Positions 1-64,000 of a stretch of 64,000 nt of DNA are shown piece by piece. Source of the DNA: Streptomyces mirabilis (GTDB lineage Bacteria; Actinomycetota; Actinomycetes; Streptomycetales; Streptomycetaceae); assembly GCF_018310535.1 (NCBI RefSeq), contig NZ_CP074102.1, positions 8,370,001 through 8,434,000 of the forward strand. Direction: 5' to 3'. The position numbers and the translations under genes are program-made. Position 1 is the first letter of the stretch, and every line of letters begins with the position of its first letter. The notes under the pieces are model-generated. The model worked only from the letters and a program-made list of their open reading frames with translations. It was not told where the DNA came from and made no database searches.

Positions 1-76
1 CTCTGACTCCCCCCGCCCGCGCCGACTCGCCGCCTCCCGAAGGCCCGCTCTGATTCCCGTAGAGGAGCCACTCCCG

Positions 77-961
77 ATGACCACCACGCACCATCTGCCC
101 GCGGGCAAGGCCGCCGCCGACGTCTACGCCGTGGACGTCAGTCCCGAGTCGGCCGGCTGGGGCCACTCCAGCCTGCGGGTGCTCGACCTGCCCGCCGGCG
201 GCTGGCACGCCTTCGACACCGGCGACAGCGAGTGGATCGTGCTCCCGCTCTCGGGCGGCTGCACCGTCGCGGTCGGCGGCGATACGTTCCGGCTCGCCGG
301 GCGGGAGAGCGTCTTCAGCGGGGTGAGCGACTTCGCGTACGTGCCCCGCGACGCCCAGGTCTCGATCGCCTCGCGCGACGGCGGCAGGTTCGCGCTCACC
401 GGCGCCCGCTGCACCCGCCGGCTGCCCGCCCGCTACGGGCCCGCCTCCTGCGTCCCGGTCGAACTGCGCGGCACCGGCTCCTGCTCCCGCCAGGTCAACA
501 ACTTCGGCGCGGCCGGGGTCTTCGAGTGCGACAAGCTGATCGCCGTCGAGGTGATCACCCCCGGTGGCAACTGGTCCTCCTTCCCGCCGCACAAGCACGA
601 CGAACACCGGCCCGGCGAGGAGTCCGAACTCGAGGAGATCTACTACTTCGAGTTCGCCCCGCACGAGGGCACGCCCGGCCTCGGCTACCAGCGCGTCTCG
701 CCCTCGGGCCACGGCGCCAACACCGATGTGCTGGCGGAGGTGCGCGACGGTGACGTCGTCCTCATCCCCGACGGCTGGCACGGGCCGTCCATGGCCGTGC
801 CCGGCCACGACATGTACTACCTCAACGTCATGGCCGGCCCCGGCACCGACCGCGCCTGGCTGATCTGCGACCACCCCGACCACGCCTGGATCCGTGACAC
901 CTGGCCGGAGCGGCCGGTCGACCCCCGCCTGCCCCTCTACACCGCCCCCGAGAGGTCCTGA
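77..961 (+). CDS. iolB: 5-deoxy-glucuronate isomerase
   Basis: IolB converts 5-deoxy-glucuronate to 2-deoxy-5-keto-gluconate in cytoplasmic myo-inositol catabolism. The 294-residue length is normal for the family, and the double-cupin core shows the metal-site stretch PHKHDEHRPGEESELEEIYY in the middle, with a second histidine in DGWHGPS near residue 240. A GAGGAG ribosome site lies 8 bases before the ATG. The stop overlaps the start of the next gene by one base (TGATG), which implies translational coupling. Earlier iol genes probably lie just outside the window. The identification is by family motif and by the iolD and mmsA neighbours. Confidence 0.95.
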   Translation: MTTTHHLPAGKAAADVYAVDVSPESAGWGHSSLRVLDLPAGGWHAFDTGDSEWIVLPLSGGCTVAVGGDTFRLAGRESVFSGVSDFAYVPRDAQVSIASRDGGRFALTGARCTRRLPARYGPASCVPVELRGTGSCSRQVNNFGAAGVFECDKLIAVEVITPGGNWSSFPPHKHDEHRPGEESELEEIYYFEFAPHEGTPGLGYQRVSPSGHGANTDVLAEVRDGDVVLIPDGWHGPSMAVPGHDMYYLNVMAGPGTDRAWLICDHPDHAWIRDTWPERPVDPRLPLYTAPERS

Positions 962-2832
962 TGAGCACCACCACCCGTCGCCTGACGACAGCCCAGGCGC
1001 TGGTGCGCTTCCTGTCCGCGCAGTACAGCGAGCGCGACGGCGTACGCCACCGGCTGATCGCCGGCACCTGGGGCATCTTCGGCCACGGCAATGTGGCGGG
1101 CATCGGCCAGGCCCTCCTGGAGGCCGGCGAGGACACCATGCCCTTCCACCAGGGCCGCAACGAACAGTCCATGGTGCACGCGGCGGTCGGCTACGCCCGC
1201 CAGCGGAGCCGCCTCTCCGCGCAGGCCGTGACCACGTCCATCGGCCCCGGCGCCACCAACCTCGTCACCGGCGCCGCCCTCGCGACGATCAACCGCCTGC
1301 CCGTACTGCTGCTGCCCGGCGACTACTTCGCGACGCGCTCCGCCGACCCCCTGCTCCAGCAGCTGGAACACCCCGTCGAGGCCGATGTCTCCGTCAACGA
1401 CACACTGCGCCCGGTCTCCCGCTATTTTGACCGGATCACCCGCCCGGAGATGCTGATCCCGGCCGCGCTCAACGCGATGCGGGTGCTGGCCGACCCGGCC
1501 GACACCGGTGCCGTCACCCTCTCCCTGCCGCAGGACGTGCAGGCGGAGGCGTACGACTGGCCGGAGGAGTTCTTCGCCGAGCGCGTCTGGCGCGTACGCC
1601 GTCCCGCCCCCGATCCGTTGGAACTCGCCGATGCCGTACGGGCGATCCGCGCCGCCGAGCGCCCCCTGATCGTCGCCGGCGGGGGAGCGCACCACAGCGA
1701 GGCCGAGGAAGCGCTCAAGGCCCTGGTCGACGCCACCGGCATCCCGGTCGCCTCCACCCAGGCGGGCAAGGGCTCGCTGCGTCACGACCACCCCGCCGAC
1801 CTCGGCGGCATCGGCCACACCGGCACCGCGGTCTGCGACGACATCGCCCGCACCGCCGACCTGATCATCGGGGTCGGCACTCGCTACACGGACTTCACCA
1901 CCGCCTCGAACACGCTGTTCCAGCAGCCGGGCGTCCGCTTCGTCAACCTCAACATCACCGCCTTCGACGCCCACAAGCTCGCCGCCCGGCCGCTGATCGC
2001 GGACGCGCGGACGGGTCTCGAGGCGCTGGCCGAGGGGCTGTCCGGCCACCGGGTCGACTCCGCGTACGAGGCCGAGTACCGCGCGGGCAAGGCCCGTTGG
2101 GAGGAGGTCGTCGAGGCCGCCTACCGGGCGGAGGACTCCGCCGTACCCACCCAGACGCAGGTCCTCGGCGCCCTGGACGCCGTCGTCGGCGACGACGACG
2201 TGGTCATCAACGCGGCCGGCTCGCTCCCCGGTGACCTGCACAAGCTGTGGCGGGCGCGCGGCCCGCGCCAGTACCACCTGGAGTACGGCTACTCCTGCAT
2301 GGGCTACGAGATCCCGGCCGGCATCGGCGTCCAGCAGGCCGCCCCCGGCACGCCCGTCTGGTCGCTGGTCGGCGACGGCACCTACCTGATGATGCCCACC
2401 GAGATCGTCACCGCCGTCCAGGAGGGCCTGCCCGTCAACCTGGTCCTGATCCAGAACCACGGCTACGCCTCCATCGGCGGCCTCTCCGAGGAGGTCGGAG
2501 GCGAGCGCTTCGGCACCGCCTACCGGTACCGCGCCGCCGACGGCACCTTCTCCGGGGCCCCGCTCCCGGTCGACCTCGCCGCCAACGCCGCCAGCCTCGG
2601 CATGGACGTCATCCGCGCCAAGACCGTACGGGAACTGCGTGACGCCCTGGCCGCCGCGCGCGCCTCGGACCGGCCGACCTGCGTCTACGTCGAGACCGAC
2701 CCGACGCCCACCGCACCGCCCGCCGAGGCGTGGTGGGACGTACCCGTCGCCGAAGTCGCCTCCCGCGACGCCGCGTCGGCCGCCCGTGAACGGTACGACG
2801 GCCACGTCGCCGCCCGCCGCCGCCACCTCTGA
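961..2832 (+). CDS. iolD: 3D-(3,5/4)-trihydroxycyclohexane-1,2-dione acylhydrolase
   Basis: IolD is a thiamine-diphosphate enzyme that opens the inositol-derived ring to give 5-deoxy-glucuronate, the substrate of the preceding gene product. The 623-residue protein has the three-domain layout of the acetolactate-synthase-like family. The N-terminal domain carries the cofactor-activating Glu in GRNEQSMVHAAVGYARQ, and the C-terminal domain carries the diphosphate and Mg site GDGTYLMM followed by LIQNHG. It starts one base inside the iolB stop, so the two are almost certainly co-translated. Confidence 0.95.
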   Translation: MSTTTRRLTTAQALVRFLSAQYSERDGVRHRLIAGTWGIFGHGNVAGIGQALLEAGEDTMPFHQGRNEQSMVHAAVGYARQRSRLSAQAVTTSIGPGATNLVTGAALATINRLPVLLLPGDYFATRSADPLLQQLEHPVEADVSVNDTLRPVSRYFDRITRPEMLIPAALNAMRVLADPADTGAVTLSLPQDVQAEAYDWPEEFFAERVWRVRRPAPDPLELADAVRAIRAAERPLIVAGGGAHHSEAEEALKALVDATGIPVASTQAGKGSLRHDHPADLGGIGHTGTAVCDDIARTADLIIGVGTRYTDFTTASNTLFQQPGVRFVNLNITAFDAHKLAARPLIADARTGLEALAEGLSGHRVDSAYEAEYRAGKARWEEVVEAAYRAEDSAVPTQTQVLGALDAVVGDDDVVINAAGSLPGDLHKLWRARGPRQYHLEYGYSCMGYEIPAGIGVQQAAPGTPVWSLVGDGTYLMMPTEIVTAVQEGLPVNLVLIQNHGYASIGGLSEEVGGERFGTAYRYRAADGTFSGAPLPVDLAANAASLGMDVIRAKTVRELRDALAAARASDRPTCVYVETDPTPTAPPAEAWWDVPVAEVASRDAASAARERYDGHVAARRRHL

Positions 2833-2876
2833 TCCCGACCTCTTCGCCTGCCCCGCCACCGAAAGGCCCCCGCACC

Positions 2877-4370
<1,494 letters not shown>

Positions 4371-4452
4371 CTCGCAGTGGCGGCCGGTGCGGGGACAGAT
4401 CTCCTCGCTTCCCGCACCGGCCGTCCTCAGGACCGACCGTCAGGACGATGCG

Positions 4453-5250
4453 ATGGCAAGGGTTCCCGTCCGCCGAACCGCCCGATCCCCACGAGCAGCG
4501 GCCGCCATGCCCGTGGGTCTGGACTTCGCGCTGGACCGCAACAGCCCCGTACCGCTCTACTACCAGCTCGCCCAACAGCTGGAGGCCGCGATCCAGCGCG
4601 GTGTGCTGAGCCCGGGCAGCCTGCTGGGCAACGAGGTCGAGCTCGCGGGCCGCCTCGGCCTGTCCCGCCCCACCGTCCGTCAGGGCATCCAGAACCTGGT
4701 CGACAAGGGCTTCCTGGTCCGCCGCCGGGGCGTGGGCACCCAGGTGGTGCACAACCAGGTCAAACGCCCGCTGGAGCTCAGCAGCCTCTACGACGACCTG
4801 GAGAACGCCGGACAGCGTCCCACGACCCAGGTGCTGCACAACGCGGTCGAGCCCGCGTCCGCCGAGGTCGCGGCCGCCCTGGGCCTAGCCGAGGGCGGCG
4901 CGGTGCACCGTGTGGAGCGGCTGCGCCTCACCCGCGACCGGCCCGTTGCGGCCCTGTGCAACTACATCCCGGAAGGGCTGCTGGACGTCGACACCGCCCG
5001 GCTGGAGTCGACCGGCCTGTACCGCATGATGCGTGCCGTCGGCATCACCCTGCACAGCGCCCGCCAGTCCGTGGGCGCCCGCTCCGCCTCGCCGGAGGAG
5101 GCCGAGCGGCTGGACGAACCGGCGGGCGCCGCCCTGCTCACCATGCAGCGCACGGCCTACGACGACACCGGCCGCGCGGTCGAGTACGGCACCCACATCT
5201 ACCGTTCCTCGCGGTACGTCTTCGAGTTCCAGCTGCTGCTGCGTACGTGA
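4453..5250 (+). CDS. GntR family regulator (UTRA type), probable iol regulator
   Basis: An N-terminal winged helix (PLYYQLAQQLEAAI, then LSRPTVRQGIQNLV) is followed by an effector-binding UTRA domain that ends in YRSSRYVFEFQ. This is the HutC-type GntR architecture. It sits 82 bases after mmsA, in line with the iol genes, so control of inositol catabolism is the natural inference; the ligand is unknown. I chose the ATG at 4453 because AGGAC lies 6 bases upstream. The ATG at 4507 (MPVGLDFALDR) lies nearer the conserved domain and is a real alternative, and a GTG at 4387 is in frame but less likely. Confidence 0.85.
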   Translation: MARVPVRRTARSPRAAAAMPVGLDFALDRNSPVPLYYQLAQQLEAAIQRGVLSPGSLLGNEVELAGRLGLSRPTVRQGIQNLVDKGFLVRRRGVGTQVVHNQVKRPLELSSLYDDLENAGQRPTTQVLHNAVEPASAEVAAALGLAEGGAVHRVERLRLTRDRPVAALCNYIPEGLLDVDTARLESTGLYRMMRAVGITLHSARQSVGARSASPEEAERLDEPAGAALLTMQRTAYDDTGRAVEYGTHIYRSSRYVFEFQLLLRT

Positions 5251-5298
5251 GCGCGCCGCGACCGACGGGCGGACGCCCGCCCCTCACTCGCCCGCCCG

Positions 5299-6768
5299 TC
5301 ACTCCCCGGCGTCACGGCGGGCCCGGTCGCGGCGGCGCAGCAGGAGGAAGCCGCCCGCGAGGGCGGCGACGCCGGTGGCGGCGGTCCAGGCCGGCAGGTC
5401 GGAGGAACCGGTGGCGGCCAGGTCGTCGCCCTTCCCGCCAAGGGGGCTCGCGGAGGAGGAGGGCGTGGCGGACGCGCTGGCGGAGGGCGACGCACCCGAC
5501 GTACTGGTGGTGGGCGTCGGCGATGCCGTCGCCTCGGCCGCGGTGGCCCGGGGTCGGGTGAACGCCAGCGTGCCGAAGCCGAGTTGGTCGTAGCCGCCGC
5601 TGTTGGGGCCATAGTCCCCGCCGCCCCCCTCGGGCGCGAACCGGGCCGCGATCTTCGTGAGGTGCGGCGCGTCCATCCCCCGGCGCTCGGTGTAGTGGTT
5701 GGCGATCATGGCCCAGATCGGCCGGGCCATGGCCGGGTCGACGGCCGCCGCCGCGGACGCGGTCTCCGAGCCCGACCAGATGCCGGGTGCGCCCTTCTTA
5801 CGGGTGTACGAGGTGTAGGGCACGTCTCCGCCCAGACTCCACTTGGCGACGTACTGGGCTCCCTTGAGGAAGCGGCTGTCGTCGTAGCCGTACAGGTCGA
5901 TGCCCTGGTTCCAGGCCATCTCGCAGATGGTGCCCATCAGGCCGACGCCCAGCAGGGCATGACCCTGGTCGCGGCCTGCCTCGACCCATTCGGCGAGGCC
6001 GTCGGCGTACACGACCGGGATGGCGTTCTTGACGGAGCCCATCCCCGCGCCGTGCTTGAAGTACTCGACGGCCCGGTCGACCTTCGCCCGGTCGTCGCAC
6101 AGGATGCCGATGGCGAGGACGGAGGCGATGTTCGTCAGGTCCCAGTTGGGCCAGTAGTTGGTGATGTAGGAGCCGTTGTGGTGCGCGAGGAAGTCCTCGC
6201 TCAGCGGGTGGAAGACGTCGAGCATCATCTTCTGGAACCGGGCCAGTTCGAAGCCGTCATGGCCGCGGACGAGCTCGGCGGCGTTGGCGAACTGGTAGCC
6301 GTAGAGGCCCGAGGCGAGAAACCGGTCGGCGCTGCCGTCGAGCCTGGTCAGCCTGGCCGACCAGGCGTTGAGGATGTCGCGGGCGGTGTCGGCGTGCGCG
6401 GTGTCTCCGGTGACGTGCCAGCGCAGGGCGTTCTGGTAGGCGGCGTGGATGTCGTTGTAGAGGGTTGCGTAGTTCTCGGGCGTGCCCGAGCCGCGGTAGA
6501 CGGTCGCCTGGGGGTTGGCCGTCCAGGTGCTCTGGGCATGCCGATTGGCCGTCAGCCTGGCGAAGCCGGCCGTGTAGGGCTGCGCGCCGGCCTTCACCTG
6601 GGTCGCCATGCGGTGCAGATCGGCCCGGGTGTGCAGCATCCCGGGGTGCGCGAAGGCACCGCCCGCCGCCGTTGCCGGGGCCGCCGCGAGGGTGGTGCCG
6701 GCCACGGTGGCGCCCGCGGCCGCACCGGCGATCTTCAGCATGTTCCGGCGACTGATCTGTGCTGTCAC
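5299..6768 (-). CDS. Tat-exported, sortase-anchored alginate-lyase-family protein
   Basis: Residues 1-35 are a twin-arginine signal (SRRNMLK, hydrophobic stretch, then AAPATAAG). The body of about 370 residues resembles alginate-lyase-type alpha/alpha-barrel polysaccharide lyases (NYWPNWDLTNIASVLAIGIL and similar). A Thr/Ser/Ala-rich linker follows. The C-terminus then carries LAATG at about residues 450-454, a hydrophobic helix and an Arg-rich tail, which is the LAXTG signal of class E sortases in Streptomyces. The enzyme should therefore be folded, exported and attached to the wall. The substrate cannot be told from sequence. It converges with the GntR gene. Confidence 0.85.
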   Translation of the reverse strand: MTAQISRRNMLKIAGAAAGATVAGTTLAAAPATAAGGAFAHPGMLHTRADLHRMATQVKAGAQPYTAGFARLTANRHAQSTWTANPQATVYRGSGTPENYATLYNDIHAAYQNALRWHVTGDTAHADTARDILNAWSARLTRLDGSADRFLASGLYGYQFANAAELVRGHDGFELARFQKMMLDVFHPLSEDFLAHHNGSYITNYWPNWDLTNIASVLAIGILCDDRAKVDRAVEYFKHGAGMGSVKNAIPVVYADGLAEWVEAGRDQGHALLGVGLMGTICEMAWNQGIDLYGYDDSRFLKGAQYVAKWSLGGDVPYTSYTRKKGAPGIWSGSETASAAAAVDPAMARPIWAMIANHYTERRGMDAPHLTKIAARFAPEGGGGDYGPNSGGYDQLGFGTLAFTRPRATAAEATASPTPTTSTSGASPSASASATPSSSASPLGGKGDDLAATGSSDLPAWTAATGVAALAGGFLLLRRRDRARRDAGE

Positions 6769-6887
6769 TGACGTGGTTCCTTAGCGCTCGGTGCCCGGGG
6801 ATGCCTACGCACAGGAGACGCCGTGGAACCCGGCCGATAACAGAAAGTCGCCCGGCCGCTGGCCTTCATCTGATTCCTCCGTGGGTA

Positions 6888-8250
6888 CTCCGTCCTTCAG
6901 GGCGGGGAGGAAACGGGCTCCTGCGGAGCAGGGCAGGGAAAGACGATTCGCCGCCGGGGCGGATCGTCGTTCGCGGCCAACTACCCGCAGATAGTGACAA
7001 GTCGATGCGATAGTTTGTGAGTTGTGGCCACTCATGTGAAGCGGGCGTTCAAGTACCGCTTCTGTCCGACGGATGCGCAGGCGGCGGAGCTGTCGCGTAC
7101 GTTCGGGTGCGTGCGGAAGGTCTACAACATGGCGCTCGCCGCCCGCACCGAGGCGTGGGTGACCCGTCAGGAGCGGGTCAACTACAACCAGACCTCGGCG
7201 ATGCTGACGGCGTGGAAGAAGACCGGGGAACTCGCGTACCTGAACGAGGTCTCCTCGGTCCCCCTCCAGCAGGCGCTGCGCCACCTGCAGACAGCGTTCA
7301 CTAACTTCTTCGGCAAGCGGGCCAGGTACCCGCGGTTCAAGTCGCGCAAGAAGTCGCGCAGGAGTGCGGAGTACACCACCAGCGCGTTCCGTTTCCGGGA
7401 CGGTGAGCTGCGGCTCGCGAAGATGAGCGAGCCTCTGTGCATGGTGTGGTCCAGGCCGCTCCCTGAGGGCGTGAGCCCGTCCACGGTGACCGTGTCCCAG
7501 GATGCGGCGGGGCGCTGGTTCGTCTCCCTGCTGTGCGACGACCCCGGCGTCAAGCCGCTCCCGGCGAACGGGAATGCGGTCGGCATCGATGCCGGGCTGG
7601 AGCATCTTCTGACCCTCTCGACCGGAGAGAAGATCACCAACCCCCGGCACGAGCGCCGTGACCATGCCGCTCTGGCCAAGGCACAGCGCCGTCTGGCGAA
7701 GAAGGAGAAGGGCTCGGCGAACCGGGCCAGGGCCCGGTTGAAGGTAGCGAAGATCCACGCGCGGATCGCTGACCGGCGCCGCGACACGTTGCACAAGATC
7801 ACCACTCGGCTCGTTCGTGAAAACCAAACGATCGTGATCGAGGACCTGACCGTGCACAACATGGTCAAGAACCACCGGCTCGCCCGCGCCATCAGTGACG
7901 CGGCATGGGGCGAGTTCAGGAGCATGCTGGAGTACAAAGCCCAGTGGTACGGGCGCGAGGTGATCGCCGTGGACCGGTGGTTCCCGTCCTCCAAGCTGTG
8001 CTCCCACTGCGGCGCCTTGCAGGACACGATGCCGCTGAACGTCCGTACCTGGACGTGCGACTGCGGTACGACCCACGACCGCGACGTGAACGCGGCGCAC
8101 AACCTTCTGGCCGCCGGGCTGGCGGTGACAGTCTGTGGAGCTGGTGTAAGACCTCAACGGAGTTCTCCGGGCGGGCGGTCGGCGATGAAGCAGAAACCCT
8201 CACGGCGCGAGCCGTAAGAATCCCCCTCCTTCAGGAAGGGGAGAAGTCAA
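6888..8250 (+). mobile_element. IS200/IS605-type element with TnpB only
   Basis: A single tnpB gene lies between two similar hairpins. The left one at about 6888-6909 and the right one at 8221-8242 both carry TCCTTCAGG in the loop side with GGGGAG arms. The right end closes with TCAA at 8247-8250, as in IS608-type ends. There is no tnpA, so the element could move only with a transposase in trans. The left boundary is approximate. The 3' end of tnpB plus the right end is where an omega (guide) RNA would be encoded. Confidence 0.7.
7024..8217 (+). CDS. tnpB: TnpB RNA-guided endonuclease family protein
   Basis: The 397-residue protein has the N-terminal TnpB helix-turn-helix region (VKRAFKYRFCPTDAQAAEL) and a split RuvC nuclease. 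The three acidic residues are all present: Asp in VGIDAGLEHL, Glu in IVIEDLTVHN and Asp in DRDVNAAHN. A four-Cys zinc finger (CSHC, then CDC) lies between the last two. No truncation or frameshift is visible, so it should be active as a nuclease. The start is a GTG at 7024. TnpB proteins cut DNA using an RNA made from the element's right end. Confidence 0.9.
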   Translation: MATHVKRAFKYRFCPTDAQAAELSRTFGCVRKVYNMALAARTEAWVTRQERVNYNQTSAMLTAWKKTGELAYLNEVSSVPLQQALRHLQTAFTNFFGKRARYPRFKSRKKSRRSAEYTTSAFRFRDGELRLAKMSEPLCMVWSRPLPEGVSPSTVTVSQDAAGRWFVSLLCDDPGVKPLPANGNAVGIDAGLEHLLTLSTGEKITNPRHERRDHAALAKAQRRLAKKEKGSANRARARLKVAKIHARIADRRRDTLHKITTRLVRENQTIVIEDLTVHNMVKNHRLARAISDAAWGEFRSMLEYKAQWYGREVIAVDRWFPSSKLCSHCGALQDTMPLNVRTWTCDCGTTHDRDVNAAHNLLAAGLAVTVCGAGVRPQRSSPGGRSAMKQKPSRREP

Positions 8251-8294
8251 GGACGCGATGACGGATCCGGCCTCAGGCCACCGCGACCGCCCCG

Positions 8295-9449
8295 TCATGC
8301 CAGGGGCACCCACGTGCCCCGCTCGGCGGAGCGGGACATCGCGTCCAGCGCGGCCGCGCTGTGCACCGCGTCGGCCGGCGTCGCGCCGTACGGGGTGTTG
8401 TCGGCGATCGACCGCAGGAAGTGGTGGGCCTCGATGACCTTGAGATCGTCGTAGCCCATGCTGTTCGCGGAGCCCGGCTGGAAGGCCGCGTACTCGCCGT
8501 CCCAGGGACCGACATACACCGTGCTCACGGGCTGGTCCTGGTACGACGTACCCCTGCTGACGCCCAGTTCGCCCATGCGCCGGAAGTCCCAGAAGACCGC
8601 GCCCTTGGTGCCGTGCACCTCGAAGCCGTAGTTGTTCTGCTCGCCGACCGAGACCCGGCAGGCCTCCAGCACGCCCCGCGCACCGGAGGCGAAGCGGAGC
8701 AGACAGCTGACGTAGTCCTCGTTCTCCACCGGGCCCAGTTCGCCGCCCGTCGCGCGGGTGTGACCTGCGGTGGCGCCGGTCGGGCGGGCCCGCCGAGGCA
8801 GGAAGATCGCGGTGTCGGCGGTCAGTGCCTCGATCTCGCCGAGCAGGAAGCGCGCCAGGTCGACGCCGTGCGAGGCCAGGTCGCCGAGGACTCCGCTGCC
8901 GCCGCGCTCCCGCTCGTAGCGCCAGGTCAGAGCGCCCTCGGGGTGGGCCGCGTAGTCGCTGAACAGCCGGATGCGCACATGGGTGACGGTGCCGATCTCG
9001 CCGGAGGCGATCAGTTCGCGGGCGGCGGCGACGGCCGGTGCATTGCGGTAGTTGAAGCCGACCGTGCCCTGGACCCCGGCCTTGGTGACCGCGTCCGACA
9101 CGGCGCGGGCGTCCTCGGCGGTCAGGCCCACCGGCTTCTCGATCCAGATGTGCTTGCCCGCCTCGGCCATGGCGAGGCCGATCTCGCGGTGCAGGAAGTT
9201 CGGCGCCGCGATGCTTACCGCCTGGACCCGGGGATCGGCGGCCACCTCGCGCCAGTCGCGGTGGGCGGCGGCGAAGCCGTACTGGGCCGCGGCCTCCTCC
9301 GCCCGGCCCGGCACCTCGTCGGCGACGGCGACCAGTTCGGGCCGCAGCGACAGCCTGGGGAAGTGGTGGGGCACGCGGGCGTACGCCTGGGTGTGCACCC
9401 GTCCCATCCAGCCGAACCCCACGACGGCAACGCCGAGCGAACGCACCAT
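8295..9449 (-). CDS. Gfo/Idh/MocA family oxidoreductase
   Basis: An NAD(P)-dependent sugar or cyclitol dehydrogenase of about 384 residues. The N-terminal Rossmann motif is GFGWMGRVH, the conserved EKP signature appears as IEKPVG, and the C-terminal substrate domain shows DLASHGVDLARFLL. The ATG at 9449 is chosen because conserved sequence begins there and the operator lies just upstream. It is divergent from a LacI regulator with two shared operators between them. Many LacI-paired members act on sugars or inositol, and the iol genes lie a few kilobases away, but the substrate is not defined here. Confidence 0.9.
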   Translation of the reverse strand: MVRSLGVAVVGFGWMGRVHTQAYARVPHHFPRLSLRPELVAVADEVPGRAEEAAAQYGFAAAHRDWREVAADPRVQAVSIAAPNFLHREIGLAMAEAGKHIWIEKPVGLTAEDARAVSDAVTKAGVQGTVGFNYRNAPAVAAARELIASGEIGTVTHVRIRLFSDYAAHPEGALTWRYERERGGSGVLGDLASHGVDLARFLLGEIEALTADTAIFLPRRARPTGATAGHTRATGGELGPVENEDYVSCLLRFASGARGVLEACRVSVGEQNNYGFEVHGTKGAVFWDFRRMGELGVSRGTSYQDQPVSTVYVGPWDGEYAAFQPGSANSMGYDDLKVIEAHHFLRSIADNTPYGATPADAVHSAAALDAMSRSAERGTWVPLA

Positions 9450-9461
9450 GACTGCCCCTTT

Positions 9462-9475
9462 TTGGACCGGTCCAA
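9462..9475. promoter_or_regulatory. Operator for the adjacent LacI regulator
   Basis: TTGGACCGGTCCAA is a perfect 14-base palindrome with a CG centre, typical of LacI-family sites. It lies 13 bases before the start of the oxidoreductase gene, in the region between two divergent genes. A second, near-identical site occurs at 9545-9556. Confidence 0.75.
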
Positions 9476-9544
9476 CGATTTCCCGGCTCACACTGAAGGC
9501 CGTTGCAGTGCGTGTCAACCCCTTTGACAAGCTCACCCGCCGTG

Positions 9545-9556
9545 TGGAACGGTCCA
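9545..9556. promoter_or_regulatory. Second LacI-type operator, upstream of lacI
   Basis: TGGAACGGTCCA differs by one base from the core TGGACCGGTCCA of the site at 9462-9475. It lies 12 bases before the lacI-type start codon, which suggests autorepression. The centres are about 82 bases apart, so looping between the two sites is possible. Confidence 0.65.
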
Positions 9557-9567
9557 GGAATGGAGCC

Positions 9568-10578
9568 ATGCAGACCATGAGAGCACCGACGATTCGCGAC
9601 GTCGCCGAGCGGGCCGGAGTGTCGAAGTCGCTGGTCTCCCTCGTGCTGCGCGGCTCCGACCAGGTCCGTGACGAGAAGCGGCAGGCCGTGCTGACCGCCG
9701 TCGAGGAGCTCGGCTACCGGCCCAACGCCGCGGCGCGCAGCCTCAGTGAGCGGCGCACCCGTACGGTCGGGGTGCTCCTCAACGACATGCGCAACCCCTG
9801 GTTCGTGGAGCTGCTGGACGGTCTGAACTCCCGGCTGCACGACTCAGGTCTGCACATGCTGCTCGCCGACGGCCATCTCAATCGCCGTCTGGGCGAGGAC
9901 CTCACCCGTACCTTCGTGGACCTGCGTGTCGACGGTCTGATCGCCGTCGGCACCCTCCCGGCCGCCGAGGCGCTGCGGACGGCGGCCGGGCAGATTCCCA
10001 CCGTGGTCGCGGGCGCCCGGGAGCCCGAGCTGCCCGGTGTCGACGTGGTCGCCAACGACGACGAGCGCGGCGCCCGCCTTGCCACCGAGCATCTCATCGG
10101 CCTCGGCCACCGCCGGATCGCGCACATCGCGGGGCGGGGGATGGTCGGTGAGCTGCGCCGCCGCAGCTTCGAGGCGGTCATGCGCGAGCACGGACTGGCC
10201 GCGGAGGCGGTCGTGGAGCAGGGCGACCTGACCGAGGAGGGCGGATACCGTGCCACGGTACGGCTGCTCAGCGCCCGCGAACGGCCCACCGCCGTCTTCG
10301 CGTTCAACGACATAGCCTGCGTCGGCGCCCTCTCGGCCGCGGAGGAACTCGGCCTCCAGGTGCCGCGTGACCTCTCCCTCGTCGGCTACGACAACACCTA
10401 CCTCTCACGGCTGCGGCACCTGTGGCTCACCACCGTGGACAGCGCCGGCCATGACGTCGGCCGCCGCGCCGCGCAGTGCCTGCTCGACCGGATCGCCGAC
10501 CCCGCCCGCCCGGGCGAGGTCGTCCTCACCGCTCCGGCCCTCGAGGTCCGCGGCACGACGGCGCCTGCGCGGGGATAG
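9568..10578 (+). CDS. LacI family transcriptional regulator
   Basis: 336 residues with an N-terminal LacI helix-turn-helix (TIRDVAERAGVSKSLVSLVL), a hinge helix ending in NAAARSLSERRT and a periplasmic-binding-protein-like sugar domain (NDIACVGALSAAEELG). The start at 9568 has AGGAA 7 bases upstream; an ATG at 9577 is also possible. It is divergent from the Gfo/Idh gene and flanked by two copies of the palindrome TGGACCGGTCCA, so it very probably represses both genes. The inducer is unknown. Confidence 0.92.
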   Translation: MQTMRAPTIRDVAERAGVSKSLVSLVLRGSDQVRDEKRQAVLTAVEELGYRPNAAARSLSERRTRTVGVLLNDMRNPWFVELLDGLNSRLHDSGLHMLLADGHLNRRLGEDLTRTFVDLRVDGLIAVGTLPAAEALRTAAGQIPTVVAGAREPELPGVDVVANDDERGARLATEHLIGLGHRRIAHIAGRGMVGELRRRSFEAVMREHGLAAEAVVEQGDLTEEGGYRATVRLLSARERPTAVFAFNDIACVGALSAAEELGLQVPRDLSLVGYDNTYLSRLRHLWLTTVDSAGHDVGRRAAQCLLDRIADPARPGEVVLTAPALEVRGTTAPARG

Positions 10579-10615
10579 GACCCGTACGGCCGATACGGCC
10601 GCCGCGCAGGCGAGC

Positions 10616-10730
10616 GCGGTGTTCGCGGGGCCGTCCGGTTCCGGCAGGACCACGCTGCTGCGCGTGCCGGCCAGGCCTGCACCGGCCCGAAGCGGGCAAC
10701 GTCCCGCTGGGCGGGCGGGCGGCCGGTCGG
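10616..10730 (+). pseudogene. Remnant of an ABC-transporter ATPase
   Basis: A short stretch encodes a Walker A motif (GPSGSGRTTLLR). The expected continuation RPEAGNVPLGG is found in a different reading frame from 10674. The rest of the ATPase is absent. This is the molybdate/sugar ABC ATPase style of N-terminus and must be non-functional. The remaining sequence up to 10994 holds only a GCGGGTCCCGC-rich repeat stretch (about 10781-10824) and no gene I can support. Confidence 0.5.
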
Positions 10731-10994
10731 GGGCGCGGCACGGCGTCGCAGCCGTACGCACCATGGCGCATCCCACTCGTCCCGCGGGTCCCGCAGGTTC
10801 CGCGGGACCCGCGGGTCCCGCTGGGTACGCTCAACCCCTCCCACACTGTCGGCGCCGCGCCGGGCCGCCCGCGTAGATGGCCGGAGCCGGGGGGCGTCCT
10901 CCGTCGGGGACCGCCGAACGCGTGGCAGAGGTCCCCGGACAACCGGGCTTTCTCATCGAAGGGTTCGGCCGCCGCCTCTCGAGCCCCATGAGGG

Positions 10995-11690
10995 TCAGGG
11001 CAGCTGCTTCAGCAGTTCGGCGGCGAGGGGGGCGGAGGACGCCGGGTTCTGGCCGGTGACCAGGTTGCGGTCGACGACCACCTTGGGGGCCCACGGCTCG
11101 CCCTCCTGGAAGTCGACGCCCGCCTCGACGAGCCGGTCCTGGAGGAGCCACTTCGCCTTGTCGGCGAGACCGGCCTGTGTCTCCTCGGCGTTGGTGAACC
11201 CGGAGACCCGGTAGCCCGCGAAGGCGTTGGTGCCGTCCTCCTTCGTCGCGGCGAGCAGCGCGGCCGGCCCGTGGCACACCACGCCGAGCGGCTTGCCCGA
11301 CTCCAGTGCGAGGGTGAGCAGTCGGCCGGAGTCCGCGTCGACCGCCAGGTCCTCCATCGGTCCGTGGCCGCCGGGGTAGAAGACGGCCGCGTAGTCGGCG
11401 AGGTCGGCCTCCGCCAGCTTGATCGGCCGCTGGAGCGCGGTCATCGACGCGAGGGCGTGCGCGATGCGGTCGGCGCCCTCCTGGCCGCCGTTGACCTCGG
11501 GAGCCAGGCTCCCCTTGTCCACGGTCGGCACGACGCCGCCCGGCGTGGCGACGACGACCTCATGGCCCGCGGCCTCGAACGCCTCGTACGGGGCGACGGC
11601 CTCCTCGGCCCAGAAGCCGCTCGGGTGGCGGGTGCCGTCGGCGAGCGTCCAGTGGTCGACGCCGGTGATCACGAAGAGAATCTTCGACAT
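10995..11690 (-). CDS. DJ-1/PfpI type 1 glutamine-amidotransferase-like protein
   Basis: 231 residues starting MSKILFVITGVDHWTLADGT, with the nucleophile elbow VCHGPAALL holding the catalytic Cys-His pair and an upstream acidic residue in FYPGGHGPMEDL. This is the Hsp31-like subgroup, linked to glyoxalase, chaperone or protein deglycation activity. GGAG lies about 10 bases before the start. A second member of the same family is present at 29764-30462, and the two are clearly related along their whole length. The exact reaction is not deducible. Confidence 0.9.
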   Translation of the reverse strand: MSKILFVITGVDHWTLADGTRHPSGFWAEEAVAPYEAFEAAGHEVVVATPGGVVPTVDKGSLAPEVNGGQEGADRIAHALASMTALQRPIKLAEADLADYAAVFYPGGHGPMEDLAVDADSGRLLTLALESGKPLGVVCHGPAALLAATKEDGTNAFAGYRVSGFTNAEETQAGLADKAKWLLQDRLVEAGVDFQEGEPWAPKVVVDRNLVTGQNPASSAPLAAELLKQLP

Positions 11691-11872
11691 GGTGCGTTTC
11701 TCCGAGGGTTGCGAGGGGTCGTTCGTCCTCGACGTTATGCGGCTATGGCATAGGTGACCAATAGGGAGTGCGGTCAGAGTCATAGGAAAGCCAATGCCTG
11801 GACGGCGGACGCCACCTCAACTACTCTGCTCGTAACCTAATCAATTAGTTGAGTGTGAGAGGCGGGGCTCGG

Positions 11873-12274
11873 ATGCATCCCTTCCGGAAAGCCGTAGAGG
11901 CGGGCGATCACGCCGCGATCGAGGAGCTGCTGGCCGACGACGTGGTGTTCACCAGCCCCGTCGCCTTCAAGCCGTACCCGGGGAAGGCCATCACCGCGGC
12001 CATCCTGCGCGGCGTCTCCCGTGTCTTCACCGACTTCCGCTACGTACGCGAGATCGCCGGTGCCGACGGTCGCGACCACGCGCTAGTCTTCACCGCGAAG
12101 GTGGGCGACAAGGAACTCAACGGCTGCGACTTCCTGCACTTCGACGAGGACGGCAGGATCGACGACCTGATGGTGATGGTCCGCCCGCTCTCGGCGGCTC
12201 ATGCACTCTCCGAGGCGATGGGCGCCCAGTTCGAGCGGATCTCACGCGAGGCGGCGGAGGCGATGGGCGGCTAG
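11873..12274 (+). CDS. SnoaL/NTF2-like protein
   Basis: 133 residues of the nuclear-transport-factor-2 fold (MHPFRKAVEAGDHAAIEELL, later FLHFDEDGRIDDLMVMVRPL). Such proteins are small cone-shaped enzymes or binding proteins of varied function, so no reaction is assigned. The ATG at 11873 starts the conserved fold. Upstream at about 11834-11851 is an AT-rich imperfect palindrome (AAC CTAATCAATTAG TT) that could be an operator. The stop codon TAG lies inside the end of a miniature inverted-repeat element. Confidence 0.8.
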   Translation: MHPFRKAVEAGDHAAIEELLADDVVFTSPVAFKPYPGKAITAAILRGVSRVFTDFRYVREIAGADGRDHALVFTAKVGDKELNGCDFLHFDEDGRIDDLMVMVRPLSAAHALSEAMGAQFERISREAAEAMGG

Positions 12275-12500
12275 GGCCTGTCCGGCGGATCATGCCGCAG
12301 ACGCGGGGCTTGGCACGCACATCTGCGGCGTTGTCGTCACTCTCCCCCAAGCTCTCGACTTCGCTCGAGCAGGGAGGGACCCCCATCGCTCCGCGTCGAC
12401 TCCCTCCTCCGCCTTGCAGCTGCACGCACCAAGCGCCGCTCACCAGCGTCGATCAGGCACCGCCCGCTTCCTGCGACCTGATGCGCCGGACAGGCCCTAG
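12271..12500. mobile_element. Miniature inverted-repeat element (MITE), about 230 bp
   Basis: The ends are perfect inverted repeats: CTAGGGCCTGTCCGGCG at the left (12271) and its complement ending GGCCCTAG at the right (12500). The outer CTAG matches the kind of target used by IS5-related elements. There is no coding capacity; the interior contains a self-complementary segment around 12350-12410. Both neighbouring convergent genes end in TAG codons supplied by the CTAG borders. Confidence 0.75.
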
Positions 12501-12784
12501 GAGCGGTTCGTTCGCTTCAACTCGTGGGGTGTCGATCGGTGCTCGCTCGGGGGCAGTTCGTTGGGTTCGCGGTGCTCCCTGACCTCGTGGACCGGACCGC
12601 TGTCCGGCAGCCGGGGCTGTTCCTCGGGCCGAGGCGGGGGCGGTTGCTGTTGCCGCTTGCGGCGGCCCCACCACACGACACCGATCAGCATCGCCACCGG
12701 CACGACGCCCACGATGAGCGGCACGAGGACCAGCAGGCCCTGGGCTGCGGCGAGCACTGTCCCTTCCGTATCCATGGCACTCAT
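12497..12784 (-). CDS. DUF6479 family small membrane protein
   Basis: A 95-residue protein with one N-terminal membrane helix (LLVLVPLIVGVVPVAMLIGV), then WWGRRKR and a hydrophilic tail rich in Pro, Gln and Glu that ends TPHELKRTNRS. This matches DUF6479, a small family seen in Streptomyces with no known function. The start at 12784 gives MSAMDTEG; the second ATG at 12775 is possible. The stop codon is formed by the right border of the MITE. It is divergent from the Cys-rich gene at 12899. Confidence 0.8.
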   Translation of the reverse strand: MSAMDTEGTVLAAAQGLLVLVPLIVGVVPVAMLIGVVWWGRRKRQQQPPPPRPEEQPRLPDSGPVHEVREHREPNELPPSEHRSTPHELKRTNRS

Positions 12785-12898
12785 GCGTCCCGAGTGCCCG
12801 GAGTTGTGCGTACGAACCGGGTGGCGCTGGTCCGGAGAGCGGCCGCCGGGCCCTGAGGTGCGGGGTTTGGCGGGCCTTCCCGCGGCTACCCGCTGGCG

Positions 12899-13279
12899 GT
12901 GACGACATTGACATCCCAGCAAGAACTCATCCGATTCCTGGAGGACCGCTTCGAGTGTGCGCAGGCCTGCGCCGAGGCCGCCCGTGCCTGTGCGCTGCGG
13001 GCGAGCGTGGTGGATCCGGACGGGCCGAGGGAGCAGGAACTCGTGCGACGCAAAGGCCTTCTGTGCGTGGAGGTGTGCGACGCGACCTGCCGTGTGCTGG
13101 CGGAGGAGGACCGCCGGGACACGGCAGGCATCCGCGTCCAGGTCGAGTGGTGCCGTACCGTCTGCCGCGAGTGCGCGGACGTCTTTGACGAGCACCCCGG
13201 CGGCCAGGACAGTGCCAAGGCCTGCCGGGAGTGCGCCCAGGCCTGCACGGACTTCCTCGCCACACTGAGCCGCGCCTGA
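12899..13279 (+). CDS. Cys-rich four-helix-bundle (Csp/DUF326-type) copper-binding protein
   Basis: 126 residues, almost all helical, with about 14 Cys arranged in CxxxC and CxxxxxxC patterns facing one side of each helix (CAQACAEAARACA, CVEVCDATCR, CRTVCRECADV, CRECAQACTDF). This is the pattern of the four-helix copper storage proteins (Csp) and DUF326. It has no signal peptide, so it would act in the cytoplasm. The start is a GTG at 12899. Copper storage is inferred from family only. Confidence 0.8.
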   Translation: MTTLTSQQELIRFLEDRFECAQACAEAARACALRASVVDPDGPREQELVRRKGLLCVEVCDATCRVLAEEDRRDTAGIRVQVEWCRTVCRECADVFDEHPGGQDSAKACRECAQACTDFLATLSRA

Positions 13280-13286
13280 ATCCCTG

Positions 13287-13305
13287 GAACTCCGCCGCGG
13301 AGTTC
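13287..13305. terminator. Hairpin downstream of the Cys-rich gene
   Basis: GAACTCCGC and GCGGAGTTC form a perfect 9-base dyad around a single C, 8 bases after the stop. It is a probable rho-independent-type terminator without a clear T run, as is common in Streptomyces. Confidence 0.5.
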
Positions 13306-13355
13306 GGCTACGGCCTCGTTGACGGACCGGCGCCGAGGTGCGGACGCTGGCCCGC

Positions 13356-13421
13356 ATGCGATTTCTGCGGCGCGTTCGGGACGATCTCGCCTCCGGCGAG
13401 AACCTGGAAATCTACCTCTGA
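13356..13421 (+). pseudogene. N-terminal fragment of a gene cut by the IS element
   Basis: A 21-codon reading frame (MRFLRRVRDDLASGENLEIYL) ends at a TGA exactly where the IS200/IS605 element begins. Its codon use and basic/amphipathic start look like the beginning of a real actinomycete protein. A C-terminal fragment of a protein lies on the other side of the element (15291-15431). If both come from one gene, the middle has been deleted as well as interrupted. Family not identified. Confidence 0.45.
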
Positions 13422-13513
13422 TCTTGGCCAGTGCTCTGTCGTTTACGGCAGGGGTGAAGGCTATCTCGGAACTGCTCTGACTTGCGTGTGAGCATGGGTC
13501 TGTGCTGTCTGCC

Positions 13514-14008
13514 TCAGCTCGTGGGGCGCTGCTGGTTGTCGATGTACTGGCGTACGACGGCCAGCGGTGCTCCGCCGCATGAGCCGGCGAAGTAGGAGCC
13601 AGACCAGAAGTGCCCGCCCCACAGATACCTGCGGACGTGGCTGTCGTACTCCTGGCGCAGGCGTCGGGATGAGACGCCCTTGAGGCTGTTGACCAGCTTG
13701 GAGAGCTGCACCTTGGGCGGGTAGTGCACGAGGAGGTGGACGTGGTCCTGTTCTCCGTTGAACTGCTTCAGCTCGGCCTCGAAGTCGGTGCAGACCTCGC
13801 GCATGACCTCCTCACAGCGGGTCAGCATGGCGTCGGTGAACGCATTCCGCCGGTACCTGGTGACAAAAACCAAGTGGACGTGCAGGCTGTGCACGACGTG
13901 ACGGCCGGTGCGCACATCGGGGTTTGGATTCCAGATGGTGACATAAACCAATACCGTAGTGTGTCGTCCGTGAGTGATCGCGGCCTGGATACACGGAAGT
14001 TCGGGCAC
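13514..14008 (-). CDS. tnpA: IS200/IS605 Y1 (HUH) transposase TnpA
   Basis: The protein shows the HUH metal site in DHVHLLVHYPP and the catalytic tyrosine in VVRQYIDNQ, together with the conserved SLHVHLVFVTRYRR start of the fold. TnpA moves the element as single-stranded DNA between hairpin ends. The longest frame starts at a GTG (14008), but family members normally start near WNPNPDVRTGRH. Here that point is a GTC codon with only a TTG (13951) nearby, so the proper start codon may have been lost. Treat the N-terminus as uncertain. Confidence 0.8.
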   Translation of the reverse strand: MPELPCIQAAITHGRHTTVLVYVTIWNPNPDVRTGRHVVHSLHVHLVFVTRYRRNAFTDAMLTRCEEVMREVCTDFEAELKQFNGEQDHVHLLVHYPPKVQLSKLVNSLKGVSSRRLRQEYDSHVRRYLWGGHFWSGSYFAGSCGGAPLAVVRQYIDNQQRPTS

Positions 14009-15250
14009 CGCGCCCGGCTTGCACTGTCCCCTGCCCTGGCGCTAAAGGCTGACGATCAGGCGCACGCGGCCCGCACAATGTGGAATCTCCTGCACGCCTG
14101 GTGGCAGATGATGCCGAAGGAGAAGCGGACCCTGGCGAACGCGGACGCCGCGATCCGACAGGCCCGCCAGGGCATCGACTTCCTCGCCGTCCTCCCCGCC
14201 CAGGCCGCGCAAGCGGTACTCAAGACGTACTTCCAGGCGTGGAAGAACTGCTGGGACGGCCGCGCCGACACCCCGAACTTCAAGGGCCGGTTCCGCACGG
14301 TGATGTCCGTGGACATCCCGCAGGGCCGCGACCTGAACATCACCCGCGTGCACCGCCGCCGGGGCACGGCCAACATTCCCAAGGTAGGCCGGGTCCGCTT
14401 CCGCTGGACCAAAGACCTCCCCGTCGGCAAGCGTGCAGGCGCGGAGAACCGGATCACCGGGGCACGACTGAGCAGGGACGCGCTCGGCTGGCACATCGCC
14501 TTCCGCGTCCAGACCCTCGAAAGGGCGCCGGAAACCCACCAGGGGCCGCAAGCCGGCATCGACGTCGGTATCACCGTGCCCCTGGCCCTCTCCGACGGTC
14601 AGACGTACGAGCACGGCCAGTGGCTGACCAACCGGGAACAGGCCAGGCTCCTGGGCCTGGAACAGCGCGCCGCACAGCGCAAGAAGCACCGCAAGCCCGG
14701 CGAACGCACCTCCCGCCGGCTGCACCACACCTACGACCAGATCGCAGGACTGCGCGCGAAAGCCAAGCGCCGGGCACTGGACTGGCAGCACAAGACCACC
14801 ACCGACATCGCCCGCACGTACAGCGTCGCGGTGGTGGAGGCATTGCAGATCACGAGCATGGTCAAGTCCGCCAAAGGGACCATCGAGGAGCCGGGGAAGA
14901 ACGTCGCCCAGAAATCCGGGCTGAACCGCTCGATCAGCGGACAGGCGTGGAGCCGCACGGTCACCATGCTGACGTACAAGCTCGCCCGCCAAGGCGGCAC
15001 TTTGGCCAAGGTCCCCGCCCCGGGCACCTCCAGGCGCTGCTCCGCGTGCGGTCTCACCACATCCGGCAGCCGGCAGACCCAGGCCCTGTTCGTGTGCAAG
15101 AACCCGGACTGCGGATGGTCCGGCAACGCCGACCACAACGCGGCCCGCAACATCCTGCACCTGTACCGGATGGGCCACGCGCTCATCCCGGCTGCCGGGA
15201 GGGCAGTCGCCAGGCGCGCACCGCGCGTCAAGCCCGCCACCGCAAGGTAG
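13961..15250 (+). CDS. tnpB: TnpB RNA-guided endonuclease family protein
   Basis: About 430 residues. The RuvC residues are present: Asp in AGIDVGITVPLALSDG, Glu in VVEALQITSMV and Asp in GNADHNAARN. A zinc ribbon (CSACG, then CKNPDCGWSG) sits before the last one. The N-terminal part (AARTMWNLLHAWWQMMP) places it in a different TnpB branch from the gene at 7024. GTG codons at 13961 and 13970 are both plausible starts; the first is used here. The gene is intact, and the element end right after it could supply its guide RNA. Confidence 0.85.
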   Translation: MSSVSDRGLDTRKFGHRARLALSPALALKADDQAHAARTMWNLLHAWWQMMPKEKRTLANADAAIRQARQGIDFLAVLPAQAAQAVLKTYFQAWKNCWDGRADTPNFKGRFRTVMSVDIPQGRDLNITRVHRRRGTANIPKVGRVRFRWTKDLPVGKRAGAENRITGARLSRDALGWHIAFRVQTLERAPETHQGPQAGIDVGITVPLALSDGQTYEHGQWLTNREQARLLGLEQRAAQRKKHRKPGERTSRRLHHTYDQIAGLRAKAKRRALDWQHKTTTDIARTYSVAVVEALQITSMVKSAKGTIEEPGKNVAQKSGLNRSISGQAWSRTVTMLTYKLARQGGTLAKVPAPGTSRRCSACGLTTSGSRQTQALFVCKNPDCGWSGNADHNAARNILHLYRMGHALIPAAGRAVARRAPRVKPATAR

Positions 15251-15290
15251 GCGGGAATCTCCCTGCTTCAGCTGGGAGAGCACTTCAATC

Positions 15291-15431
15291 CCACAGCTCG
15301 GCCAGCGGGACGCCGTGTTCACCCTGCGCCCCGACCGCGACGGGCACTGGTACCAGCACTTTCAGGCCGAGTTCGACCGTGTCTGGGAGTACGGCCGCCC
15401 GGCCGACGCCTCGGACGGGTTCCCCGGGTGA
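15291..15431 (+). pseudogene. C-terminal fragment beyond the IS element
   Basis: An open frame without a start encodes LGQRDAVFTLRPDRDGHWY and QAEFDRVWEYGRP, and stops at 15429-15431. It resembles the C-termini of Streptomyces regulatory or effector-type proteins that end in a GHWY...FDRVWE block. It begins within a few bases of the IS right end (TCAA) and is the probable partner of the fragment at 13356-13421. Confidence 0.45.
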
Positions 15432-15487
15432 GGGGCCGCCGGGAGGGTCGCGGTCGGGGCGCCGGTGTCATCGGCATTCACAATTTC

Positions 15488-15501
15488 TGAAACACGTTCT
15501 A
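15488..15501. promoter_or_regulatory. KstR-type box upstream of acyl-CoA dehydrogenase
   Basis: TGAAACACGTTCTA fits exactly the consensus TNNAACNNGTTNNA of KstR, the TetR regulator of steroid catabolism in actinobacteria. It lies 44 bases before the start of the acyl-CoA dehydrogenase gene. The match is by sequence only. Confidence 0.5.
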
Positions 15502-15545
15502 CGGTGTGCGCCGTCAGGTCCGGCCTTGGGGAGCCAGGAGGCGCC

Positions 15546-16724
15546 GTGCATCTCGAATACACGCCAGAGCAGCAGCGGCTGCGGACCGAACTGCGGGGCT
15601 ACTTCGCCGAGTTGGTGCCCGACCACGCCTACGCCCGATACGGCGACCCGGCCGCCCAGAAACGGTTCTACCGCGAGACGATCCGGCGGCTCGGCAGGGA
15701 CGGCTGGCTCGGGGTGGGCTGGCCCACGGAGTACGGCGGGCGCGGGCTGACCCCGATGGAGCAGTTCATCTTCTTCGACGAGGCCGCCCAGGCAGGCGTA
15801 CCGCTGCCGCTGATGGCGCTGAACACGGTCGGACCGACGATCATGCGGTTCGGCACCGCGGAGCAGAAGGAGTACTTCCTGCCCAGGATCCTCTCCGGCG
15901 AGATCGACTTCGCGATCGGCTACAGCGAGCCCGACGCGGGGACGGACCTGGCGGCGCTCAAGACCAAGGCCGTACGGGACGGCGACACCTATGTCGTCAA
16001 CGGGCAGAAGATTTGGACCACGAACGGCGACACCGCCGACTGGGTCTGGCTGGCCGTCCGCACCGACCCGGACGCCCCACCCCACAAGGGCATCACCATG
16101 CTCCTCGTGCCGACCTCCGACCCCGGCTACTCCTGCACCCTCATCGACACCCTCGCCTCGCACGACACGACCGCCAGCTACTACGAGAACATCCGCGTCC
16201 CCGTCTCGCGCCGGGTCGGCGAGGAGAACAAGGGCTGGCGGCTGATCACCAACCAGCTCAACCACGAACGCGTCACCCTCGCCGCACACGGCACCATGGC
16301 GATCCGCGCCCTGCACGACGTCCAGCGCTGGGCCATGGACACCAAGCTTGCCGACGGCCGCCGCGTCGCCGACCTCCCCTGGGTGCGCCGCCGCCTTGCC
16401 CAGACCCACACCAGACTCGACGCGATGAAGCTCCTGAACTGGCAGATGGTGAACGCCGTCCAGGAGGGCACCCTCACCCCGCAGGACGCCTCCGCGGTCA
16501 AGGTGTACGGCTCCGAGGCCCGCCGGGACGCGTATGCCTGGCTCATGGAGATCGTCGCCGCGCCCGGTGTCCTCAAGGAGGGCTCGACGGGCGCCGTCCT
16601 GCACGGCGAGCTGGAACGCGGCTACCGCTCGGCGGTGATCTTCACTTTCGGCGGCGGGAACAACGAGATCCAGCGCGAGATCATCTCGTGGATCGGACTG
16701 GGGATGCCGCGGGTCCGGCGTTAG
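15546..16724 (+). CDS. Acyl-CoA dehydrogenase (FadE26-like)
   Basis: About 392 residues of the FAD acyl-CoA dehydrogenase fold: an N-terminal helical domain (EYTPEQQRLRTELRGYFAEL), the flavin segment IGYSEPDAGTDLAALKTKA and VNGQKIWTTNGD in the middle, and a C-terminal domain ending FGGGNNEIQREIISWIGLGMPR. The style recalls FadE26-type half-subunits that work as heteromers in steroid side-chain oxidation, in line with the KstR-type box upstream; no FadE27 partner is next to it. AGGAGG lies 4 bases before the GTG start. It is the last ordinary gene before the repeats that mark the proposed island. Confidence 0.88.
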   Translation: MHLEYTPEQQRLRTELRGYFAELVPDHAYARYGDPAAQKRFYRETIRRLGRDGWLGVGWPTEYGGRGLTPMEQFIFFDEAAQAGVPLPLMALNTVGPTIMRFGTAEQKEYFLPRILSGEIDFAIGYSEPDAGTDLAALKTKAVRDGDTYVVNGQKIWTTNGDTADWVWLAVRTDPDAPPHKGITMLLVPTSDPGYSCTLIDTLASHDTTASYYENIRVPVSRRVGEENKGWRLITNQLNHERVTLAAHGTMAIRALHDVQRWAMDTKLADGRRVADLPWVRRRLAQTHTRLDAMKLLNWQMVNAVQEGTLTPQDASAVKVYGSEARRDAYAWLMEIVAAPGVLKEGSTGAVLHGELERGYRSAVIFTFGGGNNEIQREIISWIGLGMPRVRR

Positions 16725-16728
16725 TGTG

Positions 16729-16776
16729 ACTGTGACGAGGATTTTTAGTTGGCACAAAAGAGGGATAGTTGGCACT
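16729..16776. repeat. Left TTGGCAC repeats (proposed island end)
   Basis: TAGTTGGCAC occurs at 16746-16755 and TAGTTGGCACT at 16766-16776. The preceding bases, ACTGTGACGAGGAT, match ACTGTGACAAGGAT read on the minus strand at about 63885-63899, where another TAGTTGGCAC copy follows at the same distance. GATGGCGGCT also occurs just after the second copy and again at about 63959. This looks like one end of a large mobile unit. Confidence 0.6.
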
Positions 16777-16997
16777 GGCGATGGCGGCTCGGTCTGATCG
16801 GCGCCGAGTCTCTCCGTGTGCGCCTACCGACTCTGATCTGCTGCTTTCGGTGGACGGTTTATCGTGCTGAAGTGGTGTGCATGTGTCCCCTCGGCGATGT
16901 TGGAGGCCGCAGAGGCGCCAAGGTCCACGGGCTTTCATGGTCCAGGTGCGTCGACGGTGTTGGTGACAGCAACGTGACAGATGAAAGGGTCAGGCGG

Positions 16998-17100
16998 GTG
17001 AGTGAGACACCGATGAACACCCTGCAATACCGCTTTGACGGGCCAGAAGACGCCCCTGTCCTGATCCTCGGTCCCTGACTGGGTACCACATGGCACAGGT
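16998..17100 (+). pseudogene. pcaD: N-terminal remnant of 3-oxoadipate enol-lactonase
   Basis: From a GTG the frame reads MSETPMNTLQYRFDGPEDAP and VLILGP, then a TGA at 17076-17078 where the family has Ser. It resumes LGTTWH before degenerating. This is the start of the PcaD alpha/beta hydrolase of the beta-ketoadipate pathway. The rest of the gene is missing. It is clear evidence that another aromatic pathway once lay here. Confidence 0.6.
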
Positions 17101-17227
17101 TGTAGGGACCGTCCAGCGGTGTCCTTCTGATCGAGGGCGGAGGTGTATCGCCAGGTCGGGGCCTCATGGCCCGGGAGAGCCCGCACAGTCGGTGAGACGT
17201 GCGTGCGAGCGCGCGCGACGGCCGAGA

Positions 17228-17268
17228 CGCAGAAGCCCCGCAGGCATGGTCCCGACGGGGCTTCTGCG
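17228..17268. terminator. Strong hairpin terminator
   Basis: CGCAGAAGCCCCG at 17228-17240 pairs perfectly over 13 bases with CGGGGCTTCTGCG at 17256-17268, with a 15-base loop. It lies downstream of the aldo/keto reductase gene (minus strand) and of the pcaD remnant (plus strand), so it may work in both directions. The rest of 16777-17338 holds no intact gene. Confidence 0.7.
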
Positions 17269-17338
17269 CGCGGCCGCCGGAGAGCCGTTTCGTCCCTGAT
17301 GAGGTGTGGACCGGTCCGCGGAATGCCGCCGTCGTCCG

Positions 17339-19502
<2,164 letters not shown>

Positions 19503-19602
19503 CCGGCCGTTTCCTAACTTCTCGCGATGTGATGTGGCGAGGCTCAATGGATTTCTCGCGCAGAGCCACCAGTTATCGTACCCAGGCACTCGATCCTGAA
19601 GG

Positions 19603-19636
19603 GGGGAAGGATTTTTCCCAGGATGAATCCTTCCCC
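19603..19636. promoter_or_regulatory. XRE-type operator, inverted GGGGAAGGATT pair
   Basis: GGGGAAGGATT at 19603-19613 and AATCCTTCCCC at 19626-19636 are perfect 11-base inverted repeats. Each half is the core of the motif found near two XRE-type regulator genes (27376, 29607) and a related one at 30995. It sits upstream of the oxidoreductase gene at 18543-19502. Confidence 0.65.
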
Positions 19637-19843
19637 TGCGCAGGGGTGGGTCGACCGTGCAAGCTCTATCTGCCTGGCAGCATCGTCCTTGGCAGGAATT
19701 CTCGCGTCCGGACGACTGCGCATGCATCGATCCGGTGACTAATAGGTCCCGGCAAAAAAGATCCGTGGCCGCAATGCTCGCCTACAGTCATGCTGCGGCT
19801 GCGGCTGCGACCCAATTCCCATTCCACCCCTGTTTGGAGAATC

Positions 19844-19909
19844 GTGTTCATCGTCAACGCGTACGTCGCTACGTCCGCGTCCGAACCGCTCGCTCAGGCC
19901 ACCGTCGTA
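19844..19909 (+). pseudogene. N-terminal fragment of a zinc alcohol dehydrogenase
   Basis: The GTG-initiated stretch MFIVNAYVATSASEPLAQAT matches the start of NAD(P)-dependent zinc alcohol dehydrogenases (family style MFTVNAYAAPSATEPLAPTT). After about 22 codons the similarity is lost, and no catalytic domain follows. It is a relic. Confidence 0.5.
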
Positions 19910-20545
19910 TGGGGGCGTCCGCGTACAGGAAGTGTCCCGACCGCCGGTATCGAGTCAGCGGGCGGCTATGTACCTGTAGGCCACTCAAGCGGTACGCCGA
20001 CCACGCAGCCGGCTCCCCGGCTGCAGAACCAGAGGCAGCCGTAGTGACTTCCTCCGCACGGCCCGTACACGACGTACTGCCGTTCCCAGAGGGAGAAGCA
20101 TCGATGACGATGACGTACAACCACCTCGAAGGACGGCGGCTTGATCGAGTGCCGCGAGGCCGAGGACGATGTCCTGCACTGAGCATCTCCGCCCCCGCTC
20201 TGGAGTGGGCGGGCGAGCAGGGTGCCGAAAGCGTCGGCGGCCTGGGCGCCGCCGACCCGCCTGCCCGGTTCGGACACGCCGCTGGCGGTGCCGGCGCGCC
20301 GAGGCCTGCCGCTTTCCAGCACCACAGCCGTGGTCGGGGCATGACCAGCGAGCCGGCCGCTGGGGCAACCGTTGGCCGCCCCCTGCAAGGGAGATCTTGA
20401 TCAGGGGGTGCTTGCGGGCCGCTCGGCGATGACGGGGGGCCACCCCGTGCCCTTCGCCCGGCGTCTCGACCTCCAGGTGAGGACGGGGTTGGTGGTGAAG
20501 GGGCGTTTGGGGCGCGGGATCGCGGCAAGGTGCGAAGCTGTGGGT
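19910..20545. other. Region without a supportable gene
   Basis: Open frames occur on both strands but none has a recognisable fold, a good ribosome site and normal codon use together. A stretch near 20104 (ATG, MTMTYNHLEGRRL) is preceded by GAGGGAGAAG, which could be a ribosome site, but the frame then reads as low-complexity Arg/Gly/Pro. The region is most likely decayed coding sequence next to the XRE gene. Confidence 0.5.
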
Positions 20546-21418
20546 GTGCGACGCGATCCGAGCCTGGAGGAACTGGGCGCCTTCCTCAAGGCGCGCCGTG
20601 CCCAGCTGAGTCCCGACAAGGCCGGGCTGCCCGACAACGGTGAGCCCCGGCGTGTTCCCGGCCTGCGGCGTGAGGAAGTCGCTCAGATCGCCGCGATCAG
20701 CACCGACTACTACACCCGGCTCGAGCAGGGACGTGTCCAGGCGTCGGCTGCCGTAGTCGACGTGCTCGCACAGGTGCTCCGCCTCGACGGCGATCAGCGC
20801 GAGTACCTCCTGACCCTCGCAGGGAAAACGGCCTCGCCCCCTGTCAGCCGGAGCGTTCGCCAACGAGTCCAGCCGCAGATGCAGCACCTGCTCGACGACC
20901 TCTCCCTGACCGCGGGCTTCGTCATCGGGCGCAACACGGACCTGCTGGCGTGGAATGCCATGGCCGCCGCCCTGGTGATGGACTTCGGACATGTCCCGGA
21001 GGAACAGCGGAACTACGTGCGCCTGGTGTTCACCGAGCCCGCCATCCGCGTGCTGTACCGGGACTGGGAGGACATGGGTCGCCTGGCCCTGTCCCATCTG
21101 CGCATGGACAGCAGACGGAACCCTGATGACCCTCGACTGACTGCCCTCGTCGAGGAGCTTTCCGTGCTGGATGCGCATTTCCGCCTGTGGTGGACCTCGC
21201 ACGATGTCGCCGTGCGGGCCGGCGGTACGAGGCTGCTCCGGCATCCCGTGGTCGGCGACCTGACCCTCGAGCGGTCCACCTTCATGTGCGCCGAGGATCC
21301 CGAGCAGCAGCTCGTCGTGTGGACCGCGGAGCCAGGAAGCCCCGCTCACGAGGCTCTGCGCTCTCTGGCGTCCACGATCGAGAGGGCGCCTGAGGGACTG
21401 GACGGCGCCGCCGTGTGA
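20546..21418 (+). CDS. XRE regulator with MmyB-like ligand domain (copy 1)
   Basis: About 290 residues. An N-terminal XRE helix-turn-helix (RRVPGLRREEVAQIAAISTD, then YYTRLEQGR) is followed by a C-terminal MmyB-like ligand-binding domain (FVIGRNTDLLAWNAMAAAL, NYVRLVFTEPAIR, HPVVGDLTLE). In family members this domain binds a fatty-acid-like ligand. It is one of three close paralogs here (27428, 28702). GTG codons at 20540 and 20546 are possible starts. Its likely targets are the oxidoreductase genes at 17.3-19.5 kb, which carry the shared motif. Confidence 0.88.
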   Translation: MRRDPSLEELGAFLKARRAQLSPDKAGLPDNGEPRRVPGLRREEVAQIAAISTDYYTRLEQGRVQASAAVVDVLAQVLRLDGDQREYLLTLAGKTASPPVSRSVRQRVQPQMQHLLDDLSLTAGFVIGRNTDLLAWNAMAAALVMDFGHVPEEQRNYVRLVFTEPAIRVLYRDWEDMGRLALSHLRMDSRRNPDDPRLTALVEELSVLDAHFRLWWTSHDVAVRAGGTRLLRHPVVGDLTLERSTFMCAEDPEQQLVVWTAEPGSPAHEALRSLASTIERAPEGLDGAAV

Positions 21419-21527
21419 CGCCTTCGCCGAGCAGGCACATCGGACCTGGGCCCTGGAGACGAGGTTCGTCGCCGGACCGGCGGCGCAGGCTTCATCACCG
21501 CGTCGGCACGTGGCTTGCCGTGGTTCA

Positions 21528-22484
21528 TCACGAGGCGCTCTGGAAGACACGCTTGGCGTTTGCCGTCGTGAGTGACCGCCACGTGGCGCCTTTCGCCGGC
21601 GGCTCGGCGGCGTCGATCGCCGCGATGTGCGCGTCGGCCAGCGGGGACGGCGTCCAGCAGTAGTCACTGCCGAAGAGCACGCGGTCCGGGTCGACGAGCT
21701 TCAACAGCGCCGGCACGTGTCGTGGGAAAGCGGTGCCCGCCACGTCGTAGTACAGACCGCGCAGTTGCTGCACCGCGTCCAACCGGGGCGGCTGCTGCGA
21801 CTGCAGGAACAGGCTCATGAACTCGTTGATGCGATCAGCGAGGACGGGCACCGCACCGCCGCAGTGCGGGACGATCACTTTGATGTTCGGGTGACGTGTC
21901 AGGACGCCCGCCATCACCATGTCGGTGACGGTACGGGCCGTGTCGAAGATGTACTCGACCATCGGCCGCGGTCTGCCGAGTGCGGACTGTTCCCAGCACA
22001 CCGGTGAGGTGGGGTGCAGGAAGACGACGGCCTGGCGGCGGTCGAGTTCGGCGAAGACCGGCTCCAGGCGCTGGTCGCCCAAATACACCCCGTGCGTGTG
22101 GGTCAGCAGGGCCACGCCGTCGGCGTCGAGTCCGTCGAAGGCGAAGGCGATCTCCTCCAAGGATCCGTCCACGTCGGGAAGGGGCAGCGAGGCGAAGGTG
22201 CCGAAGCGACCCGGGTGGCCCCGGGCCAGTTCGGCGGTGTACTCGTTGACGCGGCGGGCGAGGAGGCGGGCCGCCTTGTCGTCGCCGAAGTGCACGCCGG
22301 GTGAGGACACGGACAGCATCGCGGTCTCGATGCAGTTGCGGTCCATCAGGTCCAGGTGGGCTTGCACGGACCATGACGGCCAGCCGCCCATGCCGTCGGG
22401 GTGGCCGTGGCCGGCTGCCGTCGCCTGCTGGACGTAGAAGTCGGGGAGGAGATGGGCGTGGACGTCGATGAGGCCGGTGGACAT
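21528..22484 (-). CDS. Amidohydrolase of the ACMSD / hydroxybenzoate decarboxylase type
   Basis: 318 residues of the metal-dependent TIM barrel: the metal motif DVHAHLLPDF at the start, the barrel His in VIVPHCGGAVPVLADR, and the metal-binding Asp in VLFGSDYCWTPSP near residue 265. This subgroup contains 6-methylsalicylate, gamma-resorcylate and aminocarboxymuconate-semialdehyde decarboxylases, so non-oxidative decarboxylation of an aromatic acid is likely. It is the last gene of a probable three-gene unit read leftwards (DUF2255, antiporter, this gene). The start at 22484 has an AAGGGA site. Confidence 0.85.
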   Translation of the reverse strand: MSTGLIDVHAHLLPDFYVQQATAAGHGHPDGMGGWPSWSVQAHLDLMDRNCIETAMLSVSSPGVHFGDDKAARLLARRVNEYTAELARGHPGRFGTFASLPLPDVDGSLEEIAFAFDGLDADGVALLTHTHGVYLGDQRLEPVFAELDRRQAVVFLHPTSPVCWEQSALGRPRPMVEYIFDTARTVTDMVMAGVLTRHPNIKVIVPHCGGAVPVLADRINEFMSLFLQSQQPPRLDAVQQLRGLYYDVAGTAFPRHVPALLKLVDPDRVLFGSDYCWTPSPLADAHIAAIDAAEPPAKGATWRSLTTANAKRVFQSAS

Positions 22485-22531
22485 GACGGGAGGTCCCTTC
22501 TGGTGTGTGGTGTCGTCGAGGCCGGCTCGGC

Positions 22532-24118
22532 TCACTCCACCTGCTCGCGTCCGGCCAGCCGCACCTCTTCGTAGTCCAGGGCGGTCTGGAGGCGGCGCAG
22601 CACGGTGTCGTCGATCCGCTGTTCGTCGCGCAGGCGGACGACGGTTGCGCGCTTGTGGGCGATGAGGGCGAGGCGGAGGTCGGTGTAGTGGCGGTTGTGG
22701 AGCAGAGCGGGATCCTCGTCGGTGCCGGCGCCTTCGGCCCGTACGGTCGCCAGGTGGGCTTCGTACTCCTGGCGCAGCCACTCCGTGACCTTGGGAGTGG
22801 TGCCCAGTTCGACGGCGAGTTCCGGGAGCGCCTTGACGGCTTCCTCGGTTGCCGTGGTCTCGGCGAGGATCTGTTCCTCGTCGACGGAGGTGTCGCGGGG
22901 CAGCCGGGCCCAGCGCACCACGCCCGGCAGCAGCAGTCCCTGCACGACGAGGGTCACCACGATGACGCCGGAGGTGACGAAGACGATGAAGGCGCGGTCG
23001 GGGAAGGGTGCGCCCGAGTCGACGGTCTCCGGTACGGAGAGCGCCACGGCCAGCGACACCGCGCCCCGGAAGCCGGCGAAGCCGCTGACGGTGCGTGCCC
23101 GGTGACTGATTCTCCGCAGCCGCTGCTGTGGACGTCGGTCGATCAGGCGGATCAGGTAGGCGGAGGAGAACAGGAACGCGAACCGGACGAGGACCAGAAC
23201 CAGGCTGACCACACCGACGGCGATCAGTGCATCCCGCAGATCTGCGCGGCTCAAGTGGCGGAACGCGTATTGGAGTTCCACTCCGACCAGGACGAACAGG
23301 GCGCCGTTGATGATGAAGGTCGCCAGCGGCCAGAACGCCAGTGCCTGGCGTCGGTGCTCGGCCCGGATCAGGCTCGGAGCCACCTGGGCCATGATCAGTC
23401 CGCTCACGACGACAGCGAGGACACCCGAGGCGTGGATCAGTTCGGCGAGCAGATAGGCCGTGAACGGTGCCAGGATCATGACGAGATTGCCCAGCAGGGG
23501 ATCGGCCAGGCGGCGCCGGAGGTTCATGTTGACCCAGGCGACCGCCACGCCGACCGCGGCCCCACCGCCGTACGCCAGCAGGAACAGCGCTCCGACGTGC
23601 GCAAGGGTGAGGTGCTCCTCGCCGACGGTGATGCCGACCGCCAGCCCGTAGATGACCAGCGCCGTGCCGTCGTTGACGAGGCTCTCCGCCCGGAGCACGG
23701 TGACCTCACGGCGCGGCAGGGAACCGGCCAGCGCGCCGACCGCGGTCGCGTCGGTGGGCGCCACGGCCGCGCCCAGAACCCACGCCGGCCCCCACGGCAG
23801 TCCGAGCGCGTGCCCGGCGGCCGCGACGGCCCACGCGGTGAGGATCACCAGGACCGTGCTGAGCAGGACGATGCCGCGCAGGTTCGAACGGATCTCCCGC
23901 ATGGACGTGGTCAGGCTCTCCCAGTACAGCAGCACGGGGAGGAAGAGCAATAGCACGACTTCGGGCGGGAGTTGGGTTTGGCGGACGGCCGGCACGAGCC
24001 CGATGAGGGCGCCCACGATCAGTAGGACGACGGGCGGCGCGACACCGAAGCGCTGCCCCAGGGCATTGCCCAGCAGCACGGCCGCGCCCAGGACGACGAC
24101 GAGTTCAAGACCGAGCAT
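22532..24118 (-). CDS. Na+/H+ antiporter, CPA1 family
   Basis: 528 residues with about 12 membrane helices, starting MLGLELVVVLGAAVLLGNAL. The ion-binding signature ESLVNDGTALVIYG and the preceding APTDATAVGALAGSLPRR are typical of the bacterial NhaP/CPA1 branch. A cytoplasmic tail of about 120 residues rich in Glu and Arg follows. It exchanges sodium or potassium for protons across the cell membrane. It lies 47 bases before the amidohydrolase gene, so exporting charge or acid produced by the pathway is a possible role. Confidence 0.92.
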   Translation of the reverse strand: MLGLELVVVLGAAVLLGNALGQRFGVAPPVVLLIVGALIGLVPAVRQTQLPPEVVLLLFLPVLLYWESLTTSMREIRSNLRGIVLLSTVLVILTAWAVAAAGHALGLPWGPAWVLGAAVAPTDATAVGALAGSLPRREVTVLRAESLVNDGTALVIYGLAVGITVGEEHLTLAHVGALFLLAYGGGAAVGVAVAWVNMNLRRRLADPLLGNLVMILAPFTAYLLAELIHASGVLAVVVSGLIMAQVAPSLIRAEHRRQALAFWPLATFIINGALFVLVGVELQYAFRHLSRADLRDALIAVGVVSLVLVLVRFAFLFSSAYLIRLIDRRPQQRLRRISHRARTVSGFAGFRGAVSLAVALSVPETVDSGAPFPDRAFIVFVTSGVIVVTLVVQGLLLPGVVRWARLPRDTSVDEEQILAETTATEEAVKALPELAVELGTTPKVTEWLRQEYEAHLATVRAEGAGTDEDPALLHNRHYTDLRLALIAHKRATVVRLRDEQRIDDTVLRRLQTALDYEEVRLAGREQVE

Positions 24119-24185
24119 GGCGCTTACTCCAGTGCTGGACCAGCTGTTCGTGGGGGTTCAGCGGCTTCCGCGGGGATCGTTCTGC

Positions 24186-24557
24186 TCATCGGGGGATCAG
24201 CCGTAGCGTCGTGGAGCGTGCGGCGACCATGGGGTCGACGTAGGCGCCGCCGAAGCGGCCGTACTTGGTGCGGTACGCCGTGTCGATACGGTCGTTGATC
24301 TCGTCGTCCTGCACCTCCACGAAGGTGACGTCTTGGGCGACTCCGCCGGAGCGGATGTGCCCCTCGTAGCTCGCACGGGCCGTACGCCACCAGCCGCCAT
24401 CCGTGCCTCGGAAGGAGCGGACGTAAAGGTCGTCACCGTCGCGGACGACCCAGATCGGCACCGGCCTCCGCAGAGTGCCGTTGCGCCTGAGCGGTGCCAT
24501 CTCCAACTCGTCAGCGGTGGCGATGCGGTTGAGGTCATCGCTCGTCCATGCCGTCAT
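24186..24557 (-). CDS. DUF2255 family protein
   Basis: 123 residues, fully matching the style of DUF2255: WTSDDLNRIATADELEMAPL at the start, IWVVRDGDDLYVRSFRGTDG, then AYRTKYGRFGGAYVDPMVA near the end. It is a small soluble beta-rich fold related to pyridoxamine-oxidase/FMN-type split barrels in appearance; no function is known. It leads the unit with the antiporter (67-base gap). Confidence 0.85.
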   Translation of the reverse strand: MTAWTSDDLNRIATADELEMAPLRRNGTLRRPVPIWVVRDGDDLYVRSFRGTDGGWWRTARASYEGHIRSGGVAQDVTFVEVQDDEINDRIDTAYRTKYGRFGGAYVDPMVAARSTTLRLIPR

Positions 24558-24569
24558 GGGTGTGTCTCC

Positions 24570-24760
24570 GATCTCCTTGATCCGGTGAGTACGCGAGGAA
24601 GCTCGTCAGGTCGTCGGGCCGCCCTCGGGAAGAGATTCGCCGCAACACCGACGAAGGCCATGACCGCGGTGATGGCCAGGCTTTCGCGCAGGCTGTGCGG
24701 GATGTCGCCATGGGCTGCCAACAGGGCGCCGAACGGACATGCGGGGGCTCCTGAGACCGA
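24570..24760 (-). pseudogene. Fragment of a small membrane protein
   Basis: On the minus strand the sequence reads SLRESLAITAVMAFVGVAAN followed by LFPRAARRP. This looks like the last membrane helix and tail of a DoxX-like or transporter protein. The upstream part is out of frame and no start is present. It is a relic with uncertain family. Confidence 0.3.
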
Positions 24761-24813
24761 GGAAGGCGTAGGTACCGATGTGTTGCTGTCGAGGGGTTTC
24801 GGAAGACCTGCGG

Positions 24814-25238
24814 TCAGGCGGGACCTGGGGTGAGAGGCGCACCGAGGTAGCTACGGGTGATGCCGGGCGAGTCCTCGAAGACGCGGTAGTCGGTGATCAG
24901 GCCGTCGTGATGGTGAACCGCAGGATCATCTCGCTTTCGAGCACCTGCCCCAAGGGATGGAACCGGGAGGCGTACCGGCCCGGTACCAGCACCTGTCCGT
25001 CGGTCTCCACCAAGGAGCGCAGCTCAAATGCGAGCGGCTCGACGGCCGCGAAGAACGCGGCGAGAGACTGCCGGATCTCCTCCGGCCCGCTGCGGCGCCC
25101 AGCCCATGGCGTCAGGGCCGGATCACCGGGGATCGTCCAGGTGGCATCGGGAGCGAAGTGCGGGAGGATCCGTTCCATGTCGCGCGTACCGAGCGCCTTG
25201 AAGTACGCCTCGACGGTGGCAATCGCCTCGCTGGTCAT
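24814..25238 (-). pseudogene. NTF2/SnoaL-like protein with a frameshift
   Basis: The gene starts well (MTSEAIATVEAYFKALGTRD, typical NTF2-like), but near 24905 one base is missing from the expected ACG-GAC-GGC. The frame ends early at 24897 with RFTITTA. In the next frame the natural continuation is intact (DGLITDYRVFEDSPGITRSY, then LGAPLTPGPA) and stops at 24814. It is either a recent inactivation or a sequencing error. It lies last in the unit read from 27153 leftwards. Confidence 0.7.
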
Positions 25239-25346
25239 GGCGTCGGTCCGTTTCTGCTGGGCTGCGGTGGGCGAGCGCTCACCGCTCGGTGGTGGCGGCG
25301 GTGGTGGGCAAGGCTCATCCCGCACCCACCACCGCCGGGCTTCATG

Positions 25347-26363
25347 TCACGGACGCAGCAGCGCCTTGATGGCGCGGCGCTCGTCCATGGCCTTGTAGCC
25401 TTCGGCGACCTCGTCCAGGGGCAGGGTGAGGTCGAAGACCTTGCCCGGGTTGATACGGCCGCTGACCACGCGGTCGATCAGGTCGGGAAGGTAGGCGCGC
25501 ACGGGCGCAGGGCCGCCGCGTAGACCGACGTGGGAGAAGAAGAGTTCCTGGCCGTCGATCTGCACGCCGTGAGGCATGCCGACGAAGCCGACGTTGCTAC
25601 CCGGGCGCGCGGACTGCAGGGCCTGGTGCATCGACTCCTGGGTGCCGACGCACTCCAGGACCGAGTCGGCGCCTATGCCGTTCGTCAGCTCCTTGACGCG
25701 GGCGACGCCCTCCTCGCCGCGCTCGGTGACGATGTCGGTGGCACCGAACTCCAGGGCCAGCTTCTGCCGGGATGCGTGCCGGCTCATGGCGATGATGCGT
25801 TCGGCGCCCAGTTCCTTCGCCGCGATGACACCGCACAGGCCCACCGCACCGTCACCCACGACCACGGCCGTCGAACCCGGCTCGACCTCGGCCGCCTTGG
25901 CGGCGTACCAGCCGGTGCCCATGACGTCGGAGAGGGTCAGCAGATTCGGGACCAGCTCTGAGGCCGGCTGCTCCGGGGTGGCGACGAGGGTGCCGTCGGC
26001 GAGGGGGATGCGGACGTATTCGGCCTGGCAGCCGTTGGGGAAGTCACGGTGCTGGCAGGAGGTGTGGTAGCCGGCCCGGCAGACCGGGCAGGTGTTGTCA
26101 GAGGCGATGAAGGAGCCGATGACGAACTGGCCGGGCCTGACATTGGATACGTCGCTGCCGACCTCCTCGACGATGCCGACGTACTCGTGGCCGATCGGCT
26201 GCGGCTCGGTGACTGGGTTGATGCCCCGATAGCTCCACAGGTCGGAGCCGCACACGCAGGTGGCGACGGTACGGATGACGGCGTCCGTCGGTGCGACGAT
26301 GTTCGGTTCGGGGACGTTCTCCACCCGGATGTCACCAGGCGCGTGGATGATGGTGGCTCGCAT
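25347..26363 (-). CDS. Zinc-dependent alcohol dehydrogenase
   Basis: 338 residues of the medium-chain dehydrogenase family. The catalytic zinc site is TCVCGSDLWSYRG with GHE at IGHEYVG. A structural-zinc loop is present but with three Cys (DNTCPVCRAGYHTSC). The nucleotide site is VVVGDGAVGLCGVIAAKELGA. It oxidises alcohols or reduces aldehydes with NAD(P). It lies in a minus-strand set with the cupin and carboxymuconolactone-decarboxylase-type genes upstream and an NTF2-like pseudogene downstream, under a shared XRE-type operator at 27376. Confidence 0.93.
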   Translation of the reverse strand: MRATIIHAPGDIRVENVPEPNIVAPTDAVIRTVATCVCGSDLWSYRGINPVTEPQPIGHEYVGIVEEVGSDVSNVRPGQFVIGSFIASDNTCPVCRAGYHTSCQHRDFPNGCQAEYVRIPLADGTLVATPEQPASELVPNLLTLSDVMGTGWYAAKAAEVEPGSTAVVVGDGAVGLCGVIAAKELGAERIIAMSRHASRQKLALEFGATDIVTERGEEGVARVKELTNGIGADSVLECVGTQESMHQALQSARPGSNVGFVGMPHGVQIDGQELFFSHVGLRGGPAPVRAYLPDLIDRVVSGRINPGKVFDLTLPLDEVAEGYKAMDERRAIKALLRP

Positions 26364-26399
26364 GATGCTCTCTCAGGTCGCGTCGGATCTGGCGTGGTG

Positions 26400-26789
26400 T
26401 CAGGGGCGGGTACGGGCGTTGGCGCGCGGTCCGTTGTACTCGTCGTCCGAGACGTGCTCGAGCCAGGTGGCGTCGTCCGTCTCCCACAGGGCGAGGTGGG
26501 TCATGAACTGGTCGGGCGCTGCACCGTGCCAGTGCTGCTCACCCGGAGGCGTGTGGATGACGTCTCCCGGGTGGGCCTCGATGATGTTGCCGCCACGGGA
26601 CTGCACCAGCGCGATGCCCTCGACGATGTAGAGGGTCTGGCCCAGGCCGTGGGAGTGCCAGGCGGTGCGGGCGCCAGGAGTGAAACGGACCATGTTGGCC
26701 CGCATCCGAGAGGGCTCCTCGCCACGGTGGATCACGTCGGCGTAGGCGTCGCCGGTGAACCATTCGGCAGGCAGCTTCAGCAGTTCCAT
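26400..26789 (-). CDS. Cupin domain protein
   Basis: 129 residues, one cupin barrel. Metal ligands are visible in GARTAWHSHGLGQTLYIVEG and in PPGEQHWHGAAPD. The form is close to the small cupins found beside carboxymuconolactone-decarboxylase-type genes (mandelonitrile-lyase-like cupins). The reaction is unknown; oxidation or isomerisation of a small carbonyl compound is plausible. It is tightly spaced with both neighbours on the same strand. Confidence 0.85.
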   Translation of the reverse strand: MELLKLPAEWFTGDAYADVIHRGEEPSRMRANMVRFTPGARTAWHSHGLGQTLYIVEGIALVQSRGGNIIEAHPGDVIHTPPGEQHWHGAAPDQFMTHLALWETDDATWLEHVSDDEYNGPRANARTRP

Positions 26790-26820
26790 GGTGTGTCTGT
26801 CCCTTAATGGGAGCGGTACC

Positions 26821-27153
26821 TCAGCCCGACTGGTCCGACTTCTCCACGATCGCCTTGAGCTGGGTCACCGCGGTCATCGCGTTGGGCCATCCGGCGTAGA
26901 AGGCCAGATGGGTGAGGGCCTCCACCAGCTCGTCCTTGGTCACGCCGTTCTCCAGCGCCTTGCCGAGGTGGAAGCCGAGCTGGTCGTTGCGGTACAAGGC
27001 GGCCAGAGCGGTGACGGTGACCAGGCTGCGGTCTCGAGGGGACAGGCCCGGGCGTTCCCAGATGTCGCCGAACAGGACCGTGTCGGTCACCTCGGCGAGC
27101 TTCGGGGCGAATTCCTGGATCGCCGGCGGTGCGAACTTCTTCCGCTCGGTCAT
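26821..27153 (-). CDS. Carboxymuconolactone decarboxylase family protein
   Basis: 110 residues, all helical, with the AhpD/CMD pattern: LGDIWERPGLSPRDRSLVTV-like start, then HLGKALENGVTKDELVEALT and HLAFYAGWPNAMTAV. No CxxC motif is present, so it is the decarboxylase-like and not the peroxidase-like branch. The function in redox-type gene sets is not established. It is the first gene of the minus-strand unit that faces XRE copy 2 across an operator. Confidence 0.88.
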   Translation of the reverse strand: MTERKKFAPPAIQEFAPKLAEVTDTVLFGDIWERPGLSPRDRSLVTVTALAALYRNDQLGFHLGKALENGVTKDELVEALTHLAFYAGWPNAMTAVTQLKAIVEKSDQSG

Positions 27154-27375
27154 GGGGTGGTGCTCCTTGCGTGTTCAGGGATTCGGGTGGCCCGGCCTGC
27201 GGCCGGGAGCTGTTTCATATTCGCAAACGAATTCCGTACTCAGCGTTTGACGGCTTGCCTGTTCGGTTGAAGGCTTTCCGCGGGCCGACCGCGCTCGCCG
27301 ACCCCGTCTTCGACCCTGTCACCATCGCGTGAGCCCGCAATGGGGAGAATTCCACCCCGGGCAAGGCTTATCCAG

Positions 27376-27392
27376 GGAAGAATCCTTCCCCC
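27376..27392. promoter_or_regulatory. XRE-type operator between divergent genes
   Basis: GGAAGAATCCTTCCCCC occurs here, and the identical 17 bases occur on the minus strand at 29607-29623. The core GGAAGNATCCTTCC is nearly palindromic. It lies about 36 bases before the start of XRE copy 2 and about 220 bases before the divergent decarboxylase-type gene, so it can control both. Confidence 0.7.
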
Positions 27393-27427
27393 CCTCGTCA
27401 GGACGGGGCGGTGCGAGACTGGTCGGC

Positions 27428-28297
27428 ATGACCAGCGACGCGCATGTGAACGAGCTGGGAGCATTTCTCAAGGAGCAGCGGGCCGAGTTGAGTCCGCGCA
27501 CCGTCGGTCTGCCCGACACTGGTGGCCCGCGACGTGTGCCCGGCCTGCGCAGGGAGGAGGTCGCCCTGCTCGCGGCCATCAGCTCCGACTACTACGCACG
27601 GCTGGAGCAGGGGCGTATCCAGCCCTCTGCGCCGGTGCTGGCGGCTCTCGTCAGGGTCCTGCACCTGAACAACGACCAGCGGGACCACCTCTTCGAGCTG
27701 GCCGGTCGCCAGGCGGCTCGCCCGCGCCGTCAGGCCGCACAGAAGGTGCAACCGCAGCTGCGTCGCCTGCTCGACGATCTCACCGCGACCCCCAGCGTGG
27801 TGATCGGTCGCCGCATGGACATCCTGGCCTGGAACTCTCTGGCGGCCGCTCTCTTCACTGACTTCCATCGCGTCCCGGAGAAACGGCGCAACTACGTCCG
27901 GCTGCTCTTCACCGAGCCCGCCTTCCGTGATCTCTACGTCGACTGGAGTACGGTCGCCCGGAGCTGCGTCGCGCAACTGCGCCTGCTGGCCGCCCGGTGC
28001 CCCGGGGAACCCGGATTGACGGCGCTCGTCGGCGAGTTGTCGGTGGCGGACGCCGATTTCCGGCAGTGGTGGGCAGGCCGCCACCTGGCCGGCCTGCGGG
28101 TGGGCGCCAAGAAGCTGCGCCACCCGGTCGTCGGCGACCTCACGCTCGACTGGGACAGCCTGACCTGCTCGGCCGACCCCACGCAGCAGTTGGTGATCCT
28201 GACCGCGGAGCCCGGGACGCGGTCCCATGACGGACTGCGCTTCTTGGCGTCGCGGACTGCCGATCCGTACGAGCCGGAACGGGATGTGACAGCTTGA
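27428..28297 (+). CDS. XRE regulator with MmyB-like ligand domain (copy 2)
   Basis: 289 residues, with the XRE helix-turn-helix at about residues 30-75 (RRVPGLRREEVALLAAISSD, YYARLEQGR) and the MmyB-like domain after residue 110 (VVIGRRMDILAWNSLAAALF, NYVRLLFTEPAFR, HPVVGDLTLDWD). It is closely related to the copies at 20546 and 28702. The ATG at 27428 begins MTSDAHVNELGAFL. The operator at 27376 suggests autoregulation and control of the divergent unit. Confidence 0.9.
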   Translation: MTSDAHVNELGAFLKEQRAELSPRTVGLPDTGGPRRVPGLRREEVALLAAISSDYYARLEQGRIQPSAPVLAALVRVLHLNNDQRDHLFELAGRQAARPRRQAAQKVQPQLRRLLDDLTATPSVVIGRRMDILAWNSLAAALFTDFHRVPEKRRNYVRLLFTEPAFRDLYVDWSTVARSCVAQLRLLAARCPGEPGLTALVGELSVADADFRQWWAGRHLAGLRVGAKKLRHPVVGDLTLDWDSLTCSADPTQQLVILTAEPGTRSHDGLRFLASRTADPYEPERDVTA

Positions 28298-28304
28298 GTG
28301 GCAC

Positions 28305-28620
28305 TCAGAAGGTCAGGACGAGCCGGCCTCGCACCCCGCCGGCCGCCGGCACCTGATGGGCCTCGGCGGCCCGTTTCGCCGGAAACGTCTTCGCGGCCCG
28401 GAGGGGTGATCCGGCCCTCCTCCACCTGCTGCGGGAGCCGGTCGAGCCTGGCGCGCTGACGGGCGTAGCGGAACACGGCGATCGGCTCGACAGACGACGT
28501 CTCGCTCGCCGGGACCCTCGAAGCCGCGCAGCGGCACCACAGGGCCGCCGCCCCGGACGGCCCGAGCGGTGATAGCGCCGAGCAGCGCCCCGTCGAGGAG
28601 CCCCTCGACGCGTCGGGAAC
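28305..28620 (-). pseudogene. C-terminal remnant of a quinone-oxidoreductase-type gene
   Basis: The last part reads TFPAKRAAEAHQVPAAGGVR, GRLVLTF and stop, the usual end of MDR-type oxidoreductases. Just upstream the same protein continues in other frames (RYARQRARLDRLPQQVEEG; VEGLLDGALLGAITARAVRG). At least two frameshifts separate these parts, and the N-terminal two thirds are missing. An XRE-type motif remains upstream at 28653. Confidence 0.65.
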
Positions 28621-28652
28621 TTCCGCGCGTACCCGGTCCGGGTCCCTGACCA

Positions 28653-28670
28653 GGGGAAGGGCTTTCCCCC
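28653..28670. promoter_or_regulatory. Divergent variant of the XRE-type motif
   Basis: GGGGAAGGGCTTTCCCCC is a near palindrome similar to the site at 30995. It lies just upstream of the oxidoreductase remnant and 32 bases after the end of XRE copy 3. Its use is doubtful because the gene it would serve is broken. Confidence 0.35.
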
Positions 28671-28701
28671 GAATCCGACCGCGCTCATCTTGGGAAAGGG
28701 C

Positions 28702-29574
28702 TCACCGGAAGGAGCCGGATGCCGTCCGCTTCTGGTCCGCTGCCCAGGATGCCAGCAGACGCAACCCGTCGTGCGAAGGGGAACCGGGTGCTGCGGTCCA
28801 CACGATGATGTGCTGCTCGGGATCCGTGGCACAGGTGAGCGTGTCCCAGTCGAGCGTCAGCTCCCCGACCACCGGGTGACGAAGCTTCTTGGTGCCCTTG
28901 CCCCGCGTGGCGACGTCGTGCTCGGTCCACCACTGCCGGAACTGCGCGTCGCGTGCAGAGAGCTCCTCGACCAGATCGGTGAGGCGCTGGTCGCCGGGGT
29001 AGCGCGCACTCTGCATGCGCAGCTGGGCGATGGCCAGACGAGTGACCTCTTCCCAGTCCGCGTACAGCTCGCGCATCCAGGGTTCGGCGAACAGCAGCCG
29101 GACGAACACGCGCTCCTGCTCCGGGTAGCGCCCGAAATCGGTCCACAGGGCGGCGGCGAGCTGGTTCCAGGCCAGGATGTCGGTCCGCCGACCGATCACG
29201 AACGCCGGAGTGGCGGTGAGATCGTCCAGCATGCGCCGTAGTTGGGTGTCCACCTGCTGGCGCTCGCCTGCCCTGGGCGTGCGCACCGTCTCCTTCGCCG
29301 CGAGCTCGAACATGTAGGTGCGCTGGTCCTCGTTGAGGCGGAGCACTTGGGCGACCTCGTTCAGCAGGGGACCCGACGCCTGGAGACGGCCCTGCTCGAT
29401 CCGCGCGTAGTACTCGGTGCTGATCGCGGCCAGAAAGGCCACTTCCTCGCGGCGCAGACCGCGCACACGCCGCCGTTGGCCGCCGCGCAGCCCGACCTCC
29501 TCGGGGCTGAGCTCGGCACGGCGGGCCTTGAGGAACTCTCCCAGCTCGTTCAGGTGCGGTTTGCGGTTCATCAC
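28702..29574 (-). CDS. XRE regulator with MmyB-like ligand domain (copy 3)
   Basis: 290 residues; helix-turn-helix RRVRGLRREEVAFLAAISTE and YYARIEQGR, then the MmyB-like domain (FVIGRRTDILAWNQLAAALW, FVRLLFAEPWMRELY, HPVVGELTLDWD). It starts MMNRKPHLNELGEFL. The site GGAAGAATCCTTCCCCC lies 33-49 bases before the start on the same strand, at nearly the same distance as for copy 2. This supports autoregulation by a common mode. Confidence 0.9.
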   Translation of the reverse strand: MMNRKPHLNELGEFLKARRAELSPEEVGLRGGQRRRVRGLRREEVAFLAAISTEYYARIEQGRLQASGPLLNEVAQVLRLNEDQRTYMFELAAKETVRTPRAGERQQVDTQLRRMLDDLTATPAFVIGRRTDILAWNQLAAALWTDFGRYPEQERVFVRLLFAEPWMRELYADWEEVTRLAIAQLRMQSARYPGDQRLTDLVEELSARDAQFRQWWTEHDVATRGKGTKKLRHPVVGELTLDWDTLTCATDPEQHIIVWTAAPGSPSHDGLRLLASWAADQKRTASGSFR

Positions 29575-29606
29575 CTCCAGCGTCGCACAGAGGTCAGGCG
29601 TTGTGA

Positions 29607-29623
29607 GGGGGAAGGATTCTTCC
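29607..29623. promoter_or_regulatory. XRE-type operator upstream of XRE copy 3
   Basis: On the minus strand the sequence is GGAAGAATCCTTCCCCC, identical over 17 bases to the site at 27376-27392. Position and orientation relative to the regulator gene are also conserved. Confidence 0.7.
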
Positions 29624-29763
29624 TACGTTGCGTTCGACCAGCGTGGGCAAATCATGCGTTTCGACGTTTGTATCCGCATGTGACGAGACTCGGCGCGGCC
29701 AGGTCGCGCCTGGTGAGCGCGACCTGGCCGCCGAGTGAGCGCACCGCTGGGACGTCTGGGACG

Positions 29764-30462
29764 TCAGCCCAGTGCCTTGAGCAGCTCCTGGGCCAGTGCA
29801 ACCGCCGAGCCAGGGTTCTGGCCGGTGAACAGGGTGCGGTCGACCTCGACGTGCGGGGTGAACGGCTCGGCCTCGCGGTAGTCCGCCTTGAGCTCGCCGA
29901 CGAGGCGGTCCTGCAGCAGCCACTTCGCGCGGTCCGCGAGACCGTTCTGCTTTTCCTCAGCGTTGGAGAGGCCGGTCAGGCGGTAGCCGGTGAACGGGGA
30001 CGTCCCGTCCGCACCGATGGTGGCCAGGAGCGCCGCGGGGCCGTGGCACACCAGGGACACCGGCTTGCCAGAGGCGAGCCATTCGGTGAGCAGCTTGCCG
30101 GACGCGGCGTCGTCGGGCAGGTCCTCCATCGGGCCCCAGCCGCCGGGGTAGAACACGGCGACGTAGTCGTCGATGTTCACGTCCTCGATGCGCATCGGAT
30201 GCGCCAGCTCGGTGGCCTCGCGCAGTGCGGCCCGCATGCGCTCGGCGCCTTCCTCGCCGCCGTTGAACTCCGGGCTGAGGCTGAGTGCGTCCGCCGTGGG
30301 CGGCACACCTGCGGGTGTGGCGGCGGCGATCTCGTACCCGGCCTCCTTGAAGACCTGGTACGGGCCGAGCGCTTCTTCGGCCCAGAAGCCGGCGGGCTGC
30401 CGGGTTCCGTCGGCCAGCGTCCAGTGGTCGGACGCGGTGATCACGAAGAGGATCTTCGCCAT
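29764..30462 (-). CDS. DJ-1/PfpI type 1 glutamine-amidotransferase-like protein (second copy)
   Basis: 232 residues beginning MAKILFVITASDHWTLADGT, with the nucleophile elbow LVCHGPAALLATIG and the acidic partner in FYPGGWGPMEDLP. It is the same Hsp31-like subfamily as the gene at 10995, with high similarity throughout. It probably deals with reactive carbonyl damage (family inference). It lies 20 bases after an NTF2-like gene on the same strand, and both follow an XRE-type motif at 30995. Confidence 0.9.
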   Translation of the reverse strand: MAKILFVITASDHWTLADGTRQPAGFWAEEALGPYQVFKEAGYEIAAATPAGVPPTADALSLSPEFNGGEEGAERMRAALREATELAHPMRIEDVNIDDYVAVFYPGGWGPMEDLPDDAASGKLLTEWLASGKPVSLVCHGPAALLATIGADGTSPFTGYRLTGLSNAEEKQNGLADRAKWLLQDRLVGELKADYREAEPFTPHVEVDRTLFTGQNPGSAVALAQELLKALG

Positions 30463-30482
30463 GGGGGTCTCCCGGTGCTGGA

Positions 30483-30875
30483 TCAGCCCTTGAGGGCTTC
30501 CTGAAGGACGTGGCTGTCGGCGGCCTGCTGCATCCGTACGGCCTTGCCGTCGCGGATGGTCCACAGGTGGATGAAGCGGACGTCGGCCTTGTTCCCGGTC
30601 TTCGTCTCGGCGTGGTAATGCCCGTACACGAAGACGTGTCCTTGGTCGTCCGCGTAGAACTCCTCGGGCACCGCGCCGAAGGACTTGTAATTCGGCATCA
30701 TCCCGCCGAAGAAGTCCTTCGCCGCACTGTCCCAGCCGTGGTACACGCCGCTGTTCGGAAAGCCCGGGGTGATGTCCCAGATGAGGTTCGGCGCCATGAT
30801 GTCGGCGGTTGCTTCCGGGGACATTCCGGATTCGTAGAGCCGGCGGATGAGGGCGATGTTCGGGGAGTCGGACAT
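30483..30875 (-). CDS. NTF2/SnoaL-like protein
   Basis: 130 residues: MSDSPNIALIRRLYESGMSP, VYHGWDSAAKDFFGGMMPNY and HLWTIRDGKAVRMQQAADSH. This is the ketosteroid-isomerase-like (NTF2) fold as found in small proteins induced by redox regulators. AAGGAG precedes the ATG by about 8 bases. It forms a two-gene unit with the DJ-1 family gene. No reaction can be assigned. Confidence 0.85.
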   Translation of the reverse strand: MSDSPNIALIRRLYESGMSPEATADIMAPNLIWDITPGFPNSGVYHGWDSAAKDFFGGMMPNYKSFGAVPEEFYADDQGHVFVYGHYHAETKTGNKADVRFIHLWTIRDGKAVRMQQAADSHVLQEALKG

Positions 30876-30994
30876 AGTTCTCTCCTTGCGGAGGCGCATC
30901 AGATGGAGGCCCTGAAACGGCACATGGTCGCGCGGCTTGTCGCATGTCGTGCTCGCCGCGTGATGAAGCATTGCATCGGAAGGACGCGGTGTGA

Positions 30995-31013
30995 GGGGGA
31001 AGGAATTTTCCCC
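30995..31013. promoter_or_regulatory. XRE-type motif upstream of the NTF2-like/DJ-1 unit
   Basis: GGGGGAAGGAATTTTCCCC resembles the motif at 29607 (GGGGGAAGGATTCTTCC) with a changed right half and better symmetry. It lies about 120 bases before the NTF2-like gene. Confidence 0.5.
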
Positions 31014-31121
31014 GGCACGCAATGCACCGGGGATCCGGTTGATCCCTCGGTGAGAAGGAAAAAGCGCAGAACGGCGAAGCAAAAGCACGGGGGCGCTGCA
31101 TTCATTATGGGAGCGCAGGGC

Positions 31122-31787
31122 TCAGCCCTCGGAGGCGTTCCACAGCTCGCTGAGTTCTGCCCAGTCCGGAGCCGGGCTCTGCAACGCGGAGGGCCCATCG
31201 GTGGTCGACGTGCGCAGTCCGGCGAGGATCAGGTCCAGGTACCGCAGGTGGAGCGTGGTGGCGCGTTCGTCGGTGACGGGGATCCGCGCGGTGAGGTGTT
31301 CGAGCAGCAAGGGGACGTCGGCGGAAGTGAAGTCGGCGCGCAGTACGCCCGCGCGGTGCGCGCCGTCCACCAGGTCGTCGAGGGCGGCCCGGAGCCGGCC
31401 GGAGGCGGCCACGATCTCATCGGTGGCTGGCAGTCGGCCGCCCACCAGCGGGAGCAGCGGACCGACTGCACCCTGGGCCGAGAGCGCGTTCCGCAGGAAG
31501 CGGGCGAAGGCCGCCCAAGGGTCCGGCTCCTCGGCGAGGGCTGTGCGGGCCTGGGCGATGAGCTGTTCCATCCCCATGACGCGCATCCGCTGGGCCAGCA
31601 GCTCCTTGCTGGGATAGCGGCGGTAGAGGCTGCCCATGCCGATGCCAGCCCGGCGGGCGATCTCCGAGACGGGGGCGTCCCAGCCGAGCTCGGCGAAGAC
31701 TTCGCGCGCAGCCTGCATGAGGCGGGCGTCGTTGCGGTCCGCCTCCCGCCGGCGGCCGCGCGGTCTGCCGGTCTGCGTGTCACCCAT
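31122..31787 (-). CDS. TetR family regulator
   Basis: 221 residues with an N-terminal TetR helix-turn-helix (SEIARRAGIGMGSLYRRYPS) and a C-terminal ligand domain with DDLVDGAHRAGVLRADFTSA. This subgroup often sits beside SDR and oxidoreductase genes. It follows the SDR gene at 31804 by 16 bases on the same strand, so both are probably one transcript. The 18-base palindrome at 32603 between the SDR and the divergent oxidoreductase is its likely operator. The effector is unknown. Confidence 0.9.
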   Translation of the reverse strand: MGDTQTGRPRGRRREADRNDARLMQAAREVFAELGWDAPVSEIARRAGIGMGSLYRRYPSKELLAQRMRVMGMEQLIAQARTALAEEPDPWAAFARFLRNALSAQGAVGPLLPLVGGRLPATDEIVAASGRLRAALDDLVDGAHRAGVLRADFTSADVPLLLEHLTARIPVTDERATTLHLRYLDLILAGLRTSTTDGPSALQSPAPDWAELSELWNASEG

Positions 31788-31803
31788 GGACAGGTATTTT
31801 TCC

Positions 31804-32562
31804 CTACCGGCGTGCCACGCCGTACCCACCGTCGACGGTGAGCACCTCGCCAGTGACGAAGGCGGCTTGCTCACCGACGAGCATCGCGATCGCCCGGGCC
31901 ACGTCCTCCGGTTCCGCGACCCGCCCCAGGGGGGTGTTCGCAGCCAGTCGCTGTTGGAATTCCTGCGGCATACGCGCGCTGCTCTCGGTGCGGACGTAGC
32001 CGGGTGCCACGACGTTGACGGTGATGCCCAGCGGGCCTGCCTCGTGGGCGACGAAGCGGGCGAAGGTGTTCAGGGCGGCCTTGGCGGTGCCGTGGGCGGC
32101 CATGCCCGGGGCGGGCGGACCGTCGGCCACGGCGCTGGAGACGTACACGATCCGGCCCTGCCCCTGGGTGCCCATCAGCCCCAATGCCCCCTGGGTGAGC
32201 GTGTAGACGGATGCCAGCTCGTCCGTCACCTTCGTCCTGAAGTCGTCCCAGGCGAGGGCTTGAACCGGGGTGGGAATGAAGCGGGCACCGGCGTTGCAGA
32301 CAAGAACGTCCAAGCGCCCGTCGACCGCGGAGCGCTCCAGCAGTTCGGCAGCCTGGGTGGGGTCGTACACGTCGGCCTGTACGGCGAAGGCTTCCCCGCC
32401 GTCGGCCTCGATGAGCTTGACCACCTGGTCGGCGGACTCGCGGCGGGAGAAGTAGTTGACGGCTACGCGGTAGCCGCGAGCCGCCAGTTCCCGTGACGTG
32501 GCAGCGCCGATTCCCCGGCTGCCGCCGGTCACCAGGGCCGTGGGTTTGGTCATGGCGTTCAT
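31804..32562 (-). CDS. SDR family oxidoreductase with altered active site
   Basis: 252 residues of the short-chain dehydrogenase fold: the cofactor loop VTGGSRGIGAATSRELA, CNAG, the active-site Ser in VYVSSAVADG and the C-terminal VTGEVLTVDGGYG. The catalytic YxxxK reads HGTAK (codons CAC GGC ACC GCC AAG), so Tyr is replaced by His, while Lys is kept. It might be less active or use a different mechanism. The ATG at 32562 has GGAGGAC just before it; an ATG at 32553 is an alternative with better spacing. Confidence 0.88.
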   Translation of the reverse strand: MNAMTKPTALVTGGSRGIGAATSRELAARGYRVAVNYFSRRESADQVVKLIEADGGEAFAVQADVYDPTQAAELLERSAVDGRLDVLVCNAGARFIPTPVQALAWDDFRTKVTDELASVYTLTQGALGLMGTQGQGRIVYVSSAVADGPPAPGMAAHGTAKAALNTFARFVAHEAGPLGITVNVVAPGYVRTESSARMPQEFQQRLAANTPLGRVAEPEDVARAIAMLVGEQAAFVTGEVLTVDGGYGVARR

Positions 32563-32602
32563 GTGTCCTCCCGCGTCGGTTGATCGGCTGCCCAACTTAT
32601 CG

Positions 32603-32620
32603 GAGCGGAGCGCTCCGCTC
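32603..32620. promoter_or_regulatory. TetR operator palindrome
   Basis: GAGCGGAGCGCTCCGCTC is a perfect 18-base palindrome in the 113-base region between the divergent SDR and oxidoreductase genes. The TetR gene lies at the end of the SDR transcript, so autoregulation and control of both directions is likely. Confidence 0.75.
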
Positions 32621-32675
32621 AAAAAAGTCACCGCAATGGGGAATCGGGCCTTCCGGCACCGCGTTCTCTCCTGAC

Positions 32676-33623
32676 ATGAGCGAAGTAGTAGTAGCGCGTG
32701 CTTACGGTGGTCCCGAGGTGCTGTCGGTGATCGATGTCGCCGTAGCGGAGCCCGGGCCGGGTCAGGTGCGCATCGAGGTCCGCGCCGTCGGCGTCAACCC
32801 CTTCGACCACAAGATGTACAGCGGCGCCTTCGGAACCGATCCGGCGAACCTGCCGATGCGGCTCGGTGCCGAAGCGGCCGGTGTGGTGACCGCTGTCGGT
32901 GCCGACGCGACCGGCCCCGCCGGTCCGATCCAGATCGGCGACGAGGTGATCGCGTACCGAGCGCCCGGCGCGTACGCCGCCGAACTCATCGTCCCGGCCT
33001 CGTCGGTGGTGCCCAAGCCCGCCGCTCTCTCCTGGGAGCAGGCCGGAGGACTGATGGTCACGGGCGTCACCGCTGTGCACGTTCTCGAAGCGATCGGCCT
33101 GCGCGAGAACGACTCGGTGCTGGTCCACGGCGCGGCGGGTGGCGTCGGCCTGATGGCCGTGCAACTGGCCGTCGAGCGCGGAGCCAGGGTACTGGGAACG
33201 GCGAGCCCGGCCAAGCACGACGTACTGCGCGACCTGGGGGCGATTCCGATCGCGTACGGGCCGGGTCTGGCGGACCGGGTGCGCGCGGCAGCACCGCAGG
33301 GAGTCCACGCGGCTGCCGACCTGGTGGGCACCGACGAGGCGGTGGACGTCTCGGTGGAGCTGGTGGCGGACCGGTCCCGCATCGCGACCGTCGCGGCGTT
33401 CGAACGCGGGGCCCGAGCCGGCATCAGGCTCCTGGGCGGCGGGCCCGGCGCGGACCCGGGCACGGGAGTCCGCGCCGCTGCGCGCCTGCAGCTCACCGAA
33501 GCCGCGGGCGCCGGGCGACTGCGCGTCCTGATCGCCGCCAGCCATCCGTTGCGCGAAGCCGCCGCCGCGCATCGGCAGATCATGACCGGGCATACGACGG
33601 GGAAGATCGTCCTCGTCCCGTGA
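32676..33623 (+). CDS. NADP-dependent oxidoreductase, quinone-reductase (MDR) type
   Basis: 315 residues starting MSEVVVARAYGGPEVLSVID. It has the GroES-like domain (VGVNPFDHKMYSGAF), the cofactor site VHGAAGGVGLMAVQLAVERG and the typical end MTGHTTGKIVLVP. No zinc ligands are present. It probably reduces quinones or enones with NADPH. It is divergent from the SDR-tetR unit and shares the 18-base palindrome with it. Confidence 0.9.
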   Translation: MSEVVVARAYGGPEVLSVIDVAVAEPGPGQVRIEVRAVGVNPFDHKMYSGAFGTDPANLPMRLGAEAAGVVTAVGADATGPAGPIQIGDEVIAYRAPGAYAAELIVPASSVVPKPAALSWEQAGGLMVTGVTAVHVLEAIGLRENDSVLVHGAAGGVGLMAVQLAVERGARVLGTASPAKHDVLRDLGAIPIAYGPGLADRVRAAAPQGVHAAADLVGTDEAVDVSVELVADRSRIATVAAFERGARAGIRLLGGGPGADPGTGVRAAARLQLTEAAGAGRLRVLIAASHPLREAAAAHRQIMTGHTTGKIVLVP

Positions 33624-33771
33624 CCGGGCCCCTGACTGCACCGGCAACTCCGTTCGGATGGCCGTGGCCGGCCGACGCACGAGTCCTGACGCTGGTGTGC
33701 CCGTGACGTCATGACGCAGTAGAAGAGAGAAGGGAGCGTCCGAGGCGGAAGCGGAGGGCGAAGAAGCTCTG

Positions 33772-33940
33772 CCCCGTTGCTCGCGGTGGTGGGGACCGCT
33801 GGAAGCTGCGGCACCCACCTGCTTCAGGCGGCAGGGCGCCGTTCAGGATCCCTGCCGCCCTGCACGGACCGACCGTGCATGGACGAGATCGCCGTGCCGA
33901 TGTCGACCTTGAGGCGAGGGCGGTGGACTGGTCCTCGAGC
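33772..33940 (+). pseudogene. Degenerate copy of the NmrA-like gene at 45335
   Basis: PLLAVVGTAGSCGTHLLQAA here matches PLIAVIGAAGLCGTYVLEAA at the start of the intact gene. About 100 bases on, ADVDLEARAVDWSS matches GVDLEARTVDWADA near its residue 230. The roughly 200 residues between are missing, and no open frame joins them. The rest of 33624-34098 holds nothing else I can recognise. Confidence 0.6.
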
Positions 33941-34098
33941 GAGTGGTCGCTGCTTTCGCTGCGGGCCGACCGGTGCCGCGGTCGGCTGGAACCCCGCTGG
34001 CGGCGGCATACGATGCGCCGAGACCGCCGGGGGAGCGGGCGGCGTGCGCCGTGCCTAGGCCACCGACGCGCCAGCCTGTCCTTGACCGGCCGACGAGC

Positions 34099-34572
34099 TC
34101 AGGCGTTGCGCACCGTCTTGCTCACCTGGTCGAGCAGCGTCCGTAGCTGCGCGCTCTGGTCCGGTCCCAGGCCCTCGGTGATGTGACGCTCTACGTCGGC
34201 GATCACCTGGTCGGCCGCGCGCAGCGCCTCCCGCCCGGCGTCGGTGAGGTGCAGTTCCTGCACGTGCCGGTGGCGCGGGTGCTCGCGCCTCTCCAACTGG
34301 CCGCGGCCCTCCAGGCGTGCCACGAGGGAGGCGACGGCCTGAGGGGTGACGTTGAGGCGGCGGGCCAACTCGGCGCCGGCCAGCCCTGGTTCGCTGTGCA
34401 CCGACATCAGCAGGGTGTAGTGCGCGGCGGCCATGCCCAGCGGACGTAGCCGCTGTTCCTTGAGCGTCTGCACCGCCAGTTCCGCGCGCCGCAATGCCCA
34501 GGTCACCCGGTCAAGCGCGCCGAGCCCCACAGGCTCCTCGTCATCACGTATCACCTGCCAAGGGTACGACAC
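34099..34572 (-). CDS. MarR family regulator
   Basis: 157 residues with the winged helix GAELARRLNVTPQAVASLVA and LERREHPRHRHVQELHLTDA, between helical dimerisation segments. The first codon is GTG (34572); another GTG seven codons later is possible. It is divergent from an SDR gene. A dyad TCAAGCGTTTGA at 34583-34594, next to its start and about 33 bases before the SDR start, is a good operator candidate. MarR proteins of this kind often sense phenolic compounds. Confidence 0.88.
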   Translation of the reverse strand: MSYPWQVIRDDEEPVGLGALDRVTWALRRAELAVQTLKEQRLRPLGMAAAHYTLLMSVHSEPGLAGAELARRLNVTPQAVASLVARLEGRGQLERREHPRHRHVQELHLTDAGREALRAADQVIADVERHITEGLGPDQSAQLRTLLDQVSKTVRNA

Positions 34573-34582
34573 TTCATAACCA

Positions 34583-34594
34583 TCAAGCGTTTGA
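34583..34594. promoter_or_regulatory. Candidate MarR operator
   Basis: TCAAGCGTTTGA has TCAA/TTGA arms, extended loosely by AACC and GGTT further out. It lies in the short region between the divergent MarR and SDR genes. Confidence 0.45.
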
Positions 34595-34626
34595 CACTAA
34601 GCTAACGGTTGAGGCATGCTCGGCGT

Positions 34627-35418
34627 ATGACTCGCCCGATCGCTCTCATCACCGGAGCTTCCTCCGGCATCGGCGCCGAATACGCCCGTCTGCTGGTGGA
34701 TGACCACGACCTCGTGCTGGTGGCGCGCCGCGCGGACCGGCTCGGCGACTTCGCAGAGGAGCTCCGCGCCCGGGGTGCCGCCGTGGAGGTGCTGCCCGCC
34801 GATCTCGGCACCCACGAGGGCATCACCGCCGTCACCGGCCGTCTCGCCGCGGGGGACGTGCGCCTGCTGGTCAGCAACGCCGGCGTCGGCGGCTACGCCC
34901 CGCTCGTCGACGTCGACCCCGCCGACATCGACCGCCTGCTCACCCTCAACGCCGTGGCCCCCATTCAGCTGGTCCGCGCCGCGCTTCCCGGAATGCTCGC
35001 CGCCGGAGAAGGCGCGATCATCACGGTGGCCTCGCTGCTGGCCTTCAGCGGCGGCCTCAACGATCCCCGCGCACCACGACGCACTCTCTACGCGGCGGCG
35101 AAGGCCGCCACCGTCGCCTTCACCCGGACCCTCACAGGTGAGCTCGCGGACACGCCCATCCGTACGCAGCTGCTGCTGCCCGGCGTCGTGGCCACGGAGT
35201 GGAACGAAGGCGTCGGCCGCGACATCCCCTGGGCGATGACCCCGCAGGACGTCGCCTCGGCCAGCCTTGCCGGCCTGCGCCTGGGGGAGACCGTGTGCGC
35301 ACCCGGTCTGGAGGACCAGGCCGCAGCCCTTGAAGCCCTGCTGGCCGCGGAGTCCGCTCTGCTCACCGGCGGCAACCAGCCCACCCCCGCAACTCGCTAC
35401 CGCGGCCCGCACGCGTAG
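34627..35418 (+). CDS. SDR family oxidoreductase
   Basis: 263 residues; the cofactor loop ITGASSGIGAEYARLL, NAGVGGYAPL, the active-site Ser in ITVASLLAFSG and the catalytic YAAAK complete. The C-terminal part lacks the usual VDGG segment, as in the DltE/YqjQ-type branch. The ATG at 34627 starts MTRPIALITG. There is no strong ribosome site, so a nearly leaderless transcript is possible. It is controlled by the divergent MarR gene by inference. The 283 bases after it show no gene. Confidence 0.9.
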   Translation: MTRPIALITGASSGIGAEYARLLVDDHDLVLVARRADRLGDFAEELRARGAAVEVLPADLGTHEGITAVTGRLAAGDVRLLVSNAGVGGYAPLVDVDPADIDRLLTLNAVAPIQLVRAALPGMLAAGEGAIITVASLLAFSGGLNDPRAPRRTLYAAAKAATVAFTRTLTGELADTPIRTQLLLPGVVATEWNEGVGRDIPWAMTPQDVASASLAGLRLGETVCAPGLEDQAAALEALLAAESALLTGGNQPTPATRYRGPHA

Positions 35419-35701
35419 CAGCGGGCGTCTCCTCGGCGCTGCCCCCGACCCGGCCACGGGTCGCCCTCCCAAGGCTGCGCTACGCCCGTCCGTCGAGGGT
35501 GCCTCCCGATCCGCGGCCACCCTTGCCCAGCTGCCGAACGGGGCACGGCACACGCTCCCCATGACCTCCACCATGCAGTCCTCCACGTCGGCCCGCGCCG
35601 ACTGCCCTCCAGCGGCCACTCGTGCCGAAGACCGCCTCCGCCACCGCCCTCACCCACGGTGTGTCTCATTCGGGCGGGCGGAAGAAAGTTAGGGAAGACC
35701 T

Positions 35702-37237
35702 ATGACCGACAACATTCCGACGATCACCCGTGACGGCGTCATCGGGTACGACGCGACCGAGATCGTCACCATCGACCAGGCCACCGGAGCCGAGTTCGCC
35801 CGATATCCCGTTGCCGGCAAGGAAGAGGCTGCCGCGGCCGTCGCCGCCGCACGCTCGGTCACCGGGGCCTGGTGGGACCTCGGCTTCGAGGGCCGTGCGG
35901 AGCGGCTGCGCGCGTGGCGGCGGCAGATAGCGTCGAGCGGTGAAGAGGGCGCTGCACTCATTCACGCCGAGAACGGCAAGCCCCTCGACGACGCCCGCGT
36001 GGAGGTGCTCGGGACTCTCGAGCACCTGCAGTACGTTGCTGACAACGCCGCGCGGGTCCTGGAGCGCCGGGAGGTTCCATCCAGCCCCACCACGCCCAAC
36101 CAGCGTGCGTGGGTCGAGTACCAGCCCTACGGCGTGGTCGGCGTCATAGGCCCGTGGAACTTCCCCCTGCTCACTCCCGCGGCCATCCTCGCCGATGCGC
36201 TCGCGGCCGGGAACGCCGTCGTCCTCAAGCCCAGCCAGATCACGCCCGGCGTCGCCGAATGGCTCATCCGAACCTGGCAGCGTGCCGTTCCGGAACTGCC
36301 GGCCGTCCTGCAGAACCTGAACGGATACGGGGCCACGGGTCAGGCGCTCATCGAGGCCGGCCTCGACAAGCTCGCGTTCACGGGCAGCGTCGCCACAGGC
36401 CGGACGGTGGCCGCCCAATGCGCGCAGACCCTGACCCCCGTTCTGCTGGAACTCGGCGGAAAGGACGGCGTCATCGTCGCCGAGGACGCCGACCTGGACG
36501 AAGCCGCCGCTCACATCGCGTGGGGCGCCATGCAGAACACCGGGCACGGTTGTATCAGTCTCGAAGTGGCCTACGTAGTCGAGTTGGTGCACGACGAGTT
36601 CGTCGAGAAGATCAGCGAGCTTGCCGGGCAGGTACGCGTCGGCAGCGACGAGGACGCGGAGATCGGGCCGGTTCCGCTGCCGAGCCAGACCTTGATCATC
36701 CGGGAACACATTGAGGACGCCCTGGAGCGCGGCGCGACAGCCACCGTCGGCGGCCTCGACGCGGTGGGCGACCGCTATGCCGCGCCCACCATCCTGGTCG
36801 GAGTGGCCCCCGACGCCCTCGCGGCGACGGAGGAGACGTTCGGACCGACGCTGGCGGTCATCAAGGTCGCCGACGCCGATGAGGCCGTCGCTCACATCAA
36901 CGCCGGCCGGTACGGGCTGGGCAGCGCGGTCTTCAGCCGCGACCGCGGCGAAGCCATCGCCCGTCGCCTCCGCGTGGGAATGACCAGCATCAACGACGCA
37001 CTGGTGTTCTCCATGAACCCCGCCGTGCCCTTCGGCGGTCGGGGCGACAGCGGCTACGGGCGCAAGCAGGGGGAGGAGGGACTGCGGGAGTTCGCCTACG
37101 CGCACTCCTTCACCGCCAAGACTGGCCCCGCCCGGTTCTCCGCCTCGACCTTCGGCAGGCCACAGGGAGCCATGGAGGGAGCCCTCGCCGGCGCCCGTAA
37201 CAGGATCCTGGCCGAGAGCGGCGAGAAGTCGGACTGA
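35702..37237 (+). CDS. NAD(P)-dependent aldehyde dehydrogenase
   Basis: 511 residues of the aldehyde dehydrogenase superfamily: GVVGVIGPWNFPLLTPAAIL near residue 145, the catalytic Glu in LELGGKD and Cys284 in NTGHGCISLEVAYV, then ETFGPTLAVIK. The usual GQ(T/R)C before the nucleophile is GHGC, a mild variation. The C-terminus is longer than usual (KTGPARFSAS and beyond, about 40 residues). GGGAAG lies upstream of the ATG at 35702. The substrate is not known; related forms use succinate semialdehyde or aromatic aldehydes. Confidence 0.92.
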   Translation: MTDNIPTITRDGVIGYDATEIVTIDQATGAEFARYPVAGKEEAAAAVAAARSVTGAWWDLGFEGRAERLRAWRRQIASSGEEGAALIHAENGKPLDDARVEVLGTLEHLQYVADNAARVLERREVPSSPTTPNQRAWVEYQPYGVVGVIGPWNFPLLTPAAILADALAAGNAVVLKPSQITPGVAEWLIRTWQRAVPELPAVLQNLNGYGATGQALIEAGLDKLAFTGSVATGRTVAAQCAQTLTPVLLELGGKDGVIVAEDADLDEAAAHIAWGAMQNTGHGCISLEVAYVVELVHDEFVEKISELAGQVRVGSDEDAEIGPVPLPSQTLIIREHIEDALERGATATVGGLDAVGDRYAAPTILVGVAPDALAATEETFGPTLAVIKVADADEAVAHINAGRYGLGSAVFSRDRGEAIARRLRVGMTSINDALVFSMNPAVPFGGRGDSGYGRKQGEEGLREFAYAHSFTAKTGPARFSASTFGRPQGAMEGALAGARNRILAESGEKSD

Positions 37238-37260
37238 TTCAACTCACGGGCGCCCACGGA

Positions 37261-37283
37261 CGTTCCGGGCCGAGCCCGGAACG
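37261..37283. terminator. Hairpin terminator after aldehyde dehydrogenase
   Basis: CGTTCCGGGC and GCCCGGAACG form a perfect 10-base stem with a 3-base loop, 24 bases after the stop codon. Confidence 0.65.
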
Positions 37284-37606
37284 CCGTACGTGCCCTCACG
37301 AGGCAGGCCATCGGCCTGCCCGGCACCCGGGTTCGAGACGCTGCACCGTCTTGGACCCGGGTCCCGGACGCCGCGCCGATGTCGGGGCGCATGGGAGAGT
37401 TGCGACGCGCCAGGTGCGCGCGCGGGTGCGAGCGGTGAGCGATGGAAGGCCGCCGGGCATGCGGCCGCCTGGCGATGGTACGGAGCGCTGGACCGGACAT
37501 CGGAGGATGCCGGGCCCAAGGCAGCGCCGACTCCTATCAGGCGGGACCCCCGCTACTTCGCCTGAACCTCGATGTTTGACCCCGTTCGGTCCGGGCTTGG
37601 GTCCGC
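37284..37606. other. Region without a gene
   Basis: It contains an imperfect inverted repeat at about 37325-37364 (ACCCGGGT arms extended by AGACG/CGTCT) but no supportable coding frame or RNA gene. Confidence 0.5.
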
Positions 37607-37903
37607 TCACCCGCGGGTCAGGCCCAACTCGCCCGCGCGCACCCCGGCCTGGAAGCGTGAGCCCGCGTCCAGGGCGACGAGGAGTTCGGCGACTCTGCGG
37701 CGGTAGGTGCGCAGCGAGATGCCCAGTTCGCGTGAGGCTGTCACGTCGGTCATTCCAGAGCCCAGTGCGTACAGCACCTCGCGGGCTCGCGCGTCGATCC
37801 GGGGCCGGTTGGGGCCGAAGAAGGCCGCCAGTTCGGTGGCCGTCTCCCACGCGGCTTCGAACAGCGCGTACGCCCCGCTGACCAGGGCGGGTTCGGCACT
37901 CAT
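37607..37903 (-). pseudogene. C-terminal DNA-binding part of a LuxR-type regulator
   Basis: 98 residues: YALFEAAWETATELAAFFGP, then a LuxR-type helix-turn-helix DVTASRELGISLRTYRRRVA and the end RFQAGVRAGELGLTRG. Streptomyces proteins with this ending are normally about 300 residues with a sensor or TrmB-like half in front, which is absent here. It ends face to face with another truncated regulator at 37952. It is probably inactive, although a lone DNA-binding domain could still bind. Confidence 0.65.
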
Positions 37904-37951
37904 CGTGTACTTAGGGTGCTGGGGACCGAGAGCGGACGAGGCTGAGGACGC

Positions 37952-38452
37952 ATGCCCGGCAAGGACGGCATAGAGGTCACCCGCCGCATCGTCGCCGCCG
38001 GTGACCGTTCACGCGTCCTCGTGCTCACGACGTTCGACCTCGACGAGTACGTCCACGCCGCCCTGCGGGCCGGCGCGAGCGGCTTCCTTCTCAAGGACGC
38101 CCGCCCCGAGGAGCTCCTCGCCGGGATCCGCGCGGTCGCCGTCGGCGACGCTGTCATCGCGCCCGCTCTCACCCGCCGCCTCCTTGACGAGTTCGCCCAG
38201 TACGTCCCCTCCCACAGAACTGACCCCTCCGAGGACCTGAGGCTCACCTCCCTGACCGACCGTGAGCGCGAGATCCTCGTGGCCGTCGGCAAGGGCTGGA
38301 CCAACGGGGAGATCGCTGCGCGGTTCGTTCTGTCCGAGTCCACGGTCAAGACGCATGTCGGCCGTGTCCTGGCCAAGATCGGAGCCCGCGACCGCATCCA
38401 GACCGTGATCTTCGCCTACGACCACGGCCTCGCCCGGCCCGCCGTGGACTGA
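37952..38452 (+). pseudogene. NarL-type response regulator lacking the start of its receiver domain
   Basis: The frame starts MPGKDGIEVTRRIVAAGDRS. In the intact family the phosphorylated Asp lies four residues before MPG and some 50 residues come before it; all of this is missing, and a TGA lies in frame three codons upstream. The remaining receiver part (VLVLTTFDLDEYVHAALRAG, GFLLKDARPEELLAGI) and the LuxR DNA-binding domain (LTDREREILVAVGKGWTNGE) are intact. If made, it could not be phosphorylated normally. No histidine kinase gene is adjacent. Confidence 0.65.
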
Positions 38453-38535
38453 ACCGGCGAGCGGCCGCCGCCTGTGATCCGGAACCCCGTCACGTCGAGG
38501 GTGATGGGGCTCGCGCTCATCGGACGGTCCGGTAT

Positions 38536-38604
38536 GGCCTGCCGCACCACCGGAAAGATCGTCGTCACGCCGTAACCCATCTCCGTGAGCTCATAACGAC
38601 CCAT
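38536..38604 (-). pseudogene. Winged-helix (HxlR-like) C-terminal fragment
   Basis: GRYELTEMGYGVTTIFPVVR resembles the wing and last helix of HxlR/PadR-type regulators (YELTELG...). Nothing else of the gene is present. Confidence 0.35.
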
Positions 38605-38605
38605 C

Positions 38606-39150
38606 TCAGGAGCCCGCCCGCGCGATGACCCCTTCCAGCAGGAATCGGATCAGCTCGTGGGCGGGGCGCTGACGGGAGCGGGGCACATTCGCGCCTTCGA
38701 ACACGGCGACGGTCAGATCCGCGATCATCTCCCTGTCCACTGGGTGCGGGCACCGGTCGAGCACCTCGCACACCATCGACCGCATCCAGTGCAGGAACCG
38801 CTCGTGGACCTCCCGCACGACCGATGAGCGGTCGAGTCGCTCGTGCGAAGCCCGATGCAGCGAGCGGAAAGTACGCATGTCCGCGAGGCGCCAGGTCAGC
38901 GGATCGCGGTCACGGAATTCGCTGTCCAGCGCCTGGATCTCGTGACTTAGCACCACGTCCATCACCGCGGCGAATATGTCACTCTTTAGTCAGTAATACC
39001 CGTAGACATTGCTTCGGGCGACACCTGCTGCCGCGCTGATGTCCGCCATCGTCGTGCCGGCATAGCCGCGGGTCAGGAACAGTTCCGTCGCGGCGGCGAG
39101 CTGCTCCGCGGCACGATCCTCGCGCTGAACGCGCGCCGCATCTTCCCCGG
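38606..39150 (-). pseudogene. TetR family regulator with an in-frame stop
   Basis: On the minus strand the helix-turn-helix is well kept (AAATELFLTRGYAGTTMADI, SAAAGVARSNVYGYY). A TGA then interrupts it at 38990-38992, followed in the same frame by LKSDIFAAVMDVVLSHEIQ and the full C-terminal domain ending AHELIRFLLEGVIARAGS. One base change (TGG to TGA) would explain it. It is a paralog of the intact, divergent TetR gene at 39277 and shares its C-terminal FEGANVP motif. Confidence 0.75.
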
Positions 39151-39276
39151 TGAAGGATCTCCAGGGACTCCTCGCCGGGGGCCGGTGGGCACAGCACTCC
39201 TTCCTCCTGAGCAGGGCGCGGCCTGCCGGGTGTCTACACTCACTTGAGATGTGGTGAACTCATGGGAGGAGTCGGG

Positions 39277-39861
39277 ATGCCGCGGAACCGCCAACAGATC
39301 CCCCGGGAGGAGCGCACGGGTGATCTGCTAGCCGCGGCCACCGAGCTCTTTCTCTCGAAGGGCTACGACAAGACCACGATGGCGGACATCAGTTCCGCCG
39401 CAGGCGTGGCCCGGGGCAACGTCTATTGGTACTTCGACTCCAAGGACCACATCTTCGCCGCCGTCATGAACCGCATGCTCAGTCGCGAGATCCGCATCCT
39501 CAACGAGGAGCAGGCCGGTGCCGACCCACTGAGCCGCCTGGTGCGCGGGCTGTCCGACATGCGCTATTCCCGTCCGCTGCACCAGGCCATGCACGACCGG
39601 CTTCCTCATTCGGAGGCAGTCCGCGAGGCCCACAACACCTTCCTGAACTGGATCGTGGGACTGGTCGACGAGCTCATGGCCGAGCACGGCCTCGATCACG
39701 CTCCCGGCGTCGATGCCGCGCTCGTCCGCGATGTCGCGGTCGCCGTGTTCGAAGGGGCGAACGTGCCCAACGACCGGAACAGGCCGGCCCACGAGATGAT
39801 CCGGTTCCTGATGGAGTCCGCCCTGGCCAGGAGTTCGGGGGCCAAGGGGCGGGAGCGCTGA
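39277..39861 (+). CDS. TetR family regulator
   Basis: 194 residues starting MPRNRQQIPREERTGDLLAA; helix-turn-helix TMADISSAAGVARGNVYWYF and the C-terminal domain VAVFEGANVPNDRNRPAHEM. GGAGGA lies 6 bases before the ATG at 39277. The stop is 10 bases from the end of the convergent FAD monooxygenase gene. It may regulate that gene or the cluster to the right, but no palindrome links them clearly. The broken paralog at 38606 lies on its other side. Confidence 0.9.
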   Translation: MPRNRQQIPREERTGDLLAAATELFLSKGYDKTTMADISSAAGVARGNVYWYFDSKDHIFAAVMNRMLSREIRILNEEQAGADPLSRLVRGLSDMRYSRPLHQAMHDRLPHSEAVREAHNTFLNWIVGLVDELMAEHGLDHAPGVDAALVRDVAVAVFEGANVPNDRNRPAHEMIRFLMESALARSSGAKGRER

Positions 39862-39871
39862 GAGCGGTAAC

Positions 39872-41572
39872 TCAGACGAGGTGAGTACCGACTCCCGCTG
39901 ATACCGTCCGCGCCGCTCCGGGCGCTTTCGCGTCCGGAGGCGGGACCGTCGCCCCGCGCAGCATGTCGAGCACAGCGACGGGATCCGCGGGAGCCTGCCG
40001 ACCCCGCCAGCCGACGTGGCCGTCCGGGCGGACGAGGACGAGTGGCCGCTCGTACAGCTCTGCGGCGGCCGGGTCGGCGAGGCGCAGCACCGTCAACGGC
40101 ACATCACACCGGCGGGCGGCCTGCACCAGCGGCGTCGGGTCCGCGGAACCCGAGACCACGAGAGTAATCCCGCGCCCGAAGTGGTCGAGCACCGAACTGC
40201 CGTCGGGCAGCCAGACGTGCGGTGCGCGGCAGCCGGGCCACGTCGACGGTACGTACTCGTCCGGCTCGTCGGGCGGCTCCGGACTTCCGTCCGGCACGCA
40301 GATCGGGGAACCGCTGTAACGGTATCCGAGCTGGACGCCCGTGCAGCGGAACTCCTTGGCCCGGGACTGGCGGATCTCCTCGCCCAGCTCACGTCGGAGC
40401 AGTTCGCCTTTCGCGTCCATACGGTCGAGCACTGGATCGGGGACGAGCCGCGCGTCGGCCCTCCAGTTGCTGGAGGCTTCCGTGACGTTGCGGACGGCGA
40501 CCGGCCGCCGCTCCTTCTCGTAGCTGTCCAGGAGCGCCGGGCCTCCCCATCCTTGGAGGGTCGCGGCGAGCTTCCAGCCGAGGTCCACGGCGTCGCCGAT
40601 CCCGGTGTTGGCGCCGAAGCCACCCTTGGGCCAGAGCAGATGCGCGGCGTCGCCCGCGAGGAACACCCGCCCCTCACGGTAGGTGCGGGCCACGACGCAG
40701 TGTCCGCTCCAGGGCTGCGCTGCGAGGATCTCCACGTTGATCGGCGCACCGACGGCCTCGCGTATCCAGGCGACCGCGTCGTCGGGGTCGGGCTCCTCGT
40801 CCAGGTAGACCGAGAGCCGCCACTCGTCCACGCCGTTGACGACCGTGATGTACGGCCTGCGCACCGACGACAGGGTGTGGATCTGCACCGCTGGGCCGCC
40901 CAGCCGCTCCCGCAGCAGGTCCAGCAGCTGCGGCGAACGGAAGTGCACGGCGAAGTTGTGCCCCTGGGCGAACATGCCCTCGAACTCGATGCCGAGCGCC
41001 CGACGTATGCCGCTGCGGCCTCCGTCGCAGGCCACCAGGTAGGTGCCGGTCAGCGTTTCCGTGGCACCGCTCGCCAGGTCGCGCACCACGGCCAGGACAC
41101 CCTCGGAGTCCTGTTCCATCGTCTCCAGACGGGTGCCGTACCTGATCTCCACTCCTGGCAGTTCACCGGCTGTGCGTGCGAGCAATGGCACGAAGGAGAA
41201 CTTGGACAGAAATGCGGGACCCTCCGGCGTCAGCGGGTTGTACACGCCCGAAGACCGGTTGGTGACCCCGTAGTCGAACTCGGTGAGGACGTGTCCGGTG
41301 GCGGAGGTGGCGAACACCGTGCGGTGCGGGTAGTCCGGGGCCGGTGCCGACTCCGTGCGTGCCTCTTCCGCGCAACCCCAGCGGCGCAGGTGTTCCATGG
41401 TGCGTGAAAATATCGCCTCGCCTGCCGGAAAGGGCACGCGGCCGTCGCCCTGATCGATCACGGTGACCGGTACACCACGCCACCCCAACTCGATCGCGAG
41501 CGCGAGGCCCACGGGCCCCGCTCCTACGACTAGGACGCGCCGAGATCCGGCTCTCTCGTGCTGGTCAGACAT
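39872..41572 (-). CDS. FAD-dependent aromatic monooxygenase (PheA/TfdB type)
   Basis: 566 residues of the class A flavin hydroxylases: the dinucleotide motif VLVVGAGPVGLALAIELGWR at the start, the DG motif LVACDGGRSGIRRALG near residue 195, GDAAHLLWPKGGFGANTGIG near residue 315, and a C-terminal thioredoxin-like domain. The GxGxxG here is GAGPVG. These enzymes hydroxylate phenols or polyketide aromatics with NAD(P)H. It is divergent from the SnoaL-like pseudogene and the methyltransferase, bicupin and dehydrogenase genes that follow, which suggests one pathway. Confidence 0.9.
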   Translation of the reverse strand: MSDQHERAGSRRVLVVGAGPVGLALAIELGWRGVPVTVIDQGDGRVPFPAGEAIFSRTMEHLRRWGCAEEARTESAPAPDYPHRTVFATSATGHVLTEFDYGVTNRSSGVYNPLTPEGPAFLSKFSFVPLLARTAGELPGVEIRYGTRLETMEQDSEGVLAVVRDLASGATETLTGTYLVACDGGRSGIRRALGIEFEGMFAQGHNFAVHFRSPQLLDLLRERLGGPAVQIHTLSSVRRPYITVVNGVDEWRLSVYLDEEPDPDDAVAWIREAVGAPINVEILAAQPWSGHCVVARTYREGRVFLAGDAAHLLWPKGGFGANTGIGDAVDLGWKLAATLQGWGGPALLDSYEKERRPVAVRNVTEASSNWRADARLVPDPVLDRMDAKGELLRRELGEEIRQSRAKEFRCTGVQLGYRYSGSPICVPDGSPEPPDEPDEYVPSTWPGCRAPHVWLPDGSSVLDHFGRGITLVVSGSADPTPLVQAARRCDVPLTVLRLADPAAAELYERPLVLVRPDGHVGWRGRQAPADPVAVLDMLRGATVPPPDAKAPGAARTVSAGVGTHLV

Positions 41573-41618
41573 AGAAGATCTGCCTTCCTGAGCAAGGGTC
41601 GGACCGCTCATGGCCCAC

Positions 41619-41730
41619 CTCTTGAACCAGGGTCAGAATTGCACGCGCATGTCGATGTATGGAAGACCTGGAAAAATACAAGACTTTTGACCGATCATGT
41701 GCGGTGCTACGCTCATCTCAGGTTCAAGAG
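41619..41730. repeat. Inverted repeat pair CTCTTGAACC / GGTTCAAGAG
   Basis: CTCTTGAACC at 41619-41628 and GGTTCAAGAG at 41721-41730 are perfect 10-base inverted repeats, 92 bases apart, in the divergent promoter region of the FAD monooxygenase. CTCTTGAAC also occurs at about 61009-61017 before the zinc dehydrogenase. It could be a regulator binding pair. Confidence 0.4.
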
Positions 41731-41742
41731 ACAGGGAACGTC

Positions 41743-42170
41743 ATGGTGACACCTGCTGATCAAGACGATGCCGGGAGCAACTGCCTGGCTCTGGTTGTCG
41801 GCTACCACCACGACATCGACAGAGGCTGGGCCACTGCCGGGATCGACGTGTTCGCGGGACGATGCCGCATTCGAGGCCCATGGCAGGGCCTTCCGTGGGC
41901 GCAGTGAGATTCTCGACTTCCTCCTGCGCGGGAGGCCGACACGGCGAGGCAGACCGTCCCTGTGCTTGCCAATGAGGTCACCACGGTCCAGGCCGGCGGC
42001 CCCACGGTGAGTCCGTCCAGTTGCAGGCGCTGATCCTGCTGCACGTGCGACAGCCTGATGGCGCCTATGTCCCGGACGGCGTCCTCAACACGACCCACCG
42101 GTTCCGCCGTACCGGGGGCCAATGCCGCATCGCGCGCCGCGCCTCAAGGCCGCTGCACCCCACCGTTTGA
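41743..42170 (+). pseudogene. SnoaL-like protein broken by frameshifts
   Basis: The pieces of one NTF2/SnoaL-like protein are spread over the three forward frames: YHHDIDRGWATAGIDVFA, then DDAAFEAHGRAFRGRSEILD, then EADTARQTVPVLANEVTTVQ, then LILLHVRQPDGAYVPDGVLN and the end TTHRFRRTGGQCRIARRASR. At least three frameshifts are needed to join them. The product was probably a small isomerase or cyclase-like protein of the same gene set. Confidence 0.7.
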
Positions 42171-42336
42171 CGGGCAAGGAGGCCCTCACGATGACGACGA
42201 CCCCCTCGAGATCGAAGGCATCGGCGCCCTTGTCAACATCTGCGCTTGATGGACCGGGCGCTTCGGGGCGGCATTCCAGCCGGAGAAATGGCGCCCTCAC
42301 CACACGATTCCGGCAGGCTATGGAGGACATGACGAC

Positions 42337-43080
42337 ATGAGTACACAAGCCGAGGACAGCTTCGGTGGCGGAGACCCCTGGAAATACATCCAGCCGTGGG
42401 ACGAGGAGCGTTTCGGCCCGGAGATCCACGACGTCAACCAACGGGTGAAATGGGAAATGGCCATGGCCATCGCCGGTGGCCTGCCGTACATCTGGCAGGA
42501 GCTGGCGCGGCCGATCTCCGAGATCGTCTACGGTCTGCTCGAACTCCGTGCCGGAGACCGGGTTCTGCTCATTGGTGAGGGCATCGCGCCCTCCGGGTGG
42601 GTCGAGGACATGCGGGCCCTGGTGGGACCTGAGGGTGTCATCGACACCGTGGAGATCATCAAGGACGGACGAAACGCCGTCCTCGGCAAGGTCCCCGGCC
42701 GAAACGGCCAGATCGGCTGCTGGCGCTGGTCGTACACGGACTCGGTGGATGACGAGGCATACGACTGCGTCGCGGTGTTGCAGGCGACCCAACACTGTGA
42801 CGACTGGCACGAGACGGCTGCGGACCTGCTCCGGGTGATGAAGCCCGGCCGGCGCATCGTGCTGGCCGAAGCGGTCCTGAAGGGAGCGACGTTCTCCTCC
42901 CGTATCAACTCCGACGTCCACCTTCGGCAGTGGTTCGACAAACTCTTCGCGCACGTCCCCGTGGACGACATTCCCTACTACTCCGGAGAGCAGATCCGCG
43001 AGGCGTTCGGGGACAAGGTCGACAGCCCTCAGCTGATGGAATGGAAGGGCATCGAGATGTACTGGGGCCGAAAGAGGTGA
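42337..43080 (+). CDS. Class I SAM-dependent methyltransferase-like protein
   Basis: 247 residues. The centre shows a Rossmann-type start, [20 protein letters not shown], with a glycine-rich loop like SAM motif I. The further pattern [20 protein letters not shown] and [18 protein letters not shown] is typical of class I methyltransferases. The N-terminal 70 residues ([20 protein letters not shown]) are not familiar. It is followed by the bicupin gene 96 bases later. Methylation of a phenol or acid is possible, but the family is not one I can name. Confidence 0.75.
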
Positions 43081-43176
43081 GCACTGCCGCGGGCTTCAGA
43101 CAACAGGCTGCGGCACACATTCCCTCCCCGTCACCCGAGTCGATCCACTCATTCACCCAAGGACAAGGAGGTCCCC

Positions 43177-44166
43177 GTGAGTGTCGTTGAAGACGTCATG
43201 GTCCTGGGCTCCGACCATCCGTTGCGCAGTATCGTCCGCGACGAGCACCTGCTGCTCTCGCCACCGCATCCCCCGAAGGTGCCCGTCAAGCTGTGGCAGG
43301 AGCACCCGCCGCTGACCGTGGTGCACTACCCGCAGCAGTACGAGCCGGAGGCGTACGCCCCGCCGCGCGGCGTCTACGAGAACGACGAGATCCGCGTCGA
43401 GTGGCAGAAACTCGACGGCCGGCAGCCCTTCTACCACCGCAACTGCGACGTCGACGAGATCTCCTACCAGATCGGCGGCGAGCGGACGCTGATGTCCGAA
43501 CTCGGCGTGATCGAGTTCCAGCCCGGCGAGTTCTCCCGCATTCCGCGCGGCGTCGCCCACGACAACTACTGCCGCGAGGACAGCCACCTGCTGTTCTACA
43601 TCCCCGCACCGGTCACCGAATTGGCCCTGGCCCAGCGGGAGTCCGGGGCCATGTTCCCGCCGTTTCCCGGCTGGCAGCCCGGCGAGGCCAACGAGGCGAT
43701 CACTCAGTGCATGGCCGCGCTCGGCCACGACATCACCGTCTTCGGGATCGACGAACAGCTCCTGCTCGAGCAGGTGCACCAGGAGGACCGTCGGATGGCG
43801 GTGCTGCGGGCCGATCCCGGTCAGGACGTCACCTGGCTGTACACGACGGATCGCATCCGCCTCGGCATGGTCACCACCGTTCCGGGCGGACAGCGCCGCT
43901 ACCGGCGCACCCTCGACGCCGACGAGATCCAGTACCAGGCCCATGGTCACCGCACGCTGATCACCCAGCGGGGCGTCGTCGACCTCGAGCCGGGCGACTT
44001 CGTGCGCATCCCGCTCGGCATCTCCCACGCCAGCGTCGTGACCGAGCCCGGTGACTACGTCAGTCTCCTTTCGCACCAGGAACTGCCCCAGGTCGCCGAG
44101 ACCACGCGTACGGCGGATGCCCACACCCCCGAACGGCTCCCGAGCCTCACCGTGGAGGTCCGCTGA
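43177..44166 (+). CDS. Bicupin protein, homogentisate-dioxygenase-like
   Basis: 329 residues with two cupin barrels. In the first, FYHRNCDVDEISYQIGGERT and GEFSRIPRGVAHDNY recall homogentisate 1,2-dioxygenase. In the second, LDADEIQYQAHGHRTLITQR and PGDFVRIPLGISHASVV repeat the pattern. The length is shorter than true HmgA (about 430). Ring cleavage of a hydroxylated aromatic acid is a reasonable inference given the FAD hydroxylase nearby. AAGGAGG lies 5 bases before the GTG start. It overlaps the next gene by one base (TGATG). Confidence 0.78.
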   Translation: MSVVEDVMVLGSDHPLRSIVRDEHLLLSPPHPPKVPVKLWQEHPPLTVVHYPQQYEPEAYAPPRGVYENDEIRVEWQKLDGRQPFYHRNCDVDEISYQIGGERTLMSELGVIEFQPGEFSRIPRGVAHDNYCREDSHLLFYIPAPVTELALAQRESGAMFPPFPGWQPGEANEAITQCMAALGHDITVFGIDEQLLLEQVHQEDRRMAVLRADPGQDVTWLYTTDRIRLGMVTTVPGGQRRYRRTLDADEIQYQAHGHRTLITQRGVVDLEPGDFVRIPLGISHASVVTEPGDYVSLLSHQELPQVAETTRTADAHTPERLPSLTVEVR

Positions 44167-45269
44167 TGGCCACGATGCTTGCCCTGCGAGCGCACCAGGG
44201 CGCCGAAGCACTCGCCCTGGACGAGATGCCCGTCCCCGAGCCAGGTCCGCTCGACGTGATCGTGAAGGTCGCCTCCGCCGGTTTGGCCCCGGGGATCATG
44301 CGCCTGCTGCGGATGGGAGCGCTCAAGCACCTGCCCACCACACTCGGCCACGAGGCCGCAGGCGTCGTCACCGCCGTGGGCCGCGACGTCACGGGCCACG
44401 CGGTCGGCGACCGGGTGCGGGTCCACCCCCTGCTGAACTGCCGTGAGTGCGACTACTGCCGTACCGACCGGGACATGATGTGTGCCCAGCAGGCCATGCT
44501 CGGCCACGCCGCCTTCGGCGATGGCCCGATGCCCCTGTACGACCAGTACCACGACGGCGGACTCGCGGAGTACATCCGCGCCCCGCACTGGCTGATCGAT
44601 TCCCTGCCGGACTCCGTCGGCTTCGACGTCGCGGCCAAGGTCCACGACCTGGCCAACGCCGTGCGCGCACTCAAGTGCGCCGACCTTCCGAAACGGGCCA
44701 CCCTCGTGGTCACCGCCGCGACCGGCACCATGGGAACCGCGACGGTCAAACTCGCGGAGCACTTCGGAGTCGCCCGTCTGATCCTCGTAGGCCGCGACAC
44801 CGAGCGTCTCCACCGCGTCGCCGGGCTCGCCGGCGGCATACCGGCCGGCGTCGTGGCCCTCGACGAACTCCCTGAGAACTGGTCGACCGACGGCACTCTC
44901 ACCCGTCGGCTGCGCGAGCTGGCACCCGAGGGAGCCCATGCCGTCATCGACTTCATCCCGGAGGGTCCCGCCCTCGGCCAGACGATGGCCGGCATGGCCA
45001 CCGGCGGCACACTCGTGCACATGGGCGGCAACTCCACCCCGCTGTCGCTGCCCCCCATCGCCCTGATGATGCATTGCTGGCGCTTCGTCGCCACTCGCGC
45101 CTACACCCGCCGGGACGCAACGGATGTCCTGCGTCTGCTCGCGACGGGCGCCCTCACGGCCGACGAGCTCATCACCCACCGGTTCCCGCTCACCGAAGCG
45201 CTCAAGGCCATGGACGCGATACAGCAACGGGTCGACGACCCCATGTGGATGACCGTGATCAACCCCTGA
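44166..45269 (+). CDS. Zinc-type alcohol dehydrogenase without the usual catalytic Cys
   Basis: 367 residues of the medium-chain dehydrogenase family. GHEAAGVV and the structural zinc loop CRECDYCRTDRDMMC are present. The segment that normally has CGxD reads ASAGLAPGIMRLLRMG, so the first catalytic zinc ligand is missing. The cofactor site is VTAATGTMGTATVKLAEHFG. It is translationally coupled to the bicupin gene. It may work as a zinc-free reductase. Confidence 0.88.
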   Translation: MATMLALRAHQGAEALALDEMPVPEPGPLDVIVKVASAGLAPGIMRLLRMGALKHLPTTLGHEAAGVVTAVGRDVTGHAVGDRVRVHPLLNCRECDYCRTDRDMMCAQQAMLGHAAFGDGPMPLYDQYHDGGLAEYIRAPHWLIDSLPDSVGFDVAAKVHDLANAVRALKCADLPKRATLVVTAATGTMGTATVKLAEHFGVARLILVGRDTERLHRVAGLAGGIPAGVVALDELPENWSTDGTLTRRLRELAPEGAHAVIDFIPEGPALGQTMAGMATGGTLVHMGGNSTPLSLPPIALMMHCWRFVATRAYTRRDATDVLRLLATGALTADELITHRFPLTEALKAMDAIQQRVDDPMWMTVINP

Positions 45270-45334
45270 CCCGACGCACGAATGCGTCACGGCTCCGCGG
45301 AGTCGCCTCAGAACAGCGAGAGGAAGCCGGGAAA

Positions 45335-46222
45335 GTGTCCGAATCAGAAGCCGTACGCAGCCAGGAGCCGCCCCTGATCGCGGTGATCGGGGCGGCGGGG
45401 CTCTGCGGTACGTACGTGCTGGAGGCCGCGCTGCGAGCTCCCTTCCGGGTCCGGGCCGTGGTGCACGGCTCGGCAGGGCGGGAACGAGTGGCTGCCCTGG
45501 GCGTGGACGACATCGTCGAGGCGGACCTGGAGAAGCCGGACACCGTCCGGCAGGCGCTGAAGAACGCAGACTTCGTGCTCATGATTCCGCCGGCGTTCCA
45601 CCCGGAGGAAGACGCGCTCGCGATCAGGGCACTTGAGGCGGCTGAGCACGCGGGCGCGCACCGGTTCGTGTACTTGTCCGTCCTCCATCCGCACACCCCC
45701 GGGCTGCGCCACCACCTGCGCAAGGCGAACGCCGAGGCCGCCGTGCGGGCCTCGCGGCTGAACTGGACGATTCTCCAGCCCTCGATGTTCGCGCAGATCG
45801 TCCTGTCGACGTGGGGGAGGGCTCCGGCCGGCCCCGTTGGGGTGCCGTTCAACGTCGACAACGAGTTCTCGTTCATCGACTTGCGTGACCTCGGAGAAGC
45901 CGGCGTCAAGGTGCTTTCCGAGCTGGGGCACGACTCGGCGACCTACGAACTCGCGGGACCCGCCCTGACGTTGGCCGAGGCGGTGCGCTTTGCCGGGCGT
46001 GCACGAGGAGTGGATCTGGAGGCGAGGACGGTGGACTGGGCGGACGCACCGCTCCCGCCGGGAGTTGCCGACTCTGCGTCCCGGGCCTCGGACATGCGCG
46101 CCATGTGGCGGGACTATGACCGGCACGGCCTGCGCGGCAACAGCAACGTCCTGCGGATGCTGCTCGGCCGTGAACCCGCGTCCTTCGCGGAAGCGGCCAC
46201 CGCGTTCGCCGCGCGAGGCTGA
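45335..46222 (+). CDS. NmrA/SDR-type NAD(P)H-binding protein
   Basis: 295 residues; the N-terminal cofactor motif is AVIGAAGLCGTYVLEAALRA, followed by VRAVVHGSAGRERV, then RFVYLSVLHPH and LNWTILQPSMFAQI. The atypical SDR/NmrA form has no YxxxK. It may be a reductase or an NAD(P) sensor. The GTG at 45335 has GAGAGGAAG upstream. It follows the dehydrogenase after 65 bases. A broken copy lies at 33772, about 11.5 kb away. Confidence 0.85.
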   Translation: MSESEAVRSQEPPLIAVIGAAGLCGTYVLEAALRAPFRVRAVVHGSAGRERVAALGVDDIVEADLEKPDTVRQALKNADFVLMIPPAFHPEEDALAIRALEAAEHAGAHRFVYLSVLHPHTPGLRHHLRKANAEAAVRASRLNWTILQPSMFAQIVLSTWGRAPAGPVGVPFNVDNEFSFIDLRDLGEAGVKVLSELGHDSATYELAGPALTLAEAVRFAGRARGVDLEARTVDWADAPLPPGVADSASRASDMRAMWRDYDRHGLRGNSNVLRMLLGREPASFAEAATAFAARG

Positions 46223-46416
46223 GCGCCCCCGACGCAGTCGTGGGGTGCCCGCCAATGGAGGGGAGACACCTCACGTAGGGACAACGGAGAACCACCACCG
46301 CGCTGACGGCTGGTCGGTGTGCGACAGACAAGCGGCCGGGGCGCACCACCATGTCGGGTTCGCGCGCCCACCGGGTGCGGTGCGGTGGGCTGGTGGCAGC
46401 GGCTGCGCCCCCGTGC

Positions 46417-46806
46417 CTACGCGTTCAACTGCGTGGGGAGCTGACAGGCCGTAGGCCATGGAGGACGGTGTCGACAATCTCTTCGGGCAGTCCATCCGGG
46501 AGGTCGGGGTCGTGGCGTACGAACGTGCGGATGAGTAGCGGGCCGACGAACATGTCGATGGCCAGTTCCAGGTCGATGCCCGGCGCCGAGGAGGCCATAG
46601 CGCTTGAGGTAGTCGTTGTACACGTCGGGGGAGTGGTGCGCGTGGGTGTCAATACGCCAGTTGCCCTTCGGTAGCCCCGGCCCGGACGCTGCCGCCTCCG
46701 GACTGGCCATGGCAGCAGGCACCGTGGCCGCAGCCGCCGTGACAAGCGCCGCGGCCGATGTTCCTTCGATCATCCTTCGACGCGAGATGTTCCGTCGCAG
46801 GTTCAT
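46417..46806 (-). pseudogene. Chimera of an amidohydrolase N-terminus and a TetR C-terminus
   Basis: From the ATG at 46806 the frame reads a twin-arginine leader (NISRRRMIEGTSAAALVTAA) and the start of an amidohydrolase (WRIDTHAHHSPDVYNDYLKR). At about 46590 the match stops. In another frame the sequence is the end of a TetR protein (IDLELAIDMFVGPLLIRTFV, RHDPDLPDGLPEEIVDTVLH). The deletion joined two unrelated genes out of frame. Neither part can be functional. Confidence 0.65.
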
Positions 46807-47713
46807 TTCCGGTTCCCCTCTTCATTCTGTGTGCGAGTCAGGTCGTGTGTGCGTGCGTCACGGCGCCGTCGCCAGCCCGGCAGGGCCTGCGCAGAAGGGC
46901 GATGGTCCCCGCGATGGTGGAGACCGCCTCTCCTCGGGCTGGCGTGCGCGCGGTCCAGGCCGACCGGGGAGCGCAAGCGGCCAAGCCGCTCCTCGGCCTG
47001 GCCGGTTGCCGCCAACAGGCCGGTCCGGCGCTCAGGCGTGGGAACCCACGGCGCCGACGCAGCCGCATAGGCCGGCGGTCACCGGTCGGCTAGTGGAGCG
47101 GACCCGCGAGCAACGCCGCCGGCCCCGCCGCCGCTGCCCCCACCCGGGTGAACAGGCCGGCGGTTCCTTCATGCAGCGCGTCATCGTCGAGCTCGTGTCC
47201 AGCGGGCTCCACGTGCCTGGCCGACCCCAGACCAAGGAACGCGCCGGTCACGACGGAACCGGACCGCGCGGTGCCGACCGCCGAAGTCGGGTGCCGCACA
47301 GCAGGGTGGTCAACGTTGTCCACCGGCGGGACGAGGAGTGCGTGCATGACCGCCAGACAACAGCCGCCTCATAAAGCACGTACCACTCAGCACATGAAGC
47401 CTCCATGAAGCCGATCGCCGGAGCGACGCCCGTGCCTTCGAGAACTTCGCACCGGTGCAGGGCGCCTCGCTCAGGTCGGTGGTCGACCACACCGGCTCGG
47501 CCAACCAAGGGTCGGCGAGCACGTCCGGGAGGACCTGACGGCGCTCCACATGCGGACCCGGGCAGCTGGCCGGCGGTCATGCTGGGTGTGGAGTAGCGCC
47601 CGGCACCAGGTGGCGAGGCTCACTCGGCAGGGGCGGCGATGACGGGTCGACACGAGTCCGGTTTCGCTGCCTGAATGCGGTTGTTCCTCTCTGTCGGATG
47701 TCTTCGGTGACTA
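46807..47713. other. Region without a supportable gene
   Basis: About 900 bases with many short open frames on both strands but no conserved fold, no consistent codon use and no strong ribosome sites. One frame (minus, about 47310-47549, VLADPWLAEPVWSTTDLSE) looks like decayed coding sequence of unknown family. I see no RNA gene or clear repeat. Confidence 0.5.
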
Positions 47714-48313
47714 CTACCGGGAGTCCTGCGGTGCGTCGGCAGGCTGCAGCGTGGTGAGCCATTGGGCAACGACGGCGTCGATGAAGGCGTCGGTGACCTG
47801 GCCGCGGTCGAGGAAGAGCCGGGCGAGGACGGGCCCGTAGAGCAGGGTGAACTCGTCGTCGCTGATCTGGATGCCCGAAGGCTCCAGCAGCCTGTTGAAG
47901 CCGACGTAGCGGTCTTCGCCGATGCGGACGAGCGCCCTCGCACTGTCGGGGTCGTGGTCGGCCTGGGCGGTGACGGCCAGGGCCGCCGCTCGCACGGCCG
48001 GCACGCTGACGCCGGCGCGCAGGCTCTTCAGCCAGGCGGTGGCCACTTCACGTACGTCGCTGCCCGGTTCGGGGTAGGTGCCGAGGTCGGGGCCTTCGAG
48101 GACGAGGTCGAAGAGCAGCGCGGCTCGGGTGGGCCAGTGCCGGTAGAGGGTTTGGCGGGTGACGTCTGACCGCTCGGCCAGCAGGGCGTAGGTCAGCCCG
48201 GCCGGTCCGACCTGAGGCAGCAGTTCCCGCGCGACGGCCAGCACGCGATTGCGGGTGCGCTGTACGCGCGGGTTGCCCGGGGTCGGCTGACGGCGGTGGA
48301 GGGGCTGCTTCAT
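47714..48313 (-). CDS. TetR family regulator
   Basis: 199 residues: a helix-turn-helix LTYALLAERSDVTRQTLYRH at about residues 40-60 and a C-terminal domain ending VAQWLTTLQPADAPQDSR. It is divergent from an alpha/beta hydrolase gene. Between them are three copies of a 19-base palindrome, the first beginning 20 bases from its own start, which gives a clear case for autoregulation and control of the hydrolase and ABM genes. The effector is unknown. Confidence 0.92.
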   Translation of the reverse strand: MKQPLHRRQPTPGNPRVQRTRNRVLAVARELLPQVGPAGLTYALLAERSDVTRQTLYRHWPTRAALLFDLVLEGPDLGTYPEPGSDVREVATAWLKSLRAGVSVPAVRAAALAVTAQADHDPDSARALVRIGEDRYVGFNRLLEPSGIQISDDEFTLLYGPVLARLFLDRGQVTDAFIDAVVAQWLTTLQPADAPQDSR

Positions 48314-48332
48314 GCCGCCACTCTACCGGCAC

Positions 48333-48421
48333 ATCATACGGCGCGTGTGATTGACGTCACAGGCGTAAATCATACGCTCCGTGTGATAGACCTGGAGAAG
48401 TAATCACACGCGCTGGATGAT
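48333..48421. promoter_or_regulatory. Three tandem TetR operators
   Basis: ATCATACGGCGCGTGTGAT (48333-48351), ATCATACGCTCCGTGTGAT (48369-48387) and ATCACACGCGCTGGATGAT (48403-48421) share the form ATCAYACGnnCnGnRTGAT. Their centres are 36 and 34 bases apart, so bound dimers would be spaced about 3.3 turns apart. Confidence 0.85.
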
Positions 48422-48456
48422 TCTCGCGTGTCGGCGCATTCGAAAGGCAGACGGCC

Positions 48457-49251
48457 ATGTCACCTCGCAACCTGATCGCACCCACGTTCGCCCGCACTCG
48501 CCTCGGTTCGGGCCCCGGCCTGCTCCTCGCCCACGGCGCCGGCAGCAGCCTGGCCGGCACCTACGGCCCCGTCCTGGAAGCCCTCGCCGCCCGCCACACC
48601 GTCGTCGGCGTCGACTACCCCGGTAGCGGCGACACCCCCCGCTCCACCACCCCGCTGTCCGTCGACGACCTCGCCGACCAGCTCGTCGCCGCCGCCGATG
48701 CGGAGGGCCTCGACCGCTTCGCTGTGTCCGGCTTCTCCCTCGGCGGCCCGGTCGCCATCCGAGCCGCCGCCCGCCACCCCGAGCGCGTCACTGCACTCGT
48801 CCTGACCGCCGCCTTCCCGCACCGCGACAACCGGCTCGCTCTCGCCTCCTCGGTCTGGAGCAAGATCGCAGCCTCCGGCGACCGCGAACTGCTCGCCGAA
48901 TTCCAGCTCATGATGGCCCTCGGCACCCAGGCGCTGGAGTCCATGCCCGCCGAGCAGCTGCGGCAGACCCTCGGCTACGTCGCCGCCGGCGCGGCCGACG
49001 GCAGCTCCGAGCAGACCGACCTGGTCGGCCAGGTCGACGTCCGGGACGACCTCGTCGGCATCGCGGTCCCCACCTTGGTCGTCTCGACCACCGACGACCG
49101 GCTCACCTCCACCGCCCTGCACCGCCGGCTCGCCGAGACCATCCCCGGCGCCCAACTCGCCGAAATCGCCACCGGCCACCTGCCGATGCTGGAGCGGACC
49201 GACGAGTGGCTGCAGCTCATCACCGATTTCCTCGACAAGCACAACGCCTGA
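48457..49251 (+). CDS. Alpha/beta hydrolase
   Basis: 264 residues of the alpha/beta hydrolase fold: the oxyanion part LLLAHGAGSSLAGTYGP, the nucleophile elbow GFSLGGPVAIRAA, the acid in VVSTTDDRLTS and the final His in IATGHLPMLERTD. The catalytic triad is complete. It could hydrolyse an ester, lactone or C-C bond. It is divergent from TetR, downstream of the three operators, and followed by an ABM-domain gene 92 bases on. Confidence 0.9.
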   Translation: MSPRNLIAPTFARTRLGSGPGLLLAHGAGSSLAGTYGPVLEALAARHTVVGVDYPGSGDTPRSTTPLSVDDLADQLVAAADAEGLDRFAVSGFSLGGPVAIRAAARHPERVTALVLTAAFPHRDNRLALASSVWSKIAASGDRELLAEFQLMMALGTQALESMPAEQLRQTLGYVAAGAADGSSEQTDLVGQVDVRDDLVGIAVPTLVVSTTDDRLTSTALHRRLAETIPGAQLAEIATGHLPMLERTDEWLQLITDFLDKHNA

Positions 49252-49343
49252 ACGCACACCACGGGCTGTGCCACAGGGGCCTGGCCCCTCACCCGGACCG
49301 CTCCTTGATCACAACTCACCACACACGAGTTCATGGAGGAACC

Positions 49344-49715
49344 ATGCTCAAGTTCGGCCACCTCGACGAGTCCACCCACTTCCACGACCAGCAGAAGGAG
49401 GAGGCCGGCCCGGTCACCATCATCAACACCTTTGTCGCCCCGGAGGGCAAGGAGGATGAGGTGGTGGCCGCCTGGACGGACGACGCGGAGTACATGAAGA
49501 AGTCGGGGAGCCTCCTCTCGGTGCAGCTGTACCGGGGCATCGGCGGCAGCTGGCTTTTCACCAACGTCGCAGTCTGGAAATCCACCGAGCACCTCCGTGC
49601 AGCGCTCGGAACGCCGGAGTTCGCCTCGCATCTGGGGAGCTACCCTGCCGGTACCGTGGCCTACCCGCACCTGTACCAGAAGTTCGCTGTAGAGGGCGTC
49701 TGCGACGGGGAATGA
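49344..49715 (+). CDS. Antibiotic biosynthesis monooxygenase (ABM) domain protein
   Basis: 123 residues of the ferredoxin-like ABM fold: VTIINTFVAPEGKEDEVVAA, DAEYMKKSGSLLSVQLYRGI and SWLFTNVAVWKSTEHLRAAL. Members oxidise small aromatic or quinol compounds without cofactors, or act as dimeric sensors. GGAGGA lies 7 bases before the ATG. It is likely co-transcribed with the hydrolase. Confidence 0.88.
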   Translation: MLKFGHLDESTHFHDQQKEEAGPVTIINTFVAPEGKEDEVVAAWTDDAEYMKKSGSLLSVQLYRGIGGSWLFTNVAVWKSTEHLRAALGTPEFASHLGSYPAGTVAYPHLYQKFAVEGVCDGE

Positions 49716-49971
49716 CGACCACTACTCGATTCCGGGCCGCCGTTCGCCATGCGCACGACGGGTGGCGACGTTCGGTCCCTGGTCAGCCGTGGGCTCGCGC
49801 CGACGACGCCGATCCGTGTCCTCTGACCGACCGACTGGTGCTCGAAGCACTCGGCCTGGTCCGTACAGAGAAAGACTCAGCGGCAGGACGTACGAGAGGA
49901 CGCATATCGCTGGTCACCAGGACGGGGTACATCCCGCTGCTGGTCTGACAGTCGGGACGGGGCGACGGCGA

Positions 49972-50007
49972 TGGCGGTACCTGGAGCTGTTTCCCCAGGT
50001 ACCGCCA
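49972..50007. terminator. Long hairpin between convergent units
   Basis: TGGCGGTACCTGG (49972-49984) pairs perfectly over 13 bases with CCAGGTACCGCCA (49995-50007), with a 10-base loop. It separates the ABM gene from the end of the salicylate operon. The rest of 49716-50096 has no supported gene; a short frame from 49712 overlaps the ABM stop but matches no family. Confidence 0.7.
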
Positions 50008-50096
50008 GAAGGCCGGCAAAGCCGATTGACTTTCTCCGGGGAAGCGGGAGCGTCACCGCAACGCCGCCGGCCCGTTCGCCGCCGCGGCGAGCGCCG

Positions 50097-51758
50097 TCAC
50101 ACCGCCTCGACGGAGTTCGCCTTGCCACGGACGACATCCCGCAGACGCTTCTTGTCGATCTTGCCGACCTTTGTCAGCGGCAACTCCTCCACGACCAGCA
50201 GGTCTTCCGGGAGCTTGTATCGCGCCACCTGCATCGCGATGAGGGCGGCACGGACCGATTCGAGGCTCAAGCGGGTTCCCGGCTCGACGACCACGACCGC
50301 GCACACCCGCTCCCCCAGGTCGGGGTCGGCCTTCGCGACGGCCGCGACGCGGGCGACACCGGGCAGGCGGTAGATCAGGTTCTCGACCTCCTCGGCGGAA
50401 ATCTTCTCGCCGCCCCGGTTGATGAGGTCCTTGTCTCGTCCTTCGACGACGAGATTGCCCGACGGGTGCAGCCGGACGACGTCACCGGTGCGGTACCAGC
50501 CGTCGGGAGTGAACGCTCGGGCGTTGTGCTCGGCGGCCCGGTAGTAGCCGCGTGGGGTGTACGGGCCGCGGGTGAGCAGGGCGCCCATCGCGCCGGGCGG
50601 GACCGGTTCGTCGGAGGCGTCGACGACGAGGATCTCGTCGTCCGGGCACATGGGGCGCCCCTGTGTCTCGATCTTGATCTCGTCGGGGTCGTCAGGGCAC
50701 GTGTAGTTCAACAGCCCCTCTGCCATGCCGAACACCTGCTGGAGCGTGCCACCGAGCACGGGTTCGGCGCGGCGGGCGACCTCCGGCGCGAGGCGGGCGC
50801 CACCCACCTGCAACAGCCGTAGTGCGGGCGGGGCGGGGTGGCGGCCGGAGGCCACCGCGTCGATCCAGCGCTGGACGACGGCCGGTACGGCGGCGGTGGC
50901 CGTCACGCCCTCGGCGGCCATCAGCGGCAGCACCTTGCCGGGCTCCGGGGTGCGGGCCAGGACGACCCGGCCGCCGTTCATGAGGGTGCCGAGGATGCCG
51001 GGGCAGGCCAGGGGGAAGTTGTGTCCGGCGGGCAGGGCCACCAGGTATACGGAGTCGGAGTCGAGGCCGCAGACCTCGGCGCTGCGGCGGGCGTTGTACT
51101 CGTAGTCGTCATGGGTACGGGTGATGAGCTTCGGCAGTCCGGTCGTGCCGCCGGAGAGCAGGAAGACGGCGATGTCGCCGCTGTCCGGGGCGATCCGGTC
51201 GAGCCGGGCCCGTGCGGCGACCGGGTCGTCGGCCGGTTCCGCCAGGGCGCGCAGGTCCGTGGCGCCCGTGCCGACCGTGCCACCCGTGACGAGCAACAGC
51301 CGTACGCTCGGGGTGGCTTCGGCGATCTCCCGCCCCAGGGCCTGGTGGTCGAAGTCGCCGAGTCGGTCCGGTACGGCGATCGACGTGACCTCGGCATGTG
51401 CGGCCAGGTAGCGCAGTTCGTGACCGCGGTGCGCGGGCATCGCCATCACGGGAGCGATTCCGGCCCGCAGACAGGCGAGGGTGAGTGTGACGAACTCCCA
51501 GCCGTTGGGCAGCTGGACGAGCATGGCGTCACCGGGGTTGAGACCACTGTCCAGCAGACGGCATGCCAATCCGTCTGCCCTGTCGATGAGCTGACGGTAC
51601 GTCAGGCGTATGTCGCCGTCCACGACGGCCACCGTGTCGTCGTAGGTCTCGGCCCACTCGTGAAGGTACGAGCCCAGTGGCCTGCCACGCCAGTACCCGG
51701 CCTCGCGGTAGCGGTCGGCCGCCTCCTTGGGCCAGGGCACGAATCCCTCACGCGTCAT
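50097..51758 (-). CDS. sdgA: Salicylate/2,3-dihydroxybenzoate-AMP ligase-like enzyme
   Basis: 553 residues of the adenylate-forming family, of the DhbE/EntE type: VPWPKEAADRYREAGYWRGR at the start, the ATP loop FLLSGGTTGLPKLITRTHDD, the hinge DVVRLHPSGNLVVEGRDKDL and the final Lys in PLTKVGKIDKKRLRD. It activates salicylate to salicylyl-AMP. In Streptomyces sp. WA46 such an enzyme begins the sdg salicylate pathway via gentisate, and the same genes surround it here. It overlaps the preceding gene by 11 bases. A siderophore role is unlikely because no peptide synthetase is near. Confidence 0.85.
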   Translation of the reverse strand: MTREGFVPWPKEAADRYREAGYWRGRPLGSYLHEWAETYDDTVAVVDGDIRLTYRQLIDRADGLACRLLDSGLNPGDAMLVQLPNGWEFVTLTLACLRAGIAPVMAMPAHRGHELRYLAAHAEVTSIAVPDRLGDFDHQALGREIAEATPSVRLLLVTGGTVGTGATDLRALAEPADDPVAARARLDRIAPDSGDIAVFLLSGGTTGLPKLITRTHDDYEYNARRSAEVCGLDSDSVYLVALPAGHNFPLACPGILGTLMNGGRVVLARTPEPGKVLPLMAAEGVTATAAVPAVVQRWIDAVASGRHPAPPALRLLQVGGARLAPEVARRAEPVLGGTLQQVFGMAEGLLNYTCPDDPDEIKIETQGRPMCPDDEILVVDASDEPVPPGAMGALLTRGPYTPRGYYRAAEHNARAFTPDGWYRTGDVVRLHPSGNLVVEGRDKDLINRGGEKISAEEVENLIYRLPGVARVAAVAKADPDLGERVCAVVVVEPGTRLSLESVRAALIAMQVARYKLPEDLLVVEELPLTKVGKIDKKRLRDVVRGKANSVEAV

Positions 51759-53805
51759 CGGATCCTCCTTGATCCCGGGGGTCTCGCAGCAGCAGTACGG
51801 CGTCGAGCGCGACGACGTCGCCGTCGGGCAGGACGCGCAGAGGGTTGATCTCGCACTCGGCCACGGCATCGTCGGCGGCGAGGGAGGCGAGGGCGAGCAG
51901 CACGTGGGTGAGTCGCGCGCGGTCGACCGGGGTGGCGCCGCGCGTGCCGAGGAACATCTGGCGGGTGGCGAGCTCGTCGAGCATCGCGTGGGCCTCGTTC
52001 GCGGACAGAGGCGCGAGGCGCAGGGAGACGTCGCCGAGGATTTCGGCAGCCGTTCCCCCGGCGCCCAGAGCCAGCACGGGGCCGAAGACCGGGTCGCGGC
52101 GTACGCCGACGATGAGTTCGGGACCCGCGGGGGCCATCTGTTCCACCAGCAGCGCGGGGCTCGCGGGCATGCGGGCGAGGGCTTCGTCGAGTTCCTCGTG
52201 CGTGCGGATGCCGACCTGGACCCCGCCCACTTCCGTCTTGTGCAGGATGTCCGCGTCGAGGATCTTCACGACGACCGAGCCGCCGAGCTCATCGAGAGCC
52301 GCGTGCGCCGCGGCGGGGTCGGCGCACACGCGCCGTACGGGCGTGTGGATGCCCAAGTCCGCGAGGACGCCCTTGGCCGTGTGCTCGTCGACCGGCCCCG
52401 GCGGGGGCAGGGTGGGAGCATCGGAGGCGGTGAGGACGGCCTCCAGTCGAGTGCGCGCAGCCGCGTCCTCGACGAGCGCACGCACCATCGCCGATCCCGA
52501 GGCCGGCGTGGCCGCGCAGGGAATGCCGGCTTCGCCGAGTTCACGGCGGGCCCGCCGCGCCTGCTCCACGGGTCCGCCGACGACGGCGACGAGCGGGGTG
52601 GCCGTACGGGCGGCGGTCAGCGCCGCCGGGAGGTCCACCGCCGTCGGTTCCAGCAGCCCGTACACGGCGGTGACATCGATACCGGGGTCCTCCGAGACCC
52701 GCTCCACCACCTGCGTGAGCACGGGCGAAGGCCGGCCGGTGTCGACGGGGTTGTTCAGATAAGTGAGGGCCGGGAGCAGCTCACGCAGCTCCTTCACCGT
52801 CCGTTCGACCAGCGGGGGAACCTGGATGCCGTGGGAGCGCAGGTCGTCGGTGAGCAGCAGACCGGGTCCAGCCTGGGCGGTGACCAGGCCGACGCCTGCA
52901 CGGGGATGCGCGGGAAGTCGTACGCGGCTGAGCGCGGTGATGGCGTCGACGAGGTCGCGCTCGTCGTCGACGAGGACTGCTCCGGCCTGGCGCAGGGCCG
53001 TCCTGGTCACGCGCCAGGAGGTGGCCAGGGCACCGGTGTGGGAGCGGGCGAAGTCTCCGATGTCGCTACGGCCCACGACCAGGGCCACCACGGGGACACG
53101 ATCGGTCAGACGCCGTACCGCCTCGGTGAGGCGGCGGCCTTCCGCGGCGGTCTCCACGTGCAGGGCGACGGCCCTTACGCCGTCATCCTCGGCGAGGTGG
53201 CGCAGGACGTCGCCCTGGGTGACGTCCAGGCTGTTGCCGAGGCCGACCCCGAGGCGCAGACCGACGCCGGCCTCGGCCAGGGCGAACGCCAGCGCGTGGT
53301 TCACGCCGCCGCTCGCGGCCACGACCGCCACCGGACCCGGTTCCAGGCCGGGCGCGCCCGGGACGAAACTGGCCGTGAGCCGTCGGTGGGGGACGAGGAA
53401 GCCCGAGGTGTTCGGTCCGAGGACCAGGATGCCGGTGTCCTGTACCACCTCGGTCAACGCCTGCTGGTGCAGCGGACCGTCACCCCCGGCTTCCCCGAAC
53501 CCGCCGGCGCACACCAGTGCGGCGCGGGCGCCGACGGCTGCCGCCTCCCGCAGGGCGTCGGCGGTCACGGCGGCCGGGATGCAGGAGACGACCAAGTCGG
53601 GTGTGATGCCGTGGCTTGCGGCGGCCTCGCCGACGGTGGGGAAGAAGCCCCGATCGGGGTCCGGACGGCCGGAGTTGACCTTCATCACCGGCCCCGGGAA
53701 GGAAGCCAGGGAGTCGGCCATCGCCGCGCCGAGCTTCCCAGGCGTGGCCGATGCGCCGAGCACGGCAATGGCTCGGGGGGCGAACAGCGCTTCCAGGGCG
53801 GTCAC
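51748..53805 (-). CDS. sdgB: NDP-forming acyl-CoA synthetase, probable salicylyl-CoA synthetase
   Basis: 685 residues: a CoA-binding domain (AIAVLGASATPGKLGAAMAD), succinyl-CoA-ligase-like domains (the phospho-His in the family lies in ASHTG-type sequence, here ARSHTGALA) and a C-terminal ATP-grasp domain (VVVKILDADILHKTEVGGVQ, CEINPLRVLPDG). It has the form of ADP-forming acetate-CoA ligases. Between a salicylyl-AMP ligase and a salicylyl-CoA hydroxylase it most likely makes salicylyl-CoA, as proposed for sdgB. It overlaps its upstream neighbour by 4 bases and its downstream neighbour by 11. Confidence 0.8.
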   Translation of the reverse strand: MTALEALFAPRAIAVLGASATPGKLGAAMADSLASFPGPVMKVNSGRPDPDRGFFPTVGEAAASHGITPDLVVSCIPAAVTADALREAAAVGARAALVCAGGFGEAGGDGPLHQQALTEVVQDTGILVLGPNTSGFLVPHRRLTASFVPGAPGLEPGPVAVVAASGGVNHALAFALAEAGVGLRLGVGLGNSLDVTQGDVLRHLAEDDGVRAVALHVETAAEGRRLTEAVRRLTDRVPVVALVVGRSDIGDFARSHTGALATSWRVTRTALRQAGAVLVDDERDLVDAITALSRVRLPAHPRAGVGLVTAQAGPGLLLTDDLRSHGIQVPPLVERTVKELRELLPALTYLNNPVDTGRPSPVLTQVVERVSEDPGIDVTAVYGLLEPTAVDLPAALTAARTATPLVAVVGGPVEQARRARRELGEAGIPCAATPASGSAMVRALVEDAAARTRLEAVLTASDAPTLPPPGPVDEHTAKGVLADLGIHTPVRRVCADPAAAHAALDELGGSVVVKILDADILHKTEVGGVQVGIRTHEELDEALARMPASPALLVEQMAPAGPELIVGVRRDPVFGPVLALGAGGTAAEILGDVSLRLAPLSANEAHAMLDELATRQMFLGTRGATPVDRARLTHVLLALASLAADDAVAECEINPLRVLPDGDVVALDAVLLLRDPRDQGGSDDA

Positions 53806-55355
53806 TTGGTGCCTCCGACGAGGTCGGCCCGGCCGGAGAGGACGAGCGTGGTCGCGGTGTCGTCGTCGTACGCGCCGACGATCGCGGCGGGCAGGCTGTG
53901 CACGAGCCGGGCCTCCTCCGCGACCAGTACGCGGGTCAGCGCCGTACCGCCGCGCACACCGACGAGCAAGGCGCCCGCCTCTGCCGTCTCACGCACCTGA
54001 TCAAGGGCGAGCGGCAGACCTTTCTCAGTGTCCGGGGCGTCGATCCATACGCCCGCCCCCGACGACTGACCGCTGAAGGTGACCATCGGGATGCCGGTGC
54101 CGTCGGTCCCGGTCAGGACGTCGTCGTCGACCGTCACCCGCCGCGAGGGAAGTCGGTACGGCCCGCCCCGGAAAGGCGTCTTCAGGGGCCCCGCATCGTG
54201 ACGGCCCCGCCACCATCCGTCGACGCGGTCCACGTACAACGCGTCGCGCACGGCGAGTTTGCCCCGCGGGATGCTGCGGGTGAGGAAGTGGAAGGCGAAC
54301 TGCGTCGGGTCGTCGAGCGTACGGACGTAGCGGCCGAAGTGCTCCCACCAGGACAGGCTGGGCCGCGCCGAGTTCTGGATCTTCTCCACCTTTGGGCGGC
54401 GGCGCTCCTCGTAGATCTCCAGTGCCTCCGGCACGCTGTGCGACGCCTCACCCAGGGCCTCGGCCAGCGCGACCGCGTCCTCCATGGCCATCTTGGTTCC
54501 GGACCCGACGGAGAAGTGCGCGGTGTGCGCAGCGTCGCCCAGCAGCACCCACTTGCCCCGTCGCCACGAACGGGCCCTGCGGGTGGCGAAGTTGGCCCAG
54601 CGGGAGTTGTTGCCGACCAGCGGGTGCCCGTCGATCTGCTCGCGGAACAGGTTTTCCAGGTAGCCCTTGGTCTTCTCGTCGCTCATGCCTGGCGGGGTCG
54701 ACGGATCGAAGGCGTCGAGACCGGCCCTGGCCCAGGAGTCCGCGTCGGTCTCGACGATGAAGGTGCTCAGCGAGTCACTGATCGGATAGGCGTGGGCGGC
54801 GAAGACACCGTGGGGGCCGTCCTGGTGGACGAAAGTGAGCCCGTCGAACGCGTAGGTGGTGCCGAACCAGATGAACTTCGCGCTCGCCACCTCGGCGGTC
54901 GGTCCGAAGTCGTCGGCGAACAGGGTGCGGAAGCGGCTGTTGGCGCCGTCGCACACCACGACCAGGTCGAAGTCGTCCAGCTCGGCGGGATCGCGGACCT
55001 CATTCTGGAAGCGCATCTGCACGCCCTCGGCGCGGGCCCGTTCCTGCAGCAGGCTCAGCAGCGTCTTGCGTACGACAGCCGCCATGCCCATGCCGCCGAC
55101 GCGCTCCCGGGCCCCGTGCACGCGGACCTCGATGTCGTCCCAGTGCCGGCCGTGCTTCTCCAGCGCCTCGCTGAGGACGGGATCGGCGGCGTCAATGGCG
55201 TCGAGTGTGGCGTCGGAGAAGACCACTCCGAAGCCGAACGTGTCGTCGGGGCGGTTGCGTTCGAAGACCACGACCTCGGCGCCGGGCCGGCTCCGCTTGA
55301 GCAGTGTGGCGAAGAACAGTCCTCCGGGACCTGCGCCGATGCAGGCAACTTTCAT
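53802..55355 (-). CDS. sdgC: Salicylyl-CoA 5-hydroxylase
   Basis: 517 residues. The N-terminal 390 or so form a flavin hydroxylase of the anthraniloyl/salicylyl-CoA type: ACIGAGPGGLFFATLLKRSR, ERNRPDDTFGFGVVFSD, the DG motif VVCDGANSRFR and LLGDAAHTAHFSVGSGTKMA. It hydroxylates salicylyl-CoA to gentisyl-CoA. The last 120 residues keep only short pieces reminiscent of an old-yellow-enzyme barrel (LPAAIVGAYDDDTATTLVLS, GRADLVG), a domain fused in full in longer homologs. It starts 16 bases after the isomerase gene and overlaps the next gene by 4 bases. Confidence 0.87.
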   Translation of the reverse strand: MKVACIGAGPGGLFFATLLKRSRPGAEVVVFERNRPDDTFGFGVVFSDATLDAIDAADPVLSEALEKHGRHWDDIEVRVHGARERVGGMGMAAVVRKTLLSLLQERARAEGVQMRFQNEVRDPAELDDFDLVVVCDGANSRFRTLFADDFGPTAEVASAKFIWFGTTYAFDGLTFVHQDGPHGVFAAHAYPISDSLSTFIVETDADSWARAGLDAFDPSTPPGMSDEKTKGYLENLFREQIDGHPLVGNNSRWANFATRRARSWRRGKWVLLGDAAHTAHFSVGSGTKMAMEDAVALAEALGEASHSVPEALEIYEERRRPKVEKIQNSARPSLSWWEHFGRYVRTLDDPTQFAFHFLTRSIPRGKLAVRDALYVDRVDGWWRGRHDAGPLKTPFRGGPYRLPSRRVTVDDDVLTGTDGTGIPMVTFSGQSSGAGVWIDAPDTEKGLPLALDQVRETAEAGALLVGVRGGTALTRVLVAEEARLVHSLPAAIVGAYDDDTATTLVLSGRADLVGGTK

Positions 55356-55371
55356 CGTCTTTCCTTCGTGC

Positions 55372-56097
55372 TCACAGCCACGCGGGCAGCTTCGGCAGGG
55401 ATCCCCCGCCGGTCGGGTACAACGGGCCGGGGACGGGGCGCCCGGTCGCGTAGGCGGCCAGGCTGGGCAGGTCACCGCTCACCACGACCGGCTCGACGTC
55501 GGCCGAGTCGCCCAGCAGCCAGGTGTGCGCACCGGCCTCGGACCGCAGCCGGACGGAGGGTCGGTCCGGCCGGCCGGGGAAGGAGGCGGCCACGTCGTCG
55601 ACGAGGCCCGCGCACACCTCGTGCGGCACGTCGTCGAAGCTGGTGTCGATGTTCAGGTCGACGGCGTGGACCCATACCTCGCGCACCCGCATCCAGGGCA
55701 CCTGAGAGACGGGCACCTCACGGCCTCGCGCGGTGCGGACGGTGGCCGCCCAGCACTCGTCGGGCAGCGCGGCGAGCTCCTCGGCGAGACGGCCGTCGGC
55801 CGCGAGCAGCTCGGCACGCAGCTTTTCGGCCGGCTGCCGGGCGCCCTCCTCGATCTCGCGCGCACGCTGGTCGCCACTTGCGTACATGGGCGTCTCGACA
55901 CCGGTACGCGCCCAGATGAGCAGGTTGACGAGTGCGTCGGCGTTGCGGGCGACGTGGGCGACCACGTGAGCGCGGCTCCAGCCCGGCAGGTACGAGGGCC
56001 TGGGGAATCCAGGGTCGGTCAGCCGGTGCACGGCGGCTTCGAACGCCGCCGTACCCTTGGTCACCCGCCCCAGCATCGCGGCCGGGCGTTCGCTCAC
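55372..56097 (-). CDS. Mycothiol-dependent maleylpyruvate isomerase
   Basis: 241 residues of the DinB-like four-helix fold with a C-terminal domain. The metal His lies in GWSRAHVVAHVARNADAL, and the later Glu and His in MRVREVWVHAVDLNIDTS. The enzyme turns maleylpyruvate, made by gentisate dioxygenase, into fumarylpyruvate, using mycothiol in actinobacteria. The start is a GTG overlapping the preceding stop by 4 bases. Confidence 0.92.
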   Translation of the reverse strand: MSERPAAMLGRVTKGTAAFEAAVHRLTDPGFPRPSYLPGWSRAHVVAHVARNADALVNLLIWARTGVETPMYASGDQRAREIEEGARQPAEKLRAELLAADGRLAEELAALPDECWAATVRTARGREVPVSQVPWMRVREVWVHAVDLNIDTSFDDVPHEVCAGLVDDVAASFPGRPDRPSVRLRSEAGAHTWLLGDSADVEPVVVSGDLPSLAAYATGRPVPGPLYPTGGGSLPKLPAWL

Positions 56098-56924
56098 CGT
56101 GTCTCCCGACGGCAGGTGTTGCGGGTCTCGCCGATCCCCTCGATCCGGGTGACGAGAAGTGATCCGTCCTGCAGATAGCGGGCGGGCTTCCGGGCGTGGC
56201 CGACCCCGCCCGGAGTGCCGGTGGCGATCACGTCGCCGGGCACGAGGGTGACGACCTCGGACAGGTACGCGACCAGTGCGGCCGGGTCGAAGACGAGGTC
56301 ACCGGTGTCGGCCTTCTGGACCGTGTCGCCGTCGACCTCACACGTCAGGTTCAGACCCGCTGCGGAGACCGCGGGGTCGTCGGCGGTCACCAGCCACGGT
56401 CCGATGGGCGTGGTGGCCTCGAAGTTCTTGCCCTGGTCCCACTGGGTGGTGCGGTACTGCCAGTCGCGGGCGGTGACATCGTTGAGCACGGTGTACCCGG
56501 CGATCGCGGCCCGCGCCTGCTCCGTGTCGGCGTGCCGGACCTCGGCACCGATGACGACGCCGAGCTCGGCCTCCCAATCCATCTGCGTGGACGCGGCGGG
56601 CAGGGTCACGTCGTCGTACGCGCCGACCAGCACCCGCGCGAACTTGGAGAACAGCGTCGGGTGCGAGGGGAGTTCGCGGCCCATCTCCAGAATGTGGGTG
56701 CGGTAGTTGAGACCGACGCACACGACCTTCTCCGGCGCGACGACCACGGGGGCGTAGTCCAGGGCGCCTTCGTACGTCTCACCGTCGGCGTCCGCGGCAC
56801 GCGTCGCCCAGTCACTGTGGCGCAGGAAGACCACCAGATCGCTCTCGCCCAGGTCCACCGCCTTGTCGTCATCGATACGGACGGCGCGCGTGGTGCCGTT
56901 GACCCGGATGGTGGCGAGCTTCAC
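56094..56924 (-). CDS. Fumarylpyruvate hydrolase (FAH family)
   Basis: 276 residues of the fumarylacetoacetate hydrolase fold: VCVGLNYRTHILEMG, the metal ligands in QMDWEAELGVVIG, LNDVTARDWQYRTTQWDQGK and GDVIATGTPGGVGHARKPAR. It hydrolyses fumarylpyruvate to fumarate and pyruvate, the last step of the gentisate pathway. Four-base overlaps with both neighbours show translational coupling. Confidence 0.92.
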   Translation of the reverse strand: MKLATIRVNGTTRAVRIDDDKAVDLGESDLVVFLRHSDWATRAADADGETYEGALDYAPVVVAPEKVVCVGLNYRTHILEMGRELPSHPTLFSKFARVLVGAYDDVTLPAASTQMDWEAELGVVIGAEVRHADTEQARAAIAGYTVLNDVTARDWQYRTTQWDQGKNFEATTPIGPWLVTADDPAVSAAGLNLTCEVDGDTVQKADTGDLVFDPAALVAYLSEVVTLVPGDVIATGTPGGVGHARKPARYLQDGSLLVTRIEGIGETRNTCRRETR

Positions 56925-57997
56925 TTGTGTTCTCCTCGGGAGGTACGGGCGAGGCCGAGGGCCTCGTAAACGGGCTCGTCACTGAAACGGAACAGGTCGA
57001 CCTGGGTGCGGGCGGACAGCGAGACCTCGCACCAGGACGGGACCACGAACAGGTCGCCCTTGGCGATCTCGAAGACCTTGTCACCGACCTGGGCGACCGC
57101 CTCGCCCTCGAACACCTGCCAAACCGCGGAGCCGACCGTGCGCACCGGGGTGGTCCGGGTGCCGGCACTCAGGCGGCGCATCTCTGTGCGCATCGTGACC
57201 AGGGCGTCCCTGCCGGTGGTGGGGTTCGAGAAGCGGACTCCGGCGTGCCCGGGCTCGAGCACACCGGGCACACCCTCCAGCTCCAGCTCCAGCTGGGCGG
57301 TCAGAGCGGCGTCGGTGTGCTTCCAGCGGTACGCGTTCAGCGGGGAGTTGGGCTGGTCAGGCCGGCTGATCGGGCGCAGCCCGGGGTGGCCCCACAGTCG
57401 CTGGCCGCGCGAGTGCTCGGGGGTTTCGCGGGTGGAGAGCTCGTCGGGGCCGAACTCGAAGAAGCCGGCGTCCAGCTTGGAGACGAGCGGGATGTCCAGG
57501 CCGTCGAGCCAGGCCATCGGCTCATCGGTGACGTTCTGGTGCTCGTGGAAGGCCCAGCTCGGCGTGAGCAGCAGGTCACCCCGCCGCATCGCCACCGCGT
57601 CCCCGTCGACGTTGGTCCACACGCCCTCGCCTTCGACCACGAACCGGAAGGCTCCCTGGCTGTGCCGGTGCGAGGGTGCGACCTCGCGCGGCCCCAGGTA
57701 CTGGATCGCGGTCCACAGGGTCGGAGTGGCGTAAGGCAGGCCCGGAAGACCGGGGTTGGACAAGGCCATGGCGCGGCGCTCGCCGCCACGCCCCACCGGT
57801 ACGAGCTCTCCGGAGCGCTGCGCGATGGGCAGCAGCTCCGCCCACCGCCACAGGTGCGGAACCGCGGCGGGCTGCGGCACCATCGGCATGAGGCCGTCCA
57901 CCTGGGTCCACAGCGGGATCAGGCCCGCGTCCTCGAAATCCGCGTACAGCTCGTCGAGCAGCTTGCGCTCGGTCTGTTCGTTGGTGGTGTCGGTCAC
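56921..57997 (-). CDS. sdgD: Gentisate 1,2-dioxygenase
   Basis: 358 residues, a bicupin. The iron site in the first barrel is APSHRHSQGAFRFVVEGEG with the third His in TPSWAFHEHQN. The second barrel (VWQVFEGEAVAQVGDKVFEI) lacks the metal residues, as usual in this family. It opens gentisate to maleylpyruvate. The GTG at 57997 is preferred over the one at 58009 because GGAGG lies 6 bases before it. It is the first gene of a six-gene operon read leftwards. Confidence 0.93.
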   Translation of the reverse strand: MTDTTNEQTERKLLDELYADFEDAGLIPLWTQVDGLMPMVPQPAAVPHLWRWAELLPIAQRSGELVPVGRGGERRAMALSNPGLPGLPYATPTLWTAIQYLGPREVAPSHRHSQGAFRFVVEGEGVWTNVDGDAVAMRRGDLLLTPSWAFHEHQNVTDEPMAWLDGLDIPLVSKLDAGFFEFGPDELSTRETPEHSRGQRLWGHPGLRPISRPDQPNSPLNAYRWKHTDAALTAQLELELEGVPGVLEPGHAGVRFSNPTTGRDALVTMRTEMRRLSAGTRTTPVRTVGSAVWQVFEGEAVAQVGDKVFEIAKGDLFVVPSWCEVSLSARTQVDLFRFSDEPVYEALGLARTSRGEHK

Positions 57998-58090
57998 GGA
58001 AACCTCCACGTCGTGTTGTACGGCGACCGCCGGAAGAAGCGCGCATCGTGCCGCGCTGTCCCTGACGTTACGCCGCGTTTTCCTCTCACC

Positions 58091-58114
58091 GGAATCCGTG
58101 AAGGGTAGGATTCC
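58091..58114. promoter_or_regulatory. IclR operator
   Basis: GGAATCC at 58091-58097 and GGATTCC at 58108-58114 are inverted 7-base arms with a 10-base gap, fitting an IclR dimer. The site ends 3 bases before the start codon of the IclR gene and lies about 95 bases before the gentisate dioxygenase start. Confidence 0.65.
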
Positions 58115-58117
58115 TCT

Positions 58118-58891
58118 ATGGAGAATTCAGGCAGTCTTTCGCCGAGCCCTTCGTATCCGGTGAGCGCCGCCGGCAACGCCCTGCGCGTCGTCCGGCTGCT
58201 GCACGAACTCGACGAGCTTCGGGTGATGGATGTTGCCGACCGGCTCGGCGTCGCGCGCTCGACCGCGCACCGGATCCTCGCGATGCTCGTCTTCGAGGGA
58301 TTCGCCGTGCAGGACCGCCACAAGGTGTACCGACCGGGGCCGGCGCTGCAGGCGATCAGGGGAAGCCAGACAGCCCCTCCTCCCGACCTGATCACCATCG
58401 CCCACCCCCACCTGCAACGGCTGGCGGACGCCGTCGGAGAGACGACCCACCTGATGGTGCTCGAGGGCAACGGCAGCCGCTTCCTCGACGGCGTGGAAGG
58501 CCCACAGGCGCTGCGCGTCAGCTACCGCACCGGCACACTCCTGCCCGCCCACGTGACCTCGGGCGGCAAGGCCCTGCTCGCGGCACTGCCGACTGACCGC
58601 CTCCGGGCCCTCTACCCCAACGGGCTCCCCGAGGACCGGGCCAAAGCTCCCAAGGACTTCGAGAGCCTGATGAACGAGCTGGTGTCCGTGCGCCGCCACG
58701 GCTACGCCCTCAATTTTCAGGAGAGCGAGCGCGGAGTGCACGCCGTCGGCGCGTGTGTGCGCGACCGTACGGGCGCCGCCGTAGCTGCCGTGGTCGTGGC
58801 GGCTCCGTCTGTCCGCTGCACCCGCGCAAGGCTCGCTGAACTGTCCCAACCTCTGCTCGCGACCGCGCGGGACATCGGTCAGGGTCTGTGA
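58118..58891 (+). CDS. IclR family regulator of the salicylate operon
   Basis: 257 residues: an N-terminal winged helix (MDVADRLGVARSTAHRILAM) and a C-terminal IclR effector domain (LLPAHVTSGGKALLAALPTD, GYALNFQESERGVHAVGACV). It is divergent from the gentisate dioxygenase gene. No ribosome site precedes the ATG, and the sequence CTCTATGG suggests a leaderless transcript. It probably senses salicylate, gentisate or a CoA ester of them. Confidence 0.9.
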   Translation: MENSGSLSPSPSYPVSAAGNALRVVRLLHELDELRVMDVADRLGVARSTAHRILAMLVFEGFAVQDRHKVYRPGPALQAIRGSQTAPPPDLITIAHPHLQRLADAVGETTHLMVLEGNGSRFLDGVEGPQALRVSYRTGTLLPAHVTSGGKALLAALPTDRLRALYPNGLPEDRAKAPKDFESLMNELVSVRRHGYALNFQESERGVHAVGACVRDRTGAAVAAVVVAAPSVRCTRARLAELSQPLLATARDIGQGL

Positions 58892-59052
58892 ACGGCAGCG
58901 GCGCACGCCACCGTCAAACCGCATGGTGGCGTGCGCCGTAGCGTCTTCGAGGCATGTCGTACGACCTCTGCGAAGGGCATCCCGGTGAAGGCGGCAGCTG
59001 TAGTCGTTCTCCAGAGCGGCCCCGGCGCGCGCCGCCGACTCACCGGCTGGGC

Positions 59053-59260
59053 GCGAACTTCGTTCATCAGCGGGGGTGAGAGTTCGTCGCGGCTGAGCAC
59101 GATCCTTCCTCACCGTGCGAGGACGTTCCGGTCCTTGGAAGGCTTTGAGCACGTTGTCGAGCCGGTGGCAAGGGCGATGGGGATTCGCAGATCACCATCG
59201 GCGATCAGCGTGGTGACACTCTGCGGGACATTGCCCTTGCCGCGGCGCAACCTCCATCTT
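59053..59260 (-). pseudogene. C-terminal remnant of an MDR-type oxidoreductase
   Basis: NVPQSVTTLIADGDLRIPIA resembles the region before the end of quinone-oxidoreductase-type proteins. The continuation LDNVLKAFQGPERPRTVRKD lies in another frame. The rest of 58892-59383 contains no gene I can support. Confidence 0.35.
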
Positions 59261-59383
59261 GGTGCCGCGCCTCGCCCGGGTGGATCCCGGCGGCCGTCCC
59301 CTAGACCTGCACCGGGCTGGGGCCCTTTGACGCCGACCACGTTCCGTACGTCGATGCCCCTACCCGTTCGGCATCGTGGCTCG

Positions 59384-60625
59384 TCACAGTCCCAGAACGC
59401 GCTCGGCGTTGCCGTGCGCGATGCTCGCGAGGTCGGCCGGCGCGTACGGTGCGGAGCGCAGGAATTCCACCGCTGCAGCGCTGGACTCGAACGGGTAGTC
59501 GATGGAGAACAGCACCCGGTCGACACCCACGGCATGGACGGCTCCCAGCAGCGCGGCATGCGACATGACTCCGCTGGTGGTGACGTACACGTTGTTCCGC
59601 AGGTAGTACGAGGGCAGGTGTTGCACCCTGTGCTCGGGGGGCACCTGGTCGTAGCGGCTGTCGAGCCTGGCCATCTGGAACGGCAGCAGCTCGCCCATGT
59701 GGCCCAACATCACCGACGCGCACGGGAACTCGTCGAACACTCCGCCGTAGATCAGCCGGAGCGCATGGGCACCCGTCGTCGCGGTCCATCCCCAGGAGGG
59801 CCCGACCAGCACGGGATACCCGTCGAAGACATGCCAGTTGTCTGCCGGAACGACAGCCGGATGCAGATACAACGTCACACCGAGGCGCTCCAGTTCGGCC
59901 CAGACCGGCCTGAACTGCGGCTCGTCAAGGTAGTGCCCCCGCACATGGTCGTTGTACAGCACGCCCTTGAAACCGAGCTCCGTCACCGTCCGGCGCAGCT
60001 CCACGACCGCGGCCTTGGGATCCTGCAACGGAAGGGTGGCAAAGCCGGCGAAGCGGGTCGGATGGGCGGCGATGGCCTTGGCGAGATAGTCGTTGATCCG
60101 CCGCGCGGCCGCCACGGCCTCCGCGGGATCCTCCATCACTTCCACGCCCGGCGTGGAATACGAGAGGACCTGGACGTCGACGCCGTTGGCGTCCATGTCC
60201 GCCAGCCGCAGCTCGGTCAGATCGTCCAGGCGCCGGAACCACTCCTGCTTGATCGCCTCCGGCACCGCCATGTGCTGACGGATCGCTTCCTCCTGCCGGA
60301 TGGCTCCGGGAACGGAGAACGCCTCTTCCACGGCCACAATGCGCATCTTGTCCTCCGAAGTGTTCCGATGGTCCTTCGAGCGGCCGCCTGCGGGCCGGGG
60401 CGGCGGACCTGACGTCGGGTGCTTGGGGTTGACCCCCTGGGCGCCGGTGACCGCCGTGGAGACACGGCTGCCGGGCGCGGCCTCGGCGGCCCGCGCGGGC
60501 GACCCCGAGACCAGACCGCCGACCATGGCGGCTCCTGAAGCAGCGGCGGTCGCGGCGATGAATCTTCGCCGGGTGCGGGGCTCGGCGGGCGGAGTCACGG
60601 CTTGGAAGGGACGGTCGTCGGGCAT
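59384..60625 (-). CDS. ACMSD-type amidohydrolase (gamma-resorcylate decarboxylase-like) with Tat leader
   Basis: The longest frame has 413 residues: a twin-arginine leader (RTRRRFIAATAAASGAAMVG), a Pro-rich spacer, then the enzyme from MRIVAVEEAFSVPG. The barrel has LYLHPAVVPADNWHVFDG, VMLGHMGELLPFQMARLDSR and the metal-binding Asp in VLFSIDYPFESS. Close relatives decarboxylate 2,6-dihydroxybenzoate and related acids in the cytoplasm. GGAGGA stands 5 bases before the internal ATG at 60346, so a cytoplasmic 320-residue form is very plausible and may be the real product. Confidence 0.82.
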   Translation of the reverse strand: MPDDRPFQAVTPPAEPRTRRRFIAATAAASGAAMVGGLVSGSPARAAEAAPGSRVSTAVTGAQGVNPKHPTSGPPPRPAGGRSKDHRNTSEDKMRIVAVEEAFSVPGAIRQEEAIRQHMAVPEAIKQEWFRRLDDLTELRLADMDANGVDVQVLSYSTPGVEVMEDPAEAVAAARRINDYLAKAIAAHPTRFAGFATLPLQDPKAAVVELRRTVTELGFKGVLYNDHVRGHYLDEPQFRPVWAELERLGVTLYLHPAVVPADNWHVFDGYPVLVGPSWGWTATTGAHALRLIYGGVFDEFPCASVMLGHMGELLPFQMARLDSRYDQVPPEHRVQHLPSYYLRNNVYVTTSGVMSHAALLGAVHAVGVDRVLFSIDYPFESSAAAVEFLRSAPYAPADLASIAHGNAERVLGL

Positions 60626-60846
60626 GTCCACTCTCCATCGAGGGCGCGCGGGTGATTGCCGGGGTCCTGTCAATGGCTGTTGCGCTCCGCGAGGGTGCGC
60701 GTCGTTCGCGAGCGGTCCGACGGCCCTTCCAGCCGCGGCCGCTGAAGGCATGGCGTCAGTCAGGGGGTTGGTCGTGACCGGCTGGTCCTGGTCGGCTCTC
60801 AGAGTCGGCGAGCCGCGTCCGGCGACAGGGTCCGACTGTGAGTGCA

Positions 60847-60875
60847 CTCTTTCGGGCTGGACCAGCCCGAAAGAG
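60847..60875. repeat. Perfect 14-base inverted repeat
   Basis: CTCTTTCGGGCTGG and CCAGCCCGAAAGAG flank a single A. With such a short centre it could be an operator or, with the loop opened, a terminator hairpin. It lies about 220 bases upstream of the amidohydrolase start. Confidence 0.5.
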
Positions 60876-61011
60876 GTCAGGCTGTTTCTCGGTAAGTCGC
60901 TGATGCTCATTCCTGCGTGCCACCTGACCATCAGCGTCTGAGCAGAGGCGGTGTTGGCTCATGCCGCTACAGAGCGCTCCTGCGTGGCGTGGGACTGCCG
61001 TCGTCCCTCTC

Positions 61012-61040
61012 TTGAACTGGAGCCAAGCTAGTTCTAGGGT
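61012..61040 (+). promoter_or_regulatory. Promoter-like element with internal dyad
   Basis: TTGAAC (61012-61017) and TAGGGT (61035-61040) are spaced 17 bases apart, a good vegetative promoter. The spacer includes an imperfect dyad (GAACTGGAGC ... GCTAGTTC) such as MerR-type regulators use. It reads towards the zinc dehydrogenase at 61326. Confidence 0.45.
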
Positions 61041-61325
61041 ACTTTCCAGTCAAGGCCAGCAAGGAAGCTGCGTAGGCTCGTCTTTTTCTCATGACCCGTA
61101 GTCAAGAATGTGGGCGGGCTGTCAACGTGTGGCGGCTGCCGATGTGGCTGCGTCGGGGTGTCGAGCGTCGGGTGCGTCGGACTCGGTCGCTGTTGCGTTC
61201 GTGGTCCGGCCCTGGTGAGCCGCCTGGCCGGGATCCGTTCGCTCACGGTGTCGCCGGGTCGGATGAGGTGCGGGCGGCTGTGTGGAGCCTGCGGTGAATT
61301 GCGTAACGATCTGAAGGAACGTGAA

Positions 61326-62390
61326 GTGGTACAGACCATGATGGCGGTCCGCCTGTTCGAACACGGCGGCCCCGAGGTGCTCCAGTACATCGAGACGCCG
61401 ATTCCCGAGGTCGGCCCGGACGACGTCTTGATGCGCGTGCACGCCACGGCCGTCAACAGCTGGGACCTGCGCTACCGCTCGGGCAACCTGCCGCAGCCTC
61501 TCCCGGGACGCCCGTCGTGGCCCCTGCCGTTCCAGCTCGGCCGGGACGCGGCCGGTGAAATCGTCGCCACTGGCGAGAACGTCACCCGCTGGCGCCCCGG
61601 CGACAGGGCGGTACAGCTCCCGCACCCCCCGTGCCGCAACTGCGCCCTGTGCCTACGCGGACTCGAAAACCTGTGCATCGACACCGCCTACCCAGGACAC
61701 CAGGTCTTCGGCGGATACGCCCAGTACGTCGCCCGCCGTCAGGACGCCATCCTGGCCATCCCCGACGGCGTCGACTACGAGACAGCCGCAGCCACCATGT
61801 GGACCTACACCACCCCCCTCAACTGCGCGCGCCAAGCACCCGTCGGCCCCGGCGACACTGTGGTCATCACCGGCGCCAGCGGCGGAATGGCCATCGCCTG
61901 CGCACAACTGGCAAAACTGAGCGGAGCCACCGTCATCGGCACCACCACCAAGCCGGACCACGACGAAGCGCTCACCAAGCTCGGCTACGACCACATCGTG
62001 CACTCCACCGATCCCCGACTGCCCGCACAGGTACGGGAGCTGACCCACGGCCTGGGCGCCGACGCCGTCTGGGACTGCGTCGGCGGCAACGACTTCTTCC
62101 AGCTCTCCCTCGCCTGCACACGGCTCGGCGGCACCGTCATCGTCCTGGGCACACCGACCGACCAGGGATCCCGCCTCGAACTGGACGCACTCGCCCTCAT
62201 CGGCCAGCAGGTGACCATCGCCAGCGTCCGCGGCGCCACCCTGCGCGACCAGCAACTATGCCTTCAACTGCTGGCAGACAAAAAGATCACCCCGATCATC
62301 GACCGCGCCTACCCCCTTGAACAAGCCGCCGAAGCCCACACCTACCTCGAAAGCCACCGACAGACCGGCAAAGTACTCCTCCTGCCCTAA
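61326..62390 (+). CDS. Zinc-binding dehydrogenase
   Basis: 354 residues of the medium-chain dehydrogenase family. The N-terminal domain (HATAVNSWDLRYRSGNLPQP) has Ser/Trp/Asp where CGxD would be, but a full structural zinc loop is present (CRNCALCLRGLENLC). The cofactor site is VITGASGGMAIACAQLAKLS, and the C-terminus ends AHTYLESHRQTGKVLLLP. The GTG at 61326 has AAGGA 7 bases upstream; ATG codons at 61338 and 61341 are alternatives. It is probably an oxidoreductase for an alcohol, quinone or enoyl compound. Confidence 0.88.
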   Translation: MVQTMMAVRLFEHGGPEVLQYIETPIPEVGPDDVLMRVHATAVNSWDLRYRSGNLPQPLPGRPSWPLPFQLGRDAAGEIVATGENVTRWRPGDRAVQLPHPPCRNCALCLRGLENLCIDTAYPGHQVFGGYAQYVARRQDAILAIPDGVDYETAAATMWTYTTPLNCARQAPVGPGDTVVITGASGGMAIACAQLAKLSGATVIGTTTKPDHDEALTKLGYDHIVHSTDPRLPAQVRELTHGLGADAVWDCVGGNDFFQLSLACTRLGGTVIVLGTPTDQGSRLELDALALIGQQVTIASVRGATLRDQQLCLQLLADKKITPIIDRAYPLEQAAEAHTYLESHRQTGKVLLLP

Positions 62391-62645
62391 CGATCACTGA
62401 CGAGGTGAAGGCGGCAGAACCCTGCCAGAGGTCGGTGGGACCGCTGTGGTAGTCCCACTTGTACGCGTCCTGCTCGGTGACCGAGAGCTTGTCGACCCAC
62501 CCCGGACCTGCGGGCCGGGGAGCCGGCTCACAGCGGGTGATGTCTCCTTGAACAGCGACGCCCAAGCCGCCATGTGCCCTCGGCGAATCCGGAATCCGCC
62601 CCCCTTCTCTCTCCCCTCTTCCCTCCACGATTGAGGAACGCGTTC
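62391..62645. other. Spacer with a minus-strand gene remnant
   Basis: On the minus strand, WVDKLSVTEQDAYKWDYHSG and PTDLWQGSAAF look like the end of a real protein, but no start or body is present. The family is not recognised. Confidence 0.3.
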
Positions 62646-63590
62646 ATGCGCATCGACACGCACGCGCACGTCTACCCCAGCGACTACCTGGACTTCCTGG
62701 CCGACTCGGGCGTCACCACCACCGGCGGCCAGCGTGGGCTCGGGGCCGACGACACCGACAAGGAACTCGAGGCCCGCTTCTCCCTGATGGACCGGGCCGG
62801 TGTGGACCGGCAGGTGATCTCCGCCTCGCCGCTGACGGGCGCCCTGCCGGATCCGGATCGGGCCGCTGCCGCCGCGCGCCTGATCAACGACCGGTACGTC
62901 GCCCTGGTGGACCGCCACCCCGACCGCTTCCTGGCCTTCGTCGTGCTTCCTCTGCCGCACGTCGACGCGGCCCTGGCGGAACTCGACCGCGTCCTCGACG
63001 CGCCGGGGGTGGTGGGCGTGGCCCTGACCACCTCGGCCGCGGGCCGGGCGCTGACCGACCCGGCCTTCGCGCCGGTGTGGCAGGAACTCGACCGCCGCGG
63101 CACCGTGATGTACCTCCACCCCGCCGGCGACGGCGTCGCCTCCCCGCAGATCATTGACCACCACCTCACCTGGATGGTCGGCGCGCCCGTGGAGGACACC
63201 GTCGTAGCGGCCCAGCTCATCACCCGTGGCTTTGTGACGCGCTACCCCCATGTGCGCATCCTCAACTCCCATTTCGGAGGGGCGTTGCCCATGCTGCTGG
63301 AGCGGTGGGACAACCTTGCCCACTTCGAGGCACCTGAGGCCCCCCTCCCGCCGAGCCAGGCGGCGCGCCGAATGTGGTACGACACCGTTGCCCACAGTTC
63401 CCAGACGGCGCTGCGGGCCGCGGTCCAGGCCGTTGGCGCGGACCGACTCGTCCTCGGCAGCGACTTCCCGTACCAGGGCGGCGAGCACTACCTCGACACT
63501 GTCGCCTACATCGAACGGGCAGGTCTCGACGCAGAGGACACCCAGGGCATCCTGGCCGGCAACGCCGAAGCGCTTCTGGGACTGGCCTGA
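62646..63590 (+). CDS. Amidohydrolase of the ACMSD type
   Basis: 314 residues of the metal-dependent barrel: MRIDTHAHVYPSDYLDFLAD with the HxH metal motif, MYLHPAGDGVASPQII, ILNSHFGGALPMLLERWDNL with the barrel His, and LVLGSDFPYQGGEHYLDTVA with the Asp. It belongs with aromatic-acid decarboxylases (ACMSD/5-carboxyvanillate type). GAGGAAC lies before the ATG. It is the third such enzyme in the proposed island and the last complete gene before the right-hand repeats. Confidence 0.87.
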   Translation: MRIDTHAHVYPSDYLDFLADSGVTTTGGQRGLGADDTDKELEARFSLMDRAGVDRQVISASPLTGALPDPDRAAAAARLINDRYVALVDRHPDRFLAFVVLPLPHVDAALAELDRVLDAPGVVGVALTTSAAGRALTDPAFAPVWQELDRRGTVMYLHPAGDGVASPQIIDHHLTWMVGAPVEDTVVAAQLITRGFVTRYPHVRILNSHFGGALPMLLERWDNLAHFEAPEAPLPPSQAARRMWYDTVAHSSQTALRAAVQAVGADRLVLGSDFPYQGGEHYLDTVAYIERAGLDAEDTQGILAGNAEALLGLA

Positions 63591-63793
63591 TCATCGGGGT
63601 GCGCTGACGAGACCATCCGTGGCCGACAGGACAGCGGTGCGACGGATCGCCGGCACACACTGCCTGGCACCTTCTTCGTGACCAGCGGTATCGGGACCTG
63701 AAGTCCGTCGGCCGCACACGGGGGAGCCTCACGCCCGGAGGACAGCTGGATCTCCTACTCCAGCGACACGCCTTGTGACCTGCGCTGTACCAA

Positions 63794-63994
63794 AGTGCCA
63801 ACTATCTCTCTGATTCCGTACCTCCAATCGCTGAACCTAGTTGGCATCGGTGCAGGTCACGAATGTTGCCTGGTGCCAACTAGCGATCCTTGTCACAGTG
63901 ATGTCACTACCGACGCTAGTTGTCACATACCGAGGCTGGTTGGCACTAGGTGGGATCGAGATGGCGGCTGAGCGGTGACACGACAGTTGGCACT
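63794..63994. repeat. Right TTGGCAC repeat cluster (proposed island end)
   Basis: At least six copies of TAGTTGGCACT or close variants occur in both orientations: 63794-63804 (minus), 63838-63847, 63873-63882 (minus), 63917-63926 (TAGTTGTCAC), 63937-63947 and 63985-63994. The minus-strand copy at 63873 is preceded, reading inward, by ACTGTGACAAGGAT, which matches the left end at 16729. Multiple arm-like sites of this kind suit a site-specific recombinase or transposase. There is no coding sequence in 63591-64000. Confidence 0.6.
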
Positions 63995-64000
63995 CTGCGA

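Follow-up and report, generated by a model that had tools for sequence, protein, structure and literature searches.

Proteins that couple an XRE-type helix-turn-helix (HTH) to an MLTR ligand-binding domain (MLTR_LBD) or a PAS-like domain include the solved MmyB-like regulator MltR (Caur_2278) of Chloroflexus aurantiacus (PDB 3pxp), which binds a fatty-acid ligand, and MmyB itself, an activator and a regulator of the methylenomycin cluster of Streptomyces coelicolor. As for operators, the phage repressor lambda CI, which also has an XRE-type HTH, binds palindromes of approximately 17 bases, several of which lie adjacent to each other between divergent promoters. To our knowledge, few members of the MLTR_LBD family have an assigned operator.

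The window analyzed here, a stretch of 64,000 nucleotides from Streptomyces mirabilis (contig NZ_CP074102.1, positions 8,370,001 to 8,434,000), encodes three such regulators: regulator 1 (R1; 20546..21418, plus strand, start at approximately 20546), regulator 2 (R2; 27428..28297, plus strand) and regulator 3 (R3; 28702..29571, minus strand). In each, an N-terminal XRE-type HTH (HTH_31) scores above the Pfam cut-off and is combined with a C-terminal MLTR_LBD (PF17765; E 2e-52 to 6e-59); the genome has a total of 22 MLTR_LBD matches. The original prediction, made from the sequence of the window, took the three to be close XRE/MmyB paralogs belonging to one regulon duplicated in tandem within 12 kb. 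They are indeed paralogs, but not close ones (58-61% pairwise identity), and a recent tandem duplication is supported neither by the tree, where R2 falls among the R2-type proteins from other species and R1 pairs first with its ortholog from locus L094, then with R3, nor by the co-location of R2-type and R3-type genes, which is itself conserved (R3 orthologs co-located with R2-type genes are 80-95% identical). By these comparisons, the regulators are old co-located paralogs rather than recent tandem copies. No invariant cysteine, a feature of thiol-based redox or electrophile sensors, was found among 68 regulators (the best columns have cysteine in 34 and 29 of them), leaving a thiol switch common to all members unsupported.

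The neighboring genes include one of the zinc-type alcohol dehydrogenase/quinone reductase family (18543..19502, minus strand; Pfam ADH_N; 45% identical to a gene in locus L053) and a set divergent from R2 (21528..27153, minus strand), which comprises CMD (26821-27153), cupin, zinc alcohol dehydrogenase, SnoaL_2, DUF2255, Na+/H+ exchanger and amidohydrolase genes and, judging by gene order and strand, would form a single transcript. Further along lie a DJ-1/PfpI gene (29764..30462, minus strand), whose best NCBIfam profile, glyoxalase III HchA, matches below its cut-off, and a SnoaL_2 (NTF2-like) gene (30483..30875, minus strand). TetR-, MarR- and other regulators are also encoded nearby in the window. 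Gene calls are from our own GC-frame script, which places some starts wrongly, and several reference starts are one codon early.

Two exact copies of the 17-base motif GGAAGAATCCTTCCCCC are present at 27376-27392 (plus strand) and 29607-29623 (minus strand), just as originally predicted, with their ends approximately 36 bases upstream of the ATGs of R2 (27428) and R3 (29571, minus strand). Related copies occur at 19602-19618 (minus strand, one mismatch), 19621-19637 (plus strand, two) and 30995-31011 (minus strand, two), and a sixth, weaker match lies at 3950; these six matches with at most three mismatches compare with 0.14 expected, and none of 100 shuffles contained six. Under a matrix whose training sequences came from other genomes, five boxes in the window reach at least 14 bits, whereas ten Markov shuffles averaged 0.0 such sites. 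The first two overlap, 16 bases apart (19603-19620, 24.4 bits, and 19619-19636, 15.1 bits; jointly 19603..19636, minus strand), and lie 0.9 kb from R1 and upstream of the oxidoreductase gene 18543-19502; a box occupies the equivalent position in loci L049 and L056, and in L049 a second one is recognizable by eye. The main predicted operator box of R2, AGGGAAGAATCCTTCCCC (27374..27391, plus strand; 23.5 bits), abuts the -35 place and ends 36 bases upstream of the ATG. It is preceded by two weaker boxes (27342..27373, plus strand), one at 27342-27359 with 8.7 bits and the other at approximately 27358-27375 with less than 2 bits by the matrix, yet with six of the eight half-site letters; in relatives, phased boxes are found at -16/-17 and -32/-34. 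The remaining two are the box of R3 (29608..29625, minus strand; 20.4 bits), at -54 from the ATG at 29571, and that upstream of the SnoaL-like/DJ-1 gene pair (30996..31013, minus strand; 23.6 bits), a zero-mismatch match; such zero-mismatch forms are confined to this stretch in the 9.62-Mb genome.

The related copies predicted at the 19603 pair and at 30995 stand (15.1-24.4 bits), but one at 28653 was rejected as an operator, as its 5.2 bits are at chance level (0.02% of background positions, or approximately 15 per 64 kb, exceed 5 bits). This latter site adjoins a remnant of approximately 340 bases from the C-terminal portion of an oxidoreductase gene. Seven loci match the remnant at 78-82% identity, with one shorter match at 85%, and the gene is longer in L053, L061 and others. 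The matrix scan found no box in the promoter of R1, nor is there one in its L094 ortholog; thus, while one operator type does link MmyB-like XRE regulators with redox-type gene sets, the proposal that it ties in all three regulators is not borne out at the promoter of R1.

Upstream regions of 66 relatives of R2 yielded the palindrome GGGGA-RRR-AT-YYY-TCCCC with 18.4 bits, compared to 7.1-8.3 bits in five controls (L051, which has a broken frame, was excluded from both matrix training and the 78-locus scan, and L106-L117 from the training). Scores of at least 13 bits were obtained for 61 of these 66 promoters, and the box was likewise found in 20 of 25 unseen relatives, being missing in five of each set; as the loci are partly close relatives, the 66-promoter counts are not independent. 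Its start lies 52-57 bases upstream of the start codon in 48 of the 66, with 38 at -53/-54. In 78 loci there are 110 sites of at least 14 bits, as opposed to one in shuffles, and just two of them fall wholly within called genes. Additional upstream boxes follow in 16-17-base steps in 34 of 58 promoters, a count that omits L051, L067, L071, L076, L094, L106-L117 and any promoter lacking a 12-bit main box close to the start, and in which the third-box class is three offsets wide and the control windows two. Boxes also precede 70 neighboring non-regulator genes in 53 of 79 loci (L051 included). The divergent genes vary from locus to locus, whereas the regulator stays and remains the partner of the box across about a dozen actinobacterial families. 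Since the palindrome is found next to regulators of this kind in so many actinobacteria, it is very probably the binding site of these MmyB-like regulators, and we regard it as their conserved operator. One motif for every MLTR regulator of the genome is rejected, as no box of at least 10 bits occurs within approximately 1.5 kb on each side of the other 19 MLTR_LBD matches. A different inverted repeat is seen by eye in the more distant loci L106 and L108-L115.

We consider it likely that the motif serves as the operator of one MmyB-like (MLTR_LBD) XRE subfamily within a local, autoregulated regulon. Here, a dimer would bind the palindrome GGGGA-N8-TCCCC via its HTH domain, at a box abutting the -35 place of the promoter from which the regulator itself is expressed and which appears to be leaderless. 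On the arrays of two or three boxes between divergent genes, further dimers could bind side by side in 16-17-base steps, such that one array would serve both promoters. Given that their boxes are nearly identical, R2 and R3 probably cross-regulate each other and the neighboring dehydrogenase, CMD, SnoaL and DJ-1 genes, with the C-terminal PAS-like domain presumably sensing a small hydrophobic, quinone- or aldehyde-like compound. The operator, its place, its phasing and its link to the subfamily and the neighboring genes are read from sequence comparison, from which we infer binding by proteins of the R1-R3 subfamily, the ligand, the transcription starts and the direction of control. As to the last, we slightly favor activation over repression because the box adjoins the -35 and its spacing to a weak -10 hardly varies. 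It is nevertheless quite possible that the same proteins act from the same operator as ligand-released repressors, with the dimer next to the -35 blocking RNA polymerase at both divergent promoters: the box does abut the -35 place on the regulator side, and repression is common among the local regulators that control detoxification genes. The near-constant distance from the start (-53/-54 in 38 of 66), together with the weak promoter elements, would fit an activator slightly better, as would the precedent of MmyB, though common descent of the promoters could also explain this constancy.

The genome-wide motif search that the original prediction had proposed was positive: a strict form of the pattern is present in 13 of 150 genomes of the genus, and 11 of these 13 have a subfamily regulator, compared to 31 of 137 genomes that lack the pattern (once the window's own genome is removed, 10 of 12 versus 31 of 137; Fisher p = 4e-5). 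In other genomes of the genus, 14 of 17 strict-pattern sites have such a regulator within 10 kb; in G077, the site and the regulators are on different contigs. A strict-pattern match is absent from 31 of the 42 regulator-bearing genomes. Moreover, half-site and recognition helix appear to be linked: GGTA replaces the usual half-site on both sides in five of six promoters of regulators carrying Q, V or E as residue 54 of the helix and in none of 56 with D, H or R, when the box nearest the start is counted (the best-scoring box per promoter had given four, in one clade). Four of the five GGTA promoters belong to one clade and L069 lies outside it, R3 (E54) being the exception to the pattern; the link thus comes from few events, in which half-site and residue tend to change together. 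It is improbable, in light of the above, that another regulator binds the box, with the MLTR genes merely among its targets: TetR-, MarR- and other candidates do lie near in the window, and no subfamily regulator was found in the strict-pattern genomes G069 and G097, but the constancy of this regulator amid varying neighbors, its co-occurrence with the pattern and the joint change of half-site and helix all argue against it. It is highly improbable that the motif reflects chance, compositional repeats or an RNA hairpin (a terminator, for instance), despite the G+C-rich ends of the inverted repeat, given five window sites versus 0.0 expected, the fixed place upstream of start codons and the recovery of the backwards pattern in one of 150 genomes versus 13.

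The genes behind the boxes were compared with control genes of the same loci, using the first 25 of 69 control families. Box-led genes are enriched in DLH-like hydrolases (17 versus at most 1), CMD (8 versus at most 1) and MFS (7 versus 2), but zinc alcohol dehydrogenases (10 of 70 versus 8 of 70) and AKRs (6 of 70 each) are about as common in the controls, which weakens the argument for a redox role from the families of gene present. The originally proposed signal, an electrophile or lipid-like compound, is a guess drawn from neighboring gene content.

More speculatively, and with rather low expectation, one might envisage the ordered array, with up to three dimer sites of 16-17 bases each, as a general bidirectional switch of a widespread MmyB-like subfamily. 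Two or three co-located paralogs would read the same array and regulate one another, and this network would respond to a metabolite, quinone- or aldehyde-like, that the neighboring enzymes remove, while the half-site (GGGA to GGTA) and helix residue 54 (D to Q, V or E) would change together. Were this true, the latter co-change would be a first step towards a code of DNA recognition in a large orphan family. In any event, an operator with near-constant spacing in about a dozen actinobacterial families makes the subfamily directly testable and its targets predictable from sequence; the near-identical R2 and R3 boxes offer a simple test of paralog cross-regulation, and the phased arrays one of cooperative binding.

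Finally, these systems may be set against the known ones. MltR shares with the window proteins the HTH and the MLTR_LBD/PAS-like domain, and 3pxp is both the best PDB sequence match (E 3.9e-11) and the best fold match (Foldseek rank 1 for the R2 model, E 1.5e-10; model pTM 0.60) of the window regulator. Identity is 19%, and the domain placement differs, as the whole-chain TM is only 0.46. MmyB belongs to the same domain family and is likewise a pathway-linked regulator of neighboring genes; the window neighbors, however, are reductases, hydrolases, CMD and SnoaL genes rather than an antibiotic pathway. In operator form, a parallel is lambda CI, with its XRE-type HTH and adjacent palindromes of roughly 17 bases between divergent promoters. 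In contrast to the lambda CI boxes, those of the window are spaced 16-17 bases center to center, touching or overlapping, and their regulators have a PAS-like domain in place of the CI C-terminal domain and no phage link.

The 17-base identity from which the original prediction started is borne out: exact copies of GGAAGAATCCTTCCCCC stand at 27376-27392 (+) and 29607-29623 (-) of the window, and the related copies expected near 19603 and 30995 are present at 19602-19618 (-), 19621-19637 (+) and 30995-31011 (-). Allowing up to three mismatches, the window holds six matches, including a weaker one at 3950, against 0.14 expected; a palindrome, GAGGAAGGCTTCTTCCTC, lies at 3951-3968 and scores 10.7 bits by the matrix described below. 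Throughout the organism's own genome (9.62 Mb, two contigs), GGAWRRATYCTTCC is found with zero mismatches at four places only, all within the window stretch; a second pattern, with one mismatch allowed, adds two further places (935120 and 2554472), each within a called gene. The three regulators of the window, R1 (about 20546-21418, +), R2 (27428-28297, +) and R3 (28702-29571, -), all combine HTH_31 with MLTR_LBD.

A search of genome contigs with R2 as query yielded 79 loci, from the best 80 of 124 matches. A palindromic matrix trained on 66 of their upstream regions (L039-L105 minus L051) converged on GGGGA-RRR-AT-YYY-TCCCC at 18.4 bits, as against 7.1-8.3 bits in five runs of the identical procedure on random pieces from the same loci. 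This box reaches at least 13 bits in 61 of the 66 training promoters, those at L067, L071, L076, L078 and L094 lacking one at that threshold, and the best site begins 52 to 57 bases 5' of the start codon in 48 of the 66. Across 78 loci (937 kb) there are 110 sites of at least 14 bits versus one in shuffled sequence; 66 precede the matched regulator and 44 lie elsewhere in the loci, and just two are wholly within called genes, though such genes span 73% of the bases. Of 29 further regulator loci, four duplicate training promoters, and 20 of the other 25 carry a box of at least 12 bits; the start at one of the five without it (L153) is doubtful. At the other four (L154, L155, L158, L168) a related GGGACA...GGCC repeat is visible by eye.

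The genus-wide motif search proposed originally points the same way. The pattern GGGARRRATYYYTMCCC is present in 13 of 150 genomes (read backwards, in one), and a regulator of the R2-like subfamily (E <= 1e-85) in 42 of the same 150; 11 of the 13 pattern genomes also hold the regulator; leaving out the own genome makes this 10 of 12 (Fisher p = 4e-5). Outside the own genome, 14 of 17 distinct pattern sites lie within 10 kb of a subfamily regulator, and genomes G069, G077 and G097 account for the remaining three. This is a strict pattern, absent from 31 of the 42 genomes that have the regulator.

When 50 promoters are aligned, about 37 bases separate the end of the box from the start codon, C[TC]C[AT]C is conserved right after the box at the -35 place, and a weaker ACACT-like element stands at about -13 to -8, so that the transcripts are probably leaderless. 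Additional boxes lie 16-17 and/or 32-34 bases 5' of the main box in 34 of 58 promoters (both in 24), against 0, 1, 1, 1 and 4 at five control offsets of two bases each. R2 has such an array, formed by the main box at 27374 together with two weak ones that reach back to 27342, and the pair at 19603/19619 is spaced by 16 bases. Arrays lie between divergent genes at many loci, so that one array can serve both.

Since the adjoining gene varies between loci, the regulator is the constant partner of the box. No site of at least 10 bits was found around the own genome's other 19 MLTR_LBD matches. When the box closest to the start is compared across 62 promoters, GGTA replaces GGGA in both half-sites of five (L069, L070, L075, L082, L087), whose regulators carry E, V, Q, Q and Q, respectively, at recognition-helix residue 54; the replacement occurs in none of the 56 promoters whose regulator has D, H or R there. 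R3, with E at this residue, is an exception, and four of the five form one clade (98/88), L069 lying elsewhere in the tree, so that at most a few events are behind the link. A lopsided box, one half GGGAA-like and the other GGCAG or GTCAG, is seen at L085, L086, L092, L093 and L095-L100, that is, in 10 of the 12 members of another clade, all 12 of which have V at residue 53. At L106 and L108-L115 another inverted repeat, long and unlike the box, GCTGCCTGGC...GCCAGGCAGC, was noticed by eye about 25-65 bases 5' of the aligned regulator start, and is perhaps the own operator of a more distant MLTR group.

The regulator profile finds the MltR structure 3pxp in the PDB (E 3.9e-11), which is also the first match of the predicted R2 fold (mean pLDDT 83.6, pTM 0.60); the TM of 0.46 implies that domain placement differs or is uncertain. 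We conclude, as predictions, that each box would be bound by a regulator dimer and that the PAS-like domain would sense a small molecule. Activation is slightly favoured over repression, given the near-constant spacing, the place beside the -35 and the weak promoter elements.

The proposed tandem duplication fares less well. R1, R2 and R3 are 58-61% identical to one another, and in the tree R2 clusters with R2-type proteins from other species, while R1 clusters with the L094 protein (82% identical), R3 joining next. At least two subfamily regulators occur in 25 of 78 loci, often R2-type genes with an R3-type gene at 80-95% identity; this grouping of regulator genes is old and conserved. By scripted count, 45 of the 60 regulator genes in these 25 loci have a box. 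It is present in 36 of the 39 genes closest to R2, in 9 of the 18 closest to R3 and in none of the three closest to R1, one of which is cut by the locus end and another only 51% identical.

The first non-regulator gene behind a site was taken in 53 loci, giving 70 genes, with the Pfam families DLH in 17, zinc ADH in 10, CMD in 8, MFS in 7 and AKR in 6, followed by NAD_binding_10 (4), cupin (3), short-chain dehydrogenase (2) and flavodoxin (2). Against 70 other genes of the same loci (zinc ADH 8, AKR 6, MFS 2, DLH and CMD at most one each), it is the hydrolases, CMD and MFS that distinguish box-led genes, whereas reductases mark the whole neighbourhood. In the window, boxes lead an oxidoreductase gene (18543-19502), the CMD-cupin-ADH genes on the divergent side, and a SnoaL_2 gene; next after the SnoaL_2 gene comes a DJ-1/PfpI gene, for which the top NCBIfam profile, below cut-off, is glyoxalase III HchA. 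That these genes serve to remove quinones or aldehydes is a reasonable conjecture. The window copy also shows decay: behind the 19603 pair, 19833-20128 retains two pieces of an ADH gene region (75 bases, 85% identical to L049, and 70 bases, 83%) with the gene body gone, and 28304-28643, between the converging R2 and R3, is a C-terminal remnant of a zinc-type oxidoreductase gene with longer relatives in L053, L061 and other loci, several with an upstream box.

Local autoregulated one-component regulators are already familiar as a type; this subfamily's operator and the phased array may not have been described so far, though we claim no priority.
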